Shown here: one piece after another, positions 1 through 64,000 of the stretch | Layout: every line of letters starts with the position of its first letter | Position numbering within the stretch: the first letter of the stretch is position 1 | Assembly: GCA_023701125.1 (NCBI GenBank) | Contig: JAMPXO010000002.1 | Span: 1-64,000, forward strand | Length of the DNA stretch: 64,000 nt | Direction: 5' to 3' | Source of the DNA: Vicinamibacteria bacterium | GTDB lineage: Bacteria > Acidobacteriota > Vicinamibacteria > Fen-336 | Notes under the pieces: generated by a model | The model's input: only the letters and a program-made list of their open reading frames with translations | What the model was told of the DNA's origin: nothing | The model's database searches: none | Program-made: the position numbers and the translations under genes

Positions 1-591
1 CTCGGCTTCGAGGTCGAAGCGCTGCTCGCCCGCGTGCGCTTCAACGTGCCGGCGGACGTGCGCACCGGGCTCACCCACATGGTCCTGCGCGTGACGCACG
101 GCGGCCGGCCGTGGCTGGCGGACGTCGGGTTCGGCGGCGTGGGCACCACCGCGCCGCTGCGACTCGACACGGCCGAGCCGCAGGAGACGCCGCACGAGCC
201 ACGGCGGATCGTCGGTCGCGGTCGCCTGCTCGTGCACCAGGCGCTGCTCGGCGACGAGTGGAAGGACCTGTACGAGTTTTCGCCGGACGTGCCCGCCGCG
301 ATCGACTTCGAGCTGGGCAACTGGTACTCGTGCACCCACCCGCGCGCGCACTTCACCAACAACCTCGTGGTGGCGAAGGTGGAAGGGTCGCAGCGGCTGA
401 TGGTGACCAACCACGAATTCGTCGTGCGGGAACTGGACGGCAGCGCGCTGCGACGGGAGCTGACCTCGAACGCGGAACTGCTCGACGTGCTCGAGGCGCG
501 GTTCGGGCTGGCGCTTCCCGCTGGCACGGTGCTGCGCGCGCCCGGCTTCGCCGTGAGGCCCGTCACAGCGCCATCCCTCTCTCGCGCCTAG
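1..591 (+). CDS. Arylamine N-acetyltransferase, C-terminal part (5' truncated by window edge)
   Basis: Frame 1 is open from the first base, so the gene begins outside the window and only its last 196 residues are seen. Two of the three residues of the family's catalytic triad are visible: His in THMVLRV (about codon 26) and Asp in WLADVGFGG (about codon 41). The nucleophilic Cys lies in the missing N-terminal part. Members transfer an acetyl group from acetyl-CoA to arylamines, hydrazines or related substrates in the cytosol. A typical protein has 260-290 residues, so roughly a third is missing. The later part, with the conserved region around FELGNWYSCTHPRAHF, also fits. The next gene follows after 71 nt with its own ribosome binding site and seems unrelated. 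Confidence 0.88.
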   Translation, partial: LGFEVEALLARVRFNVPADVRTGLTHMVLRVTHGGRPWLADVGFGGVGTTAPLRLDTAEPQETPHEPRRIVGRGRLLVHQALLGDEWKDLYEFSPDVPAAIDFELGNWYSCTHPRAHFTNNLVVAKVEGSQRLMVTNHEFVVRELDGSALRRELTSNAELLDVLEARFGLALPAGTVLRAPGFAVRPVTAPSLSRA

Positions 592-662
592 GTTCGAGAC
601 AGGGCCTGTCCTGCGGGACCGGTCAGCTCGCGCATCACGCGCGGGTGCGAGGAGGTGTACGG

Positions 663-1112
663 ATGCGGTTCACTCACTCGACGGTCGTGCTCGCCCTCTC
701 GATGCTCTCGATCGCCACGCCGGCCGCCGCCGACATGTTCGGCGTGCGGGCCGGCGTCTACACCGACGCCGAGAAGCCGTTCATCGGCGTGGAGCTTCTG
801 GTTCCGCTCTCCCACTCCGTCTACCTCAACCCCAACGTGGAGTACGTGTTCGTCGACGACGGGACGCTGATGACGTTCAACGCGGACTTCCACTACGACT
901 TCCCCACCCGCAGCGCGACCCTCGTCTGGGCGGGCGCAGGACTCGCCGTGATCAACTCCAACCCCGAGGGCGCCGGCGGCAACTCCACCGACGTGGGCGC
1001 CAACTTCCTCTTCGGCCTGGGGCGACGGGGCGCCGTCGTGCCCTACATCCAGGCCAAGCTGACGGTCGCGGATGACACCGAGTTCGTGATCGGCGTCGGC
1101 CTCCGCTTCTAG
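663..1112 (+). CDS. Small secreted outer-membrane beta-barrel-like protein
   Basis: A 149-residue protein that begins with a clear signal peptide (charged MRFTHS, hydrophobic core, cleavage near AAAD at about residue 22). The mature part of about 127 residues alternates polar and hydrophobic residues with repeated Gly and aromatic positions (FIGVELLVPL, YLNPNVEYVF, FHYDF, FLFGLG) and ends in GVGLRF. This is the pattern of a short beta-barrel with a C-terminal Phe for outer-membrane insertion. The start at 663 is chosen because GGAGG sits at 651-655, 7 nt upstream. It lies between an acetyltransferase gene and a strong hairpin and is probably transcribed alone. No specific family was recognised; a porin-like or OmpA-barrel-like role is inference. 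Confidence 0.72.
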   Translation: MRFTHSTVVLALSMLSIATPAAADMFGVRAGVYTDAEKPFIGVELLVPLSHSVYLNPNVEYVFVDDGTLMTFNADFHYDFPTRSATLVWAGAGLAVINSNPEGAGGNSTDVGANFLFGLGRRGAVVPYIQAKLTVADDTEFVIGVGLRF

Positions 1113-1134
1113 AGACCGCGGATCATCGGGCAAT

Positions 1135-1170
1135 CCGCGGCCCTCCGCTGCTGGTGGCGGAGGGCCGCGG
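1135..1170. terminator. Perfect 14-bp inverted repeat between convergent genes
   Basis: Arms 1135-1148 and 1157-1170 are exact reverse complements with an 8-nt loop. The repeat sits between the stops of two converging genes (1112 and 1190), so it can serve both strands as a transcription stop. No T-run follows on either strand, so it is a stem-only, terminator-like element. Confidence 0.6.
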
Positions 1171-1189
1171 CGCCTGCGGCCTTCTGCAG

Positions 1190-2023
1190 CTACTCGCCTT
1201 CGGAGATCTCGAGATCGTTCTGCACCGCGCGCACGCCGGGGACGCCCTCGGCGAGGCGCGCGGCCAGCAGGCGCTCGGCCTCGGAGCGCACCAGGCCCTC
1301 GAGCCGGACCCGGCCGCCCTGGCTGTCGATCGCCATGTCGGCGAGCTCGAAGGCCTCGGTCGAGAACAGCTCGAAGCGCACGCGGAGAGCCAGCGCCTCG
1401 TCCCCTCCGCGCGCCGGGTCGAGCGCCTGCAGTTCGTTGCGCACCTGTTCGGCGCCGACCGCCGCCCGCGCGATCTGCTCGGCGGCCTCGCGCTCGCGTT
1501 CGGTCTCGACCGCGCCACGCAGGACGACGCGACCCGATTCGACCTCGACCCGAATCCGGGCCGCGGCCAGCAGCGGCTCGCGGGCCAGGCGCTCCTGCAG
1601 CGAGACCTGGGTCTCGAGGTCCACGATCCGCTGCAACAGCGCCGCCTCGTAGCCGTTGGCGACCGCCTTCGGGTCGACCTCGAGGCGGTTCTCGACCGCG
1701 GTCACACCGGGCGTGTCGGCGACGATCGCGACCACGATCGCGCCGACCTCGGCGGTCGGCACGCGACCCGCGAGGGTGACCGTCCCGGCGTCGGCGGCGA
1801 CGTCGATGTCGAGACCCGAGGCGCGACGCGACAACGCGAGGGCGCTGCGCGCCTTGGCCTCCAGCGCCGCGTCCAGCGAAGACGCGCGCACGGTGGAGAA
1901 GGTCTGCCGGATGTCACCGAGCACGGCGCCATCGGCGAACCCGAGCGCGCCCACAGCCACGACGACCACGACACCCAGGGCCAGGAGCCAACGGCTGCGG
2001 CGGGAGAACCGGGGTTGGTTCAT
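1190..2023 (-). CDS. Membrane-anchored protein with three BON domains
   Basis: A 277-residue protein. After a basic start (RFSRRSR) there is one transmembrane or signal-anchor segment at about 12-31. Three BON-type repeats follow, at about 53-118, 140-200 and 208-272. Each has the pattern GxVxLxGxVxxxxExxxA ... GVxxVxNxLxV (for example GTVTLAGRVPT with GVTAVENRLEV, GRVVLRGAVET, GRVRLEGLVRS with GVRAVQNDLEI). BON domains bind phospholipid or other hydrophobic ligands at the envelope, as in OsmY and secretin-associated proteins. The ORF is open further upstream, but ATG 2023 has a good GGAGG 7 nt before it and begins exactly at the basic N-terminus. The gene converges with the outer-membrane protein gene across a hairpin. 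Envelope maintenance is the likely role; the ligand is unknown. Confidence 0.8.
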   Translation of the reverse strand: MNQPRFSRRSRWLLALGVVVVVAVGALGFADGAVLGDIRQTFSTVRASSLDAALEAKARSALALSRRASGLDIDVAADAGTVTLAGRVPTAEVGAIVVAIVADTPGVTAVENRLEVDPKAVANGYEAALLQRIVDLETQVSLQERLAREPLLAAARIRVEVESGRVVLRGAVETEREREAAEQIARAAVGAEQVRNELQALDPARGGDEALALRVRFELFSTEAFELADMAIDSQGGRVRLEGLVRSEAERLLAARLAEGVPGVRAVQNDLEISEGE

Positions 2024-2146
2024 CTCGTACCTCCTTCGCGGGGGTCGCGGCGAGGCGACCTGTTTTTCAACGTAGTGCCGCGGGAAGTCGCTGTCCGTGC
2101 GCTCCGTCACAATCGGCTGGCATCGACACGAAGGGCTGGTGAAGAT

Positions 2147-4573
2147 TCACTCCACGCGCAGCGCCTCGAGCGGGCTGACCGCGGTCGCGCGGCGGACGGG
2201 AATCACGCACGCCGCGAGGGCCGCCACCGCGATCACGAGCGGGGCCAGCGCGAGGGTCAGCGGATCGGTCGCCGCGATACCGTAGAGGAGCTGGCCGATC
2301 AGCTTCGAGAAGGCCAGGTACAAGGCGAGCCCGGCCGCCACGCCGACGACCACCAGCCGGGCGCCCTGGCGCAGCACGAGTTCCGCGATACCGCGCCGCG
2401 TCGCGCCGAGTGCGATGCGGACGCCGAACTCCGAGGTCCGCTGTGCGACGGCGAAGGCGAGCACGCCGTAGACGCCCAGGATCGCGAGCAGCACGGCCAC
2501 GGCGCTGAACGTGGTCAGCAGGACCATCGGGGCACGGCGCGAGAGCGCCACGTCGTCCATCCGCTGCTGCATCGTCTTGATGTCGAACACCGGCTGGTCG
2601 GGGTCCGCCGCTTTCACCGCCTCGCGCACCGACGGCGCCAGTGCCAGCGGGTCACCCGCGGTCTTGACCGCGAGGATCAGGTTGGTGCCGGGTCGCTGCG
2701 CGTACGGGTAGTAGATCGTCTCCTTGCGGACGTCCTCCTCGAGGCTCTGGAACTTGATGGGGGCGACCACACCGACGATCGACCACGGCCGCTCCGGGTC
2801 GCCGCGCACGATGCGCTTGCCCACGGGGTCCTGGCCCGGCCAGTACTTGTCCGCCATCAATCGATCGACGACCGCGACCGGCTGGGTGGAGGCGACGTCG
2901 GCCTCGGTGAACAGCCGGCCCCGGAGCAAGGTGAGGCCGAGCGTCTCGAAGTAACCCGGATCGACCACCCGCTGTTGGGCGTGTGGCGCAGGAGCGCCGG
3001 CGGGCAGCACGATGTCCGGGCTCGAGTACGAGCCCGAGCTGTTGCTCCCGGTGAAGGGCAGCACGTCGGTGAGACCGGCCGAGCGCACGCCGGGCAGCGC
3101 GCGGATGCGGCCGAGCGCCGCGTCGGCGAAGGCGATCCGCTTCTCGGGCCCGTCGTACTTCGCCGCGGGCAGCGAGAGCCGGACCGTGACCAGGCCGCTC
3201 GGGTCGAAGCCCGGGTTCTCGCGCTGCAGCGCCTCGAAGCTGCGCACGAGCAGGCCGGCAGTGGAGAGCAGCAGCACGGCCAGCGCGAGTTCCGTCACCA
3301 CCAGCCCCGAGCGCATCCACCGTGTGTGGCGGCCACCGGACGAGCCGCGGCCGCCGACCTCCTTCAGCGTGCTCGCGGTCTCGCCCCGCGACGCCGTCCA
3401 CGCGGGCAAGGCGCCGAACAACAGGCCGGTGACCACGGCCGAGAGCAGCGTGAAAGCGACCACGGTCAGGTCGAGCCGCACGCTGAAGCCCCGCGGCAGG
3501 GTCGACAGCCCCAGCCCGCCGAGCGTGTGCACGCCCCACCAGGCGACCAGCACGCCGAGCAGCCCGCCGCCGACGAAGAGCAGCACGCTCTCGGTCAGCA
3601 GCAGCCGCATCAGCCGGCCGCGGGCCGCGCCCAGCGCCGAGCGGATCGCCAGCTCGCGCTCGCGCGCCACCGCGCGCGACAGCAGCAGGCTCGCGATGTT
3701 CGCGCAGCCGATCAGCAACGCCGCGGCGACGCCCGCCTGGATCAGCCACAGCATGCCGCGGATGTTGGCGACGTTCTGGTCGAGGAAGCCGTTGAAGCGG
3801 CCGCCGAAGCCGCTGGTCTTGAAGAACTCGCGGGAGTCGGTCAGGCGTTCCGCGTTGCGCGCCTGGATCGTGTCGAGGTCGCGCTGCACCGACTCGGGGC
3901 GGGCGCCGGGCTTCAGCCGCGCGATCATCGACGAGAACTCGTTGCCGCGCTCCTGGTCGGTCTTCTGCTCCGGCGTGAACGCGAACGGCACCCAGAGCTG
4001 CAGTTGCGGGGTGGGAAAATAGAACGACTCGGGCATCACGCCGATCACCGTGTAGGGCACGGTGTTGAGGCGGATGGTCCGGCCGACGATCGTCGCATCG
4101 CCGCCGAAGCGGTTCTGCCACAGCGCGTGCGAGAGCACGGCCACCTTGTCGCTGCCGGGCTCCGCGTCGGCCGCGTCGAACGTGCGGCCCAGCAGCGCCC
4201 GCGCCCGCAGCGTCGTGAACAGCGACGGCGTGGCGCGCAGGCCGACGATCCGCTCAGGCTCGCCGTCGCTCGCCAGGTTGAAGCTCTGGTTCGTGTACAT
4301 CGCGGCGTCCTCGAAGCCGGCGACGCCGGCCTTGCGGTCGAGGTAGTCGGGGACCGAGACGCCCGCGTTGACCAGGCCCATCAGCGGGTAGGTGTTGTAG
4401 ACGAACACCAGCCGCCCGGAGTCGGGCCACGGGTAGGGCTCCAGCAGCACGGCGTGGACGATGGAGAAGATGGCGCTGTTGGCCCCGATGCACAGCGCCA
4501 GCGTCAGCGTCGCGATCAGCGTGAACGCCTTCGAACGACCGAGCGCTCGCAGCGAGTACCGGATGTCGTCCAT
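2147..4573 (-). CDS. ADOP-family ABC transporter permease (duplicated MacB/FtsX type)
   Basis: An 808-residue permease with the hallmark N-terminus of the Acidobacterial duplicated orphan permease family: DDIRYSLRALGRSKAFTLIA, then GANSAIFSIVHAVLLEPYPW. The layout is a first transmembrane segment, a periplasmic MacB_PCD domain, an FtsX block around residues 275-400, a second periplasmic domain and a second FtsX block at the C-terminus (SEFGVRIALGATRRGIAELV). MacB-type permeases work mechanically with an ATPase rather than by channel transport. The ADOP subtype typically has no adjacent ATPase gene, and none is present here. ATG 4573 is preferred over the in-frame GTG at 4582, because the GGAG upstream is only 2 nt from the GTG. 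This gene is one of the best lineage markers in the window. Confidence 0.92.
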   Translation of the reverse strand: MDDIRYSLRALGRSKAFTLIATLTLALCIGANSAIFSIVHAVLLEPYPWPDSGRLVFVYNTYPLMGLVNAGVSVPDYLDRKAGVAGFEDAAMYTNQSFNLASDGEPERIVGLRATPSLFTTLRARALLGRTFDAADAEPGSDKVAVLSHALWQNRFGGDATIVGRTIRLNTVPYTVIGVMPESFYFPTPQLQLWVPFAFTPEQKTDQERGNEFSSMIARLKPGARPESVQRDLDTIQARNAERLTDSREFFKTSGFGGRFNGFLDQNVANIRGMLWLIQAGVAAALLIGCANIASLLLSRAVARERELAIRSALGAARGRLMRLLLTESVLLFVGGGLLGVLVAWWGVHTLGGLGLSTLPRGFSVRLDLTVVAFTLLSAVVTGLLFGALPAWTASRGETASTLKEVGGRGSSGGRHTRWMRSGLVVTELALAVLLLSTAGLLVRSFEALQRENPGFDPSGLVTVRLSLPAAKYDGPEKRIAFADAALGRIRALPGVRSAGLTDVLPFTGSNSSGSYSSPDIVLPAGAPAPHAQQRVVDPGYFETLGLTLLRGRLFTEADVASTQPVAVVDRLMADKYWPGQDPVGKRIVRGDPERPWSIVGVVAPIKFQSLEEDVRKETIYYPYAQRPGTNLILAVKTAGDPLALAPSVREAVKAADPDQPVFDIKTMQQRMDDVALSRRAPMVLLTTFSAVAVLLAILGVYGVLAFAVAQRTSEFGVRIALGATRRGIAELVLRQGARLVVVGVAAGLALYLAFSKLIGQLLYGIAATDPLTLALAPLVIAVAALAACVIPVRRATAVSPLEALRVE

Positions 4574-4700
4574 GGATCCCACCGCTCCTTCGGCGTCGAC
4601 GGCCCGAGGCGACGCCTCGGGCGATCCGGCGCAAGCAACGAGGATGCGGGTCGCTGCTGTCGGGCGTCAACAGGCGCGTCCGGCGCGCTGGACGCGCGGG

Positions 4701-5351
4701 TCAGTCGATCCGGGCCGACCTCAGGTAGTCCTGGATCGCCTTGCGGTGGGCGTCGCTCAAGGCGACGAACTCGATGCCCCAGCCGTTGGGCGGCGCTTCA
4801 CGGACGACGTGACCGCGGCCTTCGACCCAGCCACCGTCCGGCAGTTCGAAGCGGAAGCTCAGCTCTTCGTGCAGCGGCAGCGGGCTCTCTGTCTCGACCA
4901 GCAACCCCCTCACGCTGAGGTTGACGAGCGAGCCGGGGCCGCGCGCATGCATGTCGACCACGAGGTCCACCGGGACCCGCGCTTCCTCGCGCAGCGGCAC
5001 GTTGAGCAGGCGGCGCAGTCGCTCCGGCCAGGTGTCGTCCGGCGGCAGTCGCAGGATGGCGTTGGCGCCTGCCGCGAGCAGTTCGATCTCGCCGGGTTCG
5101 AGATCGCCGCGGGCCAACACGGCCACCGACCGCGTGCGGGTGGTCGGCTCCTCGCGCAGCTTCTGGATCAACGACACCGCGTGCGGCAGGTCGCGATCGA
5201 CGAGGATCAGTTGAGCCCCGAGCGAAGACGCCAACAGACGCGCCTCCTCCGGTCCGTTCGCCCGATAGACGTCGATGCCCTGGCGGCCGATGACCGAGGC
5301 CCTGAGTTCGCCGCGCAGGTCCAGTTCGGAGCACAGAAGTATCCGGAGCAT
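4701..5351 (-). CDS. Receiver-like domain fused to PilZ domain
   Basis: A 216-residue cytosolic protein. Residues 1-115 resemble a response-regulator receiver fold (LRILLCSELD, then LILVDRDLP as the phospho-Asp loop region and a helix-strand pattern after it), but the acidic pair near the N-terminus is weak, so phosphorylation is uncertain. Residues from about 120 form a PilZ domain with both cyclic-di-GMP binding signatures: RxxxR (REEAR) and the N-x-S-x-x-G box (NLSVRG). The C-terminal part GIEFVALSDAHRKAIQDYL is usual for PilZ proteins. It probably links c-di-GMP to motility, adhesion or secretion. A GGDEF cyclase is encoded 1.3 kb downstream on the other strand, but the two are not co-transcribed. 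Start ATG 5351 fits the domain start. Confidence 0.82.
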   Translation of the reverse strand: MLRILLCSELDLRGELRASVIGRQGIDVYRANGPEEARLLASSLGAQLILVDRDLPHAVSLIQKLREEPTTRTRSVAVLARGDLEPGEIELLAAGANAILRLPPDDTWPERLRRLLNVPLREEARVPVDLVVDMHARGPGSLVNLSVRGLLVETESPLPLHEELSFRFELPDGGWVEGRGHVVREAPPNGWGIEFVALSDAHRKAIQDYLRSARID

Positions 5352-5447
5352 CGCTGGACGAGCCTACACCCGCTCGCCCCTTTGGCGATCCAGCAGGCTG
5401 GACGGAGAAGCTGCGCCGGCAGGCCGGTTGCGGCATGCTGTCCGTGG

Positions 5448-6554
5448 ATGAACCTGCGGTCACCGAAGGTCATCGCCCCGCTGCTCGCCGTCGGGCTGGC
5501 CGCCGCCTTGCTGGCGCGGGCGGACACGCCGGTCGAGCCCGTGCCGCTGCGGCTCGACGCGGCCTGGGTGGAAACGACGCCCGACCAGGTCGGGCTCGAT
5601 CCCGCGCGGCTGGAGGCCGCGGCCGCGCGGGCCGCGGCGCAGCCGCGCGTGCGGGCGCTGCTGGCCGCCCGCCACGGCCGGCTCGCGTTCGAGCGTTACG
5701 CCGCCGGCCAGGGTCCGGAGTCGCTGTTCGACGTGCGCTCGGTGACCAAGAGCGTCGTCTCGCTGCTGACGGGAATCGCGCTGGGCGAGGGCCGGCTGCC
5801 GAGCCTCGACGTCTCGATCGCCACCTCCCTGCGCCCCATGTGGCGGGTCGACGACGAAGACGCGACGGTCACCCTGCGCCACCTGGTCACGATGACGTCC
5901 GGGTACGCGTGGGACGAGAGCACCGCCGCCGGCTACAACCAGTGGGTGCTCAGCCCCGACCCCGTCCAGTACCTGCTCGACCGTCCACGCTCGGGCCCGG
6001 CCGGGACACGCTGGGCCTACAACTCGGCCGGCGTCCACGTGCTGGGCGTGGCGATGGAGCGCATGCTCGGCACGCCGCTCGCGGAGTACGCGCGGGAGAA
6101 GCTGTTCGCGCCGCTCGGCATCGTCGACGCGGCCTGGGAGCCGATGGCCGGCGGCTACGTCAACGGCAGCTCGGGGCTCGACCTGCGGGCGCGAGACCTG
6201 CTGAAGCTCGGCCAGCTCGTGCTGCAACGCGGCCGCTCGGGCGACGTGAGCGTCGTGCCCGAGGCCTGGATCGGGGAGTCGACGCGGGCGGCCCACGCCT
6301 GGCGGCGACCGCAAGGGCCCCTGCCCAGCGTCGGCTACGGCGCCCTGTGGTGGGTGGCCGATGCCGATCCCGCGGCCGTCTTCGCCCAGGGCTACGGCGG
6401 CCAGTTCGTCTACGTGGCGCCGGAGCTCGACCTGGTGGTGGTGACCACGACGGAGTGGCGCAGCCTGACGGAGATCAGTCCAGACCAGATCGCCTTCGAG
6501 ATGCTGGGAGTGATCTCCGATATCGTGGCGGCAGCCCGGATGGAGCCGCCGTAG
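5448..6554 (+). CDS. Exported serine hydrolase of the beta-lactamase class C / penicillin-binding-like family
   Basis: A 368-residue protein with an N-terminal signal sequence (about 1-25, ending LLARADT). All three active-site elements are present: SxxK as S98-V-T-K101, the Tyr motif in WAYNSAG, and QGYGGQ in the place of the K/H-x-G box. The fold covers class C beta-lactamases, D-alanyl-D-alanine peptidases and esterases, and motifs alone do not say which substrate is used. ATG 5448 is chosen because the open frame upstream is antisense to the PilZ gene and the signal peptide starts here. The hydrolase and the PilZ gene are divergent with under 100 nt between them. A periplasmic esterase or peptidase role is most likely. 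Confidence 0.87.
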   Translation: MNLRSPKVIAPLLAVGLAAALLARADTPVEPVPLRLDAAWVETTPDQVGLDPARLEAAAARAAAQPRVRALLAARHGRLAFERYAAGQGPESLFDVRSVTKSVVSLLTGIALGEGRLPSLDVSIATSLRPMWRVDDEDATVTLRHLVTMTSGYAWDESTAAGYNQWVLSPDPVQYLLDRPRSGPAGTRWAYNSAGVHVLGVAMERMLGTPLAEYAREKLFAPLGIVDAAWEPMAGGYVNGSSGLDLRARDLLKLGQLVLQRGRSGDVSVVPEAWIGESTRAAHAWRRPQGPLPSVGYGALWWVADADPAAVFAQGYGGQFVYVAPELDLVVVTTTEWRSLTEISPDQIAFEMLGVISDIVAAARMEPP

Positions 6555-6621
6555 CTCTGGACCGCCGCCCGGCGCGACGAGGGGTTGACCCGAGGCCCCC
6601 TCCTCGGCCACGCTCCGCGCC

Positions 6622-7578
6622 ATGAGCGTGAACGAAGCGGACCGGGCGGCCGTTGCTGCCGCCCCGCTCTTCCACGGCGTCGACGTGGCAGCCGTCCCGG
6701 GCCTGTGGGAGCGGGGCCGGGTCCACTCCGACGTTCCTGCGGGCACGCTGCTGCTCTCGCCGGACAGCGAGAACCGCAGCGTGTACCTGATCCTCGACGG
6801 CGAGGTGGACGTCCACCTCGGCGAGCCCGGCCCGTCGCCCGACCGGCAGCTCGGGCCCGGGCAGTGCCTGGGCGAGCTGTCGTTGCTCGACGGGCAGCGC
6901 CCGTCCGCGTCGGTGATCGCCACCACGCCGCTGCGGCTCTTCGTCATGGACGAGGAGATCGTGTGGTCGGCGGTCGAGGCGAGCTACGGCTTCGCCCGCA
7001 ACCTGCTGTACGTCCTGTGCGGGCGCACCCGCTCCGAGAGTGCGGCGCTCGGCGCGGCCCAGCGCGCGCGCCAGGAGCTGGAGCGGACGGTGCGAACCGA
7101 CGCCCTGACGGGCCTGCGCAACCGGCGCTGGATGGCCGAGGCCTTTCCCCGCCAGCTCGAGCGCTCGGTGCTCGACCACCAGCCCGTGTCGCTGCTGATG
7201 CTGGACCTCGACGGCTTCAAGAGCTTCAACGACACCCACGGCCACCTCGGCGGCGACGTCGCGCTGCGCGCCGCCGCGCGCGTGTTCGAGGCGAGCCTGC
7301 GCCCCGGCGACCTGCTGGCGCGCTACGGGGGCGAGGAGTTCGTGGCGCTGCTGCCCGGCGCCGACCTGCGGGCGGCACTCGAGGCTGCGGAGCGCCTGCG
7401 AGTGGCCGTCGAGCAGGCCGTGCTCGTCGACGACGACGGGAAGCCGCTGCCGTCGATCACGGTGTCGATCGGGGCGGCCGAGGCCGTGCCCGCCGAGAAG
7501 CTCGAGGCCGTGATCGAGCGGGCCGACCGCGCCCTGTACCGCGCCAAGGACGGGGGCCGCAACCGGGTCCACGTCTAG
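6622..7578 (+). CDS. Cyclic-nucleotide-binding-domain diguanylate cyclase
   Basis: A 318-residue soluble protein. Residues about 15-140 form a cyclic-nucleotide-binding-like beta-roll (PLFHGVDVAAVPGL, VYLILDGEVDVHL, GQCLGELSLLDGQRPSASV). A short helical linker leads to a GGDEF domain from about residue 155 (DALTGLRNRRW). The active-site loop is G236-G237-E-E-F240, so it should make c-di-GMP. An inhibitory I-site R227-x-x-D230 lies exactly five residues before it, so product inhibition is expected. The cNMP pocket lacks an obvious phosphate-binding Arg in the usual RxA context (RPSASV is the closest match), so ligand identity is open. The next gene, a PARP-type zinc finger protein, starts 12 nt downstream and is probably co-transcribed. 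Confidence 0.92.
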   Translation: MSVNEADRAAVAAAPLFHGVDVAAVPGLWERGRVHSDVPAGTLLLSPDSENRSVYLILDGEVDVHLGEPGPSPDRQLGPGQCLGELSLLDGQRPSASVIATTPLRLFVMDEEIVWSAVEASYGFARNLLYVLCGRTRSESAALGAAQRARQELERTVRTDALTGLRNRRWMAEAFPRQLERSVLDHQPVSLLMLDLDGFKSFNDTHGHLGGDVALRAAARVFEASLRPGDLLARYGGEEFVALLPGADLRAALEAAERLRVAVEQAVLVDDDGKPLPSITVSIGAAEAVPAEKLEAVIERADRALYRAKDGGRNRVHV

Positions 7579-7590
7579 AGGAGTCCTGCG

Positions 7591-8127
7591 ATGCCCCACG
7601 TGATCGAGGCCGCGCCGAGCGCTCGCTCCAAGTGCCGCGGCTGCGGCGAGCGCATCGAGTCCGGGGCCTTGCGCCTCGGCGAGAGCCTGCCCAACCCGTT
7701 CGCCGAGGGCGAGACGCTGCACTGGTTCCACCCCGAGTGCGCGGCGTTCAAGCGACCCGAGGTGATGCTCGAGGTGCTGGCGGCCGGCGCACCGCAGGTC
7801 GAGGACTCCGCGGGGCTTGCCGGGTTGGCGCAGGCGAGCCTCGACCACCCTCGGCTGCAACGAGCGAGCGGGCTGGAGCGCGCCGCCTCGGGCCGCGCCG
7901 CCTGCCGCGCCTGCAAGGCGCCGATCGAGAAGGGCGCCTGGCGCATCGCCCTCGTCTACTACGAAGAAGGGCGCTTCTCCCCCGCCGGCTACCTGCACCT
8001 CGGTTGCGCGCGGACCTACTTCGAGGTGCCGGGCACGATCGACCTGATGCCGCGCCTGCGGCGTTTCTCCCCCGGCCTCGCCGAGGCGGACCTCCACGAG
8101 GTCGAGGGAATGCTCACCACTCCGTAG
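7591..8127 (+). CDS. Protein with two PARP-type zinc finger domains
   Basis: A 178-residue protein with two similar modules. Module 1 has C15-x2-C18 and H47-x2-C50; module 2 has C105-x2-C108 and H136-x2-C139. The spacing CxxC-(about 28)-HxxC and the wording (CRxCxxxIExGxxRI, FHPECA, YLHLGCA) match the zf-PARP family, which in eukaryotes senses DNA breaks in PARP1 and DNA ligase III. No catalytic domain is attached. Bacterial proteins of this kind are seen mainly in myxobacteria and related large genomes and are poorly understood. GGAG lies in the short gap after the GGDEF gene, so translation may be coupled. Zinc binding is well supported; DNA binding and a link to c-di-GMP signalling are inference. 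Confidence 0.82.
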   Translation: MPHVIEAAPSARSKCRGCGERIESGALRLGESLPNPFAEGETLHWFHPECAAFKRPEVMLEVLAAGAPQVEDSAGLAGLAQASLDHPRLQRASGLERAASGRAACRACKAPIEKGAWRIALVYYEEGRFSPAGYLHLGCARTYFEVPGTIDLMPRLRRFSPGLAEADLHEVEGMLTTP

Positions 8128-8197
8128 CCGCGGGAGCGGACGATCGGTCGCCCTGCCGACGCTTTGTACACTTGGCCGCGGTTCGATCCGCGGGGAC

Positions 8198-8398
8198 TCA
8201 GCTCTTCTCGACCTCGACGGTCTCCTTCTTCCCGCTGTTGGCGACGGAGAACATGACCCCGAGGCCGACCGCGATCACGACGCCGATCACCGTCCAGGGC
8301 GTCCCGGCCCGCTCGATCACCCCCAGCTTCCACAGGGCGGCGAAGAGGCCGGCGAGGAAGATGAAGTAGCCCACCAGGTACATCTGCATCCACTTCAT
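8198..8398 (-). CDS. Small two-helix membrane protein, unknown function
   Basis: A 66-residue protein with two hydrophobic segments (about residues 7-25 and 34-52), a basic turn between them (ALWKLGVIERAG) and a charged C-terminal tail (SGKKETVEVEKS). ATG 8398 is supported by AAGGAG 6-8 nt upstream. The protein resembles many short hypothetical membrane proteins of Gram-negative bacteria, and no family was recognised. It is flanked by unrelated genes on the other strand. A small CCGCGG-ttcgat-CCGCGG repeat at 8176-8193 lies just past its stop and may help termination for it or for the converging zinc-finger gene. Confidence 0.65.
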   Translation of the reverse strand: MKWMQMYLVGYFIFLAGLFAALWKLGVIERAGTPWTVIGVVIAVGLGVMFSVANSGKKETVEVEKS

Positions 8399-8557
8399 CT
8401 TCGTCTCCTTCGGCAGCCGGCAGTGCTCTCGCGCGGGCTGATCGTGGGATTCAGTGCATGGGACGTGCCACCGGCCGTCGGGCGTCTGGGGGCAGAGGGC
8501 TGGCCGGGCGCCGGAGTTCCTGCGAGCATCGAGGCCGCTTTCGGCAGGAGAAGAGAG

Positions 8558-8917
8558 ATGGCGCTCTACGTGGATGGCTTCGTGTTGCCGTGCCCGAAGA
8601 AGAACCTGGCGGCCTACCGCCGGCTGGCGCGCATGGCGGGCAAGATCTGGCGCGAGCACGGCGCGCTCGACTACAAGGAGTGCGTCGGCGACGACCTGAA
8701 CCACAAGGGCGTCGTCGTCGGGTTTCCGAAGCTGGCCGGAGCCAAGGCCGGAGAGACCGTCATCTTCGCCTTCATCGTCTACAAGTCGCGCGCCCATCGC
8801 GATCGCGTCAACAAGAAGGTGATGAAGGACCCGCGGGTGCAGGCGGCGCCGGACCCGATGCCGTTCGACGTCAAGCGCATGGCGTTCGGCGGCTTCAAGG
8901 TCTTCGTCGACGAGTAG
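8558..8917 (+). CDS. DUF1428 family protein (YbaA-like)
   Basis: A 119-residue cytosolic protein matching the DUF1428 pattern from end to end: YVDGFVLPCPKKNLAAYRRLA, then AGKIWREHGALDYKECVGDD, SRAHRDRVNKKVMKDPR and RMAFGGFKVFVDE. The family is a dimeric alpha-beta-barrel fold of unknown activity, and its length (about 117 residues) agrees. ATG 8558 follows GGAG by 7 nt; the frame is open further upstream but that stretch does not look like protein. The gene sits just before the DGPF/YCII gene and the ECF42-type sigma factor. DUF1428 and DGPF proteins share the barrel fold and often occur together near such sigma factors, so it may belong to the same regulon. Confidence 0.88.
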   Translation: MALYVDGFVLPCPKKNLAAYRRLARMAGKIWREHGALDYKECVGDDLNHKGVVVGFPKLAGAKAGETVIFAFIVYKSRAHRDRVNKKVMKDPRVQAAPDPMPFDVKRMAFGGFKVFVDE

Positions 8918-8954
8918 CCGGGGATCCGCCACCGTCGAAAGAAGTCTCGCGCGC

Positions 8955-8984
8955 TGTCGAATCCCGGGCGTCCCGTTCGTCGTC
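8955..8984 (+). promoter_or_regulatory. Putative ECF42-type promoter ahead of the DGPF gene
   Basis: TGTCGA at 8955-8960 is followed after 17 nt by CGTC at 8978-8981 (and again at 8981-8984). The promoter motif reported for ECF42 sigma factors is TGTCGA in the -35 region and CGA/TC at -10, and an ECF42-type sigma gene lies 0.5 kb downstream. The position, 20-25 nt before the DGPF start codon, is right. The match is by eye only. Confidence 0.55.
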
Positions 8985-9004
8985 GAAGTGAGCGGAGGTA
9001 GACC

Positions 9005-9457
9005 ATGCGCGTGATGGTGCTGATCAAGGCGACGAAGGGCAGTGAAGCTGGCGCGGCGCCGTCCGAGACGATGATGACGGAAATGACCCAGTTCAACGAG
9101 GAGCTGACCAAGGCTGGCGTGCTGCTGCAGGCCGGCGAGGGTCTGCATCCGAGTGCGAAGGCGAAGCGGGTCCGCTTCGGTGCCGACCGCGTCAGCGCTG
9201 GCGACAATCGCATCACGGTCATCGACGGCCCGTTCGCCGAGACCCGGGAGCTGATCGCCGGCTTCTGGCTGTGGAAGGTCGACTCGCTCGACGAGGCCGT
9301 CGCGTGGATGAACAAGTGCCCGCACCCGTGGCCCGGCGAGGAGGTCGAGGTGGAGATCCGCCAGCTCTTCGAGGCCTCTGACTTCGGCCCCGAGCTCACC
9401 GCCTGGGCCCGCGCGCGCGAGGAGCGGCTGCGCGCCGAGTTCGGGCGCAAGGACTGA
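9005..9457 (+). CDS. DGPF / YCII-related domain protein
   Basis: A 150-residue cytosolic protein of the YCII superfamily. It carries the name-giving motif in ITVIDGPFAETRELIAGFW, preceded by the usual N-terminal strand MRVMVLIKATKGSE and followed by WKVDSLDEAVAWMNKCP. The fold is a ferredoxin-like alpha-beta barrel; catalytic activity is unproven, though YciI itself has been linked to dehydrochlorination-like chemistry. ATG 9005 has a GGAGG-type site (agcggaggtag) a few bases upstream. The gene ends 63 nt before an ECF42-type sigma factor. Genes of this type are the standard conserved neighbours of ECF42 sigma factors and presumed targets, and a fitting promoter lies just upstream here. Confidence 0.9.
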   Translation: MRVMVLIKATKGSEAGAAPSETMMTEMTQFNEELTKAGVLLQAGEGLHPSAKAKRVRFGADRVSAGDNRITVIDGPFAETRELIAGFWLWKVDSLDEAVAWMNKCPHPWPGEEVEVEIRQLFEASDFGPELTAWARAREERLRAEFGRKD

Positions 9458-9520
9458 CGCGGTCCACCGGGCCGGTGCCCCGCTTGCCGCCGCGCGGCCG
9501 CGCTGCTCTGATCGGGGGCG

Positions 9521-10771
9521 ATGCCCTCCGAGACCGTGCGCGCGATCGAAGCCGTCGTCCGCCTCGAGTGGCCGCGCCTCGTGGCGGCGCTCGCTCGCGT
9601 CGTGCGCGATGTCGGGCGCGCGGAGGAACTGGCGCAGGACGCCGTGGTGATCGCGCTCGAGCGCTGGCCGCAGGTGGGCGTGCCCGCCAACCCCGGCGCG
9701 TGGCTGATGGCGACCGCGAAGCACCGCGCGATCGACGCCTTGCGCCGGCACTCGCTGGCCGCGCGCAAGCACGAAGAACTGGGCCGCGCGCAGCGGCCCT
9801 TCGAGACGCCGGACCACGACGCGGCGCTGGACGAGCCCGTCGGCGACGACCTGCTGCGGCTGATGTTCGTCGCCTGCCACCCGCTGCTGAAGCCGGAAGC
9901 GCGCGCGGCGCTGACGCTGAGATTGCTGGGCGGCCTGACGACCGACGAGATCGCCCGCGCGTTCCTGGTCTCCGAGGCGACGGTCGCCCAGCGCATCGTG
10001 CGAGCGAAGCGTGCGCTGGCCGACGCACAGGTGCCCTTCGAGGTGCCGCGCGGGGACGAGTTGCGGCTCCGGCTCGGGTCGGTGCTGGGCGTGATCTACC
10101 TGGTCTTCAACGAGGGCTACGCGGCCACCTCGGGCGCCGACTGGACGCGCCCCACGCTGTGCGAGGAGGCGCTGCGGCTCGGCCGCGTCCTCGCCGGCCT
10201 GATGCCCGCGGAGGCCGAGGTCCACGGCCTGCTGGCGCTGATGGAGTTGCAGGCCTCGCGGCTGCACGCCCGCGTCGGGCCCGGCGGCGAAGCGGTGCTG
10301 CTGCTCGACCAGGACCGGGCACGATGGGATCGCGGGCGCATTCAGCACGGTCTCGCAGCACTCGCCCGCGCCGAACGGCTCTCGCCCACGCCCGGGCCGT
10401 ACGCTCTGCAAGCGGCGATCGCGGCCTGCCACGCCCGCGCCCGTGTCGCCGATCAGACCGACTGGGCACGGATCGCCGCGTTGTACGCCGAGTTGGGGCG
10501 CCTCGCACCGTCGCCCGTCGTCGAACTCAACCGCGCCGTCGCCGTCGCCATGGCCGAGGGCCCGGCCGCCGGCCTCGCCATCGCCGACGCCTTGCGCGGG
10601 GAGAAGGCGCTCGCGGGCTACCACCTGCTGCCCGCGGTGCGCGGGGACCTGCTGGTGAAGCTCGGGCGCAACGCAGAGGCTCGCGACGAGTTCCAGCGCG
10701 CGGCCGCGCTCGCCCGCAATGCCCGCGAGCGCGAGGTGCTGACCGCCCGCGCCGCCGCGCTCGCGCCCTGA
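9521..10771 (+). CDS. ECF sigma factor, ECF42/SigJ-like type with C-terminal helical repeat extension
   Basis: A 416-residue protein. Region 2 lies at about 15-80 (RAEELAQDAVVIALERWP, GAWLMATAKHRAIDALRR) and region 4 at about 120-170 (LTLRLLGGLTTDEIARAFLVSEATVAQRIVRAKRALA). A long C-terminal extension of about 240 residues follows, with the family signature LGVIYLVFNEGYAATSG and helical TPR-like repeats near the end (LAALARAERLSPTPGPYALQAAIAA). This architecture is that of the ECF42 group, in which the C-terminal domain rather than an anti-sigma factor controls activity. No anti-sigma gene is present nearby. The DGPF gene upstream is the expected partner. The start is set at ATG 9521; the region 4 helix-turn-helix is intact, so the factor should be functional. 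Confidence 0.92.
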   Translation: MPSETVRAIEAVVRLEWPRLVAALARVVRDVGRAEELAQDAVVIALERWPQVGVPANPGAWLMATAKHRAIDALRRHSLAARKHEELGRAQRPFETPDHDAALDEPVGDDLLRLMFVACHPLLKPEARAALTLRLLGGLTTDEIARAFLVSEATVAQRIVRAKRALADAQVPFEVPRGDELRLRLGSVLGVIYLVFNEGYAATSGADWTRPTLCEEALRLGRVLAGLMPAEAEVHGLLALMELQASRLHARVGPGGEAVLLLDQDRARWDRGRIQHGLAALARAERLSPTPGPYALQAAIAACHARARVADQTDWARIAALYAELGRLAPSPVVELNRAVAVAMAEGPAAGLAIADALRGEKALAGYHLLPAVRGDLLVKLGRNAEARDEFQRAAALARNAREREVLTARAAALAP

Positions 10772-10784
10772 GCGAGCCGGCACG

Positions 10785-12221
10785 TCAGCCGCGGGCGGGG
10801 GCGTCGAGGAAGCTGCGGGCGAAGGCGACGAACGCCCAGGCGTCCGCGAAGTTGCTGGCGAGCCCGAGCGAGGCCCGGATCGCGCCGGCCGCCTTGGGGT
10901 CGACGCAGAGTTGCAGGTCCTCGCGGGTCATGTGCGAGCTGGAGGCGAAGCAGCGCTCCAGCTCCTCGCGCGACAGGCCGAGCGCCAGCTCGCCGGCGCC
11001 CGGGTTGCAGAAGCAGCCCGTGCGCAGCGACAGCCCGACAGCGTTCGCCCGCTGTTCCACCCGCCGGTGGTCGACCAGGCGGCCGTCGCGGTCGTAGAAG
11101 TTGAGGGCCAGCGTGGCGCCGCGGCGCTCGGTCGAATCGGGGCCGTACAGCCGCACCAGCGGCTGCCCGCTCGCGTGGCGCATCGCCATCAACTGCTCGA
11201 GCATCCAGCCGCTCAACAGCCGCACCCGCTCGTGGACGAGCTCCACGCCGACCTCGTCGAGCAGGTCGAGACCCAGCTCGACCGCCGGGATGTTGGCGAA
11301 GTCGAGGGTGCCGTCCTCGAAGCTGGCGGCGCCCGGCGTGAAGACGAAACGGTCGGCCTGCACGGACGCCGCGTCGATCGTGCCGCCGGCGAACCACGGG
11401 CGGTGCAGCTTGGCGAGGGCCGACCGGCGCGCGATCAGGGCGCCGACGCCGGTCGGGTAGCCGAACATCTTGTAGAAGGACAGCGCCACGAAGTCGGGCC
11501 GCACCTGCGACAGGTCGAGGCGGTTCGTGGGCACGAAGGCGGCGGCGTCGAGCAGCACGTCCCAACCCCGCTCCTGGGCGCGCCGCACCCAGTCCAGCGG
11601 ATGCTGGACGCCGGAGAAGTTGGACTGGGCCGGGAAGGCGAACAGGTTGTGGCCACCGGGGGTGGCCTCGGCCAGCTTCTGGTCGAGCGTCGCTTCGTCC
11701 ACCCTCAGCTCGGGCGGGGTCATCGGCACGTAGACCGTGCGCGCGCCGCGCAGCCGGTCGAACTCGCGGATGCCGTTGACGGAGTTGTGGTTGTCGAAGG
11801 TCAGCAGGAACACGTCGCCGGCCGCGAACGGGTACGCCTCGCCCACCAGCTTCAGCGCGTGGCTGGCGTTGGCGGTGAACACCACGACGTACTCCGCCGG
11901 GTCGGCCCGGAAGTAGCGCAACACCCGCTCGCGGCAGCGCTCGACCCGGCGCGTGCTCTCCATCGAGGAAGCGCTGGTCGAGTGCGGGTTGCCCAGCACG
12001 TGGCCGAGCAGCGACTCGGCATGGCGCTGGACCTGGGAGGCCGCGTACAGGCCGCTGCCCGTGTAGTCGAGGTAGCGCTGGCCGCTGGCCTCGAGCCGCC
12101 CGAACTCGCGCTCGCGGAGGGCGTCGAGGGGGGCTGTCGCGGCGTACCCGGGGTGCGCCGCCGAAAACGAGGCGAAAGCCGTGGGCAGGTCGAGGTCGAG
12201 GCTCGGCAGTGCTTGCGTCAC
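10785..12221 (-). CDS. Class V aminotransferase, cysteine-desulfurase / molybdenum-cofactor-sulfurase-like
   Basis: A 478-residue PLP enzyme. The Schiff-base lysine is K251 in ALSFYKMFGYPTG, with the upstream Asp in WDVLLDAAAFVPTNRLDLS and the N-terminal substrate region YLDYTGSGLYAASQ. Near the C-terminus RTGCFCNPG (C403, C405) matches the active-site Cys loop of the aminotransferase part of MOCOS/ABA3 proteins rather than that of IscS or SufS. The C-terminal MOSC domain of eukaryotic MOCOS is absent. It probably mobilises sulfur from L-cysteine, but the acceptor is unknown; no molybdoenzyme gene is in view. GTG 12221 (VTQALPSL) is the only start candidate near the domain start. It is divergent from a binding-protein gene, with 99 nt between. 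Confidence 0.85.
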   Translation of the reverse strand: MTQALPSLDLDLPTAFASFSAAHPGYAATAPLDALREREFGRLEASGQRYLDYTGSGLYAASQVQRHAESLLGHVLGNPHSTSASSMESTRRVERCRERVLRYFRADPAEYVVVFTANASHALKLVGEAYPFAAGDVFLLTFDNHNSVNGIREFDRLRGARTVYVPMTPPELRVDEATLDQKLAEATPGGHNLFAFPAQSNFSGVQHPLDWVRRAQERGWDVLLDAAAFVPTNRLDLSQVRPDFVALSFYKMFGYPTGVGALIARRSALAKLHRPWFAGGTIDAASVQADRFVFTPGAASFEDGTLDFANIPAVELGLDLLDEVGVELVHERVRLLSGWMLEQLMAMRHASGQPLVRLYGPDSTERRGATLALNFYDRDGRLVDHRRVEQRANAVGLSLRTGCFCNPGAGELALGLSREELERCFASSSHMTREDLQLCVDPKAAGAIRASLGLASNFADAWAFVAFARSFLDAPARG

Positions 12222-12320
12222 GCCGGGGCCCGGTGCGAAATCCGTGCCCGCCGGGTCTGGTAGCGCCGGTGCCCTGGGCGTGGCAGGATTCCGCCCGGGT
12301 TTCTTTTCATCGAGGCGACG

Positions 12321-13829
12321 TTGAGCGATTGCGCGGCGGGTGCGCGGGCGATCGTCGGAGTCCTCTGCGTCGCGGGGATGGGCTGCGCGCCGACCGCGCC
12401 CCCGCCTCCCGAGCCGCCGCTGCGCCTGCTCGTGCGCAGCCCCGTGGCCACCCTCGACCCTCAGCTCGCCGACGACTTCACGACCAGCGGTCTGCTCGGT
12501 TCGATCTACGAGCCTCTGGTCGAACTCGACGACGGCCTGCGGCCGCGACCGGCGCTGGCCGAGACGTGGGGCACACCGACCGATTCGTGGTGGCGCTTCA
12601 AGCTGCGCGAGGGTGTGCGACTGCACGACGGCCAGGTACTGACCGCCGCGCGGGTGGTCGAACGGCTGCGGACCAGCCGCTCGGGCCCTGGCTCGCGCGA
12701 CGCGTGGAAGCTGCTCCACGTCGAGCGCTTCGAGGCGAGTCGCCCGCGCTACGTCGAGGTCCTCACCCGCGGCCCCGCACCCCTGCTGCTGGCCGGCCTC
12801 AGCCAGGTGCTGATCACGGGTGGCAAGCCGGAGGCGGCCGCCTCGGCGGTCGGCACCGGCCCGTACCGCGTCGCCGCGTGGGATGGCGCGCGCCTCTCGT
12901 TGCGGGCCTTCGCGGGATACCGCGGCACTCGGCCCGACTTCGACGCCGTCGAGGTGTGGCCGCTGGCCGACGGCCGGGCGCGGGTCGCGGAGGTGCTGGC
13001 CGGGCGCGCGGACATCGCCGAGTTCCCGCCGCCGGACACCCTGGCGGGCGCCCGCGCCAACCCGCACGCACAGGTGATCGCCCAGCCCGGGCTGGTGCTC
13101 TCCCTGCTCGGCTTCCGCGTCGCAGGCACGGGCGCGTTCGCGGACCCGATCGTGCGGCGCGCCGTGGCGGGCCTGATCGACCGCGAGCGCCTGGTCCGCG
13201 AAGCTGTCGCGGGCTTCGGACGCCCGGCGTGGCAGCTCGCACCGCGCGCCGCGGTCGGCTATTTCGCGGCCGTGCGCGCGCCGGACCTCGCGCCCGACGC
13301 CGCTCGTGCCGCGCTGCGCTCGCTGCGGCCCGGCGGTCTGCGCGAGACGCTGTACCACGTCGACCGCGACCGCGGCCTGGCACTGCAACTGAAGCAGCTC
13401 CTCGCTGGCGCCGGGTTCGAACTGGAAACCGTGGAGCTGACCTGGCCCGAGCTCGATGCCCGCCTGCAGCGGGGCGAGGCGCCGGCCTGGCTGATGCAGT
13501 TCACGTTCACCTCCGGGGACGTGGCCGACCTGCTCAACGACGGCCTGCACTCCCCCACGGCCGACGGCCGCTTCGGCTCCGTCAACTTCTCCGGGCTCGC
13601 CGACCCGCAGCTCGACGCGCTGGTGGAGGCGGCCGGCGCCGAGATGGACCACGGCCTGCGCCTGGGCCTGCTCGAGCGGGCGGTGCGACGGGCGATGGAC
13701 TCGCTCGCGGTCGTGCCGCTGTTCGAGGCCGACACCCTCTACGTCACGAGCCGACGCGTGCGCCTGGCGCTCGATCCCAGCGGCAAACTCCGCCCCCACA
13801 ACGTGCGGCGGGCCCCGCCGGCGGGCTAG
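12321..13829 (+). CDS. Solute-binding lipoprotein, SBP_bac_5 (peptide/nickel ABC) family
   Basis: A 502-residue lipoprotein. A short hydrophobic segment ends in a lipobox (VAGMGC, Cys at about 22), so it should be lipid-anchored outside the inner membrane. The body has typical family-5 landmarks: ATLDPQLADDFTTSGLLGSIYEPLVEL, RPALAETW, WWRFKLREGVRLHDGQVLTA, VGTGPYRV and, near the end, LVVPLFE-like SLAVVPLFEADTLYV. Such proteins bind oligopeptides, nickel chelates or similar ligands for an ABC importer, but no permease or ATPase genes are adjacent. The start is TTG 12321; no better ATG or GTG lies in frame before the lipobox. Its stop and that of the converging ArsS gene share a single CTAG (13826-13829). 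Confidence 0.85.
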   Translation: MSDCAAGARAIVGVLCVAGMGCAPTAPPPPEPPLRLLVRSPVATLDPQLADDFTTSGLLGSIYEPLVELDDGLRPRPALAETWGTPTDSWWRFKLREGVRLHDGQVLTAARVVERLRTSRSGPGSRDAWKLLHVERFEASRPRYVEVLTRGPAPLLLAGLSQVLITGGKPEAAASAVGTGPYRVAAWDGARLSLRAFAGYRGTRPDFDAVEVWPLADGRARVAEVLAGRADIAEFPPPDTLAGARANPHAQVIAQPGLVLSLLGFRVAGTGAFADPIVRRAVAGLIDRERLVREAVAGFGRPAWQLAPRAAVGYFAAVRAPDLAPDAARAALRSLRPGGLRETLYHVDRDRGLALQLKQLLAGAGFELETVELTWPELDARLQRGEAPAWLMQFTFTSGDVADLLNDGLHSPTADGRFGSVNFSGLADPQLDALVEAAGAEMDHGLRLGLLERAVRRAMDSLAVVPLFEADTLYVTSRRVRLALDPSGKLRPHNVRRAPPAG

Positions 13830-14830
13830 GCGATCGCCCCTCCGCACGACGAGCCGGCGCCCGCCGTGCAGCCGAAGCAGTGATCGCCCGTCAGGATCTC
13901 GCGGCCCGCGAGCGCGCGCACGTCGAGGCCGTGGACCCGCTGTGGCAGGCCGTGGGCCAGGCCCATCTCCAGCATCTGGTTGAAGTCGCAGTCGTGGACG
14001 TGGCCGGTCCAGTCGACCGAGACCAGCGAGCGGCACATCAGGCCGTCGACCGTCGCCGGGTTGTAGGCCGCCTCCAGGCGGTCCATGTACTCGTCGTGCA
14101 GCCCGGCGCGGCGTAGCCACTCCTCGAAGCGGGCGATCGGCATGTTGGTGATCGTGATCAGGCGGTCGAAGCCGATCGCGTGCTGCTCGGCGAGATAGGC
14201 GCGGGTGTCGCGCTCGAGGTCCTCCTGTTTCGGCGGCAGGAACGCGCCGACCGGGTTGGCGACCAGGGTCAGCACCAGGCCGTCGCCGCGGCCGTAGCCG
14301 ACCTCGTTCAGGCGCCGCAGGCCCGCGAGGCTCTTCTCGTACACGCCGCGGCCGCGCTGGCGGTCGGTCGCCTCGGCGGTGTAGTGCGGCAGCGAGCACA
14401 CCACCTCGCAGCCGTGGGCCGCGAAGAACTCGGGCAGGTCGGCCTGGCCCGGCTCGAACTGGACCGTGAGGTTGTGGCGCACGAGCACCGCGCGGCCCAG
14501 GGCGTGGGCGCGCGCGACCATCTCGCGGAAGCGCGGGTGGAGTTCGGGCGCGCCGCCCGTGATGTCGAGGGTCGTCAGCTCCGGGTGGCGGGCGAGCACG
14601 TCCAGGCAGGCGTCGACGACGTCGTCGGCCATCACCTCGGTGCGCAGCGGCGAGGCGTCGACGTGGCAGTGGCGGCAGGCCTGGTTGCAGCGCTTGCCGA
14701 CGTTGACCTGCAGCGTGCGCACCGTGCCGGCGCGCAGCTCGCCCGGCCGGTCGCCGCCCGACAACCGGCGCGCAAAGCGCGAGGGTGCCGGCTCCTCGCG
14801 CAGCACGCGCAGCGGGATCGCGGCTGTCAC
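13826..14830 (-). CDS. arsS: Arsenosugar biosynthesis radical SAM enzyme ArsS
   Basis: A 334-residue radical SAM protein with the cluster-binding motif C48-x3-C52-x2-C55 (KRCNQACRHCH). The rest follows the ArsS type: LDITGGAPELHP, LVRHNLTVQFEPGQ, VVCSLPHYTAEATDRQRG, VYEKSLAGLRRLNEVGYG, LVANPVGAFLPP, then CRSLVSVDWTGHVHDCDFNQML and a C-terminal Cys cluster CFGCTAGAGSSCGGAI. ArsS enzymes are assigned to arsenosugar synthesis from methylated arsenic by adenosyl transfer. The GTG start at 14830 overlaps the stop of the AhpD-like partner gene by 4 nt (ATGTGA), so translation is coupled. No ArsM methyltransferase gene is adjacent, so substrate supply must come from elsewhere. The gene converges with a binding-protein gene. 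Confidence 0.9.
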   Translation of the reverse strand: MTAAIPLRVLREEPAPSRFARRLSGGDRPGELRAGTVRTLQVNVGKRCNQACRHCHVDASPLRTEVMADDVVDACLDVLARHPELTTLDITGGAPELHPRFREMVARAHALGRAVLVRHNLTVQFEPGQADLPEFFAAHGCEVVCSLPHYTAEATDRQRGRGVYEKSLAGLRRLNEVGYGRGDGLVLTLVANPVGAFLPPKQEDLERDTRAYLAEQHAIGFDRLITITNMPIARFEEWLRRAGLHDEYMDRLEAAYNPATVDGLMCRSLVSVDWTGHVHDCDFNQMLEMGLAHGLPQRVHGLDVRALAGREILTGDHCFGCTAGAGSSCGGAIA

Positions 14831-15159
14831 ATCGACACCTTCTTGTCGACGTTGTGGGCGACCAGGCCGTGGGCCAGCGTGATGCCGGCCTTGAGCGACG
14901 CGGCGGCATGCATCGCCTCGGCCAGGTGCTTCATCGTCATCCCCTGCTCCAGCGCCTGCTGGGTGTAGCTGTCGATGCAGTACGGGCACTGCGAGGACTG
15001 GGCGACCGCGAAGCCGATCAGCACCTTCTCGCGCTTCGTCAGCAGTCCGGGCTCGAACGCGGCGCCGTAGTACTTCTCGAACATCGCCCACAGCTCGGGG
15101 TTGTGCTGCTTGAGGTCGCCGAAGTGGGCGAGGTCCTTGTCGTCGAAGTAGGCGGTCAT
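14827..15159 (-). CDS. Arsenosugar-cluster-associated AhpD-like (carboxymuconolactone decarboxylase family) protein
   Basis: A 110-residue protein with the AhpD/CMD family core: LLTKREKVLIGFAVAQSSQCPYCIDSYTQQAL. It has the redox C-x2-C pair (CPYC) and a helix EAMHAAASLKAG typical of the family. Such a small peroxidase-like protein is the regular companion of ArsS in arsenosugar clusters. The start at 15159 is preferred over the in-frame upstream codon at 15183, because GAGGAG lies 4-9 nt before it and the domain begins there. Its stop overlaps the ArsS GTG start, so the two form a two-gene operon. It may reduce or shield a thiol-sensitive intermediate; its exact role is not established. Confidence 0.88.
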   Translation of the reverse strand: MTAYFDDKDLAHFGDLKQHNPELWAMFEKYYGAAFEPGLLTKREKVLIGFAVAQSSQCPYCIDSYTQQALEQGMTMKHLAEAMHAAASLKAGITLAHGLVAHNVDKKVSM

Positions 15160-15179
15160 GCGTTCTCCTCTGGCTCTGC

Positions 15180-15941
15180 TCACCAGGCCCCGCCGGGGAC
15201 CTTGTTCAGCTTCCAGTCGTAGTCGGTGAAGGCGATCTTCGCCCGGCCCGAGAGCAGCAGCGCGCGCTCAGGGCCCTCGGGCAGGTAGCGGGCGACGTAG
15301 CCGGCCAGCGCCCCGCGGCCGCCGAAGTCGTCCCCGTACCAGTCGAAGATCGGGCTCAGGTGCAGGCTGCCGGCGGCCACGTCCACGCGATTGGATGCAG
15401 GCATCCGCAGCAGGAACTGGCGGGCCTGGTCGTCGAGCTGGGCCTCCAGCTTCGCCCCGGTGTAGGCCTCGGCCCGCAGCGGCGGGCAACTGACGGCGGC
15501 GCAGACCAGGGCGAAGTGGATGCGCGGCTCCTGCCACTGCTTGCGGATGACCTCGTGCTCGACGTGATCGAGGTGGTAGCGGCGGCCGCCGACGCGGACC
15601 AGCTCCAGCTTCCAGGGCCGGCCGATGCCGAGCGTGCGGTTGACGTTGCGGATCGAATCCCGCTCGTCGTGGCCGACGATCAGCTCGATCGTCCAGGCGT
15701 TGTAGACGTTGATCCAGAACGCCAGCCGCTCGCGGGTGTCCAGCCGCGCGGGATCGAAGGCCGCCAGCCGTTCCAGGTAGCCCTTGAACTCGGGGGCGCG
15801 GGCGAAAGCCGCGTAGTCGACGGCACCACCGCGGACGTGGGCCCGCAGCAGGGCGTCGAACGCCGCGTGATCAAACGGCTGGGCGCCCGCCGCGAGCGGG
15901 GGCGCCACGCAAAGCAGGGCCAGCAGGAAAGTGCGGAACAT
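15180..15941 (-). CDS. DUF547 domain protein, exported
   Basis: A 253-residue protein with a signal peptide (FRTFLLALLCVAPPLAAGAQ, cleavage near residue 20). The mature part carries DUF547 hallmarks: RLAFWINVYNAWTIELIV, IRNVNRTLGIGRPW, the segment YHLDHVEHEVIRKQW and ALVCAAVSCPPLRAEAYTG. The family is widespread in bacteria and plants and has no settled biochemical function. ATG 15941 is the only start that gives the signal peptide; only a weak AGG lies before it. It lies upstream of, and in the same direction as, the arsS pair, with 20 nt between stop and next start, so it may be first in the same transcript. A functional link to arsenic is not evident. Confidence 0.83.
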   Translation of the reverse strand: MFRTFLLALLCVAPPLAAGAQPFDHAAFDALLRAHVRGGAVDYAAFARAPEFKGYLERLAAFDPARLDTRERLAFWINVYNAWTIELIVGHDERDSIRNVNRTLGIGRPWKLELVRVGGRRYHLDHVEHEVIRKQWQEPRIHFALVCAAVSCPPLRAEAYTGAKLEAQLDDQARQFLLRMPASNRVDVAAGSLHLSPIFDWYGDDFGGRGALAGYVARYLPEGPERALLLSGRAKIAFTDYDWKLNKVPGGAW

Positions 15942-16065
15942 CCTGCCCAGTGTAAACGTGAGGGGCCGGCTGAAACTTTCCGCCACCTTCGGAGAACCCC
16001 GGCGGGGGGTCGTTCGTAACGAAGGTTGACAGCCGACATTCACCCCCTTCGGGAGGACCTCGATC

Positions 16066-16632
16066 ATGAAGCGAACCCTGACCCTGGCCGCAGCGGCCCT
16101 GATCCTGGCGGGCGCACCCGCCGCCCTGGCCGAGACGGCCAGCCCCTGGCTCCACATCCGCGTGGAGGAGTCGAAGGGCAAGCAGTCCAAGGTCAGCGTC
16201 AACCTGCCGATGGCGATCGTCCACGCCGCGCTCGAGGCGGCGCCCGAGAAGGTGATCCGCAAGGGCCGCATCCACCTCCGCGACCACGGCGAAGGCGACG
16301 TCGACATCGACGACTTCCGCCGCATCTGGGCGGAGCTGAAGAAGGCCGGCGACACCGACCTGGTCACGGTCGAAGAAGAGGACGAGACGGTCACCGTCGC
16401 CAAGAAGGGCGATCGCGTGCTGGTCCGGGTCGACAAGAAGGACGGCAGCGAGCAGGTCCGGATCGACCTGCCGACCACGGTCGTCGACGCCTTCTTCGCC
16501 GCGCCCGGCGACGAGGTGGACCTCAAGGCCGCGATGGTGGAGCTCTCCAAGCTGCGCGGCGACGTGGTCAAGGTGACCGACAAGGACTCCTCGGTCCGCA
16601 TCTGGATCGACGAGAAGAACGCCCAGCAGTAG
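16066..16632 (+). CDS. Secreted protein, internally duplicated, paralogue of next gene
   Basis: A 188-residue protein with a clear signal peptide (MKRTLTLAAAALILAGAPAALAE). The mature part holds two similar units: xVSVNLPMAIVHAALEAAPEKVI...DIDDFRRIWAELKKAGDTDLVTVEEEDETVTVAKKGD, then RIDLPTTVVDAFFAAPGDEV...DLKAAMVELSKLRGDVVKVTDKDSSVRIWID. Each unit reads as a hydrophobic strand, a helix and a charged beta-hairpin. The same unit occurs in the next protein. No database family was recognised. GGAGG (gggaggacc) lies before ATG 16066. The gene opens a three-gene operon that ends with an NGGI-repeat protein, a setting that suggests an envelope or stress role. Confidence 0.75.
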   Translation: MKRTLTLAAAALILAGAPAALAETASPWLHIRVEESKGKQSKVSVNLPMAIVHAALEAAPEKVIRKGRIHLRDHGEGDVDIDDFRRIWAELKKAGDTDLVTVEEEDETVTVAKKGDRVLVRVDKKDGSEQVRIDLPTTVVDAFFAAPGDEVDLKAAMVELSKLRGDVVKVTDKDSSVRIWIDEKNAQQ

Positions 16633-16658
16633 GCCGCAGGAAAGACCAGGAGCCGATC

Positions 16659-17180
16659 ATGGCCAAGCTCGCCGCCCTCGCCGCCCTGCCGGTCGTCGCC
16701 ACGCTGGCGGTCGCCAACACCTCGATGCTGGTGGTCGACGTCAAGGAGGGCGGTCCCTCCGGTCACCGGATCGTCGTCCCGGTCCCGCTGTTCCTCGCCC
16801 AGGCGGCGCTGAACATGGTCCCGTCCCACGCGACGCGCGCCGAGATCCCGGCGGAGGCGGTCGAGGTGATGGCCCGCTCCGCCGGCCTGCTCGACGCGCT
16901 GGCCGACTGCCCGGACGCCGAGCTGGTCCGGGTCGAGGACGGCAACGAGACGGTCGTCATCGAGAAGGCGGGCGACGTGCTGCGGATCAGCGTCGACGGC
17001 CGCCGCAACGAGCAGGTGCGGGTCAACGTGCCGATCGGCGTCGTGCGCGACTTCGTCAAGGCCCAGGGCTCGCGCGAGCTGCGCGCCGCCGACGTGGTGG
17101 CCGCGCTCAAGCAGGTGTCCAACACGGACCTGGTCGACGTCCGCGACGGCCGCGATCACGTCCGCGTCTACGTGTGGTGA
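16659..17180 (+). CDS. Probable exported protein, paralogue of preceding gene
   Basis: A 173-residue protein with a short hydrophobic N-terminus (LAALAALPVVATLAVANTS) that may be a signal peptide or anchor. It repeats the unit of the preceding gene twice: HRIVVPVPLFLAQAALNMVP ... LVRVEDGNETVVIEKAGDVL, then RVNVPIGVVRDFVKAQGSREL ... DLVDVRDGRDHVRVYV. The shared frame is [VI]N[VL]P-x2-[VI]V-x3, a helix pair, and a terminal hairpin (D-x-V-x-V-x-D-x3-x-V-x-[VI]-x-[VI]). AGGAG lies 7 nt before ATG 16659. Its stop overlaps possible GTG starts of the next gene (GTGGTGA), so the two are closely coupled. Function unknown. Confidence 0.7.
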   Translation: MAKLAALAALPVVATLAVANTSMLVVDVKEGGPSGHRIVVPVPLFLAQAALNMVPSHATRAEIPAEAVEVMARSAGLLDALADCPDAELVRVEDGNETVVIEKAGDVLRISVDGRRNEQVRVNVPIGVVRDFVKAQGSRELRAADVVAALKQVSNTDLVDVRDGRDHVRVYVW

Positions 17181-17188
17181 GGGCGACG

Positions 17189-18022
17189 ATGCGAACGCAG
17201 GTGCTACGCGTGATGCTGGCGGCGGCGCTGGGTGCGGGGTTCGCGCCGCTGGCGCTGGCGGACGACACCTGGAACGGGGTGATGGCGGCGCTGGCCGACT
17301 TCTTCGTCGGCCCGCAGCAGAAGTCGGAGTTCCGCTGGCAGGGCAAGCTGGCCGAGGGCAAGACGCTCGAGGTCAAGGGCATCAACGGCGGGATCGTGGT
17401 CGAGCCCGGCGACACGCCGGCGGTCGGCATCGAGGCGCTCCGCAAGGGCCGCCGCAACGACCCCAACGAGGTCCAGGTCGTGGTGCTCGAGCACGCGGGC
17501 GGGATCACGGTCTGCTCGGTGTATCCCGCCAACGGCGGCAAGCCCAACGAGTGCGCGCCGGGCGACGGCGGCCGGCTGTCCTCGAAGAACAACGACGTCT
17601 CGGTCGAGTACCGCCTGCGCGTCCCGCGCGGGGCGGCACTGGCGCTGTCGACGGTCAACGGCGGCATCGACGCCCTGGGCTTCAAGGGCGACGTCGTGGC
17701 CGAGACGGTCAACGGGGGCATCGACATCGCCACCGAGGGTGCGGCCCGCGCGGAGACGGTCAACGGCGGCATCGACGCGAAGATGGGCGCTCGCTTCGGC
17801 GACACCCGCTTCGAGACGGTCAATGGCGGCATCGAGCTGAGCCTGCCCGCCTCCGCCTCGGCCGCGCTCGAGGCCGAGGTCGTCAACGGCGGCATCTCCA
17901 GCGACTTCGCGGTCAGCGGGGGTCAGAAGACCCGGCGCTCGCTGCGCGGCACGATCGGCAGCGGCGGCCCGAAGCTCGCGCTGGAGACCGTGAACGGCGG
18001 CATCTCGATCGTCAGGCGGTAA
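17189..18022 (+). CDS. Exported DUF4097-like beta-repeat protein with NGGI motifs (putative adhesin family)
   Basis: A 277-residue protein with a signal peptide (about residues 1-25, ending LALADD). The mature part is a beta-helix-like series of short repeats. [VI]NGGI occurs seven times: one INGGIVVEP near residue 70, then six between about 150 and the end (STVNGGID, ETVNGGID, ETVNGGID, ETVNGGIE, EVVNGGIS, ETVNGGIS). This is the pattern of DUF4097 proteins, thought to form a right-handed beta solenoid at the cell surface or periplasm. ATG 17189 is chosen because AGGG lies about 6 nt before it; GTG 17174 or 17177 would overlap the preceding stop. It is the third gene of an operon with two paralogous exported proteins, and is probably expressed with them. 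Confidence 0.82.
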   Translation: MRTQVLRVMLAAALGAGFAPLALADDTWNGVMAALADFFVGPQQKSEFRWQGKLAEGKTLEVKGINGGIVVEPGDTPAVGIEALRKGRRNDPNEVQVVVLEHAGGITVCSVYPANGGKPNECAPGDGGRLSSKNNDVSVEYRLRVPRGAALALSTVNGGIDALGFKGDVVAETVNGGIDIATEGAARAETVNGGIDAKMGARFGDTRFETVNGGIELSLPASASAALEAEVVNGGISSDFAVSGGQKTRRSLRGTIGSGGPKLALETVNGGISIVRR

Positions 18023-18046
18023 GCCGACCGCGCGCTTCGGTCCGGC

Positions 18047-20002
18047 TCAGGCGGCGGGAGCCGGGGAGGGTTCCTCCGGGCGCACCGGCACCCGCAGGTG
18101 GAAAGCCGCCCATGCGCCCGGTTCCGACTCGGCCCAGGCCCGGCCGCCGTGCAGCTCCGCGATGCGGCGCACGGTGAACAGCCCGATGCCGCTGCCACGC
18201 TTGGCGTGGGTGTGGGCGTCGCGGACGCGGAAGAACTTCTCGAACAGCCGCTCCGCCGCCTCCGGCGGGAAGGCCTCGCCCTCGTTCCACAGGCAGAACG
18301 AGAGCTGGCCGTGCTCGGCCTTGACCGACAGCCGGGCGCGGCCGTTCTCGCGCCCGTACTTGGCCGCGTTGGTCAGGAAGTTGCCGAGCGCGATCCGCAG
18401 CAGGGCGGGGTCGACGACCGCCGGCAGCGTCGCCGGGCACTCCACCTCGAGGGCGATGTTGCGGGAGCGGAAGTACACGGCCACGTTGTCGACCACGATC
18501 TTGACCACCACCGTGGCGACGTCGACCTCCGAGCGCGTGGCGGCCAGCTCGCCGTGCTCCAGCCGCGACAGGTCGAGGTAGTCGCGGACCATGTCCTGCA
18601 ACTCCTCGCAGTTGCGCTGGATGCGCACGAGCAGCCGCGAGACCGGCTCCGGCAGCGCGCCGACGCAGCCGTCCATCAGCGTCGAGATCAGCATCTGCAT
18701 GGCGCCCAGCGGCGCCTTCAGCTCGTGGCTGACGAAGCCCAGGGTCTGCATGTAGTTGCGGTTCGACTGCTCGAGCCGCTCGTTGGCGAGCGTCAGCTCG
18801 TCGTTGCGCGCGCGCAGTTCCTGGTCGCGGCGCCGGATCGCCTCGCGCATGCCGGCCCACGCGCCCGCCAGGTGGTCGAGCTCCCGGTAGGACGGCGGTA
18901 CCTCGAGCTCGTGGTCCCAGTCGCCGTCCGTCATCCGGGCGGCGGAGTCCCCCAGCAGACGCAGCGGGCGGGTGATGCGGCCGACGATGTAGAGCGCGCC
19001 CCACACCGCGAGCAGCGCGACCACGGCCACCGGCGCCAGGAAGCGCACGATCAGGTCCTGCCGCATCTCGTCGTAGGGGGCGCGGGCCAGCCCCACGTAG
19101 AGCATGCCGATGGTCTTGCCTCCCGGGTCCTGCAGCGGCCGGTACGCGCTCAGGTACCAGGCGTCGACCACCAGCGCCTCACCCGCGTACTCCCGCCCGC
19201 GATCGAGCACGGTCTCGCGCACCGCCTCCGAGACGCGAGTGCCGACGGCGCGCGCGCCGGCGCTGTCGCGCACGTTGGTCGCCACGCGGACGTCGCCCTG
19301 GAACAGGGTGACCGTGCCCCGGGGCGGGCCAGCCACGTCCACCCCGAACACCAGGTCGCGCAGGGAGTCGACCAGCGCCGGGTCGTGGTTGAGCAGCCGG
19401 CCGCCGTAGAGCAGGGCCTCGACTCGGCCGCCCGGTCCCTTCAGCGGCACGGCGATCCACCACGCCAGGGCGGCGCTCGTCGCCTCGCGACCCTCCCCGT
19501 CGGCGATGCGGGCGGCGTTCCGGAGCGCGGGGCCACCCTCGAGCCGCAGCCGCGCGGCGTCCAGCGCGAGCGTGCCCCACGCCGTGTGGCCCTCGAGCGC
19601 CTCGCGCAGCACCGGGTCCGCGGCCAGCGGCACGGGGCCAGCGCTTGCGTCGTGGGCGCCAGCCAGCGGCCGCCCCTCCGCGTCGCACAGGTTGAGCACG
19701 GTGAGCCCGAGCTCGCGCCGCAGCGCGGTCAGCGCCTCGTCCGGCGCCGCCGCGCGCTGAATGCGGCTGGCGGCGACCTCGAGCGACGAGGCCAGCCGCG
19801 CCAGCCGTTCGCCGTAGCTGGTCGCCACGATCTCGAGGTCGCGGTCGACCCGCTGCTGCGCCTCGTGGTTGACCGAGGCGGTCAGGCTGCGCACCCCGAT
19901 CGCGCCCGTGAGCGCCGCCGGCACCAGCGCGAAGGCCAGGAGCGCGACCACGAGCACGGCGCGGATCGAGTTGTGACGAGCGATCAGGGCCCTCGGACTC
20001 AC
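18047..20002 (-). CDS. Membrane sensor histidine kinase with periplasmic cache-like domain
   Basis: A 651-residue kinase. A first transmembrane helix (about 14-36) is followed by a large periplasmic domain of some 270 residues that resembles a double cache sensor (TLNL, VPLKGPGGRVEALLYGGRLL, SAYRPLQDPGGKTIGMLYVGLA). A second helix (about 320-342) leads to a HAMP domain (ITRPLRLLGDSAARMTDGDWDHEL), a coiled helix, a dimerisation domain with H426 in FVSHELKAPLG, and an ATPase domain with N in GNFLTNAAKYG and the G box GSGIGLFTVRRIAELHGG. It should autophosphorylate in response to a small ligand. GTG 20002 is the start. No response regulator is adjacent; a second kinase gene runs divergently from 20094. 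Confidence 0.92.
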   Translation of the reverse strand: MSPRALIARHNSIRAVLVVALLAFALVPAALTGAIGVRSLTASVNHEAQQRVDRDLEIVATSYGERLARLASSLEVAASRIQRAAAPDEALTALRRELGLTVLNLCDAEGRPLAGAHDASAGPVPLAADPVLREALEGHTAWGTLALDAARLRLEGGPALRNAARIADGEGREATSAALAWWIAVPLKGPGGRVEALLYGGRLLNHDPALVDSLRDLVFGVDVAGPPRGTVTLFQGDVRVATNVRDSAGARAVGTRVSEAVRETVLDRGREYAGEALVVDAWYLSAYRPLQDPGGKTIGMLYVGLARAPYDEMRQDLIVRFLAPVAVVALLAVWGALYIVGRITRPLRLLGDSAARMTDGDWDHELEVPPSYRELDHLAGAWAGMREAIRRRDQELRARNDELTLANERLEQSNRNYMQTLGFVSHELKAPLGAMQMLISTLMDGCVGALPEPVSRLLVRIQRNCEELQDMVRDYLDLSRLEHGELAATRSEVDVATVVVKIVVDNVAVYFRSRNIALEVECPATLPAVVDPALLRIALGNFLTNAAKYGRENGRARLSVKAEHGQLSFCLWNEGEAFPPEAAERLFEKFFRVRDAHTHAKRGSGIGLFTVRRIAELHGGRAWAESEPGAWAAFHLRVPVRPEEPSPAPAA

Positions 20003-20093
20003 GTCCCGGGATTACGAAGCACGTCCGGTGCCAGCACGATTCGCGCGGTTTGGGGCCGAATTCGGGCACGCGAGTTGCTGCATCCTTCCCGAT

Positions 20094-21536
20094 ATGCTCC
20101 CCGCCCGCGCACTGCCTTCGGCAGCCGCCGGGAACGAGGACCCCGATCTCGCCGCCGCGGACCACCGCGAGCTGATCGGGCAGAGCTTCTACGTCTACAC
20201 CCGGGTCCGCACGTGGGTGGCGCTCGGCCTGGCCGCCGCCGCGCTGGTCGCCCGCCACGGGCTCGGGCTGGAGGCGATCGACGCCGGGCGGCTGTGCACC
20301 CTCGCCCTGGCGGTCGCCGTCTACAACCTGGTGGCCTGGGCGTTCTTCCGCCGCTTCCGCGAGCCGCACGAGCGGCCCGCGGCGGCCGAAGCCCCTCCCG
20401 ACGCCACGCCCCCGGCGCAGGTCGTCCCGTGGCTGCTGATGGCCGTCACCTACGGCGCGGTCGTGCTCGACTTCCTGGCCCTGACCGCGACCGTGTGGCT
20501 GGTGGGCGGCGCGCGCTCCCCATTCACGGCGTTGTACGTGCTGCACGTGATCGTCAGTTGCATCCTGCTGTCGCGGCGGGCCGCGCTGGCCCTGACCGGG
20601 ATCGCGTACGCACTGCTGGTCGGGATGGTGGCCGCGGAGTGGACGGGGCTGGCGACGCCGCCGCTGCCGATCGGGCCTGTCGCCGGGGCGGAGCCGCTGG
20701 GGGGGCTCCACGCCTTCACGCTGGTGTTCGTGCACGCGCTGCTGTTCTGGCTGAGCGCGCTGCTCTCGCTGGGCCTGATGCGCTCGCTGCGCCACGTGGA
20801 GCAGCGGGTCCGCCTCGCCAACGGCGAGCTGCTGCGGCTGTCGCAGCAGCGCAAGGACTTCCTGCTGGTCGCGGCCCACAACCTGCGCGCCCCGCTCGGC
20901 GCCGTGACGATGATGCTCGAGAACATGCACGCGGGGCTGGCCGGCGAGACGTCGGCGCGACAGCGCGACTGGCTCGAGCGCAGCCTGCGCCGGCTCGGCG
21001 ACCTCGACGAGTTCATGTCCGGGATCTCGCTGCTGGCCTCGCTGGAGAGCGACATCATCCGCACCCAGTTCACGCCGGTCGATCTCGCCCCCGTCGTGCG
21101 GCGCCTGGTCGAGGACTACGCGGACGTGGCCGCGGCCCACCACCAGGAGCTGACGCTGGAGATCCCGGAGCGACTGCCGCCGGTGGTCGGCCACGAGCGG
21201 CTGCTGCAGGAGGCCGTCGTCAACTACCTGACCAACGCCCTGAAGTACACGCCGGACGGCGGTCACGTCACGCTGCGGCTGCTGCACCAGCCGCCGCTGG
21301 TCCGGGTCGAGGTGCAGGACGACGGCCCCGGCATCGCCGCGGAGGACCAGCCCCGCCTGTTCCAGGACTTCGTGCGGCTGGCCCAGGGCACGGACGCGCC
21401 GGCGATCAAGGGCAGCGGCCTCGGGCTGTCGATCGTGCGCCGCATCGCGCTCGCCCACGGCGGCCGCACGGGCGTGGTCAGCGCGCCCGGGCGCGGCAGC
21501 ACCTTCTTCCTCGAGCTGCCCGCCCACCTCGAGTAG
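20094..21536 (+). CDS. Membrane sensor histidine kinase with multi-pass N-terminal domain
   Basis: A 480-residue kinase. The N-terminal half holds about six hydrophobic segments between residues 40 and 225 and no large periplasmic domain, so sensing may occur within the membrane. The kinase core has H262 in LLVAAHNLRAPLGAV, an unusual H box with Asn instead of Glu after His. The ATPase domain follows with NYLTNALKYTPDGG, VQDDGPGIAAEDQPRLFQDF and GSGLGLSIVRRIALAHGG. ATG 20094 is set because the sequence upstream is not protein-like. It is divergent from another kinase gene (91 nt gap), and no response regulator gene accompanies either. Its stop lies 12 nt from that of the converging S9 peptidase gene. 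Confidence 0.9.
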   Translation: MLPARALPSAAAGNEDPDLAAADHRELIGQSFYVYTRVRTWVALGLAAAALVARHGLGLEAIDAGRLCTLALAVAVYNLVAWAFFRRFREPHERPAAAEAPPDATPPAQVVPWLLMAVTYGAVVLDFLALTATVWLVGGARSPFTALYVLHVIVSCILLSRRAALALTGIAYALLVGMVAAEWTGLATPPLPIGPVAGAEPLGGLHAFTLVFVHALLFWLSALLSLGLMRSLRHVEQRVRLANGELLRLSQQRKDFLLVAAHNLRAPLGAVTMMLENMHAGLAGETSARQRDWLERSLRRLGDLDEFMSGISLLASLESDIIRTQFTPVDLAPVVRRLVEDYADVAAAHHQELTLEIPERLPPVVGHERLLQEAVVNYLTNALKYTPDGGHVTLRLLHQPPLVRVEVQDDGPGIAAEDQPRLFQDFVRLAQGTDAPAIKGSGLGLSIVRRIALAHGGRTGVVSAPGRGSTFFLELPAHLE

Positions 21537-21548
21537 TGAGCCGGACCG

Positions 21549-22571
21549 TCAGTTCAGGTGCTTCGCCAGGAACGCGTACAGGTCCTCGCGGGTCTTGCGG
21601 GCGTACGTCGTGTCGAGGCGCTCGAAGCTGTGGCCGCCCGGGGCATCGTCGTGGATCTTGTGCTCGAAGCTCTTGCCCGCGGCCTTCAGGTGGACGATCA
21701 ACTGCTCCACCTCCACCACGTTGACGTCGCGGTCGTTGGTCGACGAGGTGACCATCAGCGGCAGCTTCAGCTTGTGGACGTTCCAGATCGGGCTGCGCCT
21801 GCGGTACTCGTCGACCGCCGCCACCGGCTCCTTGCCGATGTGGTACGGCGCCGCGAACAGGTCCGTGTAGCTCTGCTCGTGGTAGCCGAGGCGGGTGAGC
21901 AGGTCCGACACCGGCACGCCCGCGAAGATGCAGGCGAACTTGTCGGGGTGGTCGAAGCCGACCATCAACGAGATCATCCCGCCGTGGCTCCAGCCGACCA
22001 GCGCGATCCGCTTCGGGTCGACCGGCAGGTTCTCGACCGCCCAGTCGCGAGCGGCCACGACGTCGTCGTTCTCGAGCCCGCCGTAGTCGATCGCCTCGTA
22101 CATCGCCTTGCCGTAGCCGGTCGAGCCCCGGTACTCGGGGGCCAGCACCACGTAACCGCGCTCGAGCATCTCGCGGACCATGTGCACGTGATAGGTCCCG
22201 AAGTCGCCGTGCACGCCGCCGTGGGTGAGCACGATCGCGGGGTGCTTCTTCGACTTGTCGAGAGCCCTCGGCAGGAACACGTACTGGTAGATGCGCAGCG
22301 GGTGGCGCTCGTTGGCGATCCCGTACCGCGCCTTCTCGCGCGGGTTGGGCGGTCCGGTCAACGCCACCTTGTCGACCTCCGCGATGTCGGACAAGCGCAG
22401 CCAGAACAGCGCGTCGTCGGACGACTTGCGGACCTGGTCGAGCTGCCACGTCAGGGAGTCGACCTTCGCCGTCAGTTCCTTGACCTGGGCCTCGAACGGC
22501 TTGGCGTCCTGGGCGGACAGCGGGACGGCGAGAATCGCGGCGCAGCTGGTGACGATCAGGGCGTGTCGCAT
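21549..22571 (-). CDS. Exported prolyl oligopeptidase-like (S9) alpha/beta hydrolase
   Basis: A 340-residue protein with a signal peptide (MRHALIVTSCAAILAVPLSAQ). A short helical N-terminal part follows, then an alpha/beta hydrolase domain: HPAIVLTHGGVHG (oxyanion region), YRGSTGYG, the nucleophile S195 in ALVGWSHGGMISL, an acid in SSTNDRDVNV and a final His in DAPGGHSFERLD. This order and the YRGSTGYGK segment are typical of the catalytic domain of S9 dipeptidyl-peptidase-like enzymes, but the beta-propeller domain is missing, so substrate access is wide and an esterase activity is also possible. ATG 22571 lies next to the receiver gene, whose stop is 4 nt upstream, so it may be the last gene transcribed from the hydrogenase operon. 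Confidence 0.86.
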   Translation of the reverse strand: MRHALIVTSCAAILAVPLSAQDAKPFEAQVKELTAKVDSLTWQLDQVRKSSDDALFWLRLSDIAEVDKVALTGPPNPREKARYGIANERHPLRIYQYVFLPRALDKSKKHPAIVLTHGGVHGDFGTYHVHMVREMLERGYVVLAPEYRGSTGYGKAMYEAIDYGGLENDDVVAARDWAVENLPVDPKRIALVGWSHGGMISLMVGFDHPDKFACIFAGVPVSDLLTRLGYHEQSYTDLFAAPYHIGKEPVAAVDEYRRRSPIWNVHKLKLPLMVTSSTNDRDVNVVEVEQLIVHLKAAGKSFEHKIHDDAPGGHSFERLDTTYARKTREDLYAFLAKHLN

Positions 22572-22575
22572 GGCC

Positions 22576-22953
22576 TCAGCGCCCGAGCTTGGCCTTGAGC
22601 ACGCCCAGCAGCGTCGCCCGGTCGATCGGCTTCTGGAAGATGCCGGACAGGCCCAGCGCCATGTGGTCGGCCGACAGGCTCATGCTCTCGCCGACGGAAC
22701 TGAGCATGTAGATCGGGGCCTTGTTGTGGAGCAGCCGCAACTCCTTGACGAAGGCCGTGCCGGAGTCGACCTCCTCCATCATCAGGTCGACGATCACCAG
22801 GTCGGGCATGCGCCGCTTGTAGACCTCGACGCCTTCTTCGGCGGAGGCCGCCTCGTTCATCTCGTAACCGGCGGACTCGAGCACGATCCGCATCACCTCG
22901 CGGTAGTCCGGGTCGTCGTCGATGTAGAGGATCAGCGGCTTAGGCGCGGACAT
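22576..22953 (-). CDS. Receiver-only response regulator at the end of the hydrogenase operon
   Basis: A 125-residue single-domain receiver. The acidic pair is in LYIDDDPDYRE (residues 12-14), the phosphoacceptor is D56 in DLVIVDLMME, the switch Ser/Thr is in YMLSSVGE and the conserved Lys is in FQKPID. No output domain is attached, so it should act by protein contact or as a phosphate relay. ATG 22953 has GGAG upstream, inside the end of the hydrogenase protease gene, which it overlaps by 14 nt. This overlap ties it to the hox operon. A receiver is not part of the standard hydrogenase set, so its role is open: it could tune maturation or expression, or simply share the transcript. Confidence 0.87.
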   Translation of the reverse strand: MSAPKPLILYIDDDPDYREVMRIVLESAGYEMNEAASAEEGVEVYKRRMPDLVIVDLMMEEVDSGTAFVKELRLLHNKAPIYMLSSVGESMSLSADHMALGLSGIFQKPIDRATLLGVLKAKLGR

Positions 22954-23440
22954 GGAGGTCTCCTTCGGGATTCCCGGCCACGGCGGGGACGTCGATCCGG
23001 CCGTCGCGCAGGGCCTGCAGCACGAACTGGACGGCCGCCGCCAGGTTGCTCTGGGCAAGCGGCGACAGCCGCTCGCCGAAGTCGTCGAACGCATAACCCC
23101 GGATGCCGAGCACGTAGCCCGCGGCGTGGCTGCCGAAGTGTTCGCGGGCCAGCGCCAGCACGGCCGCGGGCGTCAGCGCGTGGGTCGTGAACTCCGTCTC
23201 CGACCGCGCTTCGAGCCGGTGCAGCTCGAAAGGCGGCGCACAGCTCGTGTGGGCGTCGACGAAGACGACCACGTCGTGGTTCGCCACCAGCTCCGCGTCC
23301 TCGACCTGGAGCTGGTAGCCGCTCTCCAGCGTGATCTCGCCCGCCAGGCCGCGCTCGGCCAGCGCCTCGACGAGCGCCGGGCCCAGGCCGTCGTCGAGCC
23401 GGCCGGGGTTGCCGTAGCCGAAGACCAGGACGCGCGTCAC
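22940..23440 (-). CDS. hoxW: [NiFe]-hydrogenase maturation protease (HoxW/HyaD-like)
   Basis: A 166-residue enzyme. The N-terminal loop GYGNPGRLDDGLGPALVEAL is the family's hallmark, with Asp/Glu residues that bind the nickel of the precursor, and the central Asp is in VVFVDAHTS. These endopeptidases cut the C-terminal tail off the large subunit after nickel is inserted. Here HoxH carries such a tail after its last metal-binding His, as expected. GTG 23440 overlaps the HoxH stop by 4 nt and follows GGAG, and its own end overlaps the receiver gene by 14 nt. Other maturation genes (hypA-F) are not in the window. The assignment of type (HoxW) rests on the neighbours. Confidence 0.9.
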   Translation of the reverse strand: MTRVLVFGYGNPGRLDDGLGPALVEALAERGLAGEITLESGYQLQVEDAELVANHDVVVFVDAHTSCAPPFELHRLEARSETEFTTHALTPAAVLALAREHFGSHAAGYVLGIRGYAFDDFGERLSPLAQSNLAAAVQFVLQALRDGRIDVPAVAGNPEGDLHVRA

Positions 23441-24888
23441 CGCTCCTTCGACCCCTTGACGCGGCGGCCGACCACCTGCCCCGCGGCGTCCACGACCTGG
23501 ACGTCGAGCGGCATCTGGCCCAGCGCGTGGGTCGCGCACGAGAGGCACGGGTCGTAGGCGCGGATCGCCACCTCGACGTGGTTGAGCAGGCCCTCGGTGA
23601 TCTCCACCCCGTCGAGGAACTGCCGCGCCACGCTCTCGACGGCGCGGTTCATCGGCTCGTTGTTGCTGGTGGTCGAGACGATCAGGTTGGCCATCGTCAC
23701 CTGGTCGTTCTCGTCCACCTTGTAGTGGTGGAACAGGGTCCCGCGCGGGGCCTCGATGATCGCGACGGCCTCGCCCCGCCGCTCGCCCTTGACCACCAGG
23801 TCGGTGCCCTGCAGGTCGCGGTCGTGCAGCAGCTCGTCGATCTTCTCCACCGCGTGCAGCAGCTCGATCATCCGCGCCCAGTGGTAGGCCATCGTCACGG
23901 CACTCGGCTTGCCGCCGGCGACCTGCATGAATTCCTGGCGCGCGGCCTCGGCCAGCGGGGTGTCGATGAACGAGCAGGCGCTGATCCGCGACAGCGGGCC
24001 GACCCGGTACCAGCCGTGCTCCGGGCCCAGCGACTTGATGAACGGGAACTTCATGTACGACCACGGCTTCACTTCTTCGGCGATGAAATCGAGGTAACGC
24101 TGCGGATCGACGTGGTCGAAGATGGTCCGGCCCTGGGCGTCGACCGCGCGCAGCCCGCCGTCGTACAGGTCGAGCGCACCGTCGGCGCGGACCAGGCACA
24201 TGTGGTTCGAGGGGAACGAGCCGAAGCCGCCGAGCATGTCGATGTGGGCCAGCGTGTAGTCGCGGGCGAGCTGGACCGTGGCCCGCGCCCAGTCCTTCAT
24301 CTGCGCCAGGTCCTGCAGCAGCAGGTCGCGCTCGGCCAGCGACAGGTTCTTGTTGATGCCGCCCGGGATCGCGCCCGTGCCGTGGACCTTCTTGCCGGCG
24401 GTGAGGCGGATGATCTCCTGGCCGTACTTGCGCATCAGGATGCCCTGGCGCGCGAGGTCCGGGAACTTGGCGGCGATGCCCAGCACGTGGCGGGCGTTGA
24501 CGTCGGAGCCGAAGCCGAACAGCAGGTCGGGCGAGGCGAGGTGGAAGAAGTGCAGCGCGTGGCTCTGGAAGGTCTGGCCGTAGTGCATCAGCCGCCGCAT
24601 CTTCTCGGCGGTCGGTGTCAGCTTCTCGCCGCCGACGATGCGGTCCATCGCCTTGGCCGCGCACAGGTGGTGGCTGACCGGGCAGATCCCGCACAGCCGC
24701 TGCACCGCCACCGGCACCTCCCAGTACGGCCGGCCCTGGATGAAGCGCTCGAAGCCGCGGAACTCCACGACGTGGAAGCGCGCGCGCTCGACGTGTCCTT
24801 CCGCGTCGAGCAGGATGGTGACCTTGCCGTGGCCTTCGACCCGGGTCACCGGCTCGATGACGATGCGACGTCCGCTGGTGGCTTCCAT
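23437..24888 (-). CDS. hoxH: NAD-reducing [NiFe]-hydrogenase large subunit HoxH
   Basis: A 483-residue subunit. Both nickel-iron ligand motifs are complete: RLCGICPVSHH near residue 65 and DPCLSCATHALG near the C-terminus. A tail of about 27 residues follows the last His-Ala pair and should be removed by the protease encoded next. Further landmarks of group 3 enzymes are EPVTRVEGHGKV at the N-terminus and KYGQEIIRLTAGKKVHG. It cleaves or makes H2 at the bimetallic site in the cytosol. ATG 24888 begins 11 nt after the HoxY stop region. The operon order F-U-Y-H-W is that of soluble bidirectional hydrogenases (group 3d). Motifs show no loss of catalytic residues. Confidence 0.96.
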   Translation of the reverse strand: MEATSGRRIVIEPVTRVEGHGKVTILLDAEGHVERARFHVVEFRGFERFIQGRPYWEVPVAVQRLCGICPVSHHLCAAKAMDRIVGGEKLTPTAEKMRRLMHYGQTFQSHALHFFHLASPDLLFGFGSDVNARHVLGIAAKFPDLARQGILMRKYGQEIIRLTAGKKVHGTGAIPGGINKNLSLAERDLLLQDLAQMKDWARATVQLARDYTLAHIDMLGGFGSFPSNHMCLVRADGALDLYDGGLRAVDAQGRTIFDHVDPQRYLDFIAEEVKPWSYMKFPFIKSLGPEHGWYRVGPLSRISACSFIDTPLAEAARQEFMQVAGGKPSAVTMAYHWARMIELLHAVEKIDELLHDRDLQGTDLVVKGERRGEAVAIIEAPRGTLFHHYKVDENDQVTMANLIVSTTSNNEPMNRAVESVARQFLDGVEITEGLLNHVEVAIRAYDPCLSCATHALGQMPLDVQVVDAAGQVVGRRVKGSKER

Positions 24889-24899
24889 GGTCCTTGACC

Positions 24900-25445
24900 T
24901 CAGTCGTACTTGAGAAGCGCGTAGGGCAAGGCGAGCGGCTTGCCGGCGAGCAGCGCGTTCAGCGCTTCCCACAGCGTGTCGGCGGAGGGCGGGCAGCCGG
25001 GCAGGTGGAAGTCGATCTTCACCACCTCGTGGGCCGGGTAGACCTTGTCGAGCAGCAGCGGGATCTCGGGGTCGTCGGGGACGCGGCCCGAGGGGTTGTG
25101 CACCGACGGCCCCGCGACGTAGGCCTCGTGCAGGCACTCCCCGAGCGGCACCAGGTTGCGCAGCGCGGGGATGCCGCCGGTGGTGGCGCAGTCGCCGACC
25201 GAGACCAGCACGTCGCACATCTCGCGGAAGCGGCGCAGCACGTGCACGTTCTCGGCGTTGGCGCAGCCGCCCTCGATCAGGCCGACGGCGCAGCGCTGGG
25301 TGAAGTCCTTGTGGTCGTTGATCGGCGACTTGTCGAACTCGACGATCTCGGCGAGCGCCAGGATGCGCTCGTCGATGTCGAGCAGCGACATGTGGCAGCC
25401 GAAGCAGCCGCACAGCGAGGTGGTCGCGACCCGCGGCTTGCTCAT
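24900..25445 (-). CDS. hoxY: NAD-reducing hydrogenase small subunit HoxY
   Basis: A 181-residue small subunit of the short, cytosolic kind, with no Tat signal. Cys ligands for the proximal [4Fe-4S] cluster appear as TTSLCGCFGCHMS (two near residues 12-17), CATTGG in SVGDCATTGGIPALRN, and HLPGCPPSADTLWEAL. The medial and distal clusters of larger small subunits are absent, as in other HoxY proteins. It passes electrons from HoxH to the HoxFU diaphorase. ATG 25445 overlaps the HoxU stop by 4 nt (ATGA), showing translational coupling in the operon. Confidence 0.94.
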   Translation of the reverse strand: MSKPRVATTSLCGCFGCHMSLLDIDERILALAEIVEFDKSPINDHKDFTQRCAVGLIEGGCANAENVHVLRRFREMCDVLVSVGDCATTGGIPALRNLVPLGECLHEAYVAGPSVHNPSGRVPDDPEIPLLLDKVYPAHEVVKIDFHLPGCPPSADTLWEALNALLAGKPLALPYALLKYD

Positions 25446-26155
25446 CGCCGTGCCTCCTGAACAGGCTCCGGTGCGCCGATCGGCACCGTGTCGTAGGGGC
25501 GCTGGCCGACGGGCACCGCGAAGCCGACCCGCTTGCGCAGCAGCGCGCCCACCGGGCAGGCGTCGATCGCGCGGTCCGTGACGTCGGCGTTCGTGTCCTT
25601 CAGCCGGCTGCCGGTGCTGGCCGCGAGCCGCTTGTGCGGGCCGCGGCCGACGAAGCCGAAGACCTCCTTGCCGTCGAGGTCGCGCGAGGTGCGCACGCAG
25701 CGCGCACACAGGATGCAGCGGTTGTGGTCGATCAGGATGTCGGGGTGGGAGGCGTCCACCTCGCGGTGCGGGAACTGGTACTCGAACTGCGGGGCGGTGA
25801 TGCCGAAGCGGTAGCCGAGCGCCTGCAGCTCGCAGTGACCGCTCTTCTCGCACGACATGCAGAAGTGGTTGCCCTCGACGAACAGCATCTCGAGCAGCAC
25901 CTTGCGCATGGCCTGCAGCTCCGGCGTCTCGCTCTCCACCACCATGCCGAGGCTGGCCGGGTAGGTGCAGGACGACACGGTGCGGCCGTTGGCGCGCACG
26001 ACGCAGACCCGGCAGCTCCCGAACGGCTCGAGGCCGGGCTTGTCGCACAGCCGCGGGATGTACACCCCCGCGTCGTCGGCCGCCTGGAGGATGGTCTGGC
26101 CGGGGACGAACGGGATCTCCCGCCCGTCGAGGATCAGGCTGGGGTCTGCGCTCAC
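25442..26155 (-). CDS. hoxU: Hydrogenase diaphorase small subunit HoxU (NuoG N-terminal-like)
   Basis: A 237-residue iron-sulfur protein. The N-terminus forms a [2Fe-2S] ferredoxin-like domain (IPRLCDKPGLEPFGSCRVCVV...VSSCTYP). A His-Cys [4Fe-4S] motif follows (HFCMSCEKSGHCELQ), then a [4Fe-4S] site (HNRCILCARCVRTSRD with CPVGALLRKR). This is the order in HoxU and in the N-terminal part of NuoG. The protein carries electrons between HoxY and the flavin subunit. GTG 26155 overlaps the HoxF stop by 4 nt (GTGA). The length is normal for HoxU, about 230-240 residues. Confidence 0.94.
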   Translation of the reverse strand: MSADPSLILDGREIPFVPGQTILQAADDAGVYIPRLCDKPGLEPFGSCRVCVVRANGRTVSSCTYPASLGMVVESETPELQAMRKVLLEMLFVEGNHFCMSCEKSGHCELQALGYRFGITAPQFEYQFPHREVDASHPDILIDHNRCILCARCVRTSRDLDGKEVFGFVGRGPHKRLAASTGSRLKDTNADVTDRAIDACPVGALLRKRVGFAVPVGQRPYDTVPIGAPEPVQEARR

Positions 26156-27957
26156 TGGGTGCCTCCCGCGCGGATGCGCGCCGCCTCGGCCGTCGCGACG
26201 TCCAGGTCGAACCCGCGGCGGCGGCCCTGCGCCGGCTCCGCCACGAGCGTCTCGTACTGATAGCGGAAGCTCTGCAGCGAGCTGAGTACCGGATTGAACG
26301 ACGTCTGCCCGAGCCCGCAGCGGCTGGCCGCCTTCATCACCTTCGCGATCTGCTCGAACTGCTCCAGGTCCGAGGGCTCGCCGCGGCCGGCCAGCACCTT
26401 CTCCAGGCCCTTGCGCAGCAGCACGTTGCCGACCCGGCACGGCGTGCAGTAGCCGCAGCTCTCGTCCTCGAAGAACTCCATGTAGGCGTGGGCGATCTCG
26501 AGCGGGTTGCGGGTCGAGTCGAACACCACGAGGGCGCCGCCGGTCGCGATGTCGTCGTAGCAGATCGTGCGCTCGAAGTCGGCCGGGCCGACCATCCGGC
26601 CGCTGGGACCGCCGACTTGCAGCGCAGTCGCGTCGCGCCCGCCGCACAGCGCCAGCACGTCCTGGATCGGGGTGCCGAACGGCACCTCGTAGACGCCGGG
26701 GCGACTGACGTCGCCGGAGACGCTGAGCAGCTTGGTGCCCGCGCTCTGCCGCGAGCCGAGCTCCGAGAAGGCGGCCGAGCCCGCGTCCAGGATGCGGGTC
26801 ACGCAGCACAGCGTCTCGACGTTGTTCACCACCGTCGGGCAGCCGAGGTAGCCGCGCTGGGCCGGGAACGGCGGCCGGTTGCGCGGGTCGCCGCGGCGGC
26901 CCTCGCACGACTCGAGCAGGGCCGACTCCTCGCCGCACACGTAGGCGCCGGCGCCCATCTGGATGCGGATGTCGAACTCGAAGCCGCGCCGCGGCATCAC
27001 GTCGCGGCCCAGCAGGCCGTCGGAGCGCCGCCGGGCCAGCACGTCCTCGAGGAAGGCGCGCAGGTAGGCGTACTCGGCGCGCAGGTAGAGGATGCCCTCG
27101 CGGGCGCCCAGCGCGTAGCCCGCGATGGTCATGCCCGCGAACACTCGATCGGGCCACTCGGTCAGCAGCACGCGGTCCTTGAATGTGCCCGGCTCGCCCT
27201 CGTCGGCGTTGCAGACCACGAACTTGCGCGCGCCGGGGGCCGCCCGCGCCATCTCCCACTTGATGCCGGTCGGGAAGCCGGCTCCGCCGCGGCCGCGCAG
27301 GCGCGCGGTCTTCACCGCGCGGATGACCTCGGCCGGGCTCAGCGCCGCGGCCTTGCGGATCGCTTCGCCACGCCTCGGCTCCGACATCACGATCGGCCCC
27401 GCCTGGCGGATGTTGTTGCGGACCATCGCCTTGACCAGCGGGTGCGCGTTGTTGCCGTCGCCCAGCTTCTTGATCAGCCGCTGCGGGTCGCGGTGCGCGC
27501 GCAACTCGGCGACGACCTGGCGCGCGCGCTCGGCCGAGAGGTCGGTGACCACGACGTTGCCGACCAGTGCCGCCGGGGCCTGGTCGCTCATGCCGATGCA
27601 GGCCGTGCGCTGGAGCGAGATCGCGCCGTCCGCCGTCGTCTGGCCGATCGTGACGCCCAGTTCGTCAGCGAAAGCCTTGGCCACCCGGTCGTAGCCCGCC
27701 AGCCGGTCGACGACGTCGTCGCACACCCGGATCGTGATCTGGCTGGTCGGGTGGTCGTCGAAGAACGCGTAGAACGAGACCAGGCTCTGCACCTGCGCCC
27801 GCGACACGTGCAGGTCGTGGTGGATGGCGTCGACGGCCGCGGGCGGGATGCAGCCGAGGCGGGCCTGGACCTCCCGCGCCACGTCCATCAGCCGGGTCGG
27901 GTCGTGACCGACCGAGACGCAGGCCTCGCGGACGACGGTGTCGACTGACGTGGTCAT
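26152..27957 (-). CDS. hoxF: Hydrogenase diaphorase large subunit HoxF (NuoE-NuoF fusion)
   Basis: A 601-residue fusion. Residues 1-150 are NuoE-like, but only two of the four expected Cys ligands of the [2Fe-2S] cluster are seen (C79 in IRVCDDVVDRL, C120 in RTACIGMSDQAP), so that cluster is probably missing or altered. The NuoF-like part is intact: NADH/FMN sites in RGRGGAGFPTG, VCNADEGEPGTFKDR and GAGAYVCGEESALLESCEG, and the [4Fe-4S] motif ESCGYCTPCRVG with a fourth Cys in ASRCGLGQTS. It oxidises or reduces NAD(H) and exchanges electrons with HoxU. ATG 27957 has GAGG upstream and opens the operon. The 323-nt region upstream should contain its promoter. Confidence 0.94.
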   Translation of the reverse strand: MTTSVDTVVREACVSVGHDPTRLMDVAREVQARLGCIPPAAVDAIHHDLHVSRAQVQSLVSFYAFFDDHPTSQITIRVCDDVVDRLAGYDRVAKAFADELGVTIGQTTADGAISLQRTACIGMSDQAPAALVGNVVVTDLSAERARQVVAELRAHRDPQRLIKKLGDGNNAHPLVKAMVRNNIRQAGPIVMSEPRRGEAIRKAAALSPAEVIRAVKTARLRGRGGAGFPTGIKWEMARAAPGARKFVVCNADEGEPGTFKDRVLLTEWPDRVFAGMTIAGYALGAREGILYLRAEYAYLRAFLEDVLARRRSDGLLGRDVMPRRGFEFDIRIQMGAGAYVCGEESALLESCEGRRGDPRNRPPFPAQRGYLGCPTVVNNVETLCCVTRILDAGSAAFSELGSRQSAGTKLLSVSGDVSRPGVYEVPFGTPIQDVLALCGGRDATALQVGGPSGRMVGPADFERTICYDDIATGGALVVFDSTRNPLEIAHAYMEFFEDESCGYCTPCRVGNVLLRKGLEKVLAGRGEPSDLEQFEQIAKVMKAASRCGLGQTSFNPVLSSLQSFRYQYETLVAEPAQGRRRGFDLDVATAEAARIRAGGTQ

Positions 27958-28280
27958 GGGCGACCTCGGTTCGCGGAGCACCCGTGCGCGCAGGCCGGTG
28001 CGTTCCGCAACGTTTGCATCCGCATCCCGCGCGCGGCGCAAGGAAGCACTGCTGGGCTCACACAGGATTTGCCGCGATTTCCGGCACTCCGGAGGCGGCG
28101 GCGCGAGCTGGATGGGATGTTCATGGGCGATCAGCGCCTTCTGGCGCTGCGGGCGGGCGAGAGCTGCGGGCCGTCGGCAGCGTCGCTGTGGTGCCCTCCC
28201 CCACCCGGGGAAATCTGCCCCGACCGGGTGCAATCCCCACGCCAGTGCGAGCGATCGCTCGCCGCGTCGACCGCGGCGGC
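27958..28280. other. Intergenic region between hox operon and ABC exporter
   Basis: These 323 nt hold no convincing gene. Features seen: a hairpin with 7-bp arms 28132-28138 and 28143-28149 (cagcgcc, loop ttct, ggcgctg), a plausible stop for the ABC gene that ends just before; a perfect 16-bp palindrome at 28247-28262 containing GCGATCGC; and an 11-nt dyad GCAA-cgt-TTGC at 28007-28017, about 50 nt before the hoxF start, which could be an operator. No sigma-70-like promoter stands out. Confidence 0.5.
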
Positions 28281-30014
28281 TCAGGCGCCCGGTCGGCCCT
28301 GGGCCTCCCACATGCGGTGCAGCGCGCCGCCGCGGGCGAGCAACTCGTCGAACCCGCCCGCCTCGACGATCCGTCCGCCGTCGAGTACGAGCACGCGGTC
28401 CGCGAGCCGGGCTGTGGAGAGCCGATGGGTGACCAGCAGCAACGTGCGCCCCTCGGACGCGCGGCGGATCGCGGCCAGCGCCCGCTGCTCGCTGATCGCG
28501 TCGAGCGACGCCGTCACCTCGTCGAGCACGAGCACCTCGGGCCCGGCCACCAGCGCCCGCGCCAGCGCCACTTCCAGCCGCTCGCCGCCCGACAGCTCCT
28601 TGCCCGCGGCGCCCACCCCGGTGTCGAGCCCCGCGGGCAGTCGGGTCACCAGCGCGCCGAGGCCGGCAGCGGCCACCGCTGCGGCCACCGCGTCGTCGTC
28701 GGCCCCGTCGCGACCGAGGCGGACGTTGTCCGCCAGCGAGCGGGCGAGCAGTTGCGCGTCCTGCGGCACCAGCCCGAACAGCGCGCGCCACGCGTGCAAC
28801 GGCAGCGTCCGGGCGTCGATGCCGTCGACCGCGAGGCGCCCCGACGTCGGCTCCGCAAGCCGCAGCAGCAGGCGCAGCAGGGTGGTCTTGCCGCCGCCGG
28901 TCTCGCCCACGAGCGCCACCCGCTCGCCGCGGCGCAACACGAAGGTGGCGCCCTTCAGGACCGGCGCGCGCCCCGGGTAGGCGAAGCCGACGTCCTCGAA
29001 GCTGATCGCGTCCACGAACGGCGCGGCCACGGCGGCGGATCCCGCTGCGGGCTCGAGCGGGGCCGCCAGCAGCTCGGCCACGCGGCGGGCCGCCACCAGC
29101 CCCTCCTGCGCCTGCGAGTGCAGGCCGACCAGCCCGCGCAGCGCGGCCAGCGCGGCCCCGGCGGCGGTCGCGGCGGCGGCCAGCGCGGGGACCGAGACGC
29201 GGCCCGCCGCGACCTCCGCCTGCCCCTGCCACACGAGCGCGAGAACCAGCAGCGCGGCGAGTCCCCCGGCCGCCGGGTCGGCGCTCGCGAGCACCCGCGA
29301 CACCCGCGTCTCGGCGTCGGCGAGCCCGGCGGCGAGCGCGTCGAAGCGGCGCGACTCCGACTCCGCGGCGCGGTACGCCCGCAACACCTCGGGCGCGCCG
29401 AGGGCGTCCTCGGCGGCCTGGAACATGGCGCCGTGCTGCAAGGCGAGGTCGCCGTGCAGTGCGGACGCGCGGCGGCCGTGCGCGCGGGCGACCAGCAGCA
29501 GCAGCGGCGCGACGGCCACCACGAGGCCCGCGGTGGCGGGATGGAAGGCGGCGGCGGCGAGCAGCAGCACGGCGGCCCGCGACGACTGGAGCAGCGCCTG
29601 CGGCGCGCCCTGCAGCGCGAACGACGCGGCCAGCGGCGCGTCGTGGAACACGCGGGCGAGCAGGTCGCCCGGCGGCCCGCCACGCAACGCGGCCAGCGGC
29701 AGCCGCAGCAGCCGGTCGTGCAGGGCGACGGCCAGCCGCGCCCGCACTGCGGCGGCTGCCGCGCCATGCCAGGCGCCCTGGACCCGCGCTGCGGCGACCC
29801 GCACCACGACCAGTCCCACCGCCGCGGCGTACGCGCCCGGGTCGCGGCCCGCGTGGGTCGCCTCCAGGAAACGGGCGAGCAACACGATCAGGCCGGCGTC
29901 CGCCAGGGTGCCGGCCAGCCCCGCGATCTCGGCCGCCACCACGCGCCGCCACTGCGGGCGCAGGAAGGGCCAGAGCGGGGCGAGCGGCTGAAACGCGGAT
30001 GTTATGATCGCCAA
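28281..30014 (-). CDS. ABC exporter, fused membrane and ATPase domains (CydC/CydD-like half-transporter)
   Basis: About 577 residues. The N-terminal 320 residues form a six-helix ABC exporter membrane domain (GTLADAGLIVLLARFL, HDRLLRLPLAAL, SADPAAGGLAALLVLAL). The ATPase domain has Walker A GETGGGKTT, a Q-loop in LVPQDAQLL, the signature LSGGERLEVALARAL, Walker B VLVLDEVTASLD and the switch His in LLVTHRLS. Overall wording is closest to heterodimeric CydC/CydD-type thiol exporters, but only one half is encoded here, so it may form a homodimer; the substrate is unknown. No ATG exists near the domain start; TTG 30014 is the best choice, with GTG 29942 as an alternative that would cut the first helix. 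It is divergent from a kinase gene only 19 nt away. Confidence 0.82.
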   Translation of the reverse strand: MAIITSAFQPLAPLWPFLRPQWRRVVAAEIAGLAGTLADAGLIVLLARFLEATHAGRDPGAYAAAVGLVVVRVAAARVQGAWHGAAAAAVRARLAVALHDRLLRLPLAALRGGPPGDLLARVFHDAPLAASFALQGAPQALLQSSRAAVLLLAAAAFHPATAGLVVAVAPLLLLVARAHGRRASALHGDLALQHGAMFQAAEDALGAPEVLRAYRAAESESRRFDALAAGLADAETRVSRVLASADPAAGGLAALLVLALVWQGQAEVAAGRVSVPALAAAATAAGAALAALRGLVGLHSQAQEGLVAARRVAELLAAPLEPAAGSAAVAAPFVDAISFEDVGFAYPGRAPVLKGATFVLRRGERVALVGETGGGKTTLLRLLLRLAEPTSGRLAVDGIDARTLPLHAWRALFGLVPQDAQLLARSLADNVRLGRDGADDDAVAAAVAAAGLGALVTRLPAGLDTGVGAAGKELSGGERLEVALARALVAGPEVLVLDEVTASLDAISEQRALAAIRRASEGRTLLLVTHRLSTARLADRVLVLDGGRIVEAGGFDELLARGGALHRMWEAQGRPGA

Positions 30015-30033
30015 ATTTTTCTGAAGAGGCGGG

Positions 30034-32247
30034 ATGGAGCTCAAGAAGCTCGGTAAGTACGAGATCGTCGCACGCCTCGGGGCCGGAGCGATGGGCGAGG
30101 TCTGGAAGGCCAAGGACCCCGTGCTCAATCGCTTCGTCGCCGTCAAGGTGATGTCGGCCAGCCTGGAGTCGGACGCCGAGCTGATCCAGCGCTTCCAGCG
30201 CGAGGCCCAGTCGGCGGCCCGCCTCAACCACGCCAACATCATCACGGTCTTCGACTTCGGCCAGGACCAGGGCAAGCTCTACATGGCGATGGAGCTGCTC
30301 GAGGGCAGCGACCTGAAGGAGGTCATCGCCCAGCGCGCGCTGCCCGAGCTGTGGGACCGCGTGCTGGTGATGGAGCAGATCGCCGACGGGCTCGCCTTCG
30401 CCCACGGCCAGGGCATCGTCCACCGCGACGTCAAGCCGGCCAACATCCACGTGCTGCCCAACGGCCGGGTCAAGATCATGGACTTCGGCCTGGCCCGCAT
30501 CGAGACGTCCGAGATGACCCACCAGGGCATGGTGATGGGCACGCCCAACTACATGGCCCCCGAGCAGGTGCACGGCAAGAAAGCCGACGCCCGCTCCGAC
30601 GTCTTCTCCTGCGGGGCGCTGTTCTACGAGCTGCTGTCCGGGCGCAAGGCCTTCCCCGGCGACAGCATGACGGCGATCCTCAACAAGGTTCTCGACGTCC
30701 AGCCCGAGCCGCTGACCCGGCTGGTGCCGGGACTCCCGGTGGAACTCGCCCAGATCGTCGAGCGCGCGCTGGCGAAGACCCCGGAAGGGCGCTTCCCGGA
30801 CGCGCGCCAGATGCTCGAGGCCGTGCGCAAGGTGCGCGAGCGCATGGAGAGCGGCGAGCTGGCGTCGGGCGCGATGGAGAGCGAGGCCACCGTCAACGGC
30901 CTCGACGCGCCGACGGTAGCGTCGCTCGACACCACGCCGTCCTCGTTGCGGTCGCGGACCGTGATCGGAGCCAACGCGCTCGACGTCTCGCGGCGGCCGC
31001 GCAGCGGTTCCAGCACCCGGGTGGGAGCGCCCACCCTGTCGGGCCAGGACCGCACCCAGGCCAGGGCCGGCCGCTCGCCGCTGCCGCTGGTCGCGGCCGG
31101 CGTGCTGGTGGTCGGTGGCGGCGCGGCGGCCTGGTTCCTGACCCGGCCTTCCGCGGCGCCGCCGGTGACGATGGCGCCGGCCGAGTTGGCCCGCGAACAG
31201 GTCGGCATTCTCAAGGAGAGCCTGGTCTCGAGCCAGATCGACCTGGCCCGGCTGAGCCTCGCGGACAAGGACTTCGCCGCGGCACAGAAGGCGGCCGAGG
31301 CGGCGCTGAAGGTCGACGCCGGCAACGCCGAGGCGAAGGCGCTGCGCGACGAGGCGCGGCAGCAACTCGCGGCCCTCGACAGCGCGGCCAGCGAGGCACG
31401 CACGGCCTTCGGGCGCGGCGACACGGCCGCCGCCTCGGCGGCGCTGGCGCGCGTGCTGGCACTCGATCCCCGTCACCCGGTTGCGGCCGAGCTGACCTCG
31501 AAGCTGAACGAGTTCTTCCGCGAGCAGGCCGCCGACGCGCGCAAGGCGATGGCCGACTCGCGCACGGCCGCCCGCGAGGCCACGAGCCAGGACGGCCACG
31601 CCCGCGCGCTGGCGCTGGTCAAGGAAGGCGAAGCGCTGTTCGCCTCGCGCGAGTACGCGGTGGCGGCCCAGAAGTTCCTCGAGGCCCGCGACGGCTTCGA
31701 CCGCGCGCGGCGCGCGGGTGAAGCCGCGGCCGACAAGGAGCGCCAGGTCCAGGCCGCTGCCGCGGCCCAGCGTCAGGCCCAGGCCCAAACAACGCGCCCC
31801 GTGGCACCACCGACGTCGGTGGCCGCGGCCCGGCCCGTGGCGCCGCCGCCGACCGCTCCGCCCGCCACCGCGGCAACGGCCCCGGCGAGCGTCGCGCCGG
31901 CGACGGCGCCCGTCGTCGTCAACCCGGTGACGCCGCACGAGCCCGCGGTGCGCCAGTTGCTCGCCGAGTACACCGCGGCGCTGGAGGGCAAGAGCATCGA
32001 CGGCTTCCGCGCCGTCAAGCCGAACCTCTCGGCCGACGAAGCGAAGCGGCTCTCCGCCTCGTTCAAGGCCATCAAGAACTGGAAGGTCGGCATCCAGGTC
32101 GAGTCACTGGTGATGGACGGCGGCAAGATCATCGTCCGCGTCCAGCGCCAGGACAGCGTCAACGGCCGCGAGACCCCGAAGGTGGTCCAGAACTTCACGC
32201 TCGTCCAGCAGGCGGGCGCCTGGAAGATCGAGTCGATCGGCCAGTAG
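30034..32247 (+). CDS. Membrane Ser/Thr protein kinase (Hanks type) with large extracytoplasmic domain
   Basis: A 737-residue kinase. The catalytic domain covers about 8-270: GAGAMGEV loop, Lys in VAVKVM, HRD catalytic loop H130-R-D132 with K134 and N137, D150-F-G and the APE motif in NYMAPEQ. All active residues are present. A Ser-rich linker leads to one transmembrane segment at about 350-370. The outer part holds TPR-like helices (ALKVDAGNAEAKAL, ALARVLALDPRHPVAAEL), an Ala/Pro-rich spacer and a C-terminal domain of about 95 residues resembling the SnoaL/NTF2 fold (LLAEYTAALEGKSIDGF...KIESIGQ). A -10-like TATGAT lies at 30003-30008, and GAGG precedes ATG 30034. A close paralogue is encoded at 33827-35509. 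Confidence 0.93.
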   Translation: MELKKLGKYEIVARLGAGAMGEVWKAKDPVLNRFVAVKVMSASLESDAELIQRFQREAQSAARLNHANIITVFDFGQDQGKLYMAMELLEGSDLKEVIAQRALPELWDRVLVMEQIADGLAFAHGQGIVHRDVKPANIHVLPNGRVKIMDFGLARIETSEMTHQGMVMGTPNYMAPEQVHGKKADARSDVFSCGALFYELLSGRKAFPGDSMTAILNKVLDVQPEPLTRLVPGLPVELAQIVERALAKTPEGRFPDARQMLEAVRKVRERMESGELASGAMESEATVNGLDAPTVASLDTTPSSLRSRTVIGANALDVSRRPRSGSSTRVGAPTLSGQDRTQARAGRSPLPLVAAGVLVVGGGAAAWFLTRPSAAPPVTMAPAELAREQVGILKESLVSSQIDLARLSLADKDFAAAQKAAEAALKVDAGNAEAKALRDEARQQLAALDSAASEARTAFGRGDTAAASAALARVLALDPRHPVAAELTSKLNEFFREQAADARKAMADSRTAAREATSQDGHARALALVKEGEALFASREYAVAAQKFLEARDGFDRARRAGEAAADKERQVQAAAAAQRQAQAQTTRPVAPPTSVAAARPVAPPPTAPPATAATAPASVAPATAPVVVNPVTPHEPAVRQLLAEYTAALEGKSIDGFRAVKPNLSADEAKRLSASFKAIKNWKVGIQVESLVMDGGKIIVRVQRQDSVNGRETPKVVQNFTLVQQAGAWKIESIGQ

Positions 32248-32344
32248 CGGTCAGGGGTTCAGCTTCAGGCGTGCGGTGCGGGACGAACCGAGCCCTTTCC
32301 CTGACCGGCGTGCTGCACCGAATGAGCGCCCGGGTCGATTGAGC

Positions 32345-32370
32345 GGGGGGAGGTCCGGTGACCTCCCCCC
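32345..32370. terminator. Perfect 11-bp hairpin between convergent genes
   Basis: Arms 32345-32355 and 32360-32370 pair exactly (ggggggaggtc with gacctcccccc) around a 4-nt loop, 98 nt past the kinase stop and 59 nt from the stop of the converging gene. This is a strong terminator-like stem without a T-run. Confidence 0.7.
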
Positions 32371-32428
32371 ACGGCCTTGCGGCCTCCCCCCACCCCGATG
32401 CTTGCTGTAGCTGTAGTTCTTGCCGGAG

Positions 32429-33763
32429 CTAGAACGTGTAGTCGATGCCGAAGACTGGCGTCAGTTTGTCCTGCAGGCCCGTGTCGCCGATGCCGAACAG
32501 CACGTTGCCGACCAGCAGCAGGCGGCCGAACGGGTTGATCTTGATGCCGGCCGAGCCGAGCAGCAGGTTGGCATTGTCGTAGGCCGTGGCCGGCGTCTGG
32601 CGCGTGGTCGTGCGGATCGTCGTCGTGTCGTTGCGCAGGACGTAGCGGAACGTCTCGTCCTCCAGCACCAGCCGCTCGGCGTCGAACTGCAGGCGGCCGA
32701 GCAGGTCGGCGGTGAGCGTCACCCGCGAGTGCGGCGCCAGGTCGAAGCCGGCCGTGTAGTTGAACTCGTTGGGCAGCTCGCCGATCACCTCGCCGCTGCC
32801 GCTCGAGAACGTGTAGCCCACGCTGGCGCGCGGCGAGAAGCGGCCGGTGCCGCCGCCGATGATGGCGTACAGCTTGGCCTGGGTGACGCCGGAGCCGAGC
32901 AGGTCCTGCTCGTCGCCGGTGGGCAGGCGCAGGTCCGCCGCCAGCGCCATGCTGGAAGAGGCCTTGTTGAACAGGTTGTACTTGGCGCGCACGACCATGT
33001 CGCCCAGCCCCTCGGCATCGCCCGACTCGGTGTAGGTGCGGTTGATCGTGCCGTCGGTGAACTGGTGGATGATGAACGGGTCCACGCTGGTCGACAGCCG
33101 CTCGATCGAGGTGTCGATCGCGGCGTTCATCGTCAGCCGCACGAACGGCAGGGCGACGCCGATGTCGAACTTGTCGGTGACGCCGTAGTTGGCGTAGAGG
33201 ACCGAGGTCTGGTTCTCGAGGTCGACGCGCAGGTCGGCGCGGATGATGTCACCCTCGAACCACGGCGCCAGGTTGTTCTGGCTGCCGTCGACGTCCTGGT
33301 GGGTCAGGTACAGCTGGATGCCCGTGCCACTGCCCAGGTCGCGGCCCTCGAAGGTGTCGTAGGTCGCGGTCAGGTAGTTCACGCCGAAGCTGAACTTGCC
33401 CTTGCCGGCGGTCAGCGGGCGTTCCGCGAAGATCGGGCCGAAGGTCTCGGTGTTGCGCTGGAACACGCCCACGCTGGCGTCGAACGTGTACGTGAAGCCC
33501 GCGGACGAGGAGCCGAGCGGGAACGTCGACAACTGCTGGGCGATGCCGCGGTTGAGCTGGTTGAGGGTGCCCTGCGCCGCCGGCTGCGAGACGAAGTGGG
33601 CGGCGTGGCTGAAGGCCGGGTTCGGGTTGCCGGCCAGCACCACCGGGTTCGACGGCGAGAAGAACCGCAGCAGCAGGCCCGACAGGCCGCTCGACGTCTC
33701 CTGGGCCTGGGCGGGCACTGCCGCGACCAGGGCTGAAACCAGCACGAACGCACGCGATCTCAT
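32429..33763 (-). CDS. Outer-membrane beta-barrel protein (transporter-like), unknown substrate
   Basis: A 444-residue protein with a signal peptide (MRSRAFVLVSALVAAVPAQAQ). The mature chain alternates aromatic and polar residues in many strand-like stretches (KGKFSFGVNYLTATYDTF, TSVLYANYGVTDKFDIGVALPFVRL, GLGDMVVRAKYNLF, LAADLRLPTGDEQ, VTLTADLLGRLQF) and ends in FGIDYTF with a terminal Phe, the usual signal for barrel assembly. It resembles the transporter-like outer membrane proteins (MetA/phenol-degradation pathway group) but I could not fix a subfamily. It lies between two paralogous Ser/Thr kinases: it converges with the first and is co-directional with and downstream of the second, after a gap of 63 nt. 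Whether they act together is unknown. Confidence 0.75.
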   Translation of the reverse strand: MRSRAFVLVSALVAAVPAQAQETSSGLSGLLLRFFSPSNPVVLAGNPNPAFSHAAHFVSQPAAQGTLNQLNRGIAQQLSTFPLGSSSAGFTYTFDASVGVFQRNTETFGPIFAERPLTAGKGKFSFGVNYLTATYDTFEGRDLGSGTGIQLYLTHQDVDGSQNNLAPWFEGDIIRADLRVDLENQTSVLYANYGVTDKFDIGVALPFVRLTMNAAIDTSIERLSTSVDPFIIHQFTDGTINRTYTESGDAEGLGDMVVRAKYNLFNKASSSMALAADLRLPTGDEQDLLGSGVTQAKLYAIIGGGTGRFSPRASVGYTFSSGSGEVIGELPNEFNYTAGFDLAPHSRVTLTADLLGRLQFDAERLVLEDETFRYVLRNDTTTIRTTTRQTPATAYDNANLLLGSAGIKINPFGRLLLVGNVLFGIGDTGLQDKLTPVFGIDYTF

Positions 33764-33826
33764 CGAGTGACCTCCGGGGAACGGTGAAACGTCGACCGGC
33801 TCTTGGGAATGCCCGAGATTAGCAGG

Positions 33827-35509
33827 TCAGCGGCGGCGCGCGCGCTCGAAAAGATCGCGGGCCTCGTAGAAGCCCCGCACCGCACTCGCCTTCTTGCCCG
33901 CCCGCGACGCGGCTTCCGCGTCCTTGACCCGCTGCGCGCCTTCGCCGAAGGCCGGGGCGCGATCCGCCCCCGCCGCCTCCGAGTCCTTGCGCACGTCGCT
34001 CGCCGCCTCGCGCGCCTGCTCGACCTGGGCGACGGTCACGGCCTCCTCGAAGCGCGGCGCCATCAGCGCGGCCTCGGGGTGGCGCGGGTCGAGCGCCACC
34101 ATCTCGACGAAAGCTGCGGCGCCGCCGGCCGCGTCGGTCGCGGCCTTCGCCGCCGCGGCGGCCTTGTCGGCGCCGTCCACCACCTTGCGCGCCTGATCCA
34201 GGATGCGCTTGGCGTCGGGGTTGGCCGGGTCCATCTTCAGGGCCCGCTCCGCGCGGCGCGCCGCCTCGCGATAGTCGCCCGCGGCCAGTTGCCGCGACGC
34301 GACCTCGACCTCGGTGCCGGCCACGGCCTGGGCCAGCGAGTCGACCTGGGCGGGCCGCGTCGGCGGCGGCGCCTGCGGCTCGGGCGCCGGACGCAGGGCC
34401 CAGATCGCGCCGGCCAGCACCACCACGGCAGCCACGCCGCCGCCCACGAACAGCGGCGTGCGCGAGGGAGCCTCGGCGGCGACCGCGGTCTGGACCCGAC
34501 CGGGCCGGCTCGAACCATGCGACGCCGGGCCGCCGGGGCGCGAGCCGGGCCGCGAACCGGGACGCGAGCCGGGCCGTGAACCGTAGCGGCTGGGCTCGCT
34601 GCCGGCGGCTCCCGGCGTGGTCGGCTTCAGCGTCGGCTGGCCGGAGCGCTGGCGCGCCGGCGGCTCGGCCAGCGGCTCGTCGCCGCGGCCGTCCGCGATC
34701 GCCTGCCGCGCGAGCTGCAGCGCGGCCCGCAACTGGCCGGCGTCCTGGTAGCGCTCTTCGGGGTCCTTGGCCAGCGTCCAGACCAGGATCTCCGACAGCA
34801 CGAGCGGGACCTCGGGCGAGATCTCCTTGGCCGCCGCCGGGTCCTCCTGCATCACCTTGAACAGCACGGCGTGCATGGAGTCGGCTTCGAACGGCTTCTT
34901 GCCCGTCAGCAGCTCGTAGAACACCGCGCCAGCCGCGAACACGTCGGAGCGGGTGTCCGCGCGTTCGCCGCGCACCTGTTCGGGAGACATGTAATGGGGC
35001 GTGCCCATCACCGTGCCCGTGCGCGTCATCTCGGAGCCGCCGACGCGGGCCAGGCCGAAGTCCACGATCCGCACCTCGCCGCCGGGCTGGACGTGGATGT
35101 TGGCCGGCTTGACGTCGCGGTGGACGATGTCCTGGGCGTGGGCGAAGGCGAGGCCATCGCACACCTGCTCCATGATCCGCAGCCGCTCCTCGAGGCCCGT
35201 GACCGCGCGCTTGATCAGCAGCGTGCGCAGGTCGTCGCCCGAGAGCAACTCCATGGCCATGAACAGGCTGCCGTTTTCTTCTCCGAAATCATAGACGGTG
35301 ATGATGTTCGGGTGGTTGAGGCGGGCCGCAGACTGGGCCTCGCGCAGGAACCGCTGGCGCTGGCTGTCGTCGCCACCGGACTCCGGCACGATCGTCTTGA
35401 TGGCAACCTCGCGGCCGAGCACCTCGTCGTAGGCCTTCCAGACCTCGCCCATGGCGCCCTGCCCGATCTTGCTGTCGATTCGATACTTGCCGATGCGTTC
35501 CGGCGGCAC
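33827..35509 (-). CDS. Membrane Ser/Thr protein kinase, paralogue of the kinase at 30034
   Basis: A 560-residue kinase. Catalytic elements are intact: GQGAMGEV, VAIKTI, IVHRDVKPANIH, IVDFGLARV and HYMSPEQ. The linker carries a perfect short repeat, SRPG four times in a row (DNA about 34530-34590). One transmembrane segment lies at about 351-372 (LFVGGGVAAVVVLAGAIWAL). The outer part has TPR-like helices (ALKMDPANPDAKRI, MVALDPRHPEAALM) and a long Ala/Lys-rich helical tail; the NTF2-like end of the other kinase is missing. Wording shared with that kinase, such as the start of the ATP loop, MAMELL and ALDPRHP, shows recent duplication. GTG 35509 is the start, with GGAG 6 nt upstream. Confidence 0.92.
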   Translation of the reverse strand: MPPERIGKYRIDSKIGQGAMGEVWKAYDEVLGREVAIKTIVPESGGDDSQRQRFLREAQSAARLNHPNIITVYDFGEENGSLFMAMELLSGDDLRTLLIKRAVTGLEERLRIMEQVCDGLAFAHAQDIVHRDVKPANIHVQPGGEVRIVDFGLARVGGSEMTRTGTVMGTPHYMSPEQVRGERADTRSDVFAAGAVFYELLTGKKPFEADSMHAVLFKVMQEDPAAAKEISPEVPLVLSEILVWTLAKDPEERYQDAGQLRAALQLARQAIADGRGDEPLAEPPARQRSGQPTLKPTTPGAAGSEPSRYGSRPGSRPGSRPGSRPGGPASHGSSRPGRVQTAVAAEAPSRTPLFVGGGVAAVVVLAGAIWALRPAPEPQAPPPTRPAQVDSLAQAVAGTEVEVASRQLAAGDYREAARRAERALKMDPANPDAKRILDQARKVVDGADKAAAAAKAATDAAGGAAAFVEMVALDPRHPEAALMAPRFEEAVTVAQVEQAREAASDVRKDSEAAGADRAPAFGEGAQRVKDAEAASRAGKKASAVRGFYEARDLFERARRR

Positions 35510-35545
35510 GAGTCTCCTGCTTCCTATTGAGTGGGACGGGCGAGG

Positions 35546-36397
35546 CTAAGGGGCGCCCGCGATGCTGTCAACAGCGGAAGTGGCCTGGGTCACATTTCGC
35601 TCGCCCGGGATCGCGACTGGCGCGGCCACGACGATTCCGCCCGACTCGTGGATCTCGTGGCGAATCACCCTGAGGCCGGCCTGCTCGATCTCGGCGACCA
35701 GTCCTTCGGGTCGAAACAGGCGCTGGTACGACGCCATCCCCGCGGCGGGCATCATCAACTCGTCGCCCGGCTCCGGCTGCCAGTCGCTGCCCACCAGCCG
35801 TGCGGCGAGGCCCGCGACTCGCACCGCGCGATCGGCCCCCCGCATCCGCTGCGGGATGTAGCTGAGCATCAGGCGACCGCCGGGACGCAGCGCTCGGGCC
35901 GCGGCCGCCAAGGCGCGCAGGCGGTAGCGCCGATCGGGCACGTAGCTGAAGCAGAACCAGGAGAAGATCACGAGGTCGTAGGCCCGTGGCAGGGCAGGCT
36001 CGTCCTCGAGTGCCGCCACGATCAGCGTCGACTCGAAGCCGGATGCCGTCACCCGCTCCCGCGCTTTCGCCACGGCCTGCGGCGCGATGTCGAGGCCGTC
36101 GACGACCAGGCCGCGGGCGAGCAGGGCGAGCAACTCGCGACCCGCTCCGCAGCCGACGACGAGCACGGCCTGGCCGGGCCCGAGCAGCCGATCGAGCGCG
36201 GCCCGCTCCCACTCGAACAGCTCGGCGCTGAGCGCCACGGGCGAGCGGTTGAACGGCTCCCAGGCGCGGGCGGCGCCCGCCATCAACTCCCCGCGCGACA
36301 GCAGCGCCACGCCCACGTACTCGCAGAGACGGACGGCCCGGGCCCCGAGCCGGCTCAGCGCACCGAGGCCGCTGAACGCGGTCAGCCGCGCGCTCAC
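35546..36397 (-). CDS. Class I SAM-dependent methyltransferase
   Basis: A 283-residue soluble protein. Motif I is VLVVGCGAGRELLALLARG, with an acidic residue at the end of the next strand (VDGLDIAPQAV). The following part (LPRAYDLVIFSWFCFSYVPDRRYRLRALAAAARALRPGG) is the usual post-I/motif III region of small-molecule methyltransferases. The first 45 residues are a helical lead without clear function. The substrate is unknown. GTG 36397 overlaps the stop of the rhodanese-like gene by 4 nt, so the two are translated together; it ends 36 nt before the kinase gene start. Confidence 0.85.
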   Translation of the reverse strand: MSARLTAFSGLGALSRLGARAVRLCEYVGVALLSRGELMAGAARAWEPFNRSPVALSAELFEWERAALDRLLGPGQAVLVVGCGAGRELLALLARGLVVDGLDIAPQAVAKARERVTASGFESTLIVAALEDEPALPRAYDLVIFSWFCFSYVPDRRYRLRALAAAARALRPGGRLMLSYIPQRMRGADRAVRVAGLAARLVGSDWQPEPGDELMMPAAGMASYQRLFRPEGLVAEIEQAGLRVIRHEIHESGGIVVAAPVAIPGERNVTQATSAVDSIAGAP

Positions 36398-36930
36398 CGC
36401 GCCGGGCCGCGGGCTGCGGGGACCAGCAGGAAAGCGACCGACGCCGACCACGGGTGGACTTCGCCAAACGCGCCGCGCTCGCCGGCCAGGGGCCGGCCCT
36501 CGTTGGCCCAGGCGAAGGCGCTGCCGTCCAGGTTGCGCACGTCCGTCAGCCCCTGGGCCTGCAGCCTCCGGGCGAGCCCGGCGCTGCGCCAGCCCACCGA
36601 GCAGTAGACGACGATCGGCGTGGCGCGCGACAGCTCGCGGAACAGCCGCGGCTCGTCCTCGGGCGGCGCGTGCAGCGCGCCCGGCAGGTGGGAGACCGCG
36701 TACTCCGCAGCGGAACGTGCGTCGAGCAGTAGCGGCTTGCGCGAGGACGCCAGCTCCGCGGCCAGCTCGGTGGTGGACACCGTCGGCACGTCGGCGAACG
36801 AGACCGCGATCAGCGTGCGCAAGGACGTCATGCCGAGCGGCTGCGCGTAGTGGACCACGATCACGACCGCGGCTAGCGCGAGCGCGACACGAATCCATCG
36901 GGCTGGACGCAGTCGATCCCGCACGCGCAC
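36394..36930 (-). CDS. Membrane-anchored rhodanese-like protein
   Basis: A 178-residue protein with one N-terminal transmembrane segment (about 12-30) followed by a rhodanese domain. The fold is marked by PLLLDARSAAEYAVSHLPGA and by the active-site loop VVYCSVGWRSAGLA, whose Cys would carry the persulfide. The domain then closes with LQAQGLTDVRNLDGSAFAWANEG. The domain should face the periplasm or outer side of the inner membrane. GTG 36930 is the listed start; a second GTG lies two codons later. It heads a two-gene unit with a methyltransferase, overlapping it by 4 nt, and is divergent from the large orphan gene at 36953, from which only 22 nt separate it. Confidence 0.85.
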   Translation of the reverse strand: MRVRDRLRPARWIRVALALAAVVIVVHYAQPLGMTSLRTLIAVSFADVPTVSTTELAAELASSRKPLLLDARSAAEYAVSHLPGALHAPPEDEPRLFRELSRATPIVVYCSVGWRSAGLARRLQAQGLTDVRNLDGSAFAWANEGRPLAGERGAFGEVHPWSASVAFLLVPAARGPAR

Positions 36931-36952
36931 TTATACTCCGGGGCTCGAAGCG

Positions 36953-39658
36953 ATGCGACCCCGATCCCGTCTCCGATACGCGTTCACGCTGGTCGGCATC
37001 GCAGCGACCACCGCGGCGGCCGATGCGCCCACGGCCCCGCTGCCGGCGCCCGCCGGGCAGATCGCCGAGGCCGTCGGCCTGCGCGGTGTCGCCCTCGAGC
37101 CGCGGGACCTGACGCTGCTGGTCGCCCGCCGCGTGCACGTGCCGTGGGGTGAACGCGGCCGCGGCGTGGCGGTGCACCAGCGGCTGGCAGCGCTGTGCGC
37201 CGCCGGGCCGCTCGGCGAACCGATGCCCACGCTGCTCGAGGCCGATCAGTGGTCGGCGCTGCTCGATCGCTCCGTGCCGCGTGCGACGCTCGGCTGCACG
37301 CTGCTCACGGACGCCCGCGCAGCGCTCGTCTATCACGGCCTGGCGGGCCTGTCGGACGCCACCCGCGAGGCGCTGGCCCGCGACCGCGAGTCGCTGCGCG
37401 CGATCGCCCGCTCCTCCGCCGCCGCCTTCGCCGCGTTCGGGCCGGCGCTGCAGGTGAACGAGGGGAGGGTCCAGGTGCCCGGCGGCGACGCGGCGCGCGC
37501 GCTGTGGGAGAGCCTGCTCGAGGCCCGTGCCGACCAGCCCGCGCGCTTCGCACGCGCGCTGCTGGGACGCGCGGGCGGACGCGCCGCCTTCCTGTACGCG
37601 ACGCTTTCGGCGATGGAGCCGGTGGCGCGGGCGTGGGCGCTGGGCCTCGACGAGGCCGACCTCGAGCAGCGGCGGCAGCGTTTCGAGGCGCTGGCCTCCG
37701 CATTCGCGGCCGAGGAGGCGTGGTGGGATCCCGGCCGCGCCCCGCTCTCGCGGCGTCGCGTCGACGGCGCCCGGGTGCTGACCGGCGCGCGGCTGGGGCC
37801 CGACGGAAAGCTGGCCGCGCCGGCGACGCGCGGCTTCTGGGCAGCGGCCTTCGCGGGGGCGAGCGAGCCGGGGAGCGACGCGACGGCCGTCGACGCGGCC
37901 TGGCTCGTGCGCGAGATCGCCCAGGCAGCGATCGAAGATCAAGCCGCGCAGCGCCTCGGTCAGTTCCAGTTCGCGCAGCGCCTGCTGGCCACGGGCGCGC
38001 CGGCGGACGCCGACGCGCTGGCGGCGGTCCGCAGCGCGGGCGACCGCCCGGCGCTGGCGCTCGGGCTCGAGGGGCTCGCGGCTTCGCCCGCGCTCCACGC
38101 CGCAGCCCGCCGGCGCGCGACCGAGCTGGCCGCGCTCCCGCGCGAGGCCGCGGCCCCGGCCCTCGTCCAGTTCCAGGCGGCACTGGCGCTGCTGCTCGAG
38201 GCGCGTCGCAACGGCCTGCTCGAGGTCGCCGCGGCGCGCGATCTCGCGGCGGCGGTGGTCGGCCCGGAGGTGAAGCGCGAGGGTTACGGCGGGCAACTCG
38301 CCGCCGTGCTCGACGAGCGGCTGCTGCCGGCGCTGGCCGCAGCGACGTACGGTTCCATCGAGCCCGGCGACGCGGACACGGTCGTGGCTCGCGGCCTGAC
38401 GGGCGTGCGGCCCACCTCCGCGCCGCGCCCGACGTTCCGCTTCGAGGGCCTGACCTTCAGCGCCGACGTCGCCGGCGCCCGGGCCCGCCGCCTGCTGGCC
38501 TTCGCCGAGGCGCAACTGGCCCCCCCGCTCGCGGCGGCGCTCGACTTCTCGCGCGCCAGCCGCCGCTTCCAGGGAGCCGAAGACGCCGCCACGCTCGACG
38601 CCCTGCGGGCCGCGGCGCGCGCCCTGCCGGTCTTCGTGCCACCCGCCGCCACCGCGCCGGTGGACGCGCCACGCCGCGTCGCCGAGGCGCTCGAGTCGCT
38701 GCGCCGCGGCGGCACCTCGCGCGCGGGCCTGGCCGCGCGGCTGGTGGCGGCCTCCGACGCGGCGGTGGCCGACGCCCTGGCCGAACTGCTCTACGCCCTC
38801 CACGCCAGCCCGCTGCAGGAGCGGGCCCCCGAGTCGCTCGCCCGCCGCCACGAGCTCGGCCTCGGCTTGTCGGGCGCCGACGAGCGCGCCGCCTTCGCGT
38901 TCGCGCTGCCCCGCGCCGTGTCGGGCGCAGGCCGCCCGTGGCGGGTCGAAGGCTCGCTGCTCGGCCTGGAGTCGGGCTTCGCGCGGGTCGCGTTGCGCCG
39001 CGCGTCGCCGGACCCGCCGGCGGAGGCCCCGACCCTCGGTGACGCCGAGCGCCATTCGCTCGGCGTGTGGGTCGGCCAGATGGCCGCGTTGGCGCCCGGC
39101 GCCGTGCCGGACCCGGCCCTCGTGCGCGCGGCCTGCGAGCGCGGGCGCGCGGCGCTGCGCGAGCGGCCCGCGGCGCTGGACGAGCTGGGGCTCGGGGCCT
39201 GGCGCGAAGCACGACTGCGCGCGGCGCGCGGCGCCGGCGAAGACGTGGAGCCGATGCTGGGTCTCGCCGAGTTGGCCGCGCTCGGAGGTGTTGCGTGGCC
39301 GACGGGTTTCGGCGCGTCGCGCCTGCTGCTGGAGCACACGCTCGCGCTCGCGCCACCGCAGGCGACCGCCGCGTGGGAGTCGTTCGGGCGCCGCGACGGG
39401 CTGCTCGCCGAGCGCTCGCTCGACCTGCCGCTGCGGCTGCTGCTCGCGCTCGACGCGCGCGGGCTGCCGGCGGAGCTGCTGCCCGCGCTGTTCCCCTACG
39501 CCGCGCAGGACGCCTTCGAGCACGTGCGCCTGCTCCACGCGGGCGACGACCTGGCCCTCGGCCGCTTCGCCCGCGAGTTGGAGGAGCACCGCGTCGACGA
39601 CTACCTCGCCGCACTCGCCGGCGAGGGCGGCCTCAGCGAGGGGGGGGGATCACGATGA
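36953..39658 (+). CDS. Large exported helical protein, unknown function
   Basis: A 901-residue protein with a signal peptide (about 1-23, ending AATTAAADA). The rest is mostly Ala/Leu/Arg-rich helices without any motif I can name, plus a few Gly/Pro breaks, for example in the central RPTFRFEGLTFSADVAGARARRLL. It has no enzyme signature, no transmembrane segments after the signal, and no recognisable repeats. A TATACT box at 36932-36937 could be its -10 element, leaving a very short leader. A run of nine G lies just before its stop, and its TGA overlaps the next ATG by 4 nt (ATGA), so it is coupled with the VWFA-type gene at 39655. The three genes to 43584 look like one unit of surface or periplasmic proteins. 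Confidence 0.78.
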   Translation: MRPRSRLRYAFTLVGIAATTAAADAPTAPLPAPAGQIAEAVGLRGVALEPRDLTLLVARRVHVPWGERGRGVAVHQRLAALCAAGPLGEPMPTLLEADQWSALLDRSVPRATLGCTLLTDARAALVYHGLAGLSDATREALARDRESLRAIARSSAAAFAAFGPALQVNEGRVQVPGGDAARALWESLLEARADQPARFARALLGRAGGRAAFLYATLSAMEPVARAWALGLDEADLEQRRQRFEALASAFAAEEAWWDPGRAPLSRRRVDGARVLTGARLGPDGKLAAPATRGFWAAAFAGASEPGSDATAVDAAWLVREIAQAAIEDQAAQRLGQFQFAQRLLATGAPADADALAAVRSAGDRPALALGLEGLAASPALHAAARRRATELAALPREAAAPALVQFQAALALLLEARRNGLLEVAAARDLAAAVVGPEVKREGYGGQLAAVLDERLLPALAAATYGSIEPGDADTVVARGLTGVRPTSAPRPTFRFEGLTFSADVAGARARRLLAFAEAQLAPPLAAALDFSRASRRFQGAEDAATLDALRAAARALPVFVPPAATAPVDAPRRVAEALESLRRGGTSRAGLAARLVAASDAAVADALAELLYALHASPLQERAPESLARRHELGLGLSGADERAAFAFALPRAVSGAGRPWRVEGSLLGLESGFARVALRRASPDPPAEAPTLGDAERHSLGVWVGQMAALAPGAVPDPALVRAACERGRAALRERPAALDELGLGAWREARLRAARGAGEDVEPMLGLAELAALGGVAWPTGFGASRLLLEHTLALAPPQATAAWESFGRRDGLLAERSLDLPLRLLLALDARGLPAELLPALFPYAAQDAFEHVRLLHAGDDLALGRFARELEEHRVDDYLAALAGEGGLSEGGGSR
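39640..39648 (+). repeat. Run of nine G at the junction of two coupled genes
   Basis: Nine G occur in a row within the last codons of the 901-residue gene, 7 nt before the next gene's ATG. The run also acts as part of that gene's ribosome binding region. A one-base insertion or a -1 ribosomal shift here would put the first gene in frame with the second, since the second gene's frame is open upstream across the run. Confidence 0.6.
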
Positions 39659-40800
39659 GGGCCTGGTGGCTGCTGGTCGCGCTGGCCTGGGGCTCCGCCG
39701 CGGACGAGTTGCGGATCGCTGCGCCGGTCGCCTCGGATTTCCTGAGCGGCCCGGTGCAACTGGTCGCCGCGGTCGACGACGCGGTCCTCGCGTCTCAAGT
39801 CGCGCGGGTCACCCTGTTCGCGGACGGCCAGGCGGTCTGCACCCGCGAGCGCGCTCCGTGGGCGTGCGCGTGGGACGCCGGCGCAGAGGTCAAGCCGCGG
39901 GTGGTGCGCGCCGTCGCGGTGCTGCGCGACGGTCGGCGGCTGGCGGCCTCGGTCCGCACCCGCGGCGACGCGCTGATGATCGGCACCGAGGCCAACCTGG
40001 TGCTGGTCACCGCGACCGTGATCGACGGCGACGGCCGCTTCGTGAAGGGCCTGACCCGCGACTCGTTCCGGGTCGCCGAAGACGGCGGGCCGCAGGAGAT
40101 CGCCCACTTCATCGGCCCCGGCTCGGCGCGCGAGGTGGTGGCCGCAGTCGACATGAGCGGCAGCATGGCGGAGGCGATGGGCGGGCTGCGCGACGCCGTC
40201 AAGGGCTTCCTGCGCACGCTGCGCCCCGAGGACTCGTCGACGCTGATCGCCTTCAACGACTCGCTGTTCACGCTGGCCCGGCGCGAGACCGACCCGGTCG
40301 CCCGCGAGCGCGCCGTCGACCGGCTGGCGGCGTGGGGCGGCACCGCGCTGTACGACGCGCTGCTGCACGGCATGGAGCTGCTGGCGCGGCAGAAGGGGCG
40401 CAAGGCGCTGGTCGTGTTCACCGACGGCGAGGACATGTCGAGCCTGGCCAGCGTGTCGCAGGTCGAGCGCCGGCTGGAGACCTCGGACGCGCCGGTCTAC
40501 GTGATCGGCCAGGGCCGCGGCACCGACAGCCCGGAGCTGCAGCGGATCATCCGCCACATCTCCGAGCTCTCGGGCGGCCGCTCGTTCCACACCAACCGCC
40601 AGGAAGAGCTGGAGCGGGCCTTCGCGGAGATCGCGGAGGAACTGTCGAACCAGTACCTGCTGGCATACGATCCGAAGAACGCGGAGCGCGACGGGAGCTG
40701 GCGCACGATCACGGTCACGGTGCCGGGCACCCGCCACCACGTGCGCGCACGGGCGGGCTACCGGGCGGTGGCGCCGCGGGCCGGTCGCGGGGGCGACTAG
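39655..40800 (+). CDS. VWFA-related Acidobacterial domain protein
   Basis: A 381-residue protein with a signal peptide (MRAWWLLVALAWGSAADE). An early beta domain (about 20-105) precedes the VWA-like domain from about 110 on. The metal site is D166-x-S-x-S170 (VVAAVDMSGSM), with the Thr/Gly loop GGTALYDALLHGMELL and the strand RKALVVFTDGEDMSSL. The end has the usual Acidobacterial layout ELSNQYLLAYDPKN...RARAGYRAV. Such proteins probably bind other proteins through the metal site at the cell surface or periplasm; a specific partner is not known. ATG 39655 overlaps the preceding stop (ATGA). The next VWFA-type gene starts 3 nt after its stop. Confidence 0.9.
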   Translation: MRAWWLLVALAWGSAADELRIAAPVASDFLSGPVQLVAAVDDAVLASQVARVTLFADGQAVCTRERAPWACAWDAGAEVKPRVVRAVAVLRDGRRLAASVRTRGDALMIGTEANLVLVTATVIDGDGRFVKGLTRDSFRVAEDGGPQEIAHFIGPGSAREVVAAVDMSGSMAEAMGGLRDAVKGFLRTLRPEDSSTLIAFNDSLFTLARRETDPVARERAVDRLAAWGGTALYDALLHGMELLARQKGRKALVVFTDGEDMSSLASVSQVERRLETSDAPVYVIGQGRGTDSPELQRIIRHISELSGGRSFHTNRQEELERAFAEIAEELSNQYLLAYDPKNAERDGSWRTITVTVPGTRHHVRARAGYRAVAPRAGRGGD

Positions 40801-40803
40801 GGG

Positions 40804-43584
40804 ATGAAGCCGATGAAGACGAGCCCGAGGGCACGCGCGGCCGGGACCGCCGCGGTGCTGGCCGTGCTGGCCGCGGCCGGCGTGGGCCCGGTCCGCGCGA
40901 TGCAGCAGACCCCCACCTTCTCCGCCGAGATCGACGTCGCGGCGCTCGACGTCAACGTCGTCGACAAGGACGGGCGCCCGATCCGCGACCTGAAGCCCGA
41001 GGAATTCCAGGTCACGGTCGACGGCAAGCCGCGCAACGTGGTCTCGGCGCAGTTCGTGGACCTCGGCGGCACGCCCGACCCGGAGGCGTCGCCGACGCCG
41101 GCGATCGCCCACTACAGCTCGAACGAAAACGCCGTGGCCGGGCGCATGGTGCTGTTCGTGGTCGACGAGAGCTCGATCCGCCCCGGCGGCACCCGCATGG
41201 TCGCCGACGCGGCCGGGCGGCTGCTGAACAAGCTCGGGCCCCAGGACCGCTCGGCGTTGCTCACGCTGCCGGGACGCGGCAGCCAGCAGGTCGACTTCAC
41301 GCCCGACCACGCCAAGGTGCTGGCGGCGCTGAAGAAGACCCAGGGCCGGGCGGCGCTCTCGGCCCGCCGCCGGGTCAGCCTCGGCGAGGCGTTGGCGATG
41401 GACGACAAAGACATGATCGTCACCGAGGACGTGCTCAACCGCGAATGCCCGCCGGAGATGGATCCGAACCAGCGCGCGCTGTGCATCAACGACGTCGAGG
41501 GCGAGGCGTTCCGCACCTCCCAGCTCTACCGCGAGGGCAGCCGCCAGTCGCTGAAGGCGCTGGCCGCGCTGTTCGACTACCTGCGCGGGATCGAGGGGCC
41601 GAAGACGCTGATCTTCATCAGCGAGGGTCTCGTCAACGAGTCGACCCGCGAGCTGCGCGAGCTGGCGGTCAAGGCCTCGGCCGCGCGGGTCAGCTTCTCC
41701 GCGTTCTCGCTCGACGACTCCGGGTTCGCCGACGCCTCGCTCCGCGACGCGCCGCAGGGCGTCACGGGCGACATCCAGATGAAGGGCCTCGGCCTCGACA
41801 CCCTGGCCTCGCTGGCCCGCGGCAGCGTGTACAAGATCACGGCGGCCGGCGACAGGGTGTGGGATCGGCTGGCGCGCGAGCTGACGGGCTACTGGCTGCT
41901 CGGCTTCGAGCCGCAGCCCTCGGATCGTGACGGCAAGGAGCACGACTTCCGCGTCAAGGTCGTGCGCCCGGGCGCCGAGGTCCGCGCCCGGCGAGCGGTG
42001 TCCATTCCCGAGGCCGACCCCGAGGGCAAGCGCGATCGCGAGACGCTGCTCGCCATCCTGCGCGCGCCGTTCCCCGCCACCGAGTTGCCGATCCGGGTCG
42101 CGACCTATGCCCTGCGCGACGAGGCGACGGGCAAGCCCAAGGTCGTGGTCAGCGCCGAAATCGGCCGCGCCGGCAGCGCGCCCGAGGCGCTCTCGGTCGG
42201 TTTCGTGCTGATCGACTCGGCCGGCAAGATCGCGGCCAACGTGATCCAGCGCGCGGAGGCGGGCGCCCGCTCGCCGGTGCCCTACCTGGGCTCGGCGACG
42301 GTCGAGCCGGGGCTCTACACGCTGAAGCTGGCCGTGCTCGACCGACGCGGACGGCGCGGCAGCGTCAACCACCCGGTCAAGGCCTCGCTGCACTCGATCG
42401 GCGGCGTCGAGCTGGCCGACCTGATGCTGGCCCCGCCGCTGACCCAGGCCGAGCAGCGGCTGCGGCCGGGCGTGGACCTGACGGTCAGCGGCGGCGTGCT
42501 CGCCTACACCGAGTACCACGGCAAGACCGACAAGGTCGAGGTGCGATTCGAGGCCGCGGAGAGCGAGAACGGGCCCGCGCTGCTGACGGTGCCGGCGCGC
42601 GCGACCCAGGGCGCGACGCCCGCGCAGTTCGCGGCCCAGGCCGTGCTGCCGACGGGCCTGCTGCCGCCGGGAGCGTACGTCGCGCGGGCGGTGGTGGTCG
42701 TCGACGGCAAGGCCCAGGGCCAGCTGGTCCGGCCGTTCACGCTGCGGCCGCGGCAGCCGGGCGAGCCGCCCGCGCCGGGTGGCGGCATCTCGCGCGCCGG
42801 CCTGGCGCCCAGCCTCGCCCGCTTCGACCGCCGCGAGGTGCTCGACCCGGCGGTGATCGGCCCGCTGCTGACGCCGCTCGAGGCGCGACCCGAGATGCAG
42901 CGCAGCGCGGTGCTGCGCAAGGCGCTGGACCAGGTCCGCGCGGGCCAGGCCCAGGTCGTGCTCGACACGCTGTCCGAGGGCGCGGAAGACTCGCTGTCGC
43001 TGTCGATCCTGCGCGGCGTCGGCTTCCTCGCCCGCGGCGACACGCCCGCGGCGACGACCCAGCTCAAGGGGGCCGTGCGCCACGGCTCGGACTTCGCGGC
43101 CACCCCGCTGCTGATCGGCGCCTGCTACGCCCATCGTGGCGAGGACCTGCAGGCGGCCGGCGCGTTCCAGACGGCGATGGCGCTCGGCCTCGAGTCGCCG
43201 ACGATCGCGGCCCTCACGGGCGAGGCGCTGCTGCGCGGCGACCAGCCCGAGCGCGCGCTCGAGCTGCTGACCGAGCTGGCGGCGAAGTACCCGACGGAGG
43301 CGCGGCTGCAGCGTTCGCTGGGCATCGCCCAGGCACTCGGCGGCCAGGACGAGAAGTCGCTGGCGACGCTGACGGGTTATCTCGACCAGAACCCGACGGA
43401 CCTCGGCGCCTCGTTCGTGGTGATGCGCCTGCTGTTCGAGCGCTACGCCCAGGGCAAGGCGACCGACCCGCTGGCCGGCGACCGCGAGCGGCTGACCCGC
43501 TACGCCAAGGCCTACGTCGACGGCCGGGGCCCCCAGCAGGAGCTGGTGGCCCAGTGGCTCAAGTACCTCGACAAGACGAAGTAG
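40804..43584 (+). CDS. VWFA-related Acidobacterial domain protein with C-terminal TPR repeats
   Basis: A 926-residue protein with a signal peptide (about 1-33, ending GPVRAM). The VWFA-related domain starts near residue 42 (DVAALDVNVVDKDGRPIRDLKPEEFQV) and has a partial metal site (FVVDESSIRPGG) that lacks the full DxSxS. It ends with ARELTGYWLLGFEPQ and FRVKVVRPGAEVRARRAV. A middle beta-rich part follows, then a TPR-like helical region (residues about 690-920: LDTLSEGAEDSLSLSILRGVGFLARGD, LQAAGAFQTAMALGLESPTIAAL, QRSLGIAQALGGQDEKSLATL). ATG 40804 is used; ATG 40813 is possible. Exported scaffold or adhesion role is inferred. It forms one unit with the preceding two genes. Confidence 0.9.
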   Translation: MKPMKTSPRARAAGTAAVLAVLAAAGVGPVRAMQQTPTFSAEIDVAALDVNVVDKDGRPIRDLKPEEFQVTVDGKPRNVVSAQFVDLGGTPDPEASPTPAIAHYSSNENAVAGRMVLFVVDESSIRPGGTRMVADAAGRLLNKLGPQDRSALLTLPGRGSQQVDFTPDHAKVLAALKKTQGRAALSARRRVSLGEALAMDDKDMIVTEDVLNRECPPEMDPNQRALCINDVEGEAFRTSQLYREGSRQSLKALAALFDYLRGIEGPKTLIFISEGLVNESTRELRELAVKASAARVSFSAFSLDDSGFADASLRDAPQGVTGDIQMKGLGLDTLASLARGSVYKITAAGDRVWDRLARELTGYWLLGFEPQPSDRDGKEHDFRVKVVRPGAEVRARRAVSIPEADPEGKRDRETLLAILRAPFPATELPIRVATYALRDEATGKPKVVVSAEIGRAGSAPEALSVGFVLIDSAGKIAANVIQRAEAGARSPVPYLGSATVEPGLYTLKLAVLDRRGRRGSVNHPVKASLHSIGGVELADLMLAPPLTQAEQRLRPGVDLTVSGGVLAYTEYHGKTDKVEVRFEAAESENGPALLTVPARATQGATPAQFAAQAVLPTGLLPPGAYVARAVVVVDGKAQGQLVRPFTLRPRQPGEPPAPGGGISRAGLAPSLARFDRREVLDPAVIGPLLTPLEARPEMQRSAVLRKALDQVRAGQAQVVLDTLSEGAEDSLSLSILRGVGFLARGDTPAATTQLKGAVRHGSDFAATPLLIGACYAHRGEDLQAAGAFQTAMALGLESPTIAALTGEALLRGDQPERALELLTELAAKYPTEARLQRSLGIAQALGGQDEKSLATLTGYLDQNPTDLGASFVVMRLLFERYAQGKATDPLAGDRERLTRYAKAYVDGRGPQQELVAQWLKYLDKTK

Positions 43585-43637
43585 CGACGCGAGCCGCGCC
43601 GAGATCGTCCCGCCCCGTGACATTTCTCGCGGAACTT

Positions 43638-43656
43638 TACTTGTAGCATACAAGTA
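43638..43656. promoter_or_regulatory. Perfect 8-bp dyad, likely operator of the 43677 operon
   Basis: TACTTGTA and TACAAGTA pair exactly with a 3-nt spacer (19 bp in all), 20 nt before the first start codon. The AT-rich base use stands out from the surrounding GC-rich DNA. The layout suits a dimeric repressor of the TetR, MarR or ArsR kind; no regulator gene is adjacent. Confidence 0.6.
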
Positions 43657-43676
43657 TATGTTCCCGGGGGGTAGGG

Positions 43677-44300
43677 ATGGGAGTCATGGACAACCTGTAC
43701 GAAGCCAGCGCCGTCGCGCTCGCGGTGTTCCTCGGTCTCGCCGCAGTGGACGGGATCTACCTGCACCTGTGGCGCCATCGGCTGCACGCCCGCGCGGCCT
43801 CGCGCCGCGAGCACCGCATCCACACCGTGGCGGCCGTGCTGTTCGTCTTCAAGCTGCCGGCGGTGCTGCTGTGGGAGACGGGTGGGCTGCTGCTGTGGTT
43901 CGGCGTCGGCCTGATCGCCGTCGACCTCGGCGTGTCGCTCGTGGACATGGTCGCGGAGGGCGACTCGCGGGCGGACCTGGGCGGCCTCGGCACCGGCGAG
44001 TACGTGCTGCACATGCTGATCATGGCCGCGCGCGGCGCCTCGCTGGCGCTGGCGCTGGGGGCCCGACCGGCCGCCGCCTGGGCGTTCGACGCGCCGTGGG
44101 TGCTGGGCCCGATGCCGCCGCTGGCCGCTGCTGTCGCCGCCCAGGCGCTGCCGGGCGCGGTGGTGATGGCCGCGCTCCACGTGTGGCTGTGCACGCCCTC
44201 CGGCGTGCGCACGTTCGAAGCCGCGCGCGCCCGCGCCGAGGCCGCGGTCGCGGCGTGGCGCGGAATCACCCCGGCGGCCTGCTGCCCGCCCGAAGCCTGA
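43677..44300 (+). CDS. Multi-pass membrane protein, unknown function
   Basis: A 207-residue protein with four or five hydrophobic segments (about 10-27, 48-65, 70-90, 115-135 and 150-175), a His-rich loop after the first segment (YLHLWRHRLHARAASRREHR) and a Cys pair at the end (TPAACCPPEA). The His pattern is like that of small diiron or heme-linked membrane proteins, but no family was fixed. ATG 43677 is used, with a G-rich site about 7 nt upstream; ATG 43686 is the alternative. It lies right after a 19-bp palindrome and 8 nt before a flavoprotein gene, so it opens an operon. The Cys-rich tail resembles the tail of the next protein. Confidence 0.72.
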   Translation: MGVMDNLYEASAVALAVFLGLAAVDGIYLHLWRHRLHARAASRREHRIHTVAAVLFVFKLPAVLLWETGGLLLWFGVGLIAVDLGVSLVDMVAEGDSRADLGGLGTGEYVLHMLIMAARGASLALALGARPAAAWAFDAPWVLGPMPPLAAAVAAQALPGAVVMAALHVWLCTPSGVRTFEAARARAEAAVAAWRGITPAACCPPEA

Positions 44301-44308
44301 GTGTGACC

Positions 44309-45706
44309 ATGAGCACCCGAATTGCGATGAACTCGAACCTGCCGGTCGCCGTCATCGGAGCGGGCCCCGTCGGTCTCGCCGCCGCCGCCCACCTGCTCGC
44401 GCGCGGGCTGGCGCCGCTGGTGCTGGAGGCCGGGCCCGGCCCCGGCAGCAGCATTCTGGAGTGGGGCCACGTGCGGCTGTTTTCCCCCTGGAACTACGTC
44501 GTCGACCCGGAGGCCGGGCGCCTGCTCGCCCCGACGGGCTGGCAGCGGCCGCCCGAGGACGAGTACCCCAACGGCCGCGAGCTGGTGGAGCGCTACCTGC
44601 GACCGCTGTCCCAGGTGCCGGCGTTGCGCGACGCGATCCGCTACGACAGTCGCGTCGTCTCGGTGTCGCGAGCGGGCTTCGACCGCCAGAAGAGCGACGG
44701 CCGCGAACGCGCGCCGTTCGTGCTGCGCGTCCGCCACGGCGACGGTCGCGAGAGCGACCTGTTCGCACGCGCCGTGGTCGACGCCTCCGGCACCTGGCAC
44801 TCGCCCAACCCGGCGGGCGCCGACGGCCGCGTCGCGCTCGGCGAGCGCGCCCTGGGCGATCGCGTCGCCTACGGCATCCCCGACGTGCGCGGGCCGCAGC
44901 GCGCACGCTGGGCAGGCCGGCGCACGCTGGTGCTGGGCAGCGGCCACTCCGCGTTCAACGCACTGCTCGACCTGCTGGCGCTCGCCGAGGAGGCGCCGGG
45001 CACCGAGGTCGTGTGGGCCGTGCGGCGGACGTCGCTCGGCTCCGTGTTCGGCGGCGGCCTGAACGACCAGCTCGCCGAGCGCGGCAAGCTCGGCCAGCGG
45101 CTGCGCGCGCAGGTCGAGGCCGGCCGGCTGCGGATCGAGCTCGGTTTCCGCCTCGAGCGCTTCGAACGGCTCGCGGACGGCTCCGTCGTCGCCCGCTCGG
45201 CGGATGGCGCGCTGGCGCCCGTGGACCAGATCGTGGTCGCCACGGGCTTCCGGCCCGAGGTCGCGCTGCTCTCCGAGCTGCGCACCCAGCTCGACCCGGT
45301 GACCGAGGCGCCGGCGGCGCTGGCACCGCTGATCGACCCCAACGTCCACAGTTGCGGCACCGTGCGGCCCCACGGCTTCGCGGAGCTGAAGCACCCGGAG
45401 CCCGACCTGTACGTGATCGGGATGAAGAGCTACGGGCGCGCGCCGACGTTCCTGCTGCTGACCGGCTACGAGCAGGCGCGCTCGGTGGCCGCGGCGCTCG
45501 CCGGCGACATGGCCGCCGCCCGCGAGGTTCGGCTGCTGCTGCCCGAGACCGGCGTCTGCGGCGGCAGCGGGCGGGACGACGGCGCGAGCGTCGCGGGCGG
45601 CTGCTGCGGCGGCGGCGAACCTGCCGGCGCCCCGCAGCAGATCACGCTGCGGCGACGCGTCGGGGCCGGGGCTGCGTCGAGCAGCACGTCCTCCTGCGGG
45701 TCGTGA
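44309..45706 (+). CDS. FAD/NAD(P)-binding flavoprotein, ArsO/FMO-like, with Cys-rich tail
   Basis: A 465-residue flavoprotein. The FAD-binding dinucleotide motif is VAVIGAGPVGLAAAAHLLARG, and the NAD(P)-binding one is TLVLGSGHSAFNALLDLL. The family motif VVDASGTWHSPNP and the closing VVATGFRPEVALL also fit. The C-terminal tail holds clustered Cys (VCGGSGRDDGASVAGGCCGGGEP), a feature I know from flavoproteins encoded in arsenic operons, which are called ArsO-like. The reaction is not established. ATG 44309 is the start. The next gene, an MFS transporter, starts inside its stop (GTGA), so product and exporter may work together. An arsenic link is inference. Confidence 0.83.
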   Translation: MSTRIAMNSNLPVAVIGAGPVGLAAAAHLLARGLAPLVLEAGPGPGSSILEWGHVRLFSPWNYVVDPEAGRLLAPTGWQRPPEDEYPNGRELVERYLRPLSQVPALRDAIRYDSRVVSVSRAGFDRQKSDGRERAPFVLRVRHGDGRESDLFARAVVDASGTWHSPNPAGADGRVALGERALGDRVAYGIPDVRGPQRARWAGRRTLVLGSGHSAFNALLDLLALAEEAPGTEVVWAVRRTSLGSVFGGGLNDQLAERGKLGQRLRAQVEAGRLRIELGFRLERFERLADGSVVARSADGALAPVDQIVVATGFRPEVALLSELRTQLDPVTEAPAALAPLIDPNVHSCGTVRPHGFAELKHPEPDLYVIGMKSYGRAPTFLLLTGYEQARSVAAALAGDMAAAREVRLLLPETGVCGGSGRDDGASVAGGCCGGGEPAGAPQQITLRRRVGAGAASSSTSSCGS

Positions 45707-46890
45707 CCCGCTCCCAGGGCGACCGCGTCGTCCGCGCGCTGGCCGTCTCCGAGACCGTCTCGTGGGGCGTCCTGTACTACGCGATCGGCGCCCTGGTGCT
45801 GCCGATGGAGCGGGACCTCGGCTGGTCCCGCTCCACCGTGCTGGGCGGCTTCTCGCTCGGCCTGCTGGTGCAGGCGCTGTGCTCGTTCCCGGTCGGCCAC
45901 TGGCTCGACCGCCACGGCGGGCGCGGGCTGATGACGGCCGGCTCGGCGATGGCTGCCGTGCTGGTCGCGGCCTGGTCCCAGGTGACGAGCGTCGCGACCT
46001 ACTACGCCATCTGGGCCGGGCTGGGTGTGGCAATGGCGGCGGTGCTGTACGAGCCCGCGTTCGCGGTCGTCACCCGCTGGTTCGTGCGGCGCCGGGCGCG
46101 CGCGCTGCTGACGATCACGCTGGTCGCCGGCCTCGCCAGCACCATCTTCTTGCCGCTGACCGATGCGCTGGTCGCGCGCTTCGGCTGGCGGCAGGCGCTC
46201 GCGTCGCTGGCCGTCCTGCTGGCGGTGGTCACGATCCCGCTGCACGCGCTCGTGCTCCGCCCCCAAACCCCCGTCAGGTCCCGGGCCCCGGAGGCGCTGG
46301 CACCGGTCACGGCGCCCGCGGCGAGCGTGCGCGACGTGCTCCGCTCGCGCGAGTTCGTGGGCCTCGCCGCCGCGTTCGTGCTGTCGGCGATCGGCGTCGC
46401 CGCGGTCGGCGTCCACCTGGTGCCGATGCTGGTCGATCGCGGCTTCGCAAGCGCGACCGCCGCCGCGATCGCTGGCCTGGTCGGCCTGATGCAACTCCCC
46501 GGCCGACTGCTCCACCCGGTACTGCGGCGCGCGCTGCCTGCGAGCCAGCTGACGCCCGCGCTGCTCGGCGCCCAGGCGATGGCTGTCGGCGTGCTGGCCG
46601 GGGCCACCGGTTTCGTCCCGGTGCTGCTCGGCGCCAGCCTGCTGGGCATGGCGAGCGGCCTGCTCACGCTCGCCCGCGCGACGGAGGTCGCCGACCGCTT
46701 CGGCGTGGAGCGCTACGGCCGCATCAGCGGCGCGCTGGCCTTCGGCACCACCCTCGCCCGCGCCGCCGGCCCGATCACCGCGGCCGCCCTGCTGCCGACC
46801 TTCGGCGGTTACGTCGGCCTGCTCCTGCTGCTCGCGCTCCTGATTGCGCTCGCCGCCGCCCTCGCCGCCCGCACTGCCGACGCCACCTGA
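45703..46890 (+). CDS. MFS transporter
   Basis: A 395-residue protein with twelve hydrophobic segments in two halves. The loop between segments 2 and 3 has the MFS motif in GHWLDRHGGRGLMTAGS. Other parts fit the family: GWSRSTVLGGFSLGLLVQAL in the first half and LPTFGGYVGLLLLLALLIALA at the end. The substrate is not shown by sequence. The GTG start at 45703 overlaps the stop of the flavoprotein gene by 4 nt, so it is the third gene of the palindrome-preceded operon and could export the flavoprotein's product. It ends only 10 nt from the stop of the converging VWFA-type gene. Confidence 0.88.
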   Translation: MTRSQGDRVVRALAVSETVSWGVLYYAIGALVLPMERDLGWSRSTVLGGFSLGLLVQALCSFPVGHWLDRHGGRGLMTAGSAMAAVLVAAWSQVTSVATYYAIWAGLGVAMAAVLYEPAFAVVTRWFVRRRARALLTITLVAGLASTIFLPLTDALVARFGWRQALASLAVLLAVVTIPLHALVLRPQTPVRSRAPEALAPVTAPAASVRDVLRSREFVGLAAAFVLSAIGVAAVGVHLVPMLVDRGFASATAAAIAGLVGLMQLPGRLLHPVLRRALPASQLTPALLGAQAMAVGVLAGATGFVPVLLGASLLGMASGLLTLARATEVADRFGVERYGRISGALAFGTTLARAAGPITAAALLPTFGGYVGLLLLLALLIALAAALAARTADAT

Positions 46891-46900
46891 AGAGCCCGGC

Positions 46901-48532
46901 TCATTCGAGGGGTGGCGTGCCGGGTGGAAGGCGCCGCACGGTGACGACACCGGAGTCGAGATCCTCGACCACGACGCCGGCCTCCGCATCGCCGACGGCG
47001 GACTCGATCCGGATGCGCAGTTCGTGGTGCGGCTCCGCGCTCGCGGTCGCGTGGAACTCCTGCTGGCGAACCGTCGCGGCGGCTCGCTCCCCCTGGAGCG
47101 CGATGACCACTCGGAACCGCCGCTGCGCCTCGACCAGCATCGGCCGCCTGGGGATCCGGATGCGCACGAAGGTCTCGGGGCCCGCCTGCCGCGGCTCCAG
47201 CACCCGATCGATCACCGCTCCCAGGTCATCCTGCTCCAGGCCCAGGACCAGAGCCGACAGCGCGCGCTGCGCGCGGCCGGCCGTCGCGTCGCGCAAGGAG
47301 TAGGACTCGCGAAAACGCAGCTTCAGCCGGGGGGAGTCGGGGACCTCGACGCGCAGGCGTCGTCGTTGCCCCGACTCTCCGCGCGGCGTGATGCCGAGCA
47401 CGTAGCGGCCCTCCGCCTCCGCCCTCAGGCGCTTCGCGACCGCGCCGGCCTCGAGCCCTTTCAGGGTCGGGAAGCCGCCCGTCTCCCGGGCCAGCAGGTG
47501 GAGCAGCGCGGTGACGTTCGCATCGCGCACGGCGTCGTTGCGCGCGGAGGGCACGAAGCGACGGCTGCCACGCGACACGTCCATCGCTGCGGGGCTCGCC
47601 AACCCGCGGGCGTCGACCGGGTAGAACGTGACGCGGGCGCGATTGGCCCGCGCCGCGACCTCTTCGAGCAGCCGCGACGTGTCCCGCTCCAGCATCGCCG
47701 CGTGCAGTCGTGACCGCTCGTCGTGGGAGAGGTCGGGACAGATGTCCGTCAGCTGATCGTGGAGCTGGATGCCGGGACGCTGTTCCAGGCCCTCGCTCAG
47801 ATACACGAGCGACTTGCGACCGTCGATCGCGGCCATCGCGTCCACCAGCAGCCGCAATCGCTCGGCTGCAGCCTGCGCCTCGCCGACACGGCGCGAGGCA
47901 TAGGCATCGACGACCGAGAGCAGCAGTGGCACTGCGCATCCCTGCACCTCGAGCACGCCCTCGAGCTGCTCGAGTGCCACCCGTTCGTCCGCGATCGCGG
48001 CCGGCACCGCACGGCCGACTCGCGCCAGGGAATCCAACGCGGCGCCGACCTCGTCGGCTCGACTCGCCAGTGCCGTGAGGGCACGCGGGCCACTGTCTTC
48101 ACCCGCCATGAGGACGAGCCGCCCACCTCCCGCAATGTGGTCCAGCGACAGCACGCGCGCGTACTCGAGAGCGCGGCGGCGGCCCGCCGCCCCCAGCAAC
48201 ACCGGATCGACGTAGACCACGAGCACGGGAGGCGTCTCGCGGCGCAGCGCCGCCGGCCCAGCGCCGGCAGCCTGTCCAGGCTCGGCGGCCTGAGACGCAG
48301 CGCTGAGCTGCGGCCCCGAGCACACCTCGAGGGCTGCGGCCTGCCCCTCGTCGAACACCCGGAACGCCTCGCAGGGCAGGCCGGCCACGGGCCGCCCCTT
48401 GCGATCCGTGACCCGCACGTCGACCGAGACGATCTCCGCCTCGACGACGGGCACGACGCCCGCAGACGGTTCCTGACCCGCCGCGAGAAGCGGCGCCAGG
48501 ATCAGCGCCAGGTGATTCAGTGGCAGCCGCAC
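46901..48532 (-). CDS. VWFA-related Acidobacterial domain protein, third copy
   Basis: A 543-residue protein with a short signal-like N-terminus (LPLNHLALILAPLLAAGQ). The VWFA-related domain starts at about residue 30 with the lead EAEIVSVDVRVTDRKGRPVAG, and its first strand LVVYVDPVLLG lacks the DxSxS metal site. Later parts are typical: IDGRKSLVYLSEGLEQRPG, RARVTFYPVDARGL, LARETGGFP and AEGRYVLGITPRG. The C-terminal half is beta-rich. GTG 48532 is the start, and its first codons overlap the end of the cation transporter gene by 16 nt. The gene is separate from the two copies at 39.6-43.6 kb and runs the other way. Protein binding at the surface or periplasm is inferred. Confidence 0.85.
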   Translation of the reverse strand: MRLPLNHLALILAPLLAAGQEPSAGVVPVVEAEIVSVDVRVTDRKGRPVAGLPCEAFRVFDEGQAAALEVCSGPQLSAASQAAEPGQAAGAGPAALRRETPPVLVVYVDPVLLGAAGRRRALEYARVLSLDHIAGGGRLVLMAGEDSGPRALTALASRADEVGAALDSLARVGRAVPAAIADERVALEQLEGVLEVQGCAVPLLLSVVDAYASRRVGEAQAAAERLRLLVDAMAAIDGRKSLVYLSEGLEQRPGIQLHDQLTDICPDLSHDERSRLHAAMLERDTSRLLEEVAARANRARVTFYPVDARGLASPAAMDVSRGSRRFVPSARNDAVRDANVTALLHLLARETGGFPTLKGLEAGAVAKRLRAEAEGRYVLGITPRGESGQRRRLRVEVPDSPRLKLRFRESYSLRDATAGRAQRALSALVLGLEQDDLGAVIDRVLEPRQAGPETFVRIRIPRRPMLVEAQRRFRVVIALQGERAAATVRQQEFHATASAEPHHELRIRIESAVGDAEAGVVVEDLDSGVVTVRRLPPGTPPLE

Positions 48533-49170
48533 TCTTCGCCGCGCCAGGCTTCCCTGGCTTCGCTGACGATCAGCGGGGTCATCGCCAGGGCCGCCGCCGG
48601 GTCGGCCCACCACCAGCCGAAGACCGCGTTGAGGGCGAGGCCGCCCAAGGCCACGATCGACAGCCACCAGCAGGCCGTCGTCTGGAACGCGTCCGCTTCC
48701 AGCGCGCGGCTGCCGAGGGCGCGGGCCGCCGCGCGCTTGGCCCGCGCCAGCCACAGCATCACCCCCGCCGAGATCGAGGTCAGCGCGATGCCGACCAGCG
48801 AGGGCTCCGGGATCTCGCGCTGCCACAGCGCCTTCGTCGCGTCGAACGCGATCCAGGCGGCGAGCGCACCGAGCGAGACGGCGACCAGCTTCTGGGCGCG
48901 GCGCTCGAGCGCCTCGATCGCCTTCGGGTCGCTCGCGGCGGACTCGGCGCGCAGCCGCCACAGCAGGACCAGGCCCGACGAGGTCTCGACGAAGCTGTCG
49001 ATGCCGAACGCCAGCAGCGCGACGCTGCCCGCGGCCAGCGCGGCCGTCACCGCGATCAGCCCCTCGAGCACGTTCCAGCCGACCGTCAGGTACTCGAGCC
49101 GCAATGCGTGGCGCAGCAGCTCGGGGCGGTTCGCGGTGGGCGGTGGCGGCACTGGGCAGGTGTCGGTCAC
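48517..49170 (-). CDS. CDF-superfamily-like cation transporter with altered metal site
   Basis: A 217-residue membrane protein with about five or six hydrophobic segments, matching the transmembrane part of cation diffusion facilitators (LTVGWNVLEGLIAVTAALAAGSVALLAFGIDSFVE). The C-terminal cytosolic domain is missing. The usual zinc ligands HxxxD and DxxxD are replaced: DSFVETSS stands where D-S-L-H-x3-D is usual, and EADAFQTTACWW where A-D-A-x-H-x3-D is. The tail EECGCH could bind metal. Related shortened proteins are known as TMEM163-like or simply 'cation transporter'. GTG 49170 is the start; the next gene on the same strand overlaps its end by 16 nt. Confidence 0.8.
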   Translation of the reverse strand: MTDTCPVPPPPTANRPELLRHALRLEYLTVGWNVLEGLIAVTAALAAGSVALLAFGIDSFVETSSGLVLLWRLRAESAASDPKAIEALERRAQKLVAVSLGALAAWIAFDATKALWQREIPEPSLVGIALTSISAGVMLWLARAKRAAARALGSRALEADAFQTTACWWLSIVALGGLALNAVFGWWWADPAAALAMTPLIVSEAREAWRGEECGCH

Positions 49171-49207
49171 GGCTGCTCCGACGGCTTGCGGTAGAAGCGA
49201 CCCACGC

Positions 49208-51055
49208 CTACTCCCCGATCCAGGCGAGCAGGCGAGCCTTCTGCTCGTCGGTCGCGTCCGGGCGGACCTCGAGCGACCAGGCCGGCGGCGGGTCGGCGAC
49301 GAGCGGCAGCTTCAGCGTGATCAGCGCGTCGCGCCGGGCGACCAGCACCTCGACCGTGTCGCCGACCGCGTAGCTCTCGAGCCGCGCGGGCCACTGGTCG
49401 GCGCGCACGCGATAGCCGTTGACCGCCAGGATCTCGTCCTCGGCGTTGAAGCCCGCGTCGTAGCCCGCGGTGTCGCGGCGCAGGCCGGTGATCACGGTGC
49501 GGCCGGCGTCGTTGCGGGTCGTGATCCCCGTGCGGAAGCGCTTCTCCGGCGCGTCGGGCTTCCGCGGTTCGCTGCGGAAGCGCAGCCCGTACCAGTCGAG
49601 CGCCGGCGCGTAGTCGAGCTCCTCGGTCGTCTCCAGCGCGCGCGCCATCCACGGGCCGAGGTCGACGCCTGCGACCTCCGACACGATCTTGCGGAACTCC
49701 GCCGGCGCGTAGCCGCGCGCGCCGCCGTGGCGGATGAAGGCCGTCTTCATCGCGTCGTCGAGCGAGCGTTGGCCGCCGCTCGCCTCGCGGATGCGGGCGT
49801 CGAGCAGGAAGCCGACCACCTGGCCCTTCGTGTAGTAGCTGATGTTGGTGTTGGGCGTGTTCTCGTCGGCGCGGTACGAGCGGATCCAGGCGTCGTACGA
49901 GGCCGACTCCAGCGGCAGGGCCAGGCGGCCGGGCGTCGTCTGCAGCTCGCGGATCGCGCGCGACGTCGTGCGCAGGAACTGCTTGCGGTCGATCAGGCCC
50001 GCGCGCTTCAGGCCCAGCGGACCGTAGTAGGAGGTGACGCCCTCGGCCAGCCACAGGCTGCGGGTGTAGACCTCGTTCTCGAAGTCGAACGGGCCCAGCT
50101 CCACCGGCCGCAGGCGCTTGACGTTCCACAGGTGGAAGTACTCGTGACTGACCAGGCCGAGCCAGTTCTGGCGGGAGGGCTTGCGGCGCCGCGACTCCGC
50201 GCTGTCGGGATCGTCGTCCGCAGCCTGGGTGTTCGCGTAGGCCCAGCGGCTGGCGCCCATCCAGGTCGAGTTGCGGTGCTCGAGGCCACCGCCCGACTCC
50301 GTGATCAGGTTGAAGAACACGTACTTCTCGTACGGCAGCCCGCCCCACTGGCGGGAGAACTCCGCGACGATCTTCGCGACGTCGCGGGCCGAGGCGGGCC
50401 CGTCCCACATCGGGCCTTCGCCCTCGTTGACCAGGTAGTGCTTCTTGCCGTCGACCTCGAACTCGTGGATCGGGGCGTTGCCGGCGTAGATCGGCGAGTC
50501 GAGCAGCTCGTCGAAATCGGCCGCCCGGTAGCTGTGCGGTTGGCTGCCCGTGGGCAGGCCGCTGACGCTCTTCTTCCACGCCGCCGGCAGCTCGAGCCGG
50601 ACCTCGTACGGGCGCTTCAGGTTGCCGACCGGCGTCACGAACATCGGCGCCCCGTTGAGCATCGCGAACGAGGCGTCGACCCAGTTGCCCTGCACGCTCA
50701 TCTGGCGGGCGTAGACGCGATAGCGCAGTTCCACCCGCGAAGCACCGCCGGTCTCGATGCGCCAGCGGTTCTTGCGGGTCTTCGACCACGCGAGGGCGCG
50801 GCCGTCGGCGGCTGCGGCCGCGAAGTCGTCCACGTGCCGCGCGTACTCGCGCACCAGGTAGCTGCCCGGCGCCCACACCGCCATGAACACCTCGACCGAG
50901 CCCGGCCCGGCCTTCGGCACGGGCACCGAGGCCGTCACCTCCGCGTAGTGGGTGTGGGGCGCGGGGAAACGGACCGTGTAGCGGATCGCCTCCTCGGCGG
51001 ACGCGGCGTGGGCCAGGCCCAGGATCAGCGACGCGGCGGTCAGTCTCACGTTCAT
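49208..51055 (-). CDS. Exported M61-family metallopeptidase with PDZ domain
   Basis: A 615-residue protein with a signal peptide (MNVRLTAASLILGLAHAASAEE). An N-terminal beta domain (about 25-180) is followed by the catalytic domain with the zinc motif H304-E-Y-F-H308 in LGLVSHEYFHLWNVKRLRP; the third ligand is probably Glu in LWLAEGVTSYYG. A PDZ domain follows at about 500-590 (ITTRNDAGRTVITGLRRDTAGYDAGFNAEDEILAVNGYRV). This is the layout of glycyl aminopeptidases of family M61. ATG 51055 is chosen since it gives the signal peptide; GGAGG lies about 10 nt upstream. It is divergent from the DUF3124 lipoprotein gene, 85 nt away. It probably trims peptides in the periplasm. Confidence 0.92.
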   Translation of the reverse strand: MNVRLTAASLILGLAHAASAEEAIRYTVRFPAPHTHYAEVTASVPVPKAGPGSVEVFMAVWAPGSYLVREYARHVDDFAAAAADGRALAWSKTRKNRWRIETGGASRVELRYRVYARQMSVQGNWVDASFAMLNGAPMFVTPVGNLKRPYEVRLELPAAWKKSVSGLPTGSQPHSYRAADFDELLDSPIYAGNAPIHEFEVDGKKHYLVNEGEGPMWDGPASARDVAKIVAEFSRQWGGLPYEKYVFFNLITESGGGLEHRNSTWMGASRWAYANTQAADDDPDSAESRRRKPSRQNWLGLVSHEYFHLWNVKRLRPVELGPFDFENEVYTRSLWLAEGVTSYYGPLGLKRAGLIDRKQFLRTTSRAIRELQTTPGRLALPLESASYDAWIRSYRADENTPNTNISYYTKGQVVGFLLDARIREASGGQRSLDDAMKTAFIRHGGARGYAPAEFRKIVSEVAGVDLGPWMARALETTEELDYAPALDWYGLRFRSEPRKPDAPEKRFRTGITTRNDAGRTVITGLRRDTAGYDAGFNAEDEILAVNGYRVRADQWPARLESYAVGDTVEVLVARRDALITLKLPLVADPPPAWSLEVRPDATDEQKARLLAWIGE

Positions 51056-51140
51056 CGAAGCGGCCTCCGGGGGCAGACGTTCCGCCGCGAAGTCTACGTC
51101 TCTGACCCGCCGGGAACTTGTGGGACACTCCCGATCGACC

Positions 51141-51671
51141 ATGCGCGCATCCGCCTGCGTCGTCGTCCTCGCCGCGATCCTGGGGTGCACTCGATCGGCC
51201 CCGGACCCGCTGACCCACGGCAGCGCCGCGGTGCAGTTGAAGCCGGTGACCAGCCCGCTGCCGCCGCCGACGGTCCAGGGCACCGTGTACGTGCCCGTGT
51301 ACTCGAGCATCTACCTCGGCCTCGACCTCGAGCGGAACATGGTCGGCCTGGCCGCCACGGTCAGCGTGCGCAACGTCAGCTCGCGGCAGCGCCTCGTGCT
51401 CGACCACGTGCGCTACTACGACTCCGCGGGCCGCATGGTGCGCGAGTACGTCAACCGCCCCGCGGAACTCGGCCCGCTGGCGTCGGTGGAGTTCGTGATC
51501 CAGCAGCACGACGACGCGGGCGGCCCGGGCGCCAACTTCCTGGTGCAGTGGACGGGCCCGGCGGGCATCGACGAGCCGCTGATCGAGGCCGTGATGATCG
51601 GCCAGGGTGGCAACGTCGGCTACTCGTTCACGAGTGCCGGGCGCAAGGTCCGCAACGAACCGCTGCCCTGA
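51141..51671 (+). CDS. DUF3124 lipoprotein
   Basis: A 176-residue protein with a short signal ending in a lipobox (VLAAILGC, Cys at about 16), so it should be lipid-anchored. The rest matches DUF3124: GTVYVPVYSSIYLGLDL, GLAATVSVRNVSSRQRLVLDHVRYYDSAGRMV and ASVEFVIQQHDDAGGPGANFLVQW. The family is a beta-sandwich-like domain with no known function, widespread in cyanobacteria and proteobacteria. ATG 51141 is the start. It is divergent from the M61 peptidase gene. A strong hairpin lies 28 nt past its stop. Confidence 0.87.
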   Translation: MRASACVVVLAAILGCTRSAPDPLTHGSAAVQLKPVTSPLPPPTVQGTVYVPVYSSIYLGLDLERNMVGLAATVSVRNVSSRQRLVLDHVRYYDSAGRMVREYVNRPAELGPLASVEFVIQQHDDAGGPGANFLVQWTGPAGIDEPLIEAVMIGQGGNVGYSFTSAGRKVRNEPLP

Positions 51672-51699
51672 GCGGGCGATCGCGGCCGGCCGAAAGAGA

Positions 51700-51732
51700 C
51701 GTGGCCGACCAGTCGCCCACTGGCCGGCCACG
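51700..51732. terminator. Long hairpin after the DUF3124 gene
   Basis: Arms 51700-51713 and 51719-51732 pair over 8 bp, one mismatch and 5 more bp, with a 5-nt loop. It stands 28 nt after a stop codon, so it is a good candidate terminator, again without a clear T-run. Confidence 0.65.
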
Positions 51733-51776
51733 TGCCCTTCGTCAGTCAGCGCGCTGATCCGCCCGGGATTTGCGCG

Positions 51777-51917
51777 TCAACATCCCACTGGCGCGACCTT
51801 GCCCTTGGCGAGCGCGATCTCGTCGCCCACCTTCAGCTTCGAGACCTGCTTCGTGTTGAAGGCGAACGAGGTCGCACTGACCTCGACGAGCGCGGACAGG
51901 CTACGGGCCCACCGCGT
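51777..51917 (-). pseudogene. Possible gene fragment, cupredoxin-like strand pattern
   Basis: Between the hairpin and arsC no full gene is seen (51672-52021). In one minus frame the last 46 codons read like real protein (LSALVEVSATSFAFNTKQVS then KLKVGDEIALAKGKVAPVGC). The wording recalls the first strands of cupredoxin domains (xFAFxPxxVxxKVGDxV), but copper ligands are missing and no start codon precedes it in that frame. It may be a remnant, or a protein broken by a frameshift. Weak evidence. Confidence 0.2.
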
Positions 51918-52021
51918 GCCCGGCTTCCAGCACGGCCGCAATCGAGCCCTGGTCGTCGTCCGCCCCGACGCTCGAACTCCCCTGCGCCTGCGGCGGGGCC
52001 TGATCCCCGCGCGACTTCGCC

Positions 52022-52432
52022 TCAGCGCCCGTCGGCGCTCCAGGAGTTGCGGCGCAGCAGGTCGACGACGAGAGTGCGGATCTCGTCGCGGATCTCGCGC
52101 ACGCGTTCGACGGGCTTGCCCTTGGGGTCCTCGAGCGGCCAGTCGAGGACCTCGACGCCCGGCACGTAGGGGCACTCCTCGCCACAGCCCATCGTCACCA
52201 GCAGCCGGGCGCCGCTGGCGAGGTCGCGCGTCAGCAACTGCGGCCGGGCGCCCGACAGATCGACGCCGATCTCTCCCATCACGGCCGCGACCTCGGGGTG
52301 AACGCGATCGCCGGGCGTGGTCCCGGCCGAGACGGCTTCCGCCTTGGTCGGGTCGGCCAGTTGACGGAAGAATGCCGCCGCCATCTGGGAGCGGCCCGCG
52401 TTGTGACGGCAAGCGAAGATCACGCGATCCAT
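52022..52432 (-). CDS. arsC: Arsenate reductase ArsC, thioredoxin-linked type
   Basis: A 136-residue enzyme of the low-molecular-weight phosphatase fold. The P-loop C8-x5-R14-S15 (FACRHNAGRSQMAAAFF) holds the nucleophile, and two further Cys, C83 and C87 (VTMGCGEECPYVPG), complete the redox relay as in the thioredoxin-dependent group. It reduces arsenate to arsenite in the cytosol. ATG 52432 fits the domain start. It is divergent from arsR, with 114 nt between, and is thus the left arm of the ars island; Acr3 at 56.4 kb would export the arsenite. The thioredoxin-like genes in the island fit its need for a thiol donor. Confidence 0.95.
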   Translation of the reverse strand: MDRVIFACRHNAGRSQMAAAFFRQLADPTKAEAVSAGTTPGDRVHPEVAAVMGEIGVDLSGARPQLLTRDLASGARLLVTMGCGEECPYVPGVEVLDWPLEDPKGKPVERVREIRDEIRTLVVDLLRRNSWSADGR

Positions 52433-52524
52433 CCTTCAGTCCTCTCTTTTCCGCGACTCTACAGCAGCCCGTTCGACCGGCGGCACTCCTTGCGCGCCTG
52501 AGCCTGGCCCGGGACTTGCTGCAA

Positions 52525-52552
52525 CGTCATTTCGCGGAGGCACGAAATGACG
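52525..52552. promoter_or_regulatory. Perfect 10-bp inverted repeat over the arsR ribosome binding site and start
   Basis: CGTCATTTCG (52525-52534) and CGAAATGACG (52543-52552) are exact reverse complements around the 8-nt loop cggaggca. The loop holds the Shine-Dalgarno GGAGG, and the right arm holds the arsR ATG (52547). It may be the ArsR operator, a start-masking RNA hairpin, or both. Confidence 0.65.
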
Positions 52553-52972
52553 GCAGGCGTGCGATCGGGCGCGGGCGGCCTGGGGCCAGCCACGGACACC
52601 TTCAAGGCCCTCGCCCACCCCACCCGCCTGCGCATCCTGGCGCTGCTCCGCCCCGGGGCCCTGTGCGTGTGCCAGATGACCGCCGTGCTCGAGGTGGCCG
52701 TCTCGACCGTCTCGGCCCACCTGGCGGACCTGAAGCGCGCGGGCCTGCTGAAGGAGCGCAAGGACGGCCGCTTCGTCAGCTACAGCCTGGCCGACGGAGC
52801 CGCCGTCCAGGCGACGCTCGACCTCGCCTGGAAGCTCGCGAAGGGCGATCCACAGGTGGCGTCGGACGCGCGCCTGGCGAAGGACCTGCGCCTGGTCCCG
52901 GTCGAAGAACTGTGTCGCGTCGAGCTGGACGTGTCGCGCTTCGGCCTGGCCCGCTCCGCTGCGCGCGGGTGA
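52547..52972 (+). CDS. arsR: ArsR-family arsenic-responsive repressor
   Basis: A 141-residue winged-helix protein. The metal site C40-V-C42 lies at the start of the recognition helix region (ALCVCQMTAVLEVAVSTVSAHLADLKRAG), as in ArsR proteins that sense As(III) or Sb(III). The wing is LLKERKDGRFVSYSL. A further Cys sits near the C-terminus (EELCRVEL) and could be the third ligand. ATG 52547 has GGAGG 6 nt upstream; both lie within an inverted repeat. The gene is divergent from arsC and heads a long row of genes to acr3. It should repress both directions until arsenite binds. Confidence 0.94.
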   Translation: MTAGVRSGAGGLGPATDTFKALAHPTRLRILALLRPGALCVCQMTAVLEVAVSTVSAHLADLKRAGLLKERKDGRFVSYSLADGAAVQATLDLAWKLAKGDPQVASDARLAKDLRLVPVEELCRVELDVSRFGLARSAARG

Positions 52973-52992
52973 ACCGTGAAGAGGAGAACGTG

Positions 52993-53244
52993 ATGGCGAA
53001 TCCCGTCAACGTGATCGAGATCCTGGGGCCCGGCTGCGCACGCTGCCACGAGACGGACCGCGTGGTTCGGCACATCGTCGAGCAGGACCACATCGCCTGC
53101 ACCGTCAAGAAGGTGGAGTCCATCGACCGCATGGTGGAACTGGGCGTGCTCCGTACCCCGGCGATCGCCATCGACGGCGTCGTCGTGCACCAGGGCAGCA
53201 TCCCGAAGTCCGAGGACGTGCGGCGCCTGCTCGGCCTGTCCTGA
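52993..53244 (+). CDS. Small thioredoxin-like protein (thioredoxin_3 type)
   Basis: An 83-residue protein with a redox pair C15-A-R-C18 (EILGPGCARCHETDR) and the cis-Pro motif in RTPAIAIDGVVV. This short glutaredoxin-like fold is common beside ArsR and the permease family encoded next. ATG 52993 follows GAGGAG by 6 nt. It lies 20 nt after arsR and 36 nt before the permease gene. It may bring electrons to the permease neighbours or to ArsC; this is inferred from place alone. Confidence 0.9.
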   Translation: MANPVNVIEILGPGCARCHETDRVVRHIVEQDHIACTVKKVESIDRMVELGVLRTPAIAIDGVVVHQGSIPKSEDVRRLLGLS

Positions 53245-53280
53245 GCCGGCTCCGGAGTGGGCGCCAGGAGGCGCCCCGCC

Positions 53281-54459
53281 ATGCGTGAACGCAGCAAGTT
53301 TCTCCTGCTCGTCTCCGGATTCGTCGCAGCGTACTTCCTGCCGATCGAGAGCCCGCGCGTCCAGGACGCCTTCCTCGAGGGCCTGTTCCTGCTCAAGGAC
53401 TACGCCCGCCAGCACGTGCTGCTGTGCCTCGTCCCCGCGTTCTTCATCGCCGGGGCGATCGGCCAGTTCGTCAGCCAGGGCGCGGTGATGCGCTACCTCG
53501 GGGCAAAGGCGTCGCGGCCGGTCGCCTACGGCGTCGCGTCCGTCTCCGGCAGCGTGCTCGCGGTGTGCTCCTGCACCGTGTTGCCGCTGTTCGCCGGGAT
53601 TTACAAGCGCGGCGCGGGCCTCGGGCCGGCCACGGCCTTCCTTTACTCCGGCCCCGCGATCAACGTGCTGGCGATGATCCTGACGGCGCGGGTGCTGGGG
53701 ATGCAACTCGGACTCGCGCGGGCGGTGGGCGCCGTCGGCTTCGCGTTCGTGGTCGGCCTGATGATGGCGGCGCTGTTCCGCCACGAAGAAGCGGAGCGTC
53801 AGCGCACGGGCCCCGACCCCTTCGCGATGGCGGGTGACGAGTCCCCGCGCCAACCGTGGCAGGACGCCCTCTTCCTCGGCACGATGATCGCGGTGCTGGT
53901 GCTCGCCAACTGGGGCGCGCCCAACGCGAGCATTGGAGTCTTTGCCGCCATCCACGCCATCCACTGGCAGCTGACGCTCGCCGGTCTCGTCGCGCTCGCC
54001 GTGATGATGTGGCGCTGGTACTCGAAGGACGAGCTGGGCCAGTGGGTGGACGCGAGCTGGGGCTTCGCCAAGCAGATCACGCCGCTGCTGCTGGGCGGCA
54101 TCCTGGTCTCCGGCTGGCTGATGGGGCGCCCGGGGACCGACGCCGGCCTGATGCCGTCTTCGTGGGTCGCCACCGCCGTCGGCGGCAACGGCTTCGGCGC
54201 CAACCTGCTCGCCTCCGTGGTCGGCGCCTTCATGTACATCGCGACGCTGACCGAGGTGCCGATCCTGCAGACGCTGCTCGGCTCGGGCATGGGCCAGGGC
54301 CCGGCGCTCGCGCTGCTGCTCGCGGGGCCCGCGCTCTCGCTGCCGAGCATGCTGGTCATCCACTCCTACCTGGGCCCGCGCAAGACGGGAGCCTACGTCG
54401 CGCTGGTCATCGTGCTCTCGACCGTGGCGGGCTGGGGCTACGGGTCGCTGGTGGGGTGA
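53281..54459 (+). CDS. Permease of the DUF318/ArsP-like family
   Basis: A 392-residue membrane protein with about eight to ten hydrophobic segments. The family mark is the Cys pair in GSVLAVCSCTVLPLFAGIYKRG followed by GPATAFLYSGPAINVLAM, and a second similar half has TEVPILQTLL and GPALSLPSMLVI. ArsP members export trivalent methylarsenicals, and Cys residues are needed for that, but many members are only called permease. ATG 53281 is preferred to GTG 53257, because AGGAGG lies about 11 nt before it, whereas nothing suits the GTG. It is located between two thioredoxin-like genes in the ars island. Confidence 0.87.
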   Translation: MRERSKFLLLVSGFVAAYFLPIESPRVQDAFLEGLFLLKDYARQHVLLCLVPAFFIAGAIGQFVSQGAVMRYLGAKASRPVAYGVASVSGSVLAVCSCTVLPLFAGIYKRGAGLGPATAFLYSGPAINVLAMILTARVLGMQLGLARAVGAVGFAFVVGLMMAALFRHEEAERQRTGPDPFAMAGDESPRQPWQDALFLGTMIAVLVLANWGAPNASIGVFAAIHAIHWQLTLAGLVALAVMMWRWYSKDELGQWVDASWGFAKQITPLLLGGILVSGWLMGRPGTDAGLMPSSWVATAVGGNGFGANLLASVVGAFMYIATLTEVPILQTLLGSGMGQGPALALLLAGPALSLPSMLVIHSYLGPRKTGAYVALVIVLSTVAGWGYGSLVG

Positions 54460-54463
54460 CGAG

Positions 54464-54877
54464 ATGAGAAAGCAGGATGCCGCGCTGCTGGCGGTCATCG
54501 TGGCCCTGGTCGCGGGCGTGGCGACGTTCCGCTCGACACGCCGCGGGGCAGCGGCCGGCGCGCCGGTCGCCAGCGCACCGGCCATGGCACCCGCACCGGC
54601 TGCCCTGCCCCGCATGGTCGACATCGGCGCCAAGAAGTGCATCCCGTGCAAGAAGATGGCCCCGATCCTCGCCGAACTGCGCGAGGAGTACGCGGGACGG
54701 GCCGAGGTCGTCTTCATCGACGTCTGGGAGCGCCCGCAGGATGCCGATGCCTACCGCTTCGAGCTGATCCCGACCCAGATCTTCTTCGACCGCGAGGGCC
54801 GCGAGGTGTGGCGGCACGAGGGCTTCCTGGACAAGCCGTACATCGTCGACCAGTTCCGCCGCATGGGCGTCGAATGA
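54464..54877 (+). CDS. Membrane-anchored thioredoxin-like protein
   Basis: A 137-residue protein with an N-terminal hydrophobic anchor (about 7-22), an Ala/Pro-rich linker and a thioredoxin fold. The active pair is C59-I-P-C62 (GAKKCIPCKKMAPIL), the following strand is VVFIDVWERPQDA and the cis-Pro is in ELIPTQIFFDREG. The domain should face the periplasm. Its stop overlaps the start of a CcdA-like gene by 4 nt (ATGA), so it is likely the partner that CcdA keeps reduced. It follows the permease stop by 4 nt. Confidence 0.9.
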   Translation: MRKQDAALLAVIVALVAGVATFRSTRRGAAAGAPVASAPAMAPAPAALPRMVDIGAKKCIPCKKMAPILAELREEYAGRAEVVFIDVWERPQDADAYRFELIPTQIFFDREGREVWRHEGFLDKPYIVDQFRRMGVE

Positions 54878-55569
54878 GCATCGAGCGGCTCGCGGAGTGG
54901 CTGGCCGCGGCGCTCGCGGGGTTGACGGGCCCCGGCCTGTGGCTGGCGCCGCTGCTGGCCCTCGTCGGGGGCGTGCTCACCGCCGCCAACCCGTGCGTGA
55001 TCGGCATGGTGCCGGTGATGCTCGCTTTCGTCGCCGGCCCGCCCGCGGCCACGCCGCGCCGCCCGCTGCTGATGTCGCTGGCGTTCGCCGGCGGGCTGAC
55101 GCTGACCTTCACGGGCCTGTTCGTCGCCGCCTGGCTGGCCCGCGGCATCGCCCGCTCCGCGGTCTGGAGCTACGTGGCCGCGGCGGTGTGCCTTGCCATG
55201 GGCCTGCAGATGCTCGGCGTGCTGAAGCTCGAGCTGCCCGTACCCGCCTGGTCGGCCCCGGCGGCGCGCGGACCGCTGGGGGCGCTGCTGCTGGGCGTGC
55301 TTTTCGGTTTCACGTCGTTGCCCTGCGCCGGCCCGGTGCTGGTCGCGCTGCTGGCCGTGGCAGCCACCACCGGCGCGGCGTTCGGGGCCCTGCTGGTCGC
55401 GGCTTACGGGTTGGGACACTGCGCGCTCGTGATCGCGGCGGGCACGTCGTGGGGACTGGTGGAACGCACGCTGGCCTCGCGGGGCCTGGTGCGGGCGCTC
55501 GAGCGCCTGCACCTCGCCGCGGGCGTGTTGGTGCTGGGCGTCGGCCTGTATCTGCTGGCCACCGCCTGA
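54874..55569 (+). CDS. ccdA: CcdA-like thiol-disulfide membrane transporter
   Basis: A 231-residue membrane protein with six hydrophobic segments. One Cys in each half lies next to Pro: C41 in TAANPCVIGMVP and C151 in TSLPCAGPVLVAL, as in CcdA/DsbD-type proteins that carry electrons from cytosolic thioredoxin to the outside. It overlaps the anchored thioredoxin gene by 4 nt. In ars islands such pairs are known and may keep periplasmic or membrane arsenic-handling thiols reduced. ATG 54874 is the start. Confidence 0.88.
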   Translation: MSIERLAEWLAAALAGLTGPGLWLAPLLALVGGVLTAANPCVIGMVPVMLAFVAGPPAATPRRPLLMSLAFAGGLTLTFTGLFVAAWLARGIARSAVWSYVAAAVCLAMGLQMLGVLKLELPVPAWSAPAARGPLGALLLGVLFGFTSLPCAGPVLVALLAVAATTGAAFGALLVAAYGLGHCALVIAAGTSWGLVERTLASRGLVRALERLHLAAGVLVLGVGLYLLATA

Positions 55570-55582
55570 AGGAGGAGCCGTC

Positions 55583-56356
55583 ATGTCGATCGGATTCGTC
55601 GGAGGCGGGCGCATCACGCGGGTGTTCCTGGAGGGCTGGAGGCGACACGGGGAACTGCCGCCCGAGATCGTCGTCAGCGACCCCGACGCCGCCGTCGTCG
55701 AGCGACTCGCCGCGGCTTTCCCCGGCGTGACGGTTCTTCGCGACGACAACGCGCGCGCGGCGCGGCAGGACGTGGTGTTCGCGGCCGTGCATCCGCCGGT
55801 GATGAAAGCCGCGCTCGCCCCGCTCGCGAGCCAGCTTCAGCGCCGCGCGGTCGTCGTCTCGCTGGCGCCGAAGTTCACGTTCGCCGCGCTGCGCGACCTG
55901 CTCGGCGGCCACGACCGGCTCGCGCGGGTGATCCCGAACGCGCCGTCGATCATCGGCGCCGGGTTCAACCCGACGGCCTTCGGCCCGGGGCTGGACGCGG
56001 AGGGTCGTGACGCGGTGGCGACGTTGCTCGCGCCGCTGGGCCGGGCGCCCGAGGTGCCCGAGTCGCAGCTCGAGGCGTACGCGGTGATCGCCGCCATGGG
56101 TCCGACCTACCTGTGGTTCCAGCTCGACCTGCTGGCGACGCTGGGGCGCGAGTTCGGTCTGCCCGCACCCGCAGCCGCGGAGGCCGTGAACCAGATGGCG
56201 ATCGGCGCGGCGCGCACGCTGGCCGAGTCCGGGCTGACACCCGCCGAGGTGATGGACCTGATCCCCGTGCGGCCGATGGCCGACGAGGAGGCCGCGCTGG
56301 TGGCGGCCTATCGCACGCGGCTGACGGCCATCCACCAGAAGATCCGGCCGGCATAA
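55583..56356 (+). CDS. ProC-like NAD(P)-dependent oxidoreductase (pyrroline-5-carboxylate reductase family)
   Basis: A 257-residue protein. The Rossmann motif is IGFVGGGRITRVFLEGW, followed by VFAAVHPPVMKAAL. The family's second mark, RVIPNAPSIIGAGFNPTAFG, corresponds to the RxMPNxPxxxGxG stretch of ProC. The C-terminal helical part (AAMGPTYLWFQLDLLATLG...NQMAIGAARTLAESG) is also usual, but the catalytic Ser/Thr-rich helix of true ProC (SGSGPAY) is changed to AMGPTYLWF, so proline synthesis is doubtful. GGAGG (aaggaggagccgtc) precedes ATG 55583. It lies between ccdA and acr3 in the ars island; a redox role there is inferred. Confidence 0.82.
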   Translation: MSIGFVGGGRITRVFLEGWRRHGELPPEIVVSDPDAAVVERLAAAFPGVTVLRDDNARAARQDVVFAAVHPPVMKAALAPLASQLQRRAVVVSLAPKFTFAALRDLLGGHDRLARVIPNAPSIIGAGFNPTAFGPGLDAEGRDAVATLLAPLGRAPEVPESQLEAYAVIAAMGPTYLWFQLDLLATLGREFGLPAPAAAEAVNQMAIGAARTLAESGLTPAEVMDLIPVRPMADEEAALVAAYRTRLTAIHQKIRPA

Positions 56357-56395
56357 CCCGCAGCAGCGACGAAGACCGACCCCCGAGGAGTGGAG

Positions 56396-57472
56396 ATGGA
56401 AGGCAAGCAGATGTCCGTGTTCGAGCGCTACCTGAGCCTGTGGGTCGCCGCCTGCATGGCGCTCGGGCTGGCGATCGGCAAGCTGTTCCCGGGCTTCGTC
56501 GAGTGGCTGCGCGGGATGGAGCTGTCCGCGGGCAGCCAGATCAACGTCCCGATCGCGGTGCTGATCTGGCTGATGATCTACCCGATGATGCTGAAGATCG
56601 ACTTCGCGTCGATCCGCGGCGTCGGACGCAAGCCCACCGGCCTGTTCGTCACCATCTTCGTGAACTGGCTGGTCAAGCCGTTCTCGATGGCCTTCCTCGG
56701 CTGGCTCTTCTTCACGAAGGTGTTCGCCGCGTGGATCCCGGCCGAGCTGGCCGCGGAGTACCTGGCGGGCGTGATCATCCTGGCCGCCGCGCCCTGCACG
56801 GCCATGGTCTTCGTGTGGTCACAGCTCTCGGACGGCGACCCCGCCTACACGCTGGTCCAGGTCTCGATCAACGACCTGATCATGCTGTTCGCGTTCGCGC
56901 CGATCGTGAAGTACCTCGTCTCCGGCGCCGCCGGGCTCGAGGTCCCGTTCTCGGTCCTGCTGCTCTCGGTGCTCGTCTTCGTCGTGATCCCGCTGGCGAT
57001 GGGCTCGCTCAGCCGCGCGTTCTTCCTGCGCACGAAGGGCGTCGCCTGGTTCGAGACCCGGCTGCTGCCCGCGTTTCAGCCGGTGACGATCCTGGCCCTG
57101 CTGGCCACGCTGGTCGCGATCTTCGCGTTCCAGGCCGAGAACATCACCTCGCGCGCGCTCCACGTCGCACTGATCGCGATCCCGATCCTGCTGCAGGTCT
57201 ACTTCAACTCGGGCCTCACCTACGGGCTGATGAAGATGCTGCGGGTCCCCTACCGGGTGGCGGCCCCCGGCGCGCTGATCGGCGCCTCCAACTTCTTCGA
57301 GCTGGCGGTGGCGACCGCGATCGCGCTCTACGGACCAGGCTCCGGCGCCGCGCTCGCGACCGTGGTCGGCGTGCTGGTCGAGGTCCCGGTGATGCTCTCG
57401 GTGTGCCACGTGTGCGTGTCGAGCCGCGGGTGGTACGAAGCGGCCCCGGGCGGCTCCACGACGGCGTCCTGA
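56396..57472 (+). CDS. acr3: Arsenite efflux permease Acr3
   Basis: A 358-residue membrane protein with about ten hydrophobic segments. Typical Acr3 parts are the conserved Cys in LAAAPCTAMVFVWSQLSDGDP, QVSINDLIMLFAFAPI, NSGLTYGLMKMLRVPY and GASNFFELAVATAIALYG. It exports arsenite driven by the proton gradient. ATG 56396 follows GAGGAG by 6 nt; GTG 56390 is an alternative. It is the last gene of the arsR row, after the ProC-like gene with a gap of 39 nt. The next gene, a DUF2157 protein, starts 76 nt on and is of another kind. Confidence 0.95.
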   Translation: MEGKQMSVFERYLSLWVAACMALGLAIGKLFPGFVEWLRGMELSAGSQINVPIAVLIWLMIYPMMLKIDFASIRGVGRKPTGLFVTIFVNWLVKPFSMAFLGWLFFTKVFAAWIPAELAAEYLAGVIILAAAPCTAMVFVWSQLSDGDPAYTLVQVSINDLIMLFAFAPIVKYLVSGAAGLEVPFSVLLLSVLVFVVIPLAMGSLSRAFFLRTKGVAWFETRLLPAFQPVTILALLATLVAIFAFQAENITSRALHVALIAIPILLQVYFNSGLTYGLMKMLRVPYRVAAPGALIGASNFFELAVATAIALYGPGSGAALATVVGVLVEVPVMLSVCHVCVSSRGWYEAAPGGSTTAS

Positions 57473-57548
57473 CTCCGGTCCGGGTGACGCTCGCGGAAGT
57501 GTCCTGCGGCAGCTTGCGTTCGTCGCCGGCTGCGCCCATCTTCCGGCC

Positions 57549-58721
57549 ATGAGGCACGAGCGGCGGATCGTCCACAAGCACGTGCGCCACTGGCGCGAGC
57601 GCGGCCTGGTCGGAGAGGAGCAGGCGGGCCAGCTACTGGCCGCCAGCGACGAATTGATGGGCGGCGGCGCCTCGCTGCTCGTGCGCGGGGCCCTCGCGGT
57701 CCTCGGCGGCGGGCTCGTCCTCGCGGGCCTGCTGCTGGTGATCGCGGAGAACTGGGAGGCGATCGACCGCTTCACCAAGCTGGGGGCCTGGGCGCTGCTC
57801 CAGCTCCTGTTCCTGGGCCTCGCCCACGAGCTCGGCCGCCGCTTCCCCGATCGCCCCGCGCTGGCCGAGGCCGCGGCGCTGGTCGCCGGCGGCTTCGCCC
57901 TCGGCGGCATCGCGCTGGTCAGCCAGATCTACCAGCTCGACGCGCGGCCGCCCAACGGCGCCTGGCTGTGGCTGGCGCTGGCGCTGCCGATGGCGTTCGC
58001 GCTACCGCGGCGCGCGCCGGCGGCCGTCGTGGTGACGGCGCTGCTCGCGGTCCTGGTGCTCGAGACCCAGCAAGCGGGCTCGCTGGTCGAGGCCGACCAC
58101 GCGGAGGGGCCGTGGCTGTGGCTGGGCCTGCCGCTGCTCGCGTTCGGCGCCGTCTCGCTGCTGCCGCGGCCGCTCGACGGACTGCGCGGGATCGCGGGGG
58201 CGTGGACCTTCGCCGCCTCGCAGTTCTTCCTGCTGGTCTTCGGCGCGTCGCATCACCTCGACCACTCCGACCTCGGACGCGCGTTCGCCGTGGCGCTGCC
58301 CGGCGTGCTGTGGGGCCTGGCCCGGCCCGCGAGCGCGCTGCCGGGCGGGCTGTCCGCCAACGAGTGGCGCACGCTGCTGGCCGCCTCGCTGCTGCCCTGG
58401 GTGCTGATGGGCGCGCGCTACGAGCCCGACTCGCTGCCGGACCTCGCGGCCGTGGGCCTCGCCTGGATCGTCCAGATGGCGCTCGCGATCCTGGTCGTGC
58501 GGGCGGGGGCACGGGCCCAGGCACCGGGCTGGATCAACGCGGGCTACGTGGCGATCGCGGTCGGCATCCTCGTCCGCTACTTCGACTTCTTCGGCGACTA
58601 CCTCGAGGGCGGGCTGGCGTTGACGGCCACGGGCCTGCTGATCCTGTTCGGGCTGTACGCGCTCGAGCGCTCGCGGCGGCGAGCGCTGGGCCAGGCGACC
58701 GCCGTGGAGGGACGACGATGA
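57549..58721 (+). CDS. DUF2157 membrane protein
   Basis: A 390-residue membrane protein. A short cytosolic N-terminal part (HKHVRHWRERGLVGEEQAGQLLA) resembles the start of DUF2157 proteins; about ten to eleven hydrophobic segments follow, with the marks LLLVIAENWEAIDRFTKLG and GGIALVSQIYQLDARPPNGAWLW. The function is unknown. Its TGA overlaps the start of the next gene by 4 nt (ATGA). The pairing of DUF2157 with a GDYXXLXY-type protein is a widespread conserved pair, which supports both calls. Confidence 0.9.
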   Translation: MRHERRIVHKHVRHWRERGLVGEEQAGQLLAASDELMGGGASLLVRGALAVLGGGLVLAGLLLVIAENWEAIDRFTKLGAWALLQLLFLGLAHELGRRFPDRPALAEAAALVAGGFALGGIALVSQIYQLDARPPNGAWLWLALALPMAFALPRRAPAAVVVTALLAVLVLETQQAGSLVEADHAEGPWLWLGLPLLAFGAVSLLPRPLDGLRGIAGAWTFAASQFFLLVFGASHHLDHSDLGRAFAVALPGVLWGLARPASALPGGLSANEWRTLLAASLLPWVLMGARYEPDSLPDLAAVGLAWIVQMALAILVVRAGARAQAPGWINAGYVAIAVGILVRYFDFFGDYLEGGLALTATGLLILFGLYALERSRRRALGQATAVEGRR

Positions 58722-59320
58722 GAGGCGTGCTGCTGCTGGCCGTGTTCCAGGTCGGCGTGATCCTCGGCTGGGCGGGCTTCGAGGAGAACGTGCGACGTCA
58801 CGCGCCCGTGTTCCGGGTGCCGCTGCAGCCGGTCGATCCCCACGATCTCCTGCGCGGCCGCTACTTCCGTCTCAACCCGACCGACTCGAACCTGAAGACG
58901 GGCACGCCGGGCGTCGCCCTCGGGGCAGCCGAGGTCGAGCGCTTCCTCGCGGGCGACAAGGCCTACATGGGACTCGTGGAGGTCGGCTTCTGCCCCGAGG
59001 CGAAGCTGCAGCGCGTCTGCGCGCTGGCCCGCGTCGACCCTACGGCCGCGACGGGCCGGCCCGAGGCGGCCTTCTGGTCGCGCGGGCACGCCTTCATCGA
59101 CTGGGAGGCCGAGGTCTGGCGCGACGGCGAGCGAGTGCCCGAGCCCGGCTGGCGGGTGCGGCTGGAGCTCGGCGTCGAGCGCTTCTTCCTGCCCCAGCGC
59201 CTGGAGCTGCCCGCGCAGGAGAGCGCGCCGGGCTGGTCGCTCGAGCTCGCTCACCGCCCGGGCCGCGCGCCGCTCCCGTTGCGGCTGTACTTCGAGGATC
59301 GGCTCGTCTTCGAGAGCTGA
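58718..59320 (+). CDS. GDYXXLXY-type exported protein
   Basis: A 200-residue protein with a signal or anchor segment (MRGVLLLAVFQVGVILGWAGF). The family motif appears as VDPHDLLRGRYFRLNP, changed from the usual PxDPRDLLRGDYVxLxY: Arg replaces Asp and the final Tyr is not kept. The rest is a beta-rich domain (EVERFFLPQRLELPAQES-like LGVERFFLPQRLEL). It is coupled to the DUF2157 gene by a 4-nt overlap and followed after 11 nt by a fatty acid hydroxylase gene. Function unknown; envelope location is likely. Confidence 0.82.
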   Translation: MRGVLLLAVFQVGVILGWAGFEENVRRHAPVFRVPLQPVDPHDLLRGRYFRLNPTDSNLKTGTPGVALGAAEVERFLAGDKAYMGLVEVGFCPEAKLQRVCALARVDPTAATGRPEAAFWSRGHAFIDWEAEVWRDGERVPEPGWRVRLELGVERFFLPQRLELPAQESAPGWSLELAHRPGRAPLPLRLYFEDRLVFES

Positions 59321-59331
59321 GCCCGGCGACG

Positions 59332-60123
59332 ATGACCTATTGGCACTGGCTCCTGCTCACCTCGATCGCCTTCCTGGTCGTCGAGCGAGTGCGCCCGTGG
59401 CGCTCCCAGCGGCTGCTGCGCAGGGGGCTGCTGCGCGACGTCGGCTTCCTCGCGCTGAACGGGCACTACTTCGCCGTGCTCACGGGTGGCCTGGAGGCGG
59501 CGCTCGTCGCCAGCATCGTCGCCGCGGCCCGCGACGCCGGCCTCGGGCTCGGCCGCTCGCCGCTCGGTGCCTGGCCGCTGTACGTCCAGGTGCCGGCGCT
59601 GCTCGTCGTCTCCGATTTCATGCAGTGGTGCATCCATCGCCTGCTGCACGGCGTGCCGTGGCTGTGGCAGATCCACAAGGTCCACCACTCGATCGTCGAG
59701 ATGGACTGGATCGGCAACTGGCACTTCCACTGGGGCGAGATCCTGGTCTACCGCTGGCTGCAGTGGGTCCCGCTGGCCTGGCTCGGCGCCTCGCCCCAGG
59801 CCGCGCTGGTCGTCGCCGTGATCGGCACCGTGTGGGGCAACCTCAACCACTCGAACCTCGACTGGGACGCCGGTCCGCTGTCGCGGGTGTTCAACAGCCC
59901 GCGCATGCACCTGTGGCACCACGACGCGTCGGACGAGGGCGGAGTCGCCAAGAACTTCGGCGTGATCCTGAGCGCCTGGGACTTCCTGTTCGGCACGGCC
60001 TGGTGGCCGCGCGACCGCAATCCCGAACGGTTGGGCTACCCGGGCGACCGGGAGATGCCGCGCGGCCTCGTCGGCCAGCTCGCCTGGCCGCTGGCGCGAG
60101 CGCCGAGGACCTCGGCTAGCTGA
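59332..60123 (+). CDS. Fatty acid hydroxylase / sterol desaturase family membrane enzyme
   Basis: A 263-residue membrane protein. The diiron His motifs are present: HRLLH, HKVHH, HFHW and HLWHH, spread over about residues 100-200, with hydrophobic segments before and between. Such enzymes hydroxylate or desaturate lipids with O2. The substrate is unknown; bacterial members act on sterols, fatty acids or carotenoids. ATG 59332 starts 11 nt after the GDYXXLXY-type gene, so the three genes form a unit. Its end overlaps that of the converging ABC ATPase gene by 8 nt. Confidence 0.9.
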   Translation: MTYWHWLLLTSIAFLVVERVRPWRSQRLLRRGLLRDVGFLALNGHYFAVLTGGLEAALVASIVAAARDAGLGLGRSPLGAWPLYVQVPALLVVSDFMQWCIHRLLHGVPWLWQIHKVHHSIVEMDWIGNWHFHWGEILVYRWLQWVPLAWLGASPQAALVVAVIGTVWGNLNHSNLDWDAGPLSRVFNSPRMHLWHHDASDEGGVAKNFGVILSAWDFLFGTAWWPRDRNPERLGYPGDREMPRGLVGQLAWPLARAPRTSAS

Positions 60124-60823
60124 CGGGCGGCTGGGGACGCAGCCGGCCGTCCTCCATCTCGTAGATCGTGTCGAACAGGTCGAGCGTGCGGTGGTCGTGG
60201 GTGACCACGAAGACGCTCGTGCCGTGATCGTGGGCGGCCTCGCCGAGCAACTCGATCACGTCGCGCCCGCGCTTCTTGTCGAGCGCCGCGGTCGGCTCGT
60301 CCGCGAAGACGACGGCCGGTTCGTTGGCCAGGGCGCGGGCGATCGACACCCGCTGCTGCTCGCCGCCCGACAGCATCGCCGGGTAATGCGCGGCGCGCTC
60401 GGTGAGTTCCAGGTAGCCGAGCAGGTCGTCGGCCCGCTTCGCGGCCGGTGCCCCGACCCGGCCGTTGATCTGCAGCGCCAGCAGCACGTTCTCGCGGGCG
60501 GTCAGGAACGGGATCAGGTTGGCCTTCTGGAATACGAAGCCCATGCCGCCACGGCGGATCGCGGCCAGGTCCTCGCGCGCCTGGCCGTCGACGGCGACGA
60601 CGCGGCCGCCGACGCTGATCGTGCCCTGCTCCGGCAGGCTCAACAGGCCGAGCGCCTGCAGCAGCGTCGACTTGCCCGCCCCGCTCGGCCCGAGCAGGGC
60701 CGCCACTTCGCCGCGGCGGGTGGAGATCGACACGTCGTCGAGCGCGCGCAGCGCGGTGTGCCCCGAGCCGTAGGTCTTGACCAGGCCTTCCGCGCGCAGG
60801 GCCTCGGCGCCGAGGGCGCTCAC
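60116..60823 (-). CDS. ABC transporter ATPase (LolD/DevA-like)
   Basis: A 235-residue ATPase. Walker A is GPSGAGKSTLL, the Q-loop is in VFQKANLIPFLTA, the signature is LSGGEQQRVSIARAL, Walker B is VVFADEPTAALD and the switch His is in VFVVTHDHRTL. It belongs to the MacB/LolD/DevA group, which drives FtsX-type permeases. GTG 60823 overlaps the permease stop by 4 nt. With the permease and adaptor genes it forms a DevBCA-like export system, last in the tetR-led row. Confidence 0.94.
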   Translation of the reverse strand: MSALGAEALRAEGLVKTYGSGHTALRALDDVSISTRRGEVAALLGPSGAGKSTLLQALGLLSLPEQGTISVGGRVVAVDGQAREDLAAIRRGGMGFVFQKANLIPFLTARENVLLALQINGRVGAPAAKRADDLLGYLELTERAAHYPAMLSGGEQQRVSIARALANEPAVVFADEPTAALDKKRGRDVIELLGEAAHDHGTSVFVVTHDHRTLDLFDTIYEMEDGRLRPQPPVS

Positions 60824-61986
60824 GACGCCAGCACCAGGTTGGCGGGGATGCGCAGCGCCCGCACGACTCCCGCCAGTCCGCCCAGCACGCAGACCACGAA
60901 CACCACGACTCCGACCAGCACGATCTCCTCGCCGGTCAGCGTCACCTTGCGCGGGAAGCGATCGAAGGTGAGCACCGCCAGCGCCAGCGCCACGGCGTAG
61001 CCCGCGGCCCACAGCAGCATCGCCTGCTGCAGGATCATGCCCGCCACCATCGACGTGCGGGCGCCCATCAGCTTGAGCACGCCGATCTCGTGGGTGCGCG
61101 CCACGGTCATGTTGTAGAGGATCAGCGAGACGATGATCCCGGAGATCGCGAGCAGCAGCACCCGGAACAGCAGGATCTGGCGCCGCGGCTTGTCCACGAC
61201 CTGGAGCAGCAGGGCCCGCTGCTCGCTGGCCGAGCGGGCCGTGACGTCCGGCCACGCCTGGAAGGCCTGCAGCACGTCGGCCGCGGATGCGCCCGGGGCC
61301 ACCTCGACGAGGATCGCGCTGACCTGCTCCTGGCGCGGCGCGATCGCGGTCTCGAACGGCGCCGGGAAGGAGCTGCCCGTGCGGCCCGCGCGCGCGAGGC
61401 GCAGCGACTCGGGCGCCAGGTAGCCCTCGATCCGCTGCGCGTCGGCGAGGGTGAAGAAGGCGATGCCGTCGCCGCTCGACGACACCATGCCACGGGTCAG
61501 CCCCACGACCGTGTAGTTCTCGTCCGACAGGTGCACGACCTCGCCCAGTGCGAAGCCGAGCATGCGGTCGGCCACCATTTCGTAGCGACCCGCGCGCAGC
61601 GCCCGGCCCTCCACGATCGGCAAGCGGTCGCCGCGGTCGAGCGGCCACGCCAGGCCCACGAGGCCCAGCCGCAGCGGCCGGCCGCGGTGCTCACGCTGGA
61701 TGAACACGTAAGTGAACGCGCGCGCCGAGCGGACGCCCGTGACGACCTGGGCGCGCGCCTCCGTCTCCGCCGGCAGCACCGAGCGCTCGGCGAACGGGCC
61801 GCGGGTGTCGCGCTGCACGATCCAGATGTCGGCTTCCAGGCTGTCGGCCAGCTGCGTCGCCTCTTCGACCAGGCCCTTGTAGATGCCGCCCATCGCCAGC
61901 ACGAGCGTGAACAGCAGGCCGAGGCCGAGGCCGGTGGCCGCGAAGCGCAGCCGCTGGAAGCCGATGTCCTTGAGTGCCAGGTTCAC
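60820..61986 (-). CDS. FtsX/MacB-type ABC permease (DevC-like)
   Basis: A 388-residue permease with an N-terminal transmembrane segment (about 15-35), a periplasmic domain of some 220 residues (ADIWIVQRDTRGPF, VVGLTRGMVSSSGDG), and an FtsX block of three segments at the end, with ARTHEIGVLKLMGARTSMVAGMILQQA between the first two. The single FtsX block and length match DevC-type permeases. GTG 61986 overlaps the adaptor gene stop by 4 nt. The partner ATPase is encoded next. The substrate is unknown; glycolipid or another hydrophobic compound is possible by analogy. Confidence 0.92.
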   Translation of the reverse strand: MNLALKDIGFQRLRFAATGLGLGLLFTLVLAMGGIYKGLVEEATQLADSLEADIWIVQRDTRGPFAERSVLPAETEARAQVVTGVRSARAFTYVFIQREHRGRPLRLGLVGLAWPLDRGDRLPIVEGRALRAGRYEMVADRMLGFALGEVVHLSDENYTVVGLTRGMVSSSGDGIAFFTLADAQRIEGYLAPESLRLARAGRTGSSFPAPFETAIAPRQEQVSAILVEVAPGASAADVLQAFQAWPDVTARSASEQRALLLQVVDKPRRQILLFRVLLLAISGIIVSLILYNMTVARTHEIGVLKLMGARTSMVAGMILQQAMLLWAAGYAVALALAVLTFDRFPRKVTLTGEEIVLVGVVVFVVCVLGGLAGVVRALRIPANLVLAS

Positions 61987-62912
61987 GGCCGCGGCCCCGT
62001 CTGGAGGAACACGTCGGCGCGCTGGCCGAGGGCCAGCCGTGCGGGCCGCTCCAGGACTTCGACGTCGACCAGCAGCTCGCGCGTCTGCCGGTCGGATTCG
62101 CGGCCGATCCGGTCCACCCGGCCGCGGTACGAGCGCGACGGTTCGGAGCGGAACAGGATGCGCGCCGCCTGGCCCTCCTGCAGCGCGCCGAGCGCGGTCT
62201 CGTCGACCCAGGCGCGCACCCACAGCTTGCCCGTCGAGGCCAGGGTGAAGACGGGGGCCCCGGCCGCCACGACGCTGCCGGCCTCGAGGTGGCGCTTGAC
62301 GATCAACCCGGCGATCGGGCTGCGCAACTGCTGATCGGCGACGGACACCTGGCGCACGGCCACGTTCTTCTGCGCCTGGACCGCGGAGCCCTCGGCCAGC
62401 GCCCGGGCGGCCCGCGCGGCCTGGAGGCGGGCCGCCACCTCGGCTTGCCGGGCCTCGGCCGCGTCGAACACCGAGCGGGAGACGACGCCCGAGTCGACCA
62501 GCTCCCGGGTCCGGGCCAGGTCCTTGTCGGCCAGCCCCAGCGAAGCCTCCAGCTCGGTCAGGTCGGCTGCGGCCTTGTCGACCGCGGCGAGCGAAACGGC
62601 GTGGCCCGCCTCGGCCAGGGCCATGCCGCGAAGGGCCTCGTCGGCCTCGAGTGTCGCCAGCAACTGGCCGGCCGTGACCTCGTCTCCCTGGTCGACCGGA
62701 AGCTCCCTGATGCGGCCGCCGACCCGGAAGCCGAGACTCACGGCCTGCTCGCTCTCCAGCGTCCCGGTGCCGCCGACTTCGCCGGGGCGCGGCGCCGTGC
62801 CCTGTGCCTCGACGGGAGCCGCGGTCGTGGCCGGCTTCGGCCCGCACCCCGCTCCGACCACCAGTAACGCCGCGACAGCGACCGTCAGGCTCCACGTCTT
62901 GTGACTGTTCAC
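61983..62912 (-). CDS. HlyD/RND-type periplasmic adaptor lipoprotein
   Basis: A 309-residue protein with a lipobox at the end of its signal (LLVVGAGC, Cys at about 23). The biotinyl-lipoyl-like halves are GFRVGGRIRELPVDQGDEVTAGQLLATLE and RSPIAGLIVKRHLEAGSVVAAGAPVFTL, joined by a long helical hairpin (about 105-195). The end is a beta-barrel domain (LWVRAWVDETALGALQEGQ). It links the ABC permease to an outer-membrane channel, which is not encoded here. GTG 62912 directly follows the tetR stop, without spacing. Confidence 0.92.
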   Translation of the reverse strand: MNSHKTWSLTVAVAALLVVGAGCGPKPATTAAPVEAQGTAPRPGEVGGTGTLESEQAVSLGFRVGGRIRELPVDQGDEVTAGQLLATLEADEALRGMALAEAGHAVSLAAVDKAAADLTELEASLGLADKDLARTRELVDSGVVSRSVFDAAEARQAEVAARLQAARAARALAEGSAVQAQKNVAVRQVSVADQQLRSPIAGLIVKRHLEAGSVVAAGAPVFTLASTGKLWVRAWVDETALGALQEGQAARILFRSEPSRSYRGRVDRIGRESDRQTRELLVDVEVLERPARLALGQRADVFLQTGPRP

Positions 62913-63521
62913 TTACTTGTCTCCAGAAGCGGTGATCGGCCGCGGCGCGGTCAGCACGGCCGAGAGCAGCCGCCAGGCCTCCTCGGGCGGTGACTGCGGG
63001 ATCCCGACGTGGGCGGCGACCAGGCCGCGAGCCAGCAGCGAGCCCATCACCAGCAGCACCAGCTCGCCCGGAGGCACGTCCCGGCGCAGCCCGCCGCTCG
63101 CCGCGGCCTCCGACACCGCCTGCTGCATGAACTCCACGGATTGGCGGATCGCGCCCCGCACGGCGCGCTGCCCCGCGCTCGGCAGCGCCTTCGAGAACTG
63201 CTCGGAAGACACGAGCTGCGGCAGCCCGGGGTGGTCGTGGATCATCCGCAGGCGGGCCAGGAAGAACAGCCGCAGGCGGTCGAGGGGCGGCAGGTCGGCA
63301 GGCGCCAGGCTGCCCAGCAGCAGCGCCGCCAGCCGCTGGCCGGCCGCGTCCAGCATCGCGTCGCGGGTCGGGAAGTGGCGGAACAGCGCGGCCGAGGTGA
63401 CGCCGACCTCGCGCGCCAGCCGTTCGACCGTCAGCGCCGCGATGCCCTCCGCCGCCGCGATCCGCAGCAGCGCGTCGACGATGGTGGTCCGGCGGTCGGC
63501 ACTGCCGCGCAGTCGAGGCAT
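62913..63521 (-). CDS. TetR-family transcriptional regulator
   Basis: A 202-residue protein. The N-terminal helix-turn-helix is typical: RTTIVDALLRIAAAEGIAALTVERLAREVGVTSAALFRHFPTRDAMLDA. The C-terminal ligand domain is all-helical and variable. It heads the row with the adaptor, permease and ATPase genes and most likely represses its own operon. A TTGACA/CATAGT promoter with a short dyad between the boxes lies right upstream; by position the transcript would begin at or next to the ATG. Confidence 0.94.
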   Translation of the reverse strand: MPRLRGSADRRTTIVDALLRIAAAEGIAALTVERLAREVGVTSAALFRHFPTRDAMLDAAGQRLAALLLGSLAPADLPPLDRLRLFFLARLRMIHDHPGLPQLVSSEQFSKALPSAGQRAVRGAIRQSVEFMQQAVSEAAASGGLRRDVPPGELVLLVMGSLLARGLVAAHVGIPQSPPEEAWRLLSAVLTAPRPITASGDK

Positions 63522-63527
63522 GCCCTG

Positions 63528-63556
63528 ACTATGTAAGTGTTCCCTTACTTTGTCAA
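63528..63556 (-). promoter_or_regulatory. Sigma-70-type promoter of the tetR operon with overlapping dyad
   Basis: Read on the minus strand: TTGACA (63556-63551), a 17-nt spacer, CATAGT (63533-63528). The spacer holds GTAAG and CTTAC as a 5-bp dyad with 6 nt between (63533-63548), a likely TetR site. The expected start point falls near 63521, the A of the tetR ATG. Confidence 0.7.
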
Positions 63557-63608
63557 GGGGCCGCCTGCGCCGGGCGCCAGGGGCTGGCGGACAGGTGGGT
63601 GGGGACGC

Positions 63609-64000
63609 TTACGGCCGCAGCGGGTGGCGCCAGCGAAGGCCGGGGAAGCGGTCGAAATCGGAATCGGTGGTCACCAGCGTGCAGCCGTGCTCGATCGCCA
63701 CTGCGGCGTGCTGGGCGTCCGCGACCAGCTTCCCCGAGGCGCCCGCGCGGCGGCACAGGTCCTCGAAGAGCTCGATGTGTTCCGGCCCGGGACCGACCAC
63801 GCGGGCGGTGGGGCGAGCGCGCAGCTCCTGCACGAACGCAAAGACCTCATCCAGCGTCGACGGGCGCCGGAAGATCCGCGGGTTGGTGGTGATCCGCACC
63901 ACGGCAGCAAGCGCCAGGACGGACAACGCGAAAGGTTCCTTGCGCGTGGCGAGATCCGTGAGCCAGGCGGCGTACTGCGGGTGATCGGCCGTCGAGTCCT
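63609..64000 (-). CDS. PIN-domain VapC-type toxin (5' truncated by window edge)
   Basis: The frame is open to the window edge, so the N-terminus with the first Asp is missing; about 130 residues are seen. The visible part follows the VapC/PIN layout: TADHPQYAAWLTDL, EPFALSVLALAAVVRITTNPRIFRR, a central VVGPGPEHIELFEDL, acidic residues in KLVADAQHAAVAIEHG and VTTDSDFDRFPGLRWRHPL. These carboxylates bind Mg2+ for RNA cleavage. The antitoxin gene would lie upstream, beyond the edge. Starting at the internal TTG 63926 would drop conserved parts and is unlikely. Confidence 0.85.
   Translation of the reverse strand, partial: DSTADHPQYAAWLTDLATRKEPFALSVLALAAVVRITTNPRIFRRPSTLDEVFAFVQELRARPTARVVGPGPEHIELFEDLCRRAGASGKLVADAQHAAVAIEHGCTLVTTDSDFDRFPGLRWRHPLRP

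Follow-up and report, generated by a model that had tools for sequence, protein, structure and literature searches.

The window, a stretch of 64,000 nucleotides from a Vicinamibacteria genome, carries three closely packed genes on the forward strand, here called A, B and C. The unit comprises the following features:

36953-39658 (+), gene A, 901 aa
39655-39658 (+), ATGA overlap of the A stop and the B start
39655-40800 (+), gene B, 381 aa, stop codon TAG
39712-39885 (+), Big_7 Ig-like domain of B (Pfam; residues 20-77) with C62 and C71
39979-40767 (+), TIGR03436 VWFA domain of B (residues 109-371) with D166-S168-S170, T230 and D257
40804-43584 (+), gene C, 926 aa
40912-41994 (+), TIGR03436 domain of C (residues 37-397) with a degenerate MIDAS and the cysteine pair C215/C227
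43006-43464 (+), TPR region of C (residues 735-887), matches under cut-off
43615-43632 (+), terminator-like hairpin, weak, 31 nt past C

The lengths and packing of the three reading frames agree with a preliminary description of the locus: the stop codon of A overlaps the start codon of B, and the TAG of B is followed by 3 nt and then by the start of C. The same description assigned signal peptides to all three products, and inspection by eye is consistent with this: each N-terminus is signal-like, with basic residues, then a hydrophobic segment, then an A-x-A-like end. The hairpin is a weak signal, as two such hairpins were found in the region with 1.2 expected by chance. The unit is flanked upstream by a divergent ORF (36394-36930) that appears rhodanese-like by eye, and downstream, past the hairpin, by an ORF that appears oxidoreductase-like by eye. 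Another TIGR03436 VWFA gene (47300-48445, minus strand, 113 bits) lies about 4 kb downstream and is unlinked to A.

By score, both B (167.6 bits) and C (117.1 bits) are members of the acidobacterial VWFA family TIGR03436 (cut-off 81.25 bits), whose model says nothing about A. B also exceeds the cut-offs for Big_7 (33.2 versus 24.1 bits) and for Pfam VWA_CoxE (30.4 versus 26.4 bits), the latter reflecting a general VWA likeness. The two proteins had been described as different VWFA types, one with an intact metal site and the other with a partial site and TPR repeats, and the profile comparison supports this distinction. The MIDAS of B is complete (DxSxS/T/D), whereas C of the window retains the aspartate and the first serine of the site and has lost the second serine and the aspartate of motif 3. 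The TPR matches of C, at residues 804-866, remain below the Pfam cut-offs (best 25.5 bits of the 32.7 required).

Gene A, which had been reported to match no known family, is an orphan in all the collections searched: there were no families at E ≤ 1 in Pfam and NCBIfam, no matches at E ≤ 0.01 in PADLOC, and no match of the A profile to PDB sequences (best E 0.47). When the 16 members of the family alignment were compared with Pfam, none had a match at E ≤ 0.1. Relatives of A were nevertheless found. An initial search detected the family in 18 of 60 genomes, including the genome of the window, and a profile built from 16 members (A1) was positive in 73 of 193 genomes of the window's class and in 50 of the 396 genomes that sample the phylum, both counts including the genome of the window and fragments. 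A member from another class (P0001) shares 18% identity with the reference row, and the distant members retain W, PG-W, Y, H and G signatures in the alignment over classes. Thus, A is a genuine, previously uncatalogued protein family, and a large one to be without a model in Pfam or NCBIfam.

Outside this sample, plasmid searches matched neither A nor B. With A as the single query, a scan of 84,980 species, which detects close relatives only, revealed no relative, and a likewise insensitive scan of all species with the A alignment revealed seven loci, all from genomes of the class already sampled. Among these seven loci, the A-B arrangement is present in all seven and C in six, the remaining one (L110) stopping inside B. 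No relative of A outside the Acidobacteriota emerged from these two insensitive scans, which are a weak test of restriction to the phylum.

The preliminary description had also called A helical. AlphaFold2 models of A (pLDDT 57.5, modeled with 8 sequences) and of a homologue (pLDDT 63.3) are indeed mostly helix, but they are poor models in which the fold has low confidence. With these low-confidence models, Foldseek returned best E-values of 0.21 and 1.3, respectively, and no hit at E ≤ 0.001, and VIA-align gave Z-scores of at most 7.8 and 6.8, within its stated helical background.

To compare the genomic contexts, regions around A were fetched from 72 of the 73 positive genomes of the class (G051, with a tiny match, was omitted) and from 17 of the 33 genomes of other classes with a match, and were scored with profiles for A, B and C. 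The adjacency counts exclude fragments of A in which the profile match stops short of position 800 (L044, L052, L146, L162, L163, L168, L169 and L171), the shorter 5' piece wherever A is divided between two ORFs, and loci where no A could be counted (L099, L102 and L170). Several features of the A-B pair stand out: (i) in the window's class, B is the gene directly behind A in 72 of 77 rows, or in 71 of 76 unique rows, since L086 is one gene split into two ORFs and counted twice; (ii) in the other classes, a VWFA domain lies right behind A in 14 of 15 rows; and (iii) the B subfamily was found, within the class sampled, only in genomes that carry A. Three of the five exceptions in the class are cut by contig ends (L048, L143 and L147); in the plus-strand copy of L138, B lies 2.4 kb from A, and in L137 the gene order is B-C-A. 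The sole exception in the other classes (L095) is also cut by a contig end and has a VWFA gene upstream of A. The order B-C-A in L137 recurs in L162, and in both loci the match to C starts near profile position 400, so that the VWFA part is absent.

The third feature is based on a B subfamily profile (A5, E ≤ 1e-75) that detected 67 of the 193 class genomes, all 67 of which have A. With 10 candidates scored per genome, the subfamily was not found in the 120 class genomes without A, and the hypergeometric probability of this co-occurrence is 2e-45, with kinship ignored. The six genomes with A and without B (G425, G427, G051, G050, G484 and G493) contain partial A matches only, and each of the eight genomes in which B matched twice has at least two A places. 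The genome of the window has 25 TIGR03436 matches, 18 of them above the cut-off; assuming rather than counting about 4,700 genes, the 25 matches correspond to a chance of about 0.003 per gene of a same-strand VWFA neighbor downstream. Since A and B are adjacent near-universally in the relatives, this adjacency is not due to chance.

In a quick tree of VWFA proteins (61 of 62 rows, L098 being omitted), the 24 included B proteins of the class form one group (SH-aLRT 94). The A-linked B proteins of the class and of other classes group with two paralogues from the genome of the window (L176 and L177), with a support of only 84 for the joint branch, and the other VWFA paralogues fall apart from this group. 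Despite this weak grouping of two paralogues with A-linked proteins, the genome of the window, searched in full, has a single match to A. Besides A, B, C and antisense frames, the most recurrent neighbors among 56 compared loci were MacB/FtsX permeases (9 loci, 6 families), Oar-type receptors (7 loci, 4 families) and an RND-like efflux protein identified by eye (5 loci, 4 families), the other clusters being rarer; a GC filter removed some ORFs from this comparison, including B of the window.

The preliminary description had proposed that all three genes form a dedicated assembly, and had suggested checking whether both VWFA types follow every homologue of A. For B this expectation largely holds, but C does not follow the same pattern: it lies behind A-B in 54 of the 72 class rows with the pair and in none of the 14 such rows from other classes. 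At least 3 of the 18 class rows without C (L129, L139 and L145) stop at a contig edge. Moreover, C-type proteins (E ≤ 1e-60, 4 candidates scored per genome) were detected in 119 of the 193 class genomes, compared with 73 that have A. The A-B pair is therefore the core dedicated unit, wider in distribution than the A-B-C trio, and C is an accessory to it. The two observations that the preliminary description had named as evidence against its proposal, a widespread occurrence of A without VWFA neighbors and a clear match of A to a known family, were not found.

The arrangement of domains differs between classes. Three genomes of other classes (L100, L103 and L104) encode A and a VWA domain as one fused protein: in L100, a single ORF of 1281 aa comprises TPR, A and VWFA (157 bits), and L103 and L104, from the same genus, combine A and VWFA in proteins of 1616 and 1558 aa, respectively. 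In the latter two loci, a separate VWFA gene upstream has DxSxS, T and D, whereas the VWA domain fused to A lacks them; this combination of an intact and a degenerate domain suggests the same two kinds of VWA as in B and C. The fused VWA domain of L103 forms a long branch among other VWFA proteins in the tree. In L094 and L098, TPR repeats precede A. A candidate pseudo-VWA domain noticed by eye at the N-termini of these two proteins gained no support from either the B or the C profile; the latter picked up nothing but the TPR portion, and in L094 weakly.

The metal sites of the two VWFA proteins differ in conservation in the window's class. The D-S-S-T-D residues of the MIDAS are invariant in all 73 B sequences chosen at ≥350 bits. 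Among 52 C sequences, the first aspartate is always present, serine occupies the third position in 5 and the fifth position is I, F, L or T in all; the motif-3 aspartate occurs in none, being replaced by glutamate in 42. Cysteine pairs are invariant in both proteins, C62/C71 of the Ig-like domain in 22 of 22 B sequences and C215/C227 in 16 of 16 C sequences, and these pairs fit an oxidizing compartment.

The A-linked VWA domains of other classes are less uniform, D-x-[ST]-x-S being kept in 10 of 15 and missing in 5. Among the 10, threonine replaces the first serine in L090, L094 and L100, and a pattern search did not recover the T and D motifs in every protein. The five that lack the pattern (L089, L091, L092, L093 and L096, Terriglobia-like) still adjoin A; the site of L089 reads D-T-S-N-Y, with alanine in place of the threonine and asparagine in place of the motif-3 aspartate. 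The metal site, although strictly kept in B of the window's class, is therefore not essential to A-B pairing everywhere.

Conserved adjacency is evidence of joint function and not of contact, and several explanations of this joint function were considered. According to one of them, A is a secreted enzyme, such as a helical-toroid carbohydrate-active enzyme or another hydrolase, to which B and C contribute subunits for substrate binding or anchoring. Many large exported enzymes have accessory partners, Ig ones among them, and A has conserved histidine, tyrosine and tryptophan residues (H633, Y614, W100 and W185). However, A matches no enzyme family, and the 13 columns conserved at ≥90% over classes (alignment of 13 rows with 15-54% identity to the first) include no Asp, Glu, Ser, Cys or Lys, hence no obvious catalytic acid or nucleophile, in an alignment that is unsure at such distance. 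We consider this explanation unlikely.

Exported VWA and TPR proteins that are encoded together also resemble the Bat operon, in which BatA and BatB are VWA proteins, BatC and BatE contain TPR repeats, and a MoxR ATPase accompanies the VWA genes. Accordingly, A-B-C could be a variant of the BatABCDE envelope system that aids folding or stress tolerance, and the module types agree (a VWA domain with MIDAS, a second VWA domain, and TPR). In contrast to the Bat operon, there is no recurrent MoxR-like neighbor here and an orphan helical protein is present instead; no ATPase occurs among the 14 recurrent neighbor clusters listed for the 56 loci, the neighbors in the window having been identified by eye; and the BatA model NF047508, which was built for Leptospira and has a cut-off of 380 bits, gives B 22.6 bits. 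As we also know of no Bat counterpart of A, a Bat-type system is still less probable than a secreted enzyme. Another partial likeness is to RavA-ViaA and CoxD-CoxE, where a large helical part lies beside, or is fused to, a VWA domain. VWA partners of this type are cytosolic and work with an AAA+ ATPase, whereas A and B have signal-like N-termini and no ATPase neighbor.

Two Ser/Thr-kinase-like ORFs, recognized by eye, lie close together upstream of the unit (30034-32247 on the plus strand and 33827-35509 on the minus strand). These would be the receivers if A and B were a sensory or regulatory pair in which B captures a ligand and alters A, which then signals to the kinases. The kinase cluster was observed in only 3 loci from 3 families, the window included, and is not conserved beside A, which makes such a pair very improbable. 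Finally, chance adjacency in acidobacterial genomes rich in VWFA genes, such as the 25 matches in the genome of the window, is refuted by the adjacency counts, the co-occurrence counts and the gene fusions, and its probability is negligible.

Given that A and B are either neighbors or fused, they are likely to act together in a single complex of the cell envelope. In the fuller reading that we prefer, with a probability of roughly 0.45, A and B form one exported complex, with A as a helical scaffold, B as its partner and C as a TPR adaptor. This complex would reside in the periplasm or on the cell surface. The VWA domain of B could grip A, the large scaffold, or share with A the binding of a third ligand; within the window's class, either would probably occur via the MIDAS of B, and in at least one other lineage, where the site is degenerate, the contact would have to be metal-free. 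The Ig-like domain of B, with its probable disulfide, may serve as a stalk. In the window's class, C, with its dead metal site and TPR repeats, would usually join as an adaptor or regulatory subunit.

A broader generalization is offered more tentatively: the Acidobacteriota may possess a phylum-wide, so far undescribed envelope machine, in which an orphan helical scaffold is combined with a VWA domain that is MIDAS-active in most sampled lineages and frequently counterbalanced by another VWA domain whose MIDAS is dead, with the helical, VWA and TPR modules in separate genes in one class and fused in other classes. Judged from sequence, the unit is a new VWA-based one that includes a new protein family, A, with a putative scaffold function. 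Among the papers listed for acidobacterial VWFA or VWA proteins, no title or abstract opening concerned the A-B unit, passages of PMC10380794 and PMC3174227 have no bearing on it, and our search of the literature on acidobacterial VWFA proteins found no paper naming a partner for them. A strictly linked partner such as A provides a concrete, testable handle on the role of one VWFA subfamily in the Acidobacteria, which are abundant in many soils.

Several individual loci depart from the common arrangement. In genome G050, a remnant of A is retained as a 174-aa ORF (L052, 8405-8926) and the search for the B subfamily was likewise negative, so the pair may have been lost together. In L140 (972-4772), the frame of A continues into B, which is interrupted further on by a frame break; this may represent a fusion with a frameshift or an assembly error. 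C is encoded on the opposite strand in L041 and L132, still adjoining B. Tandem duplicates of C lie behind A-B in L035 (1293-4187), L036 (1163-6805), L038 (14945-17380) and L124, the last with three matches to C.
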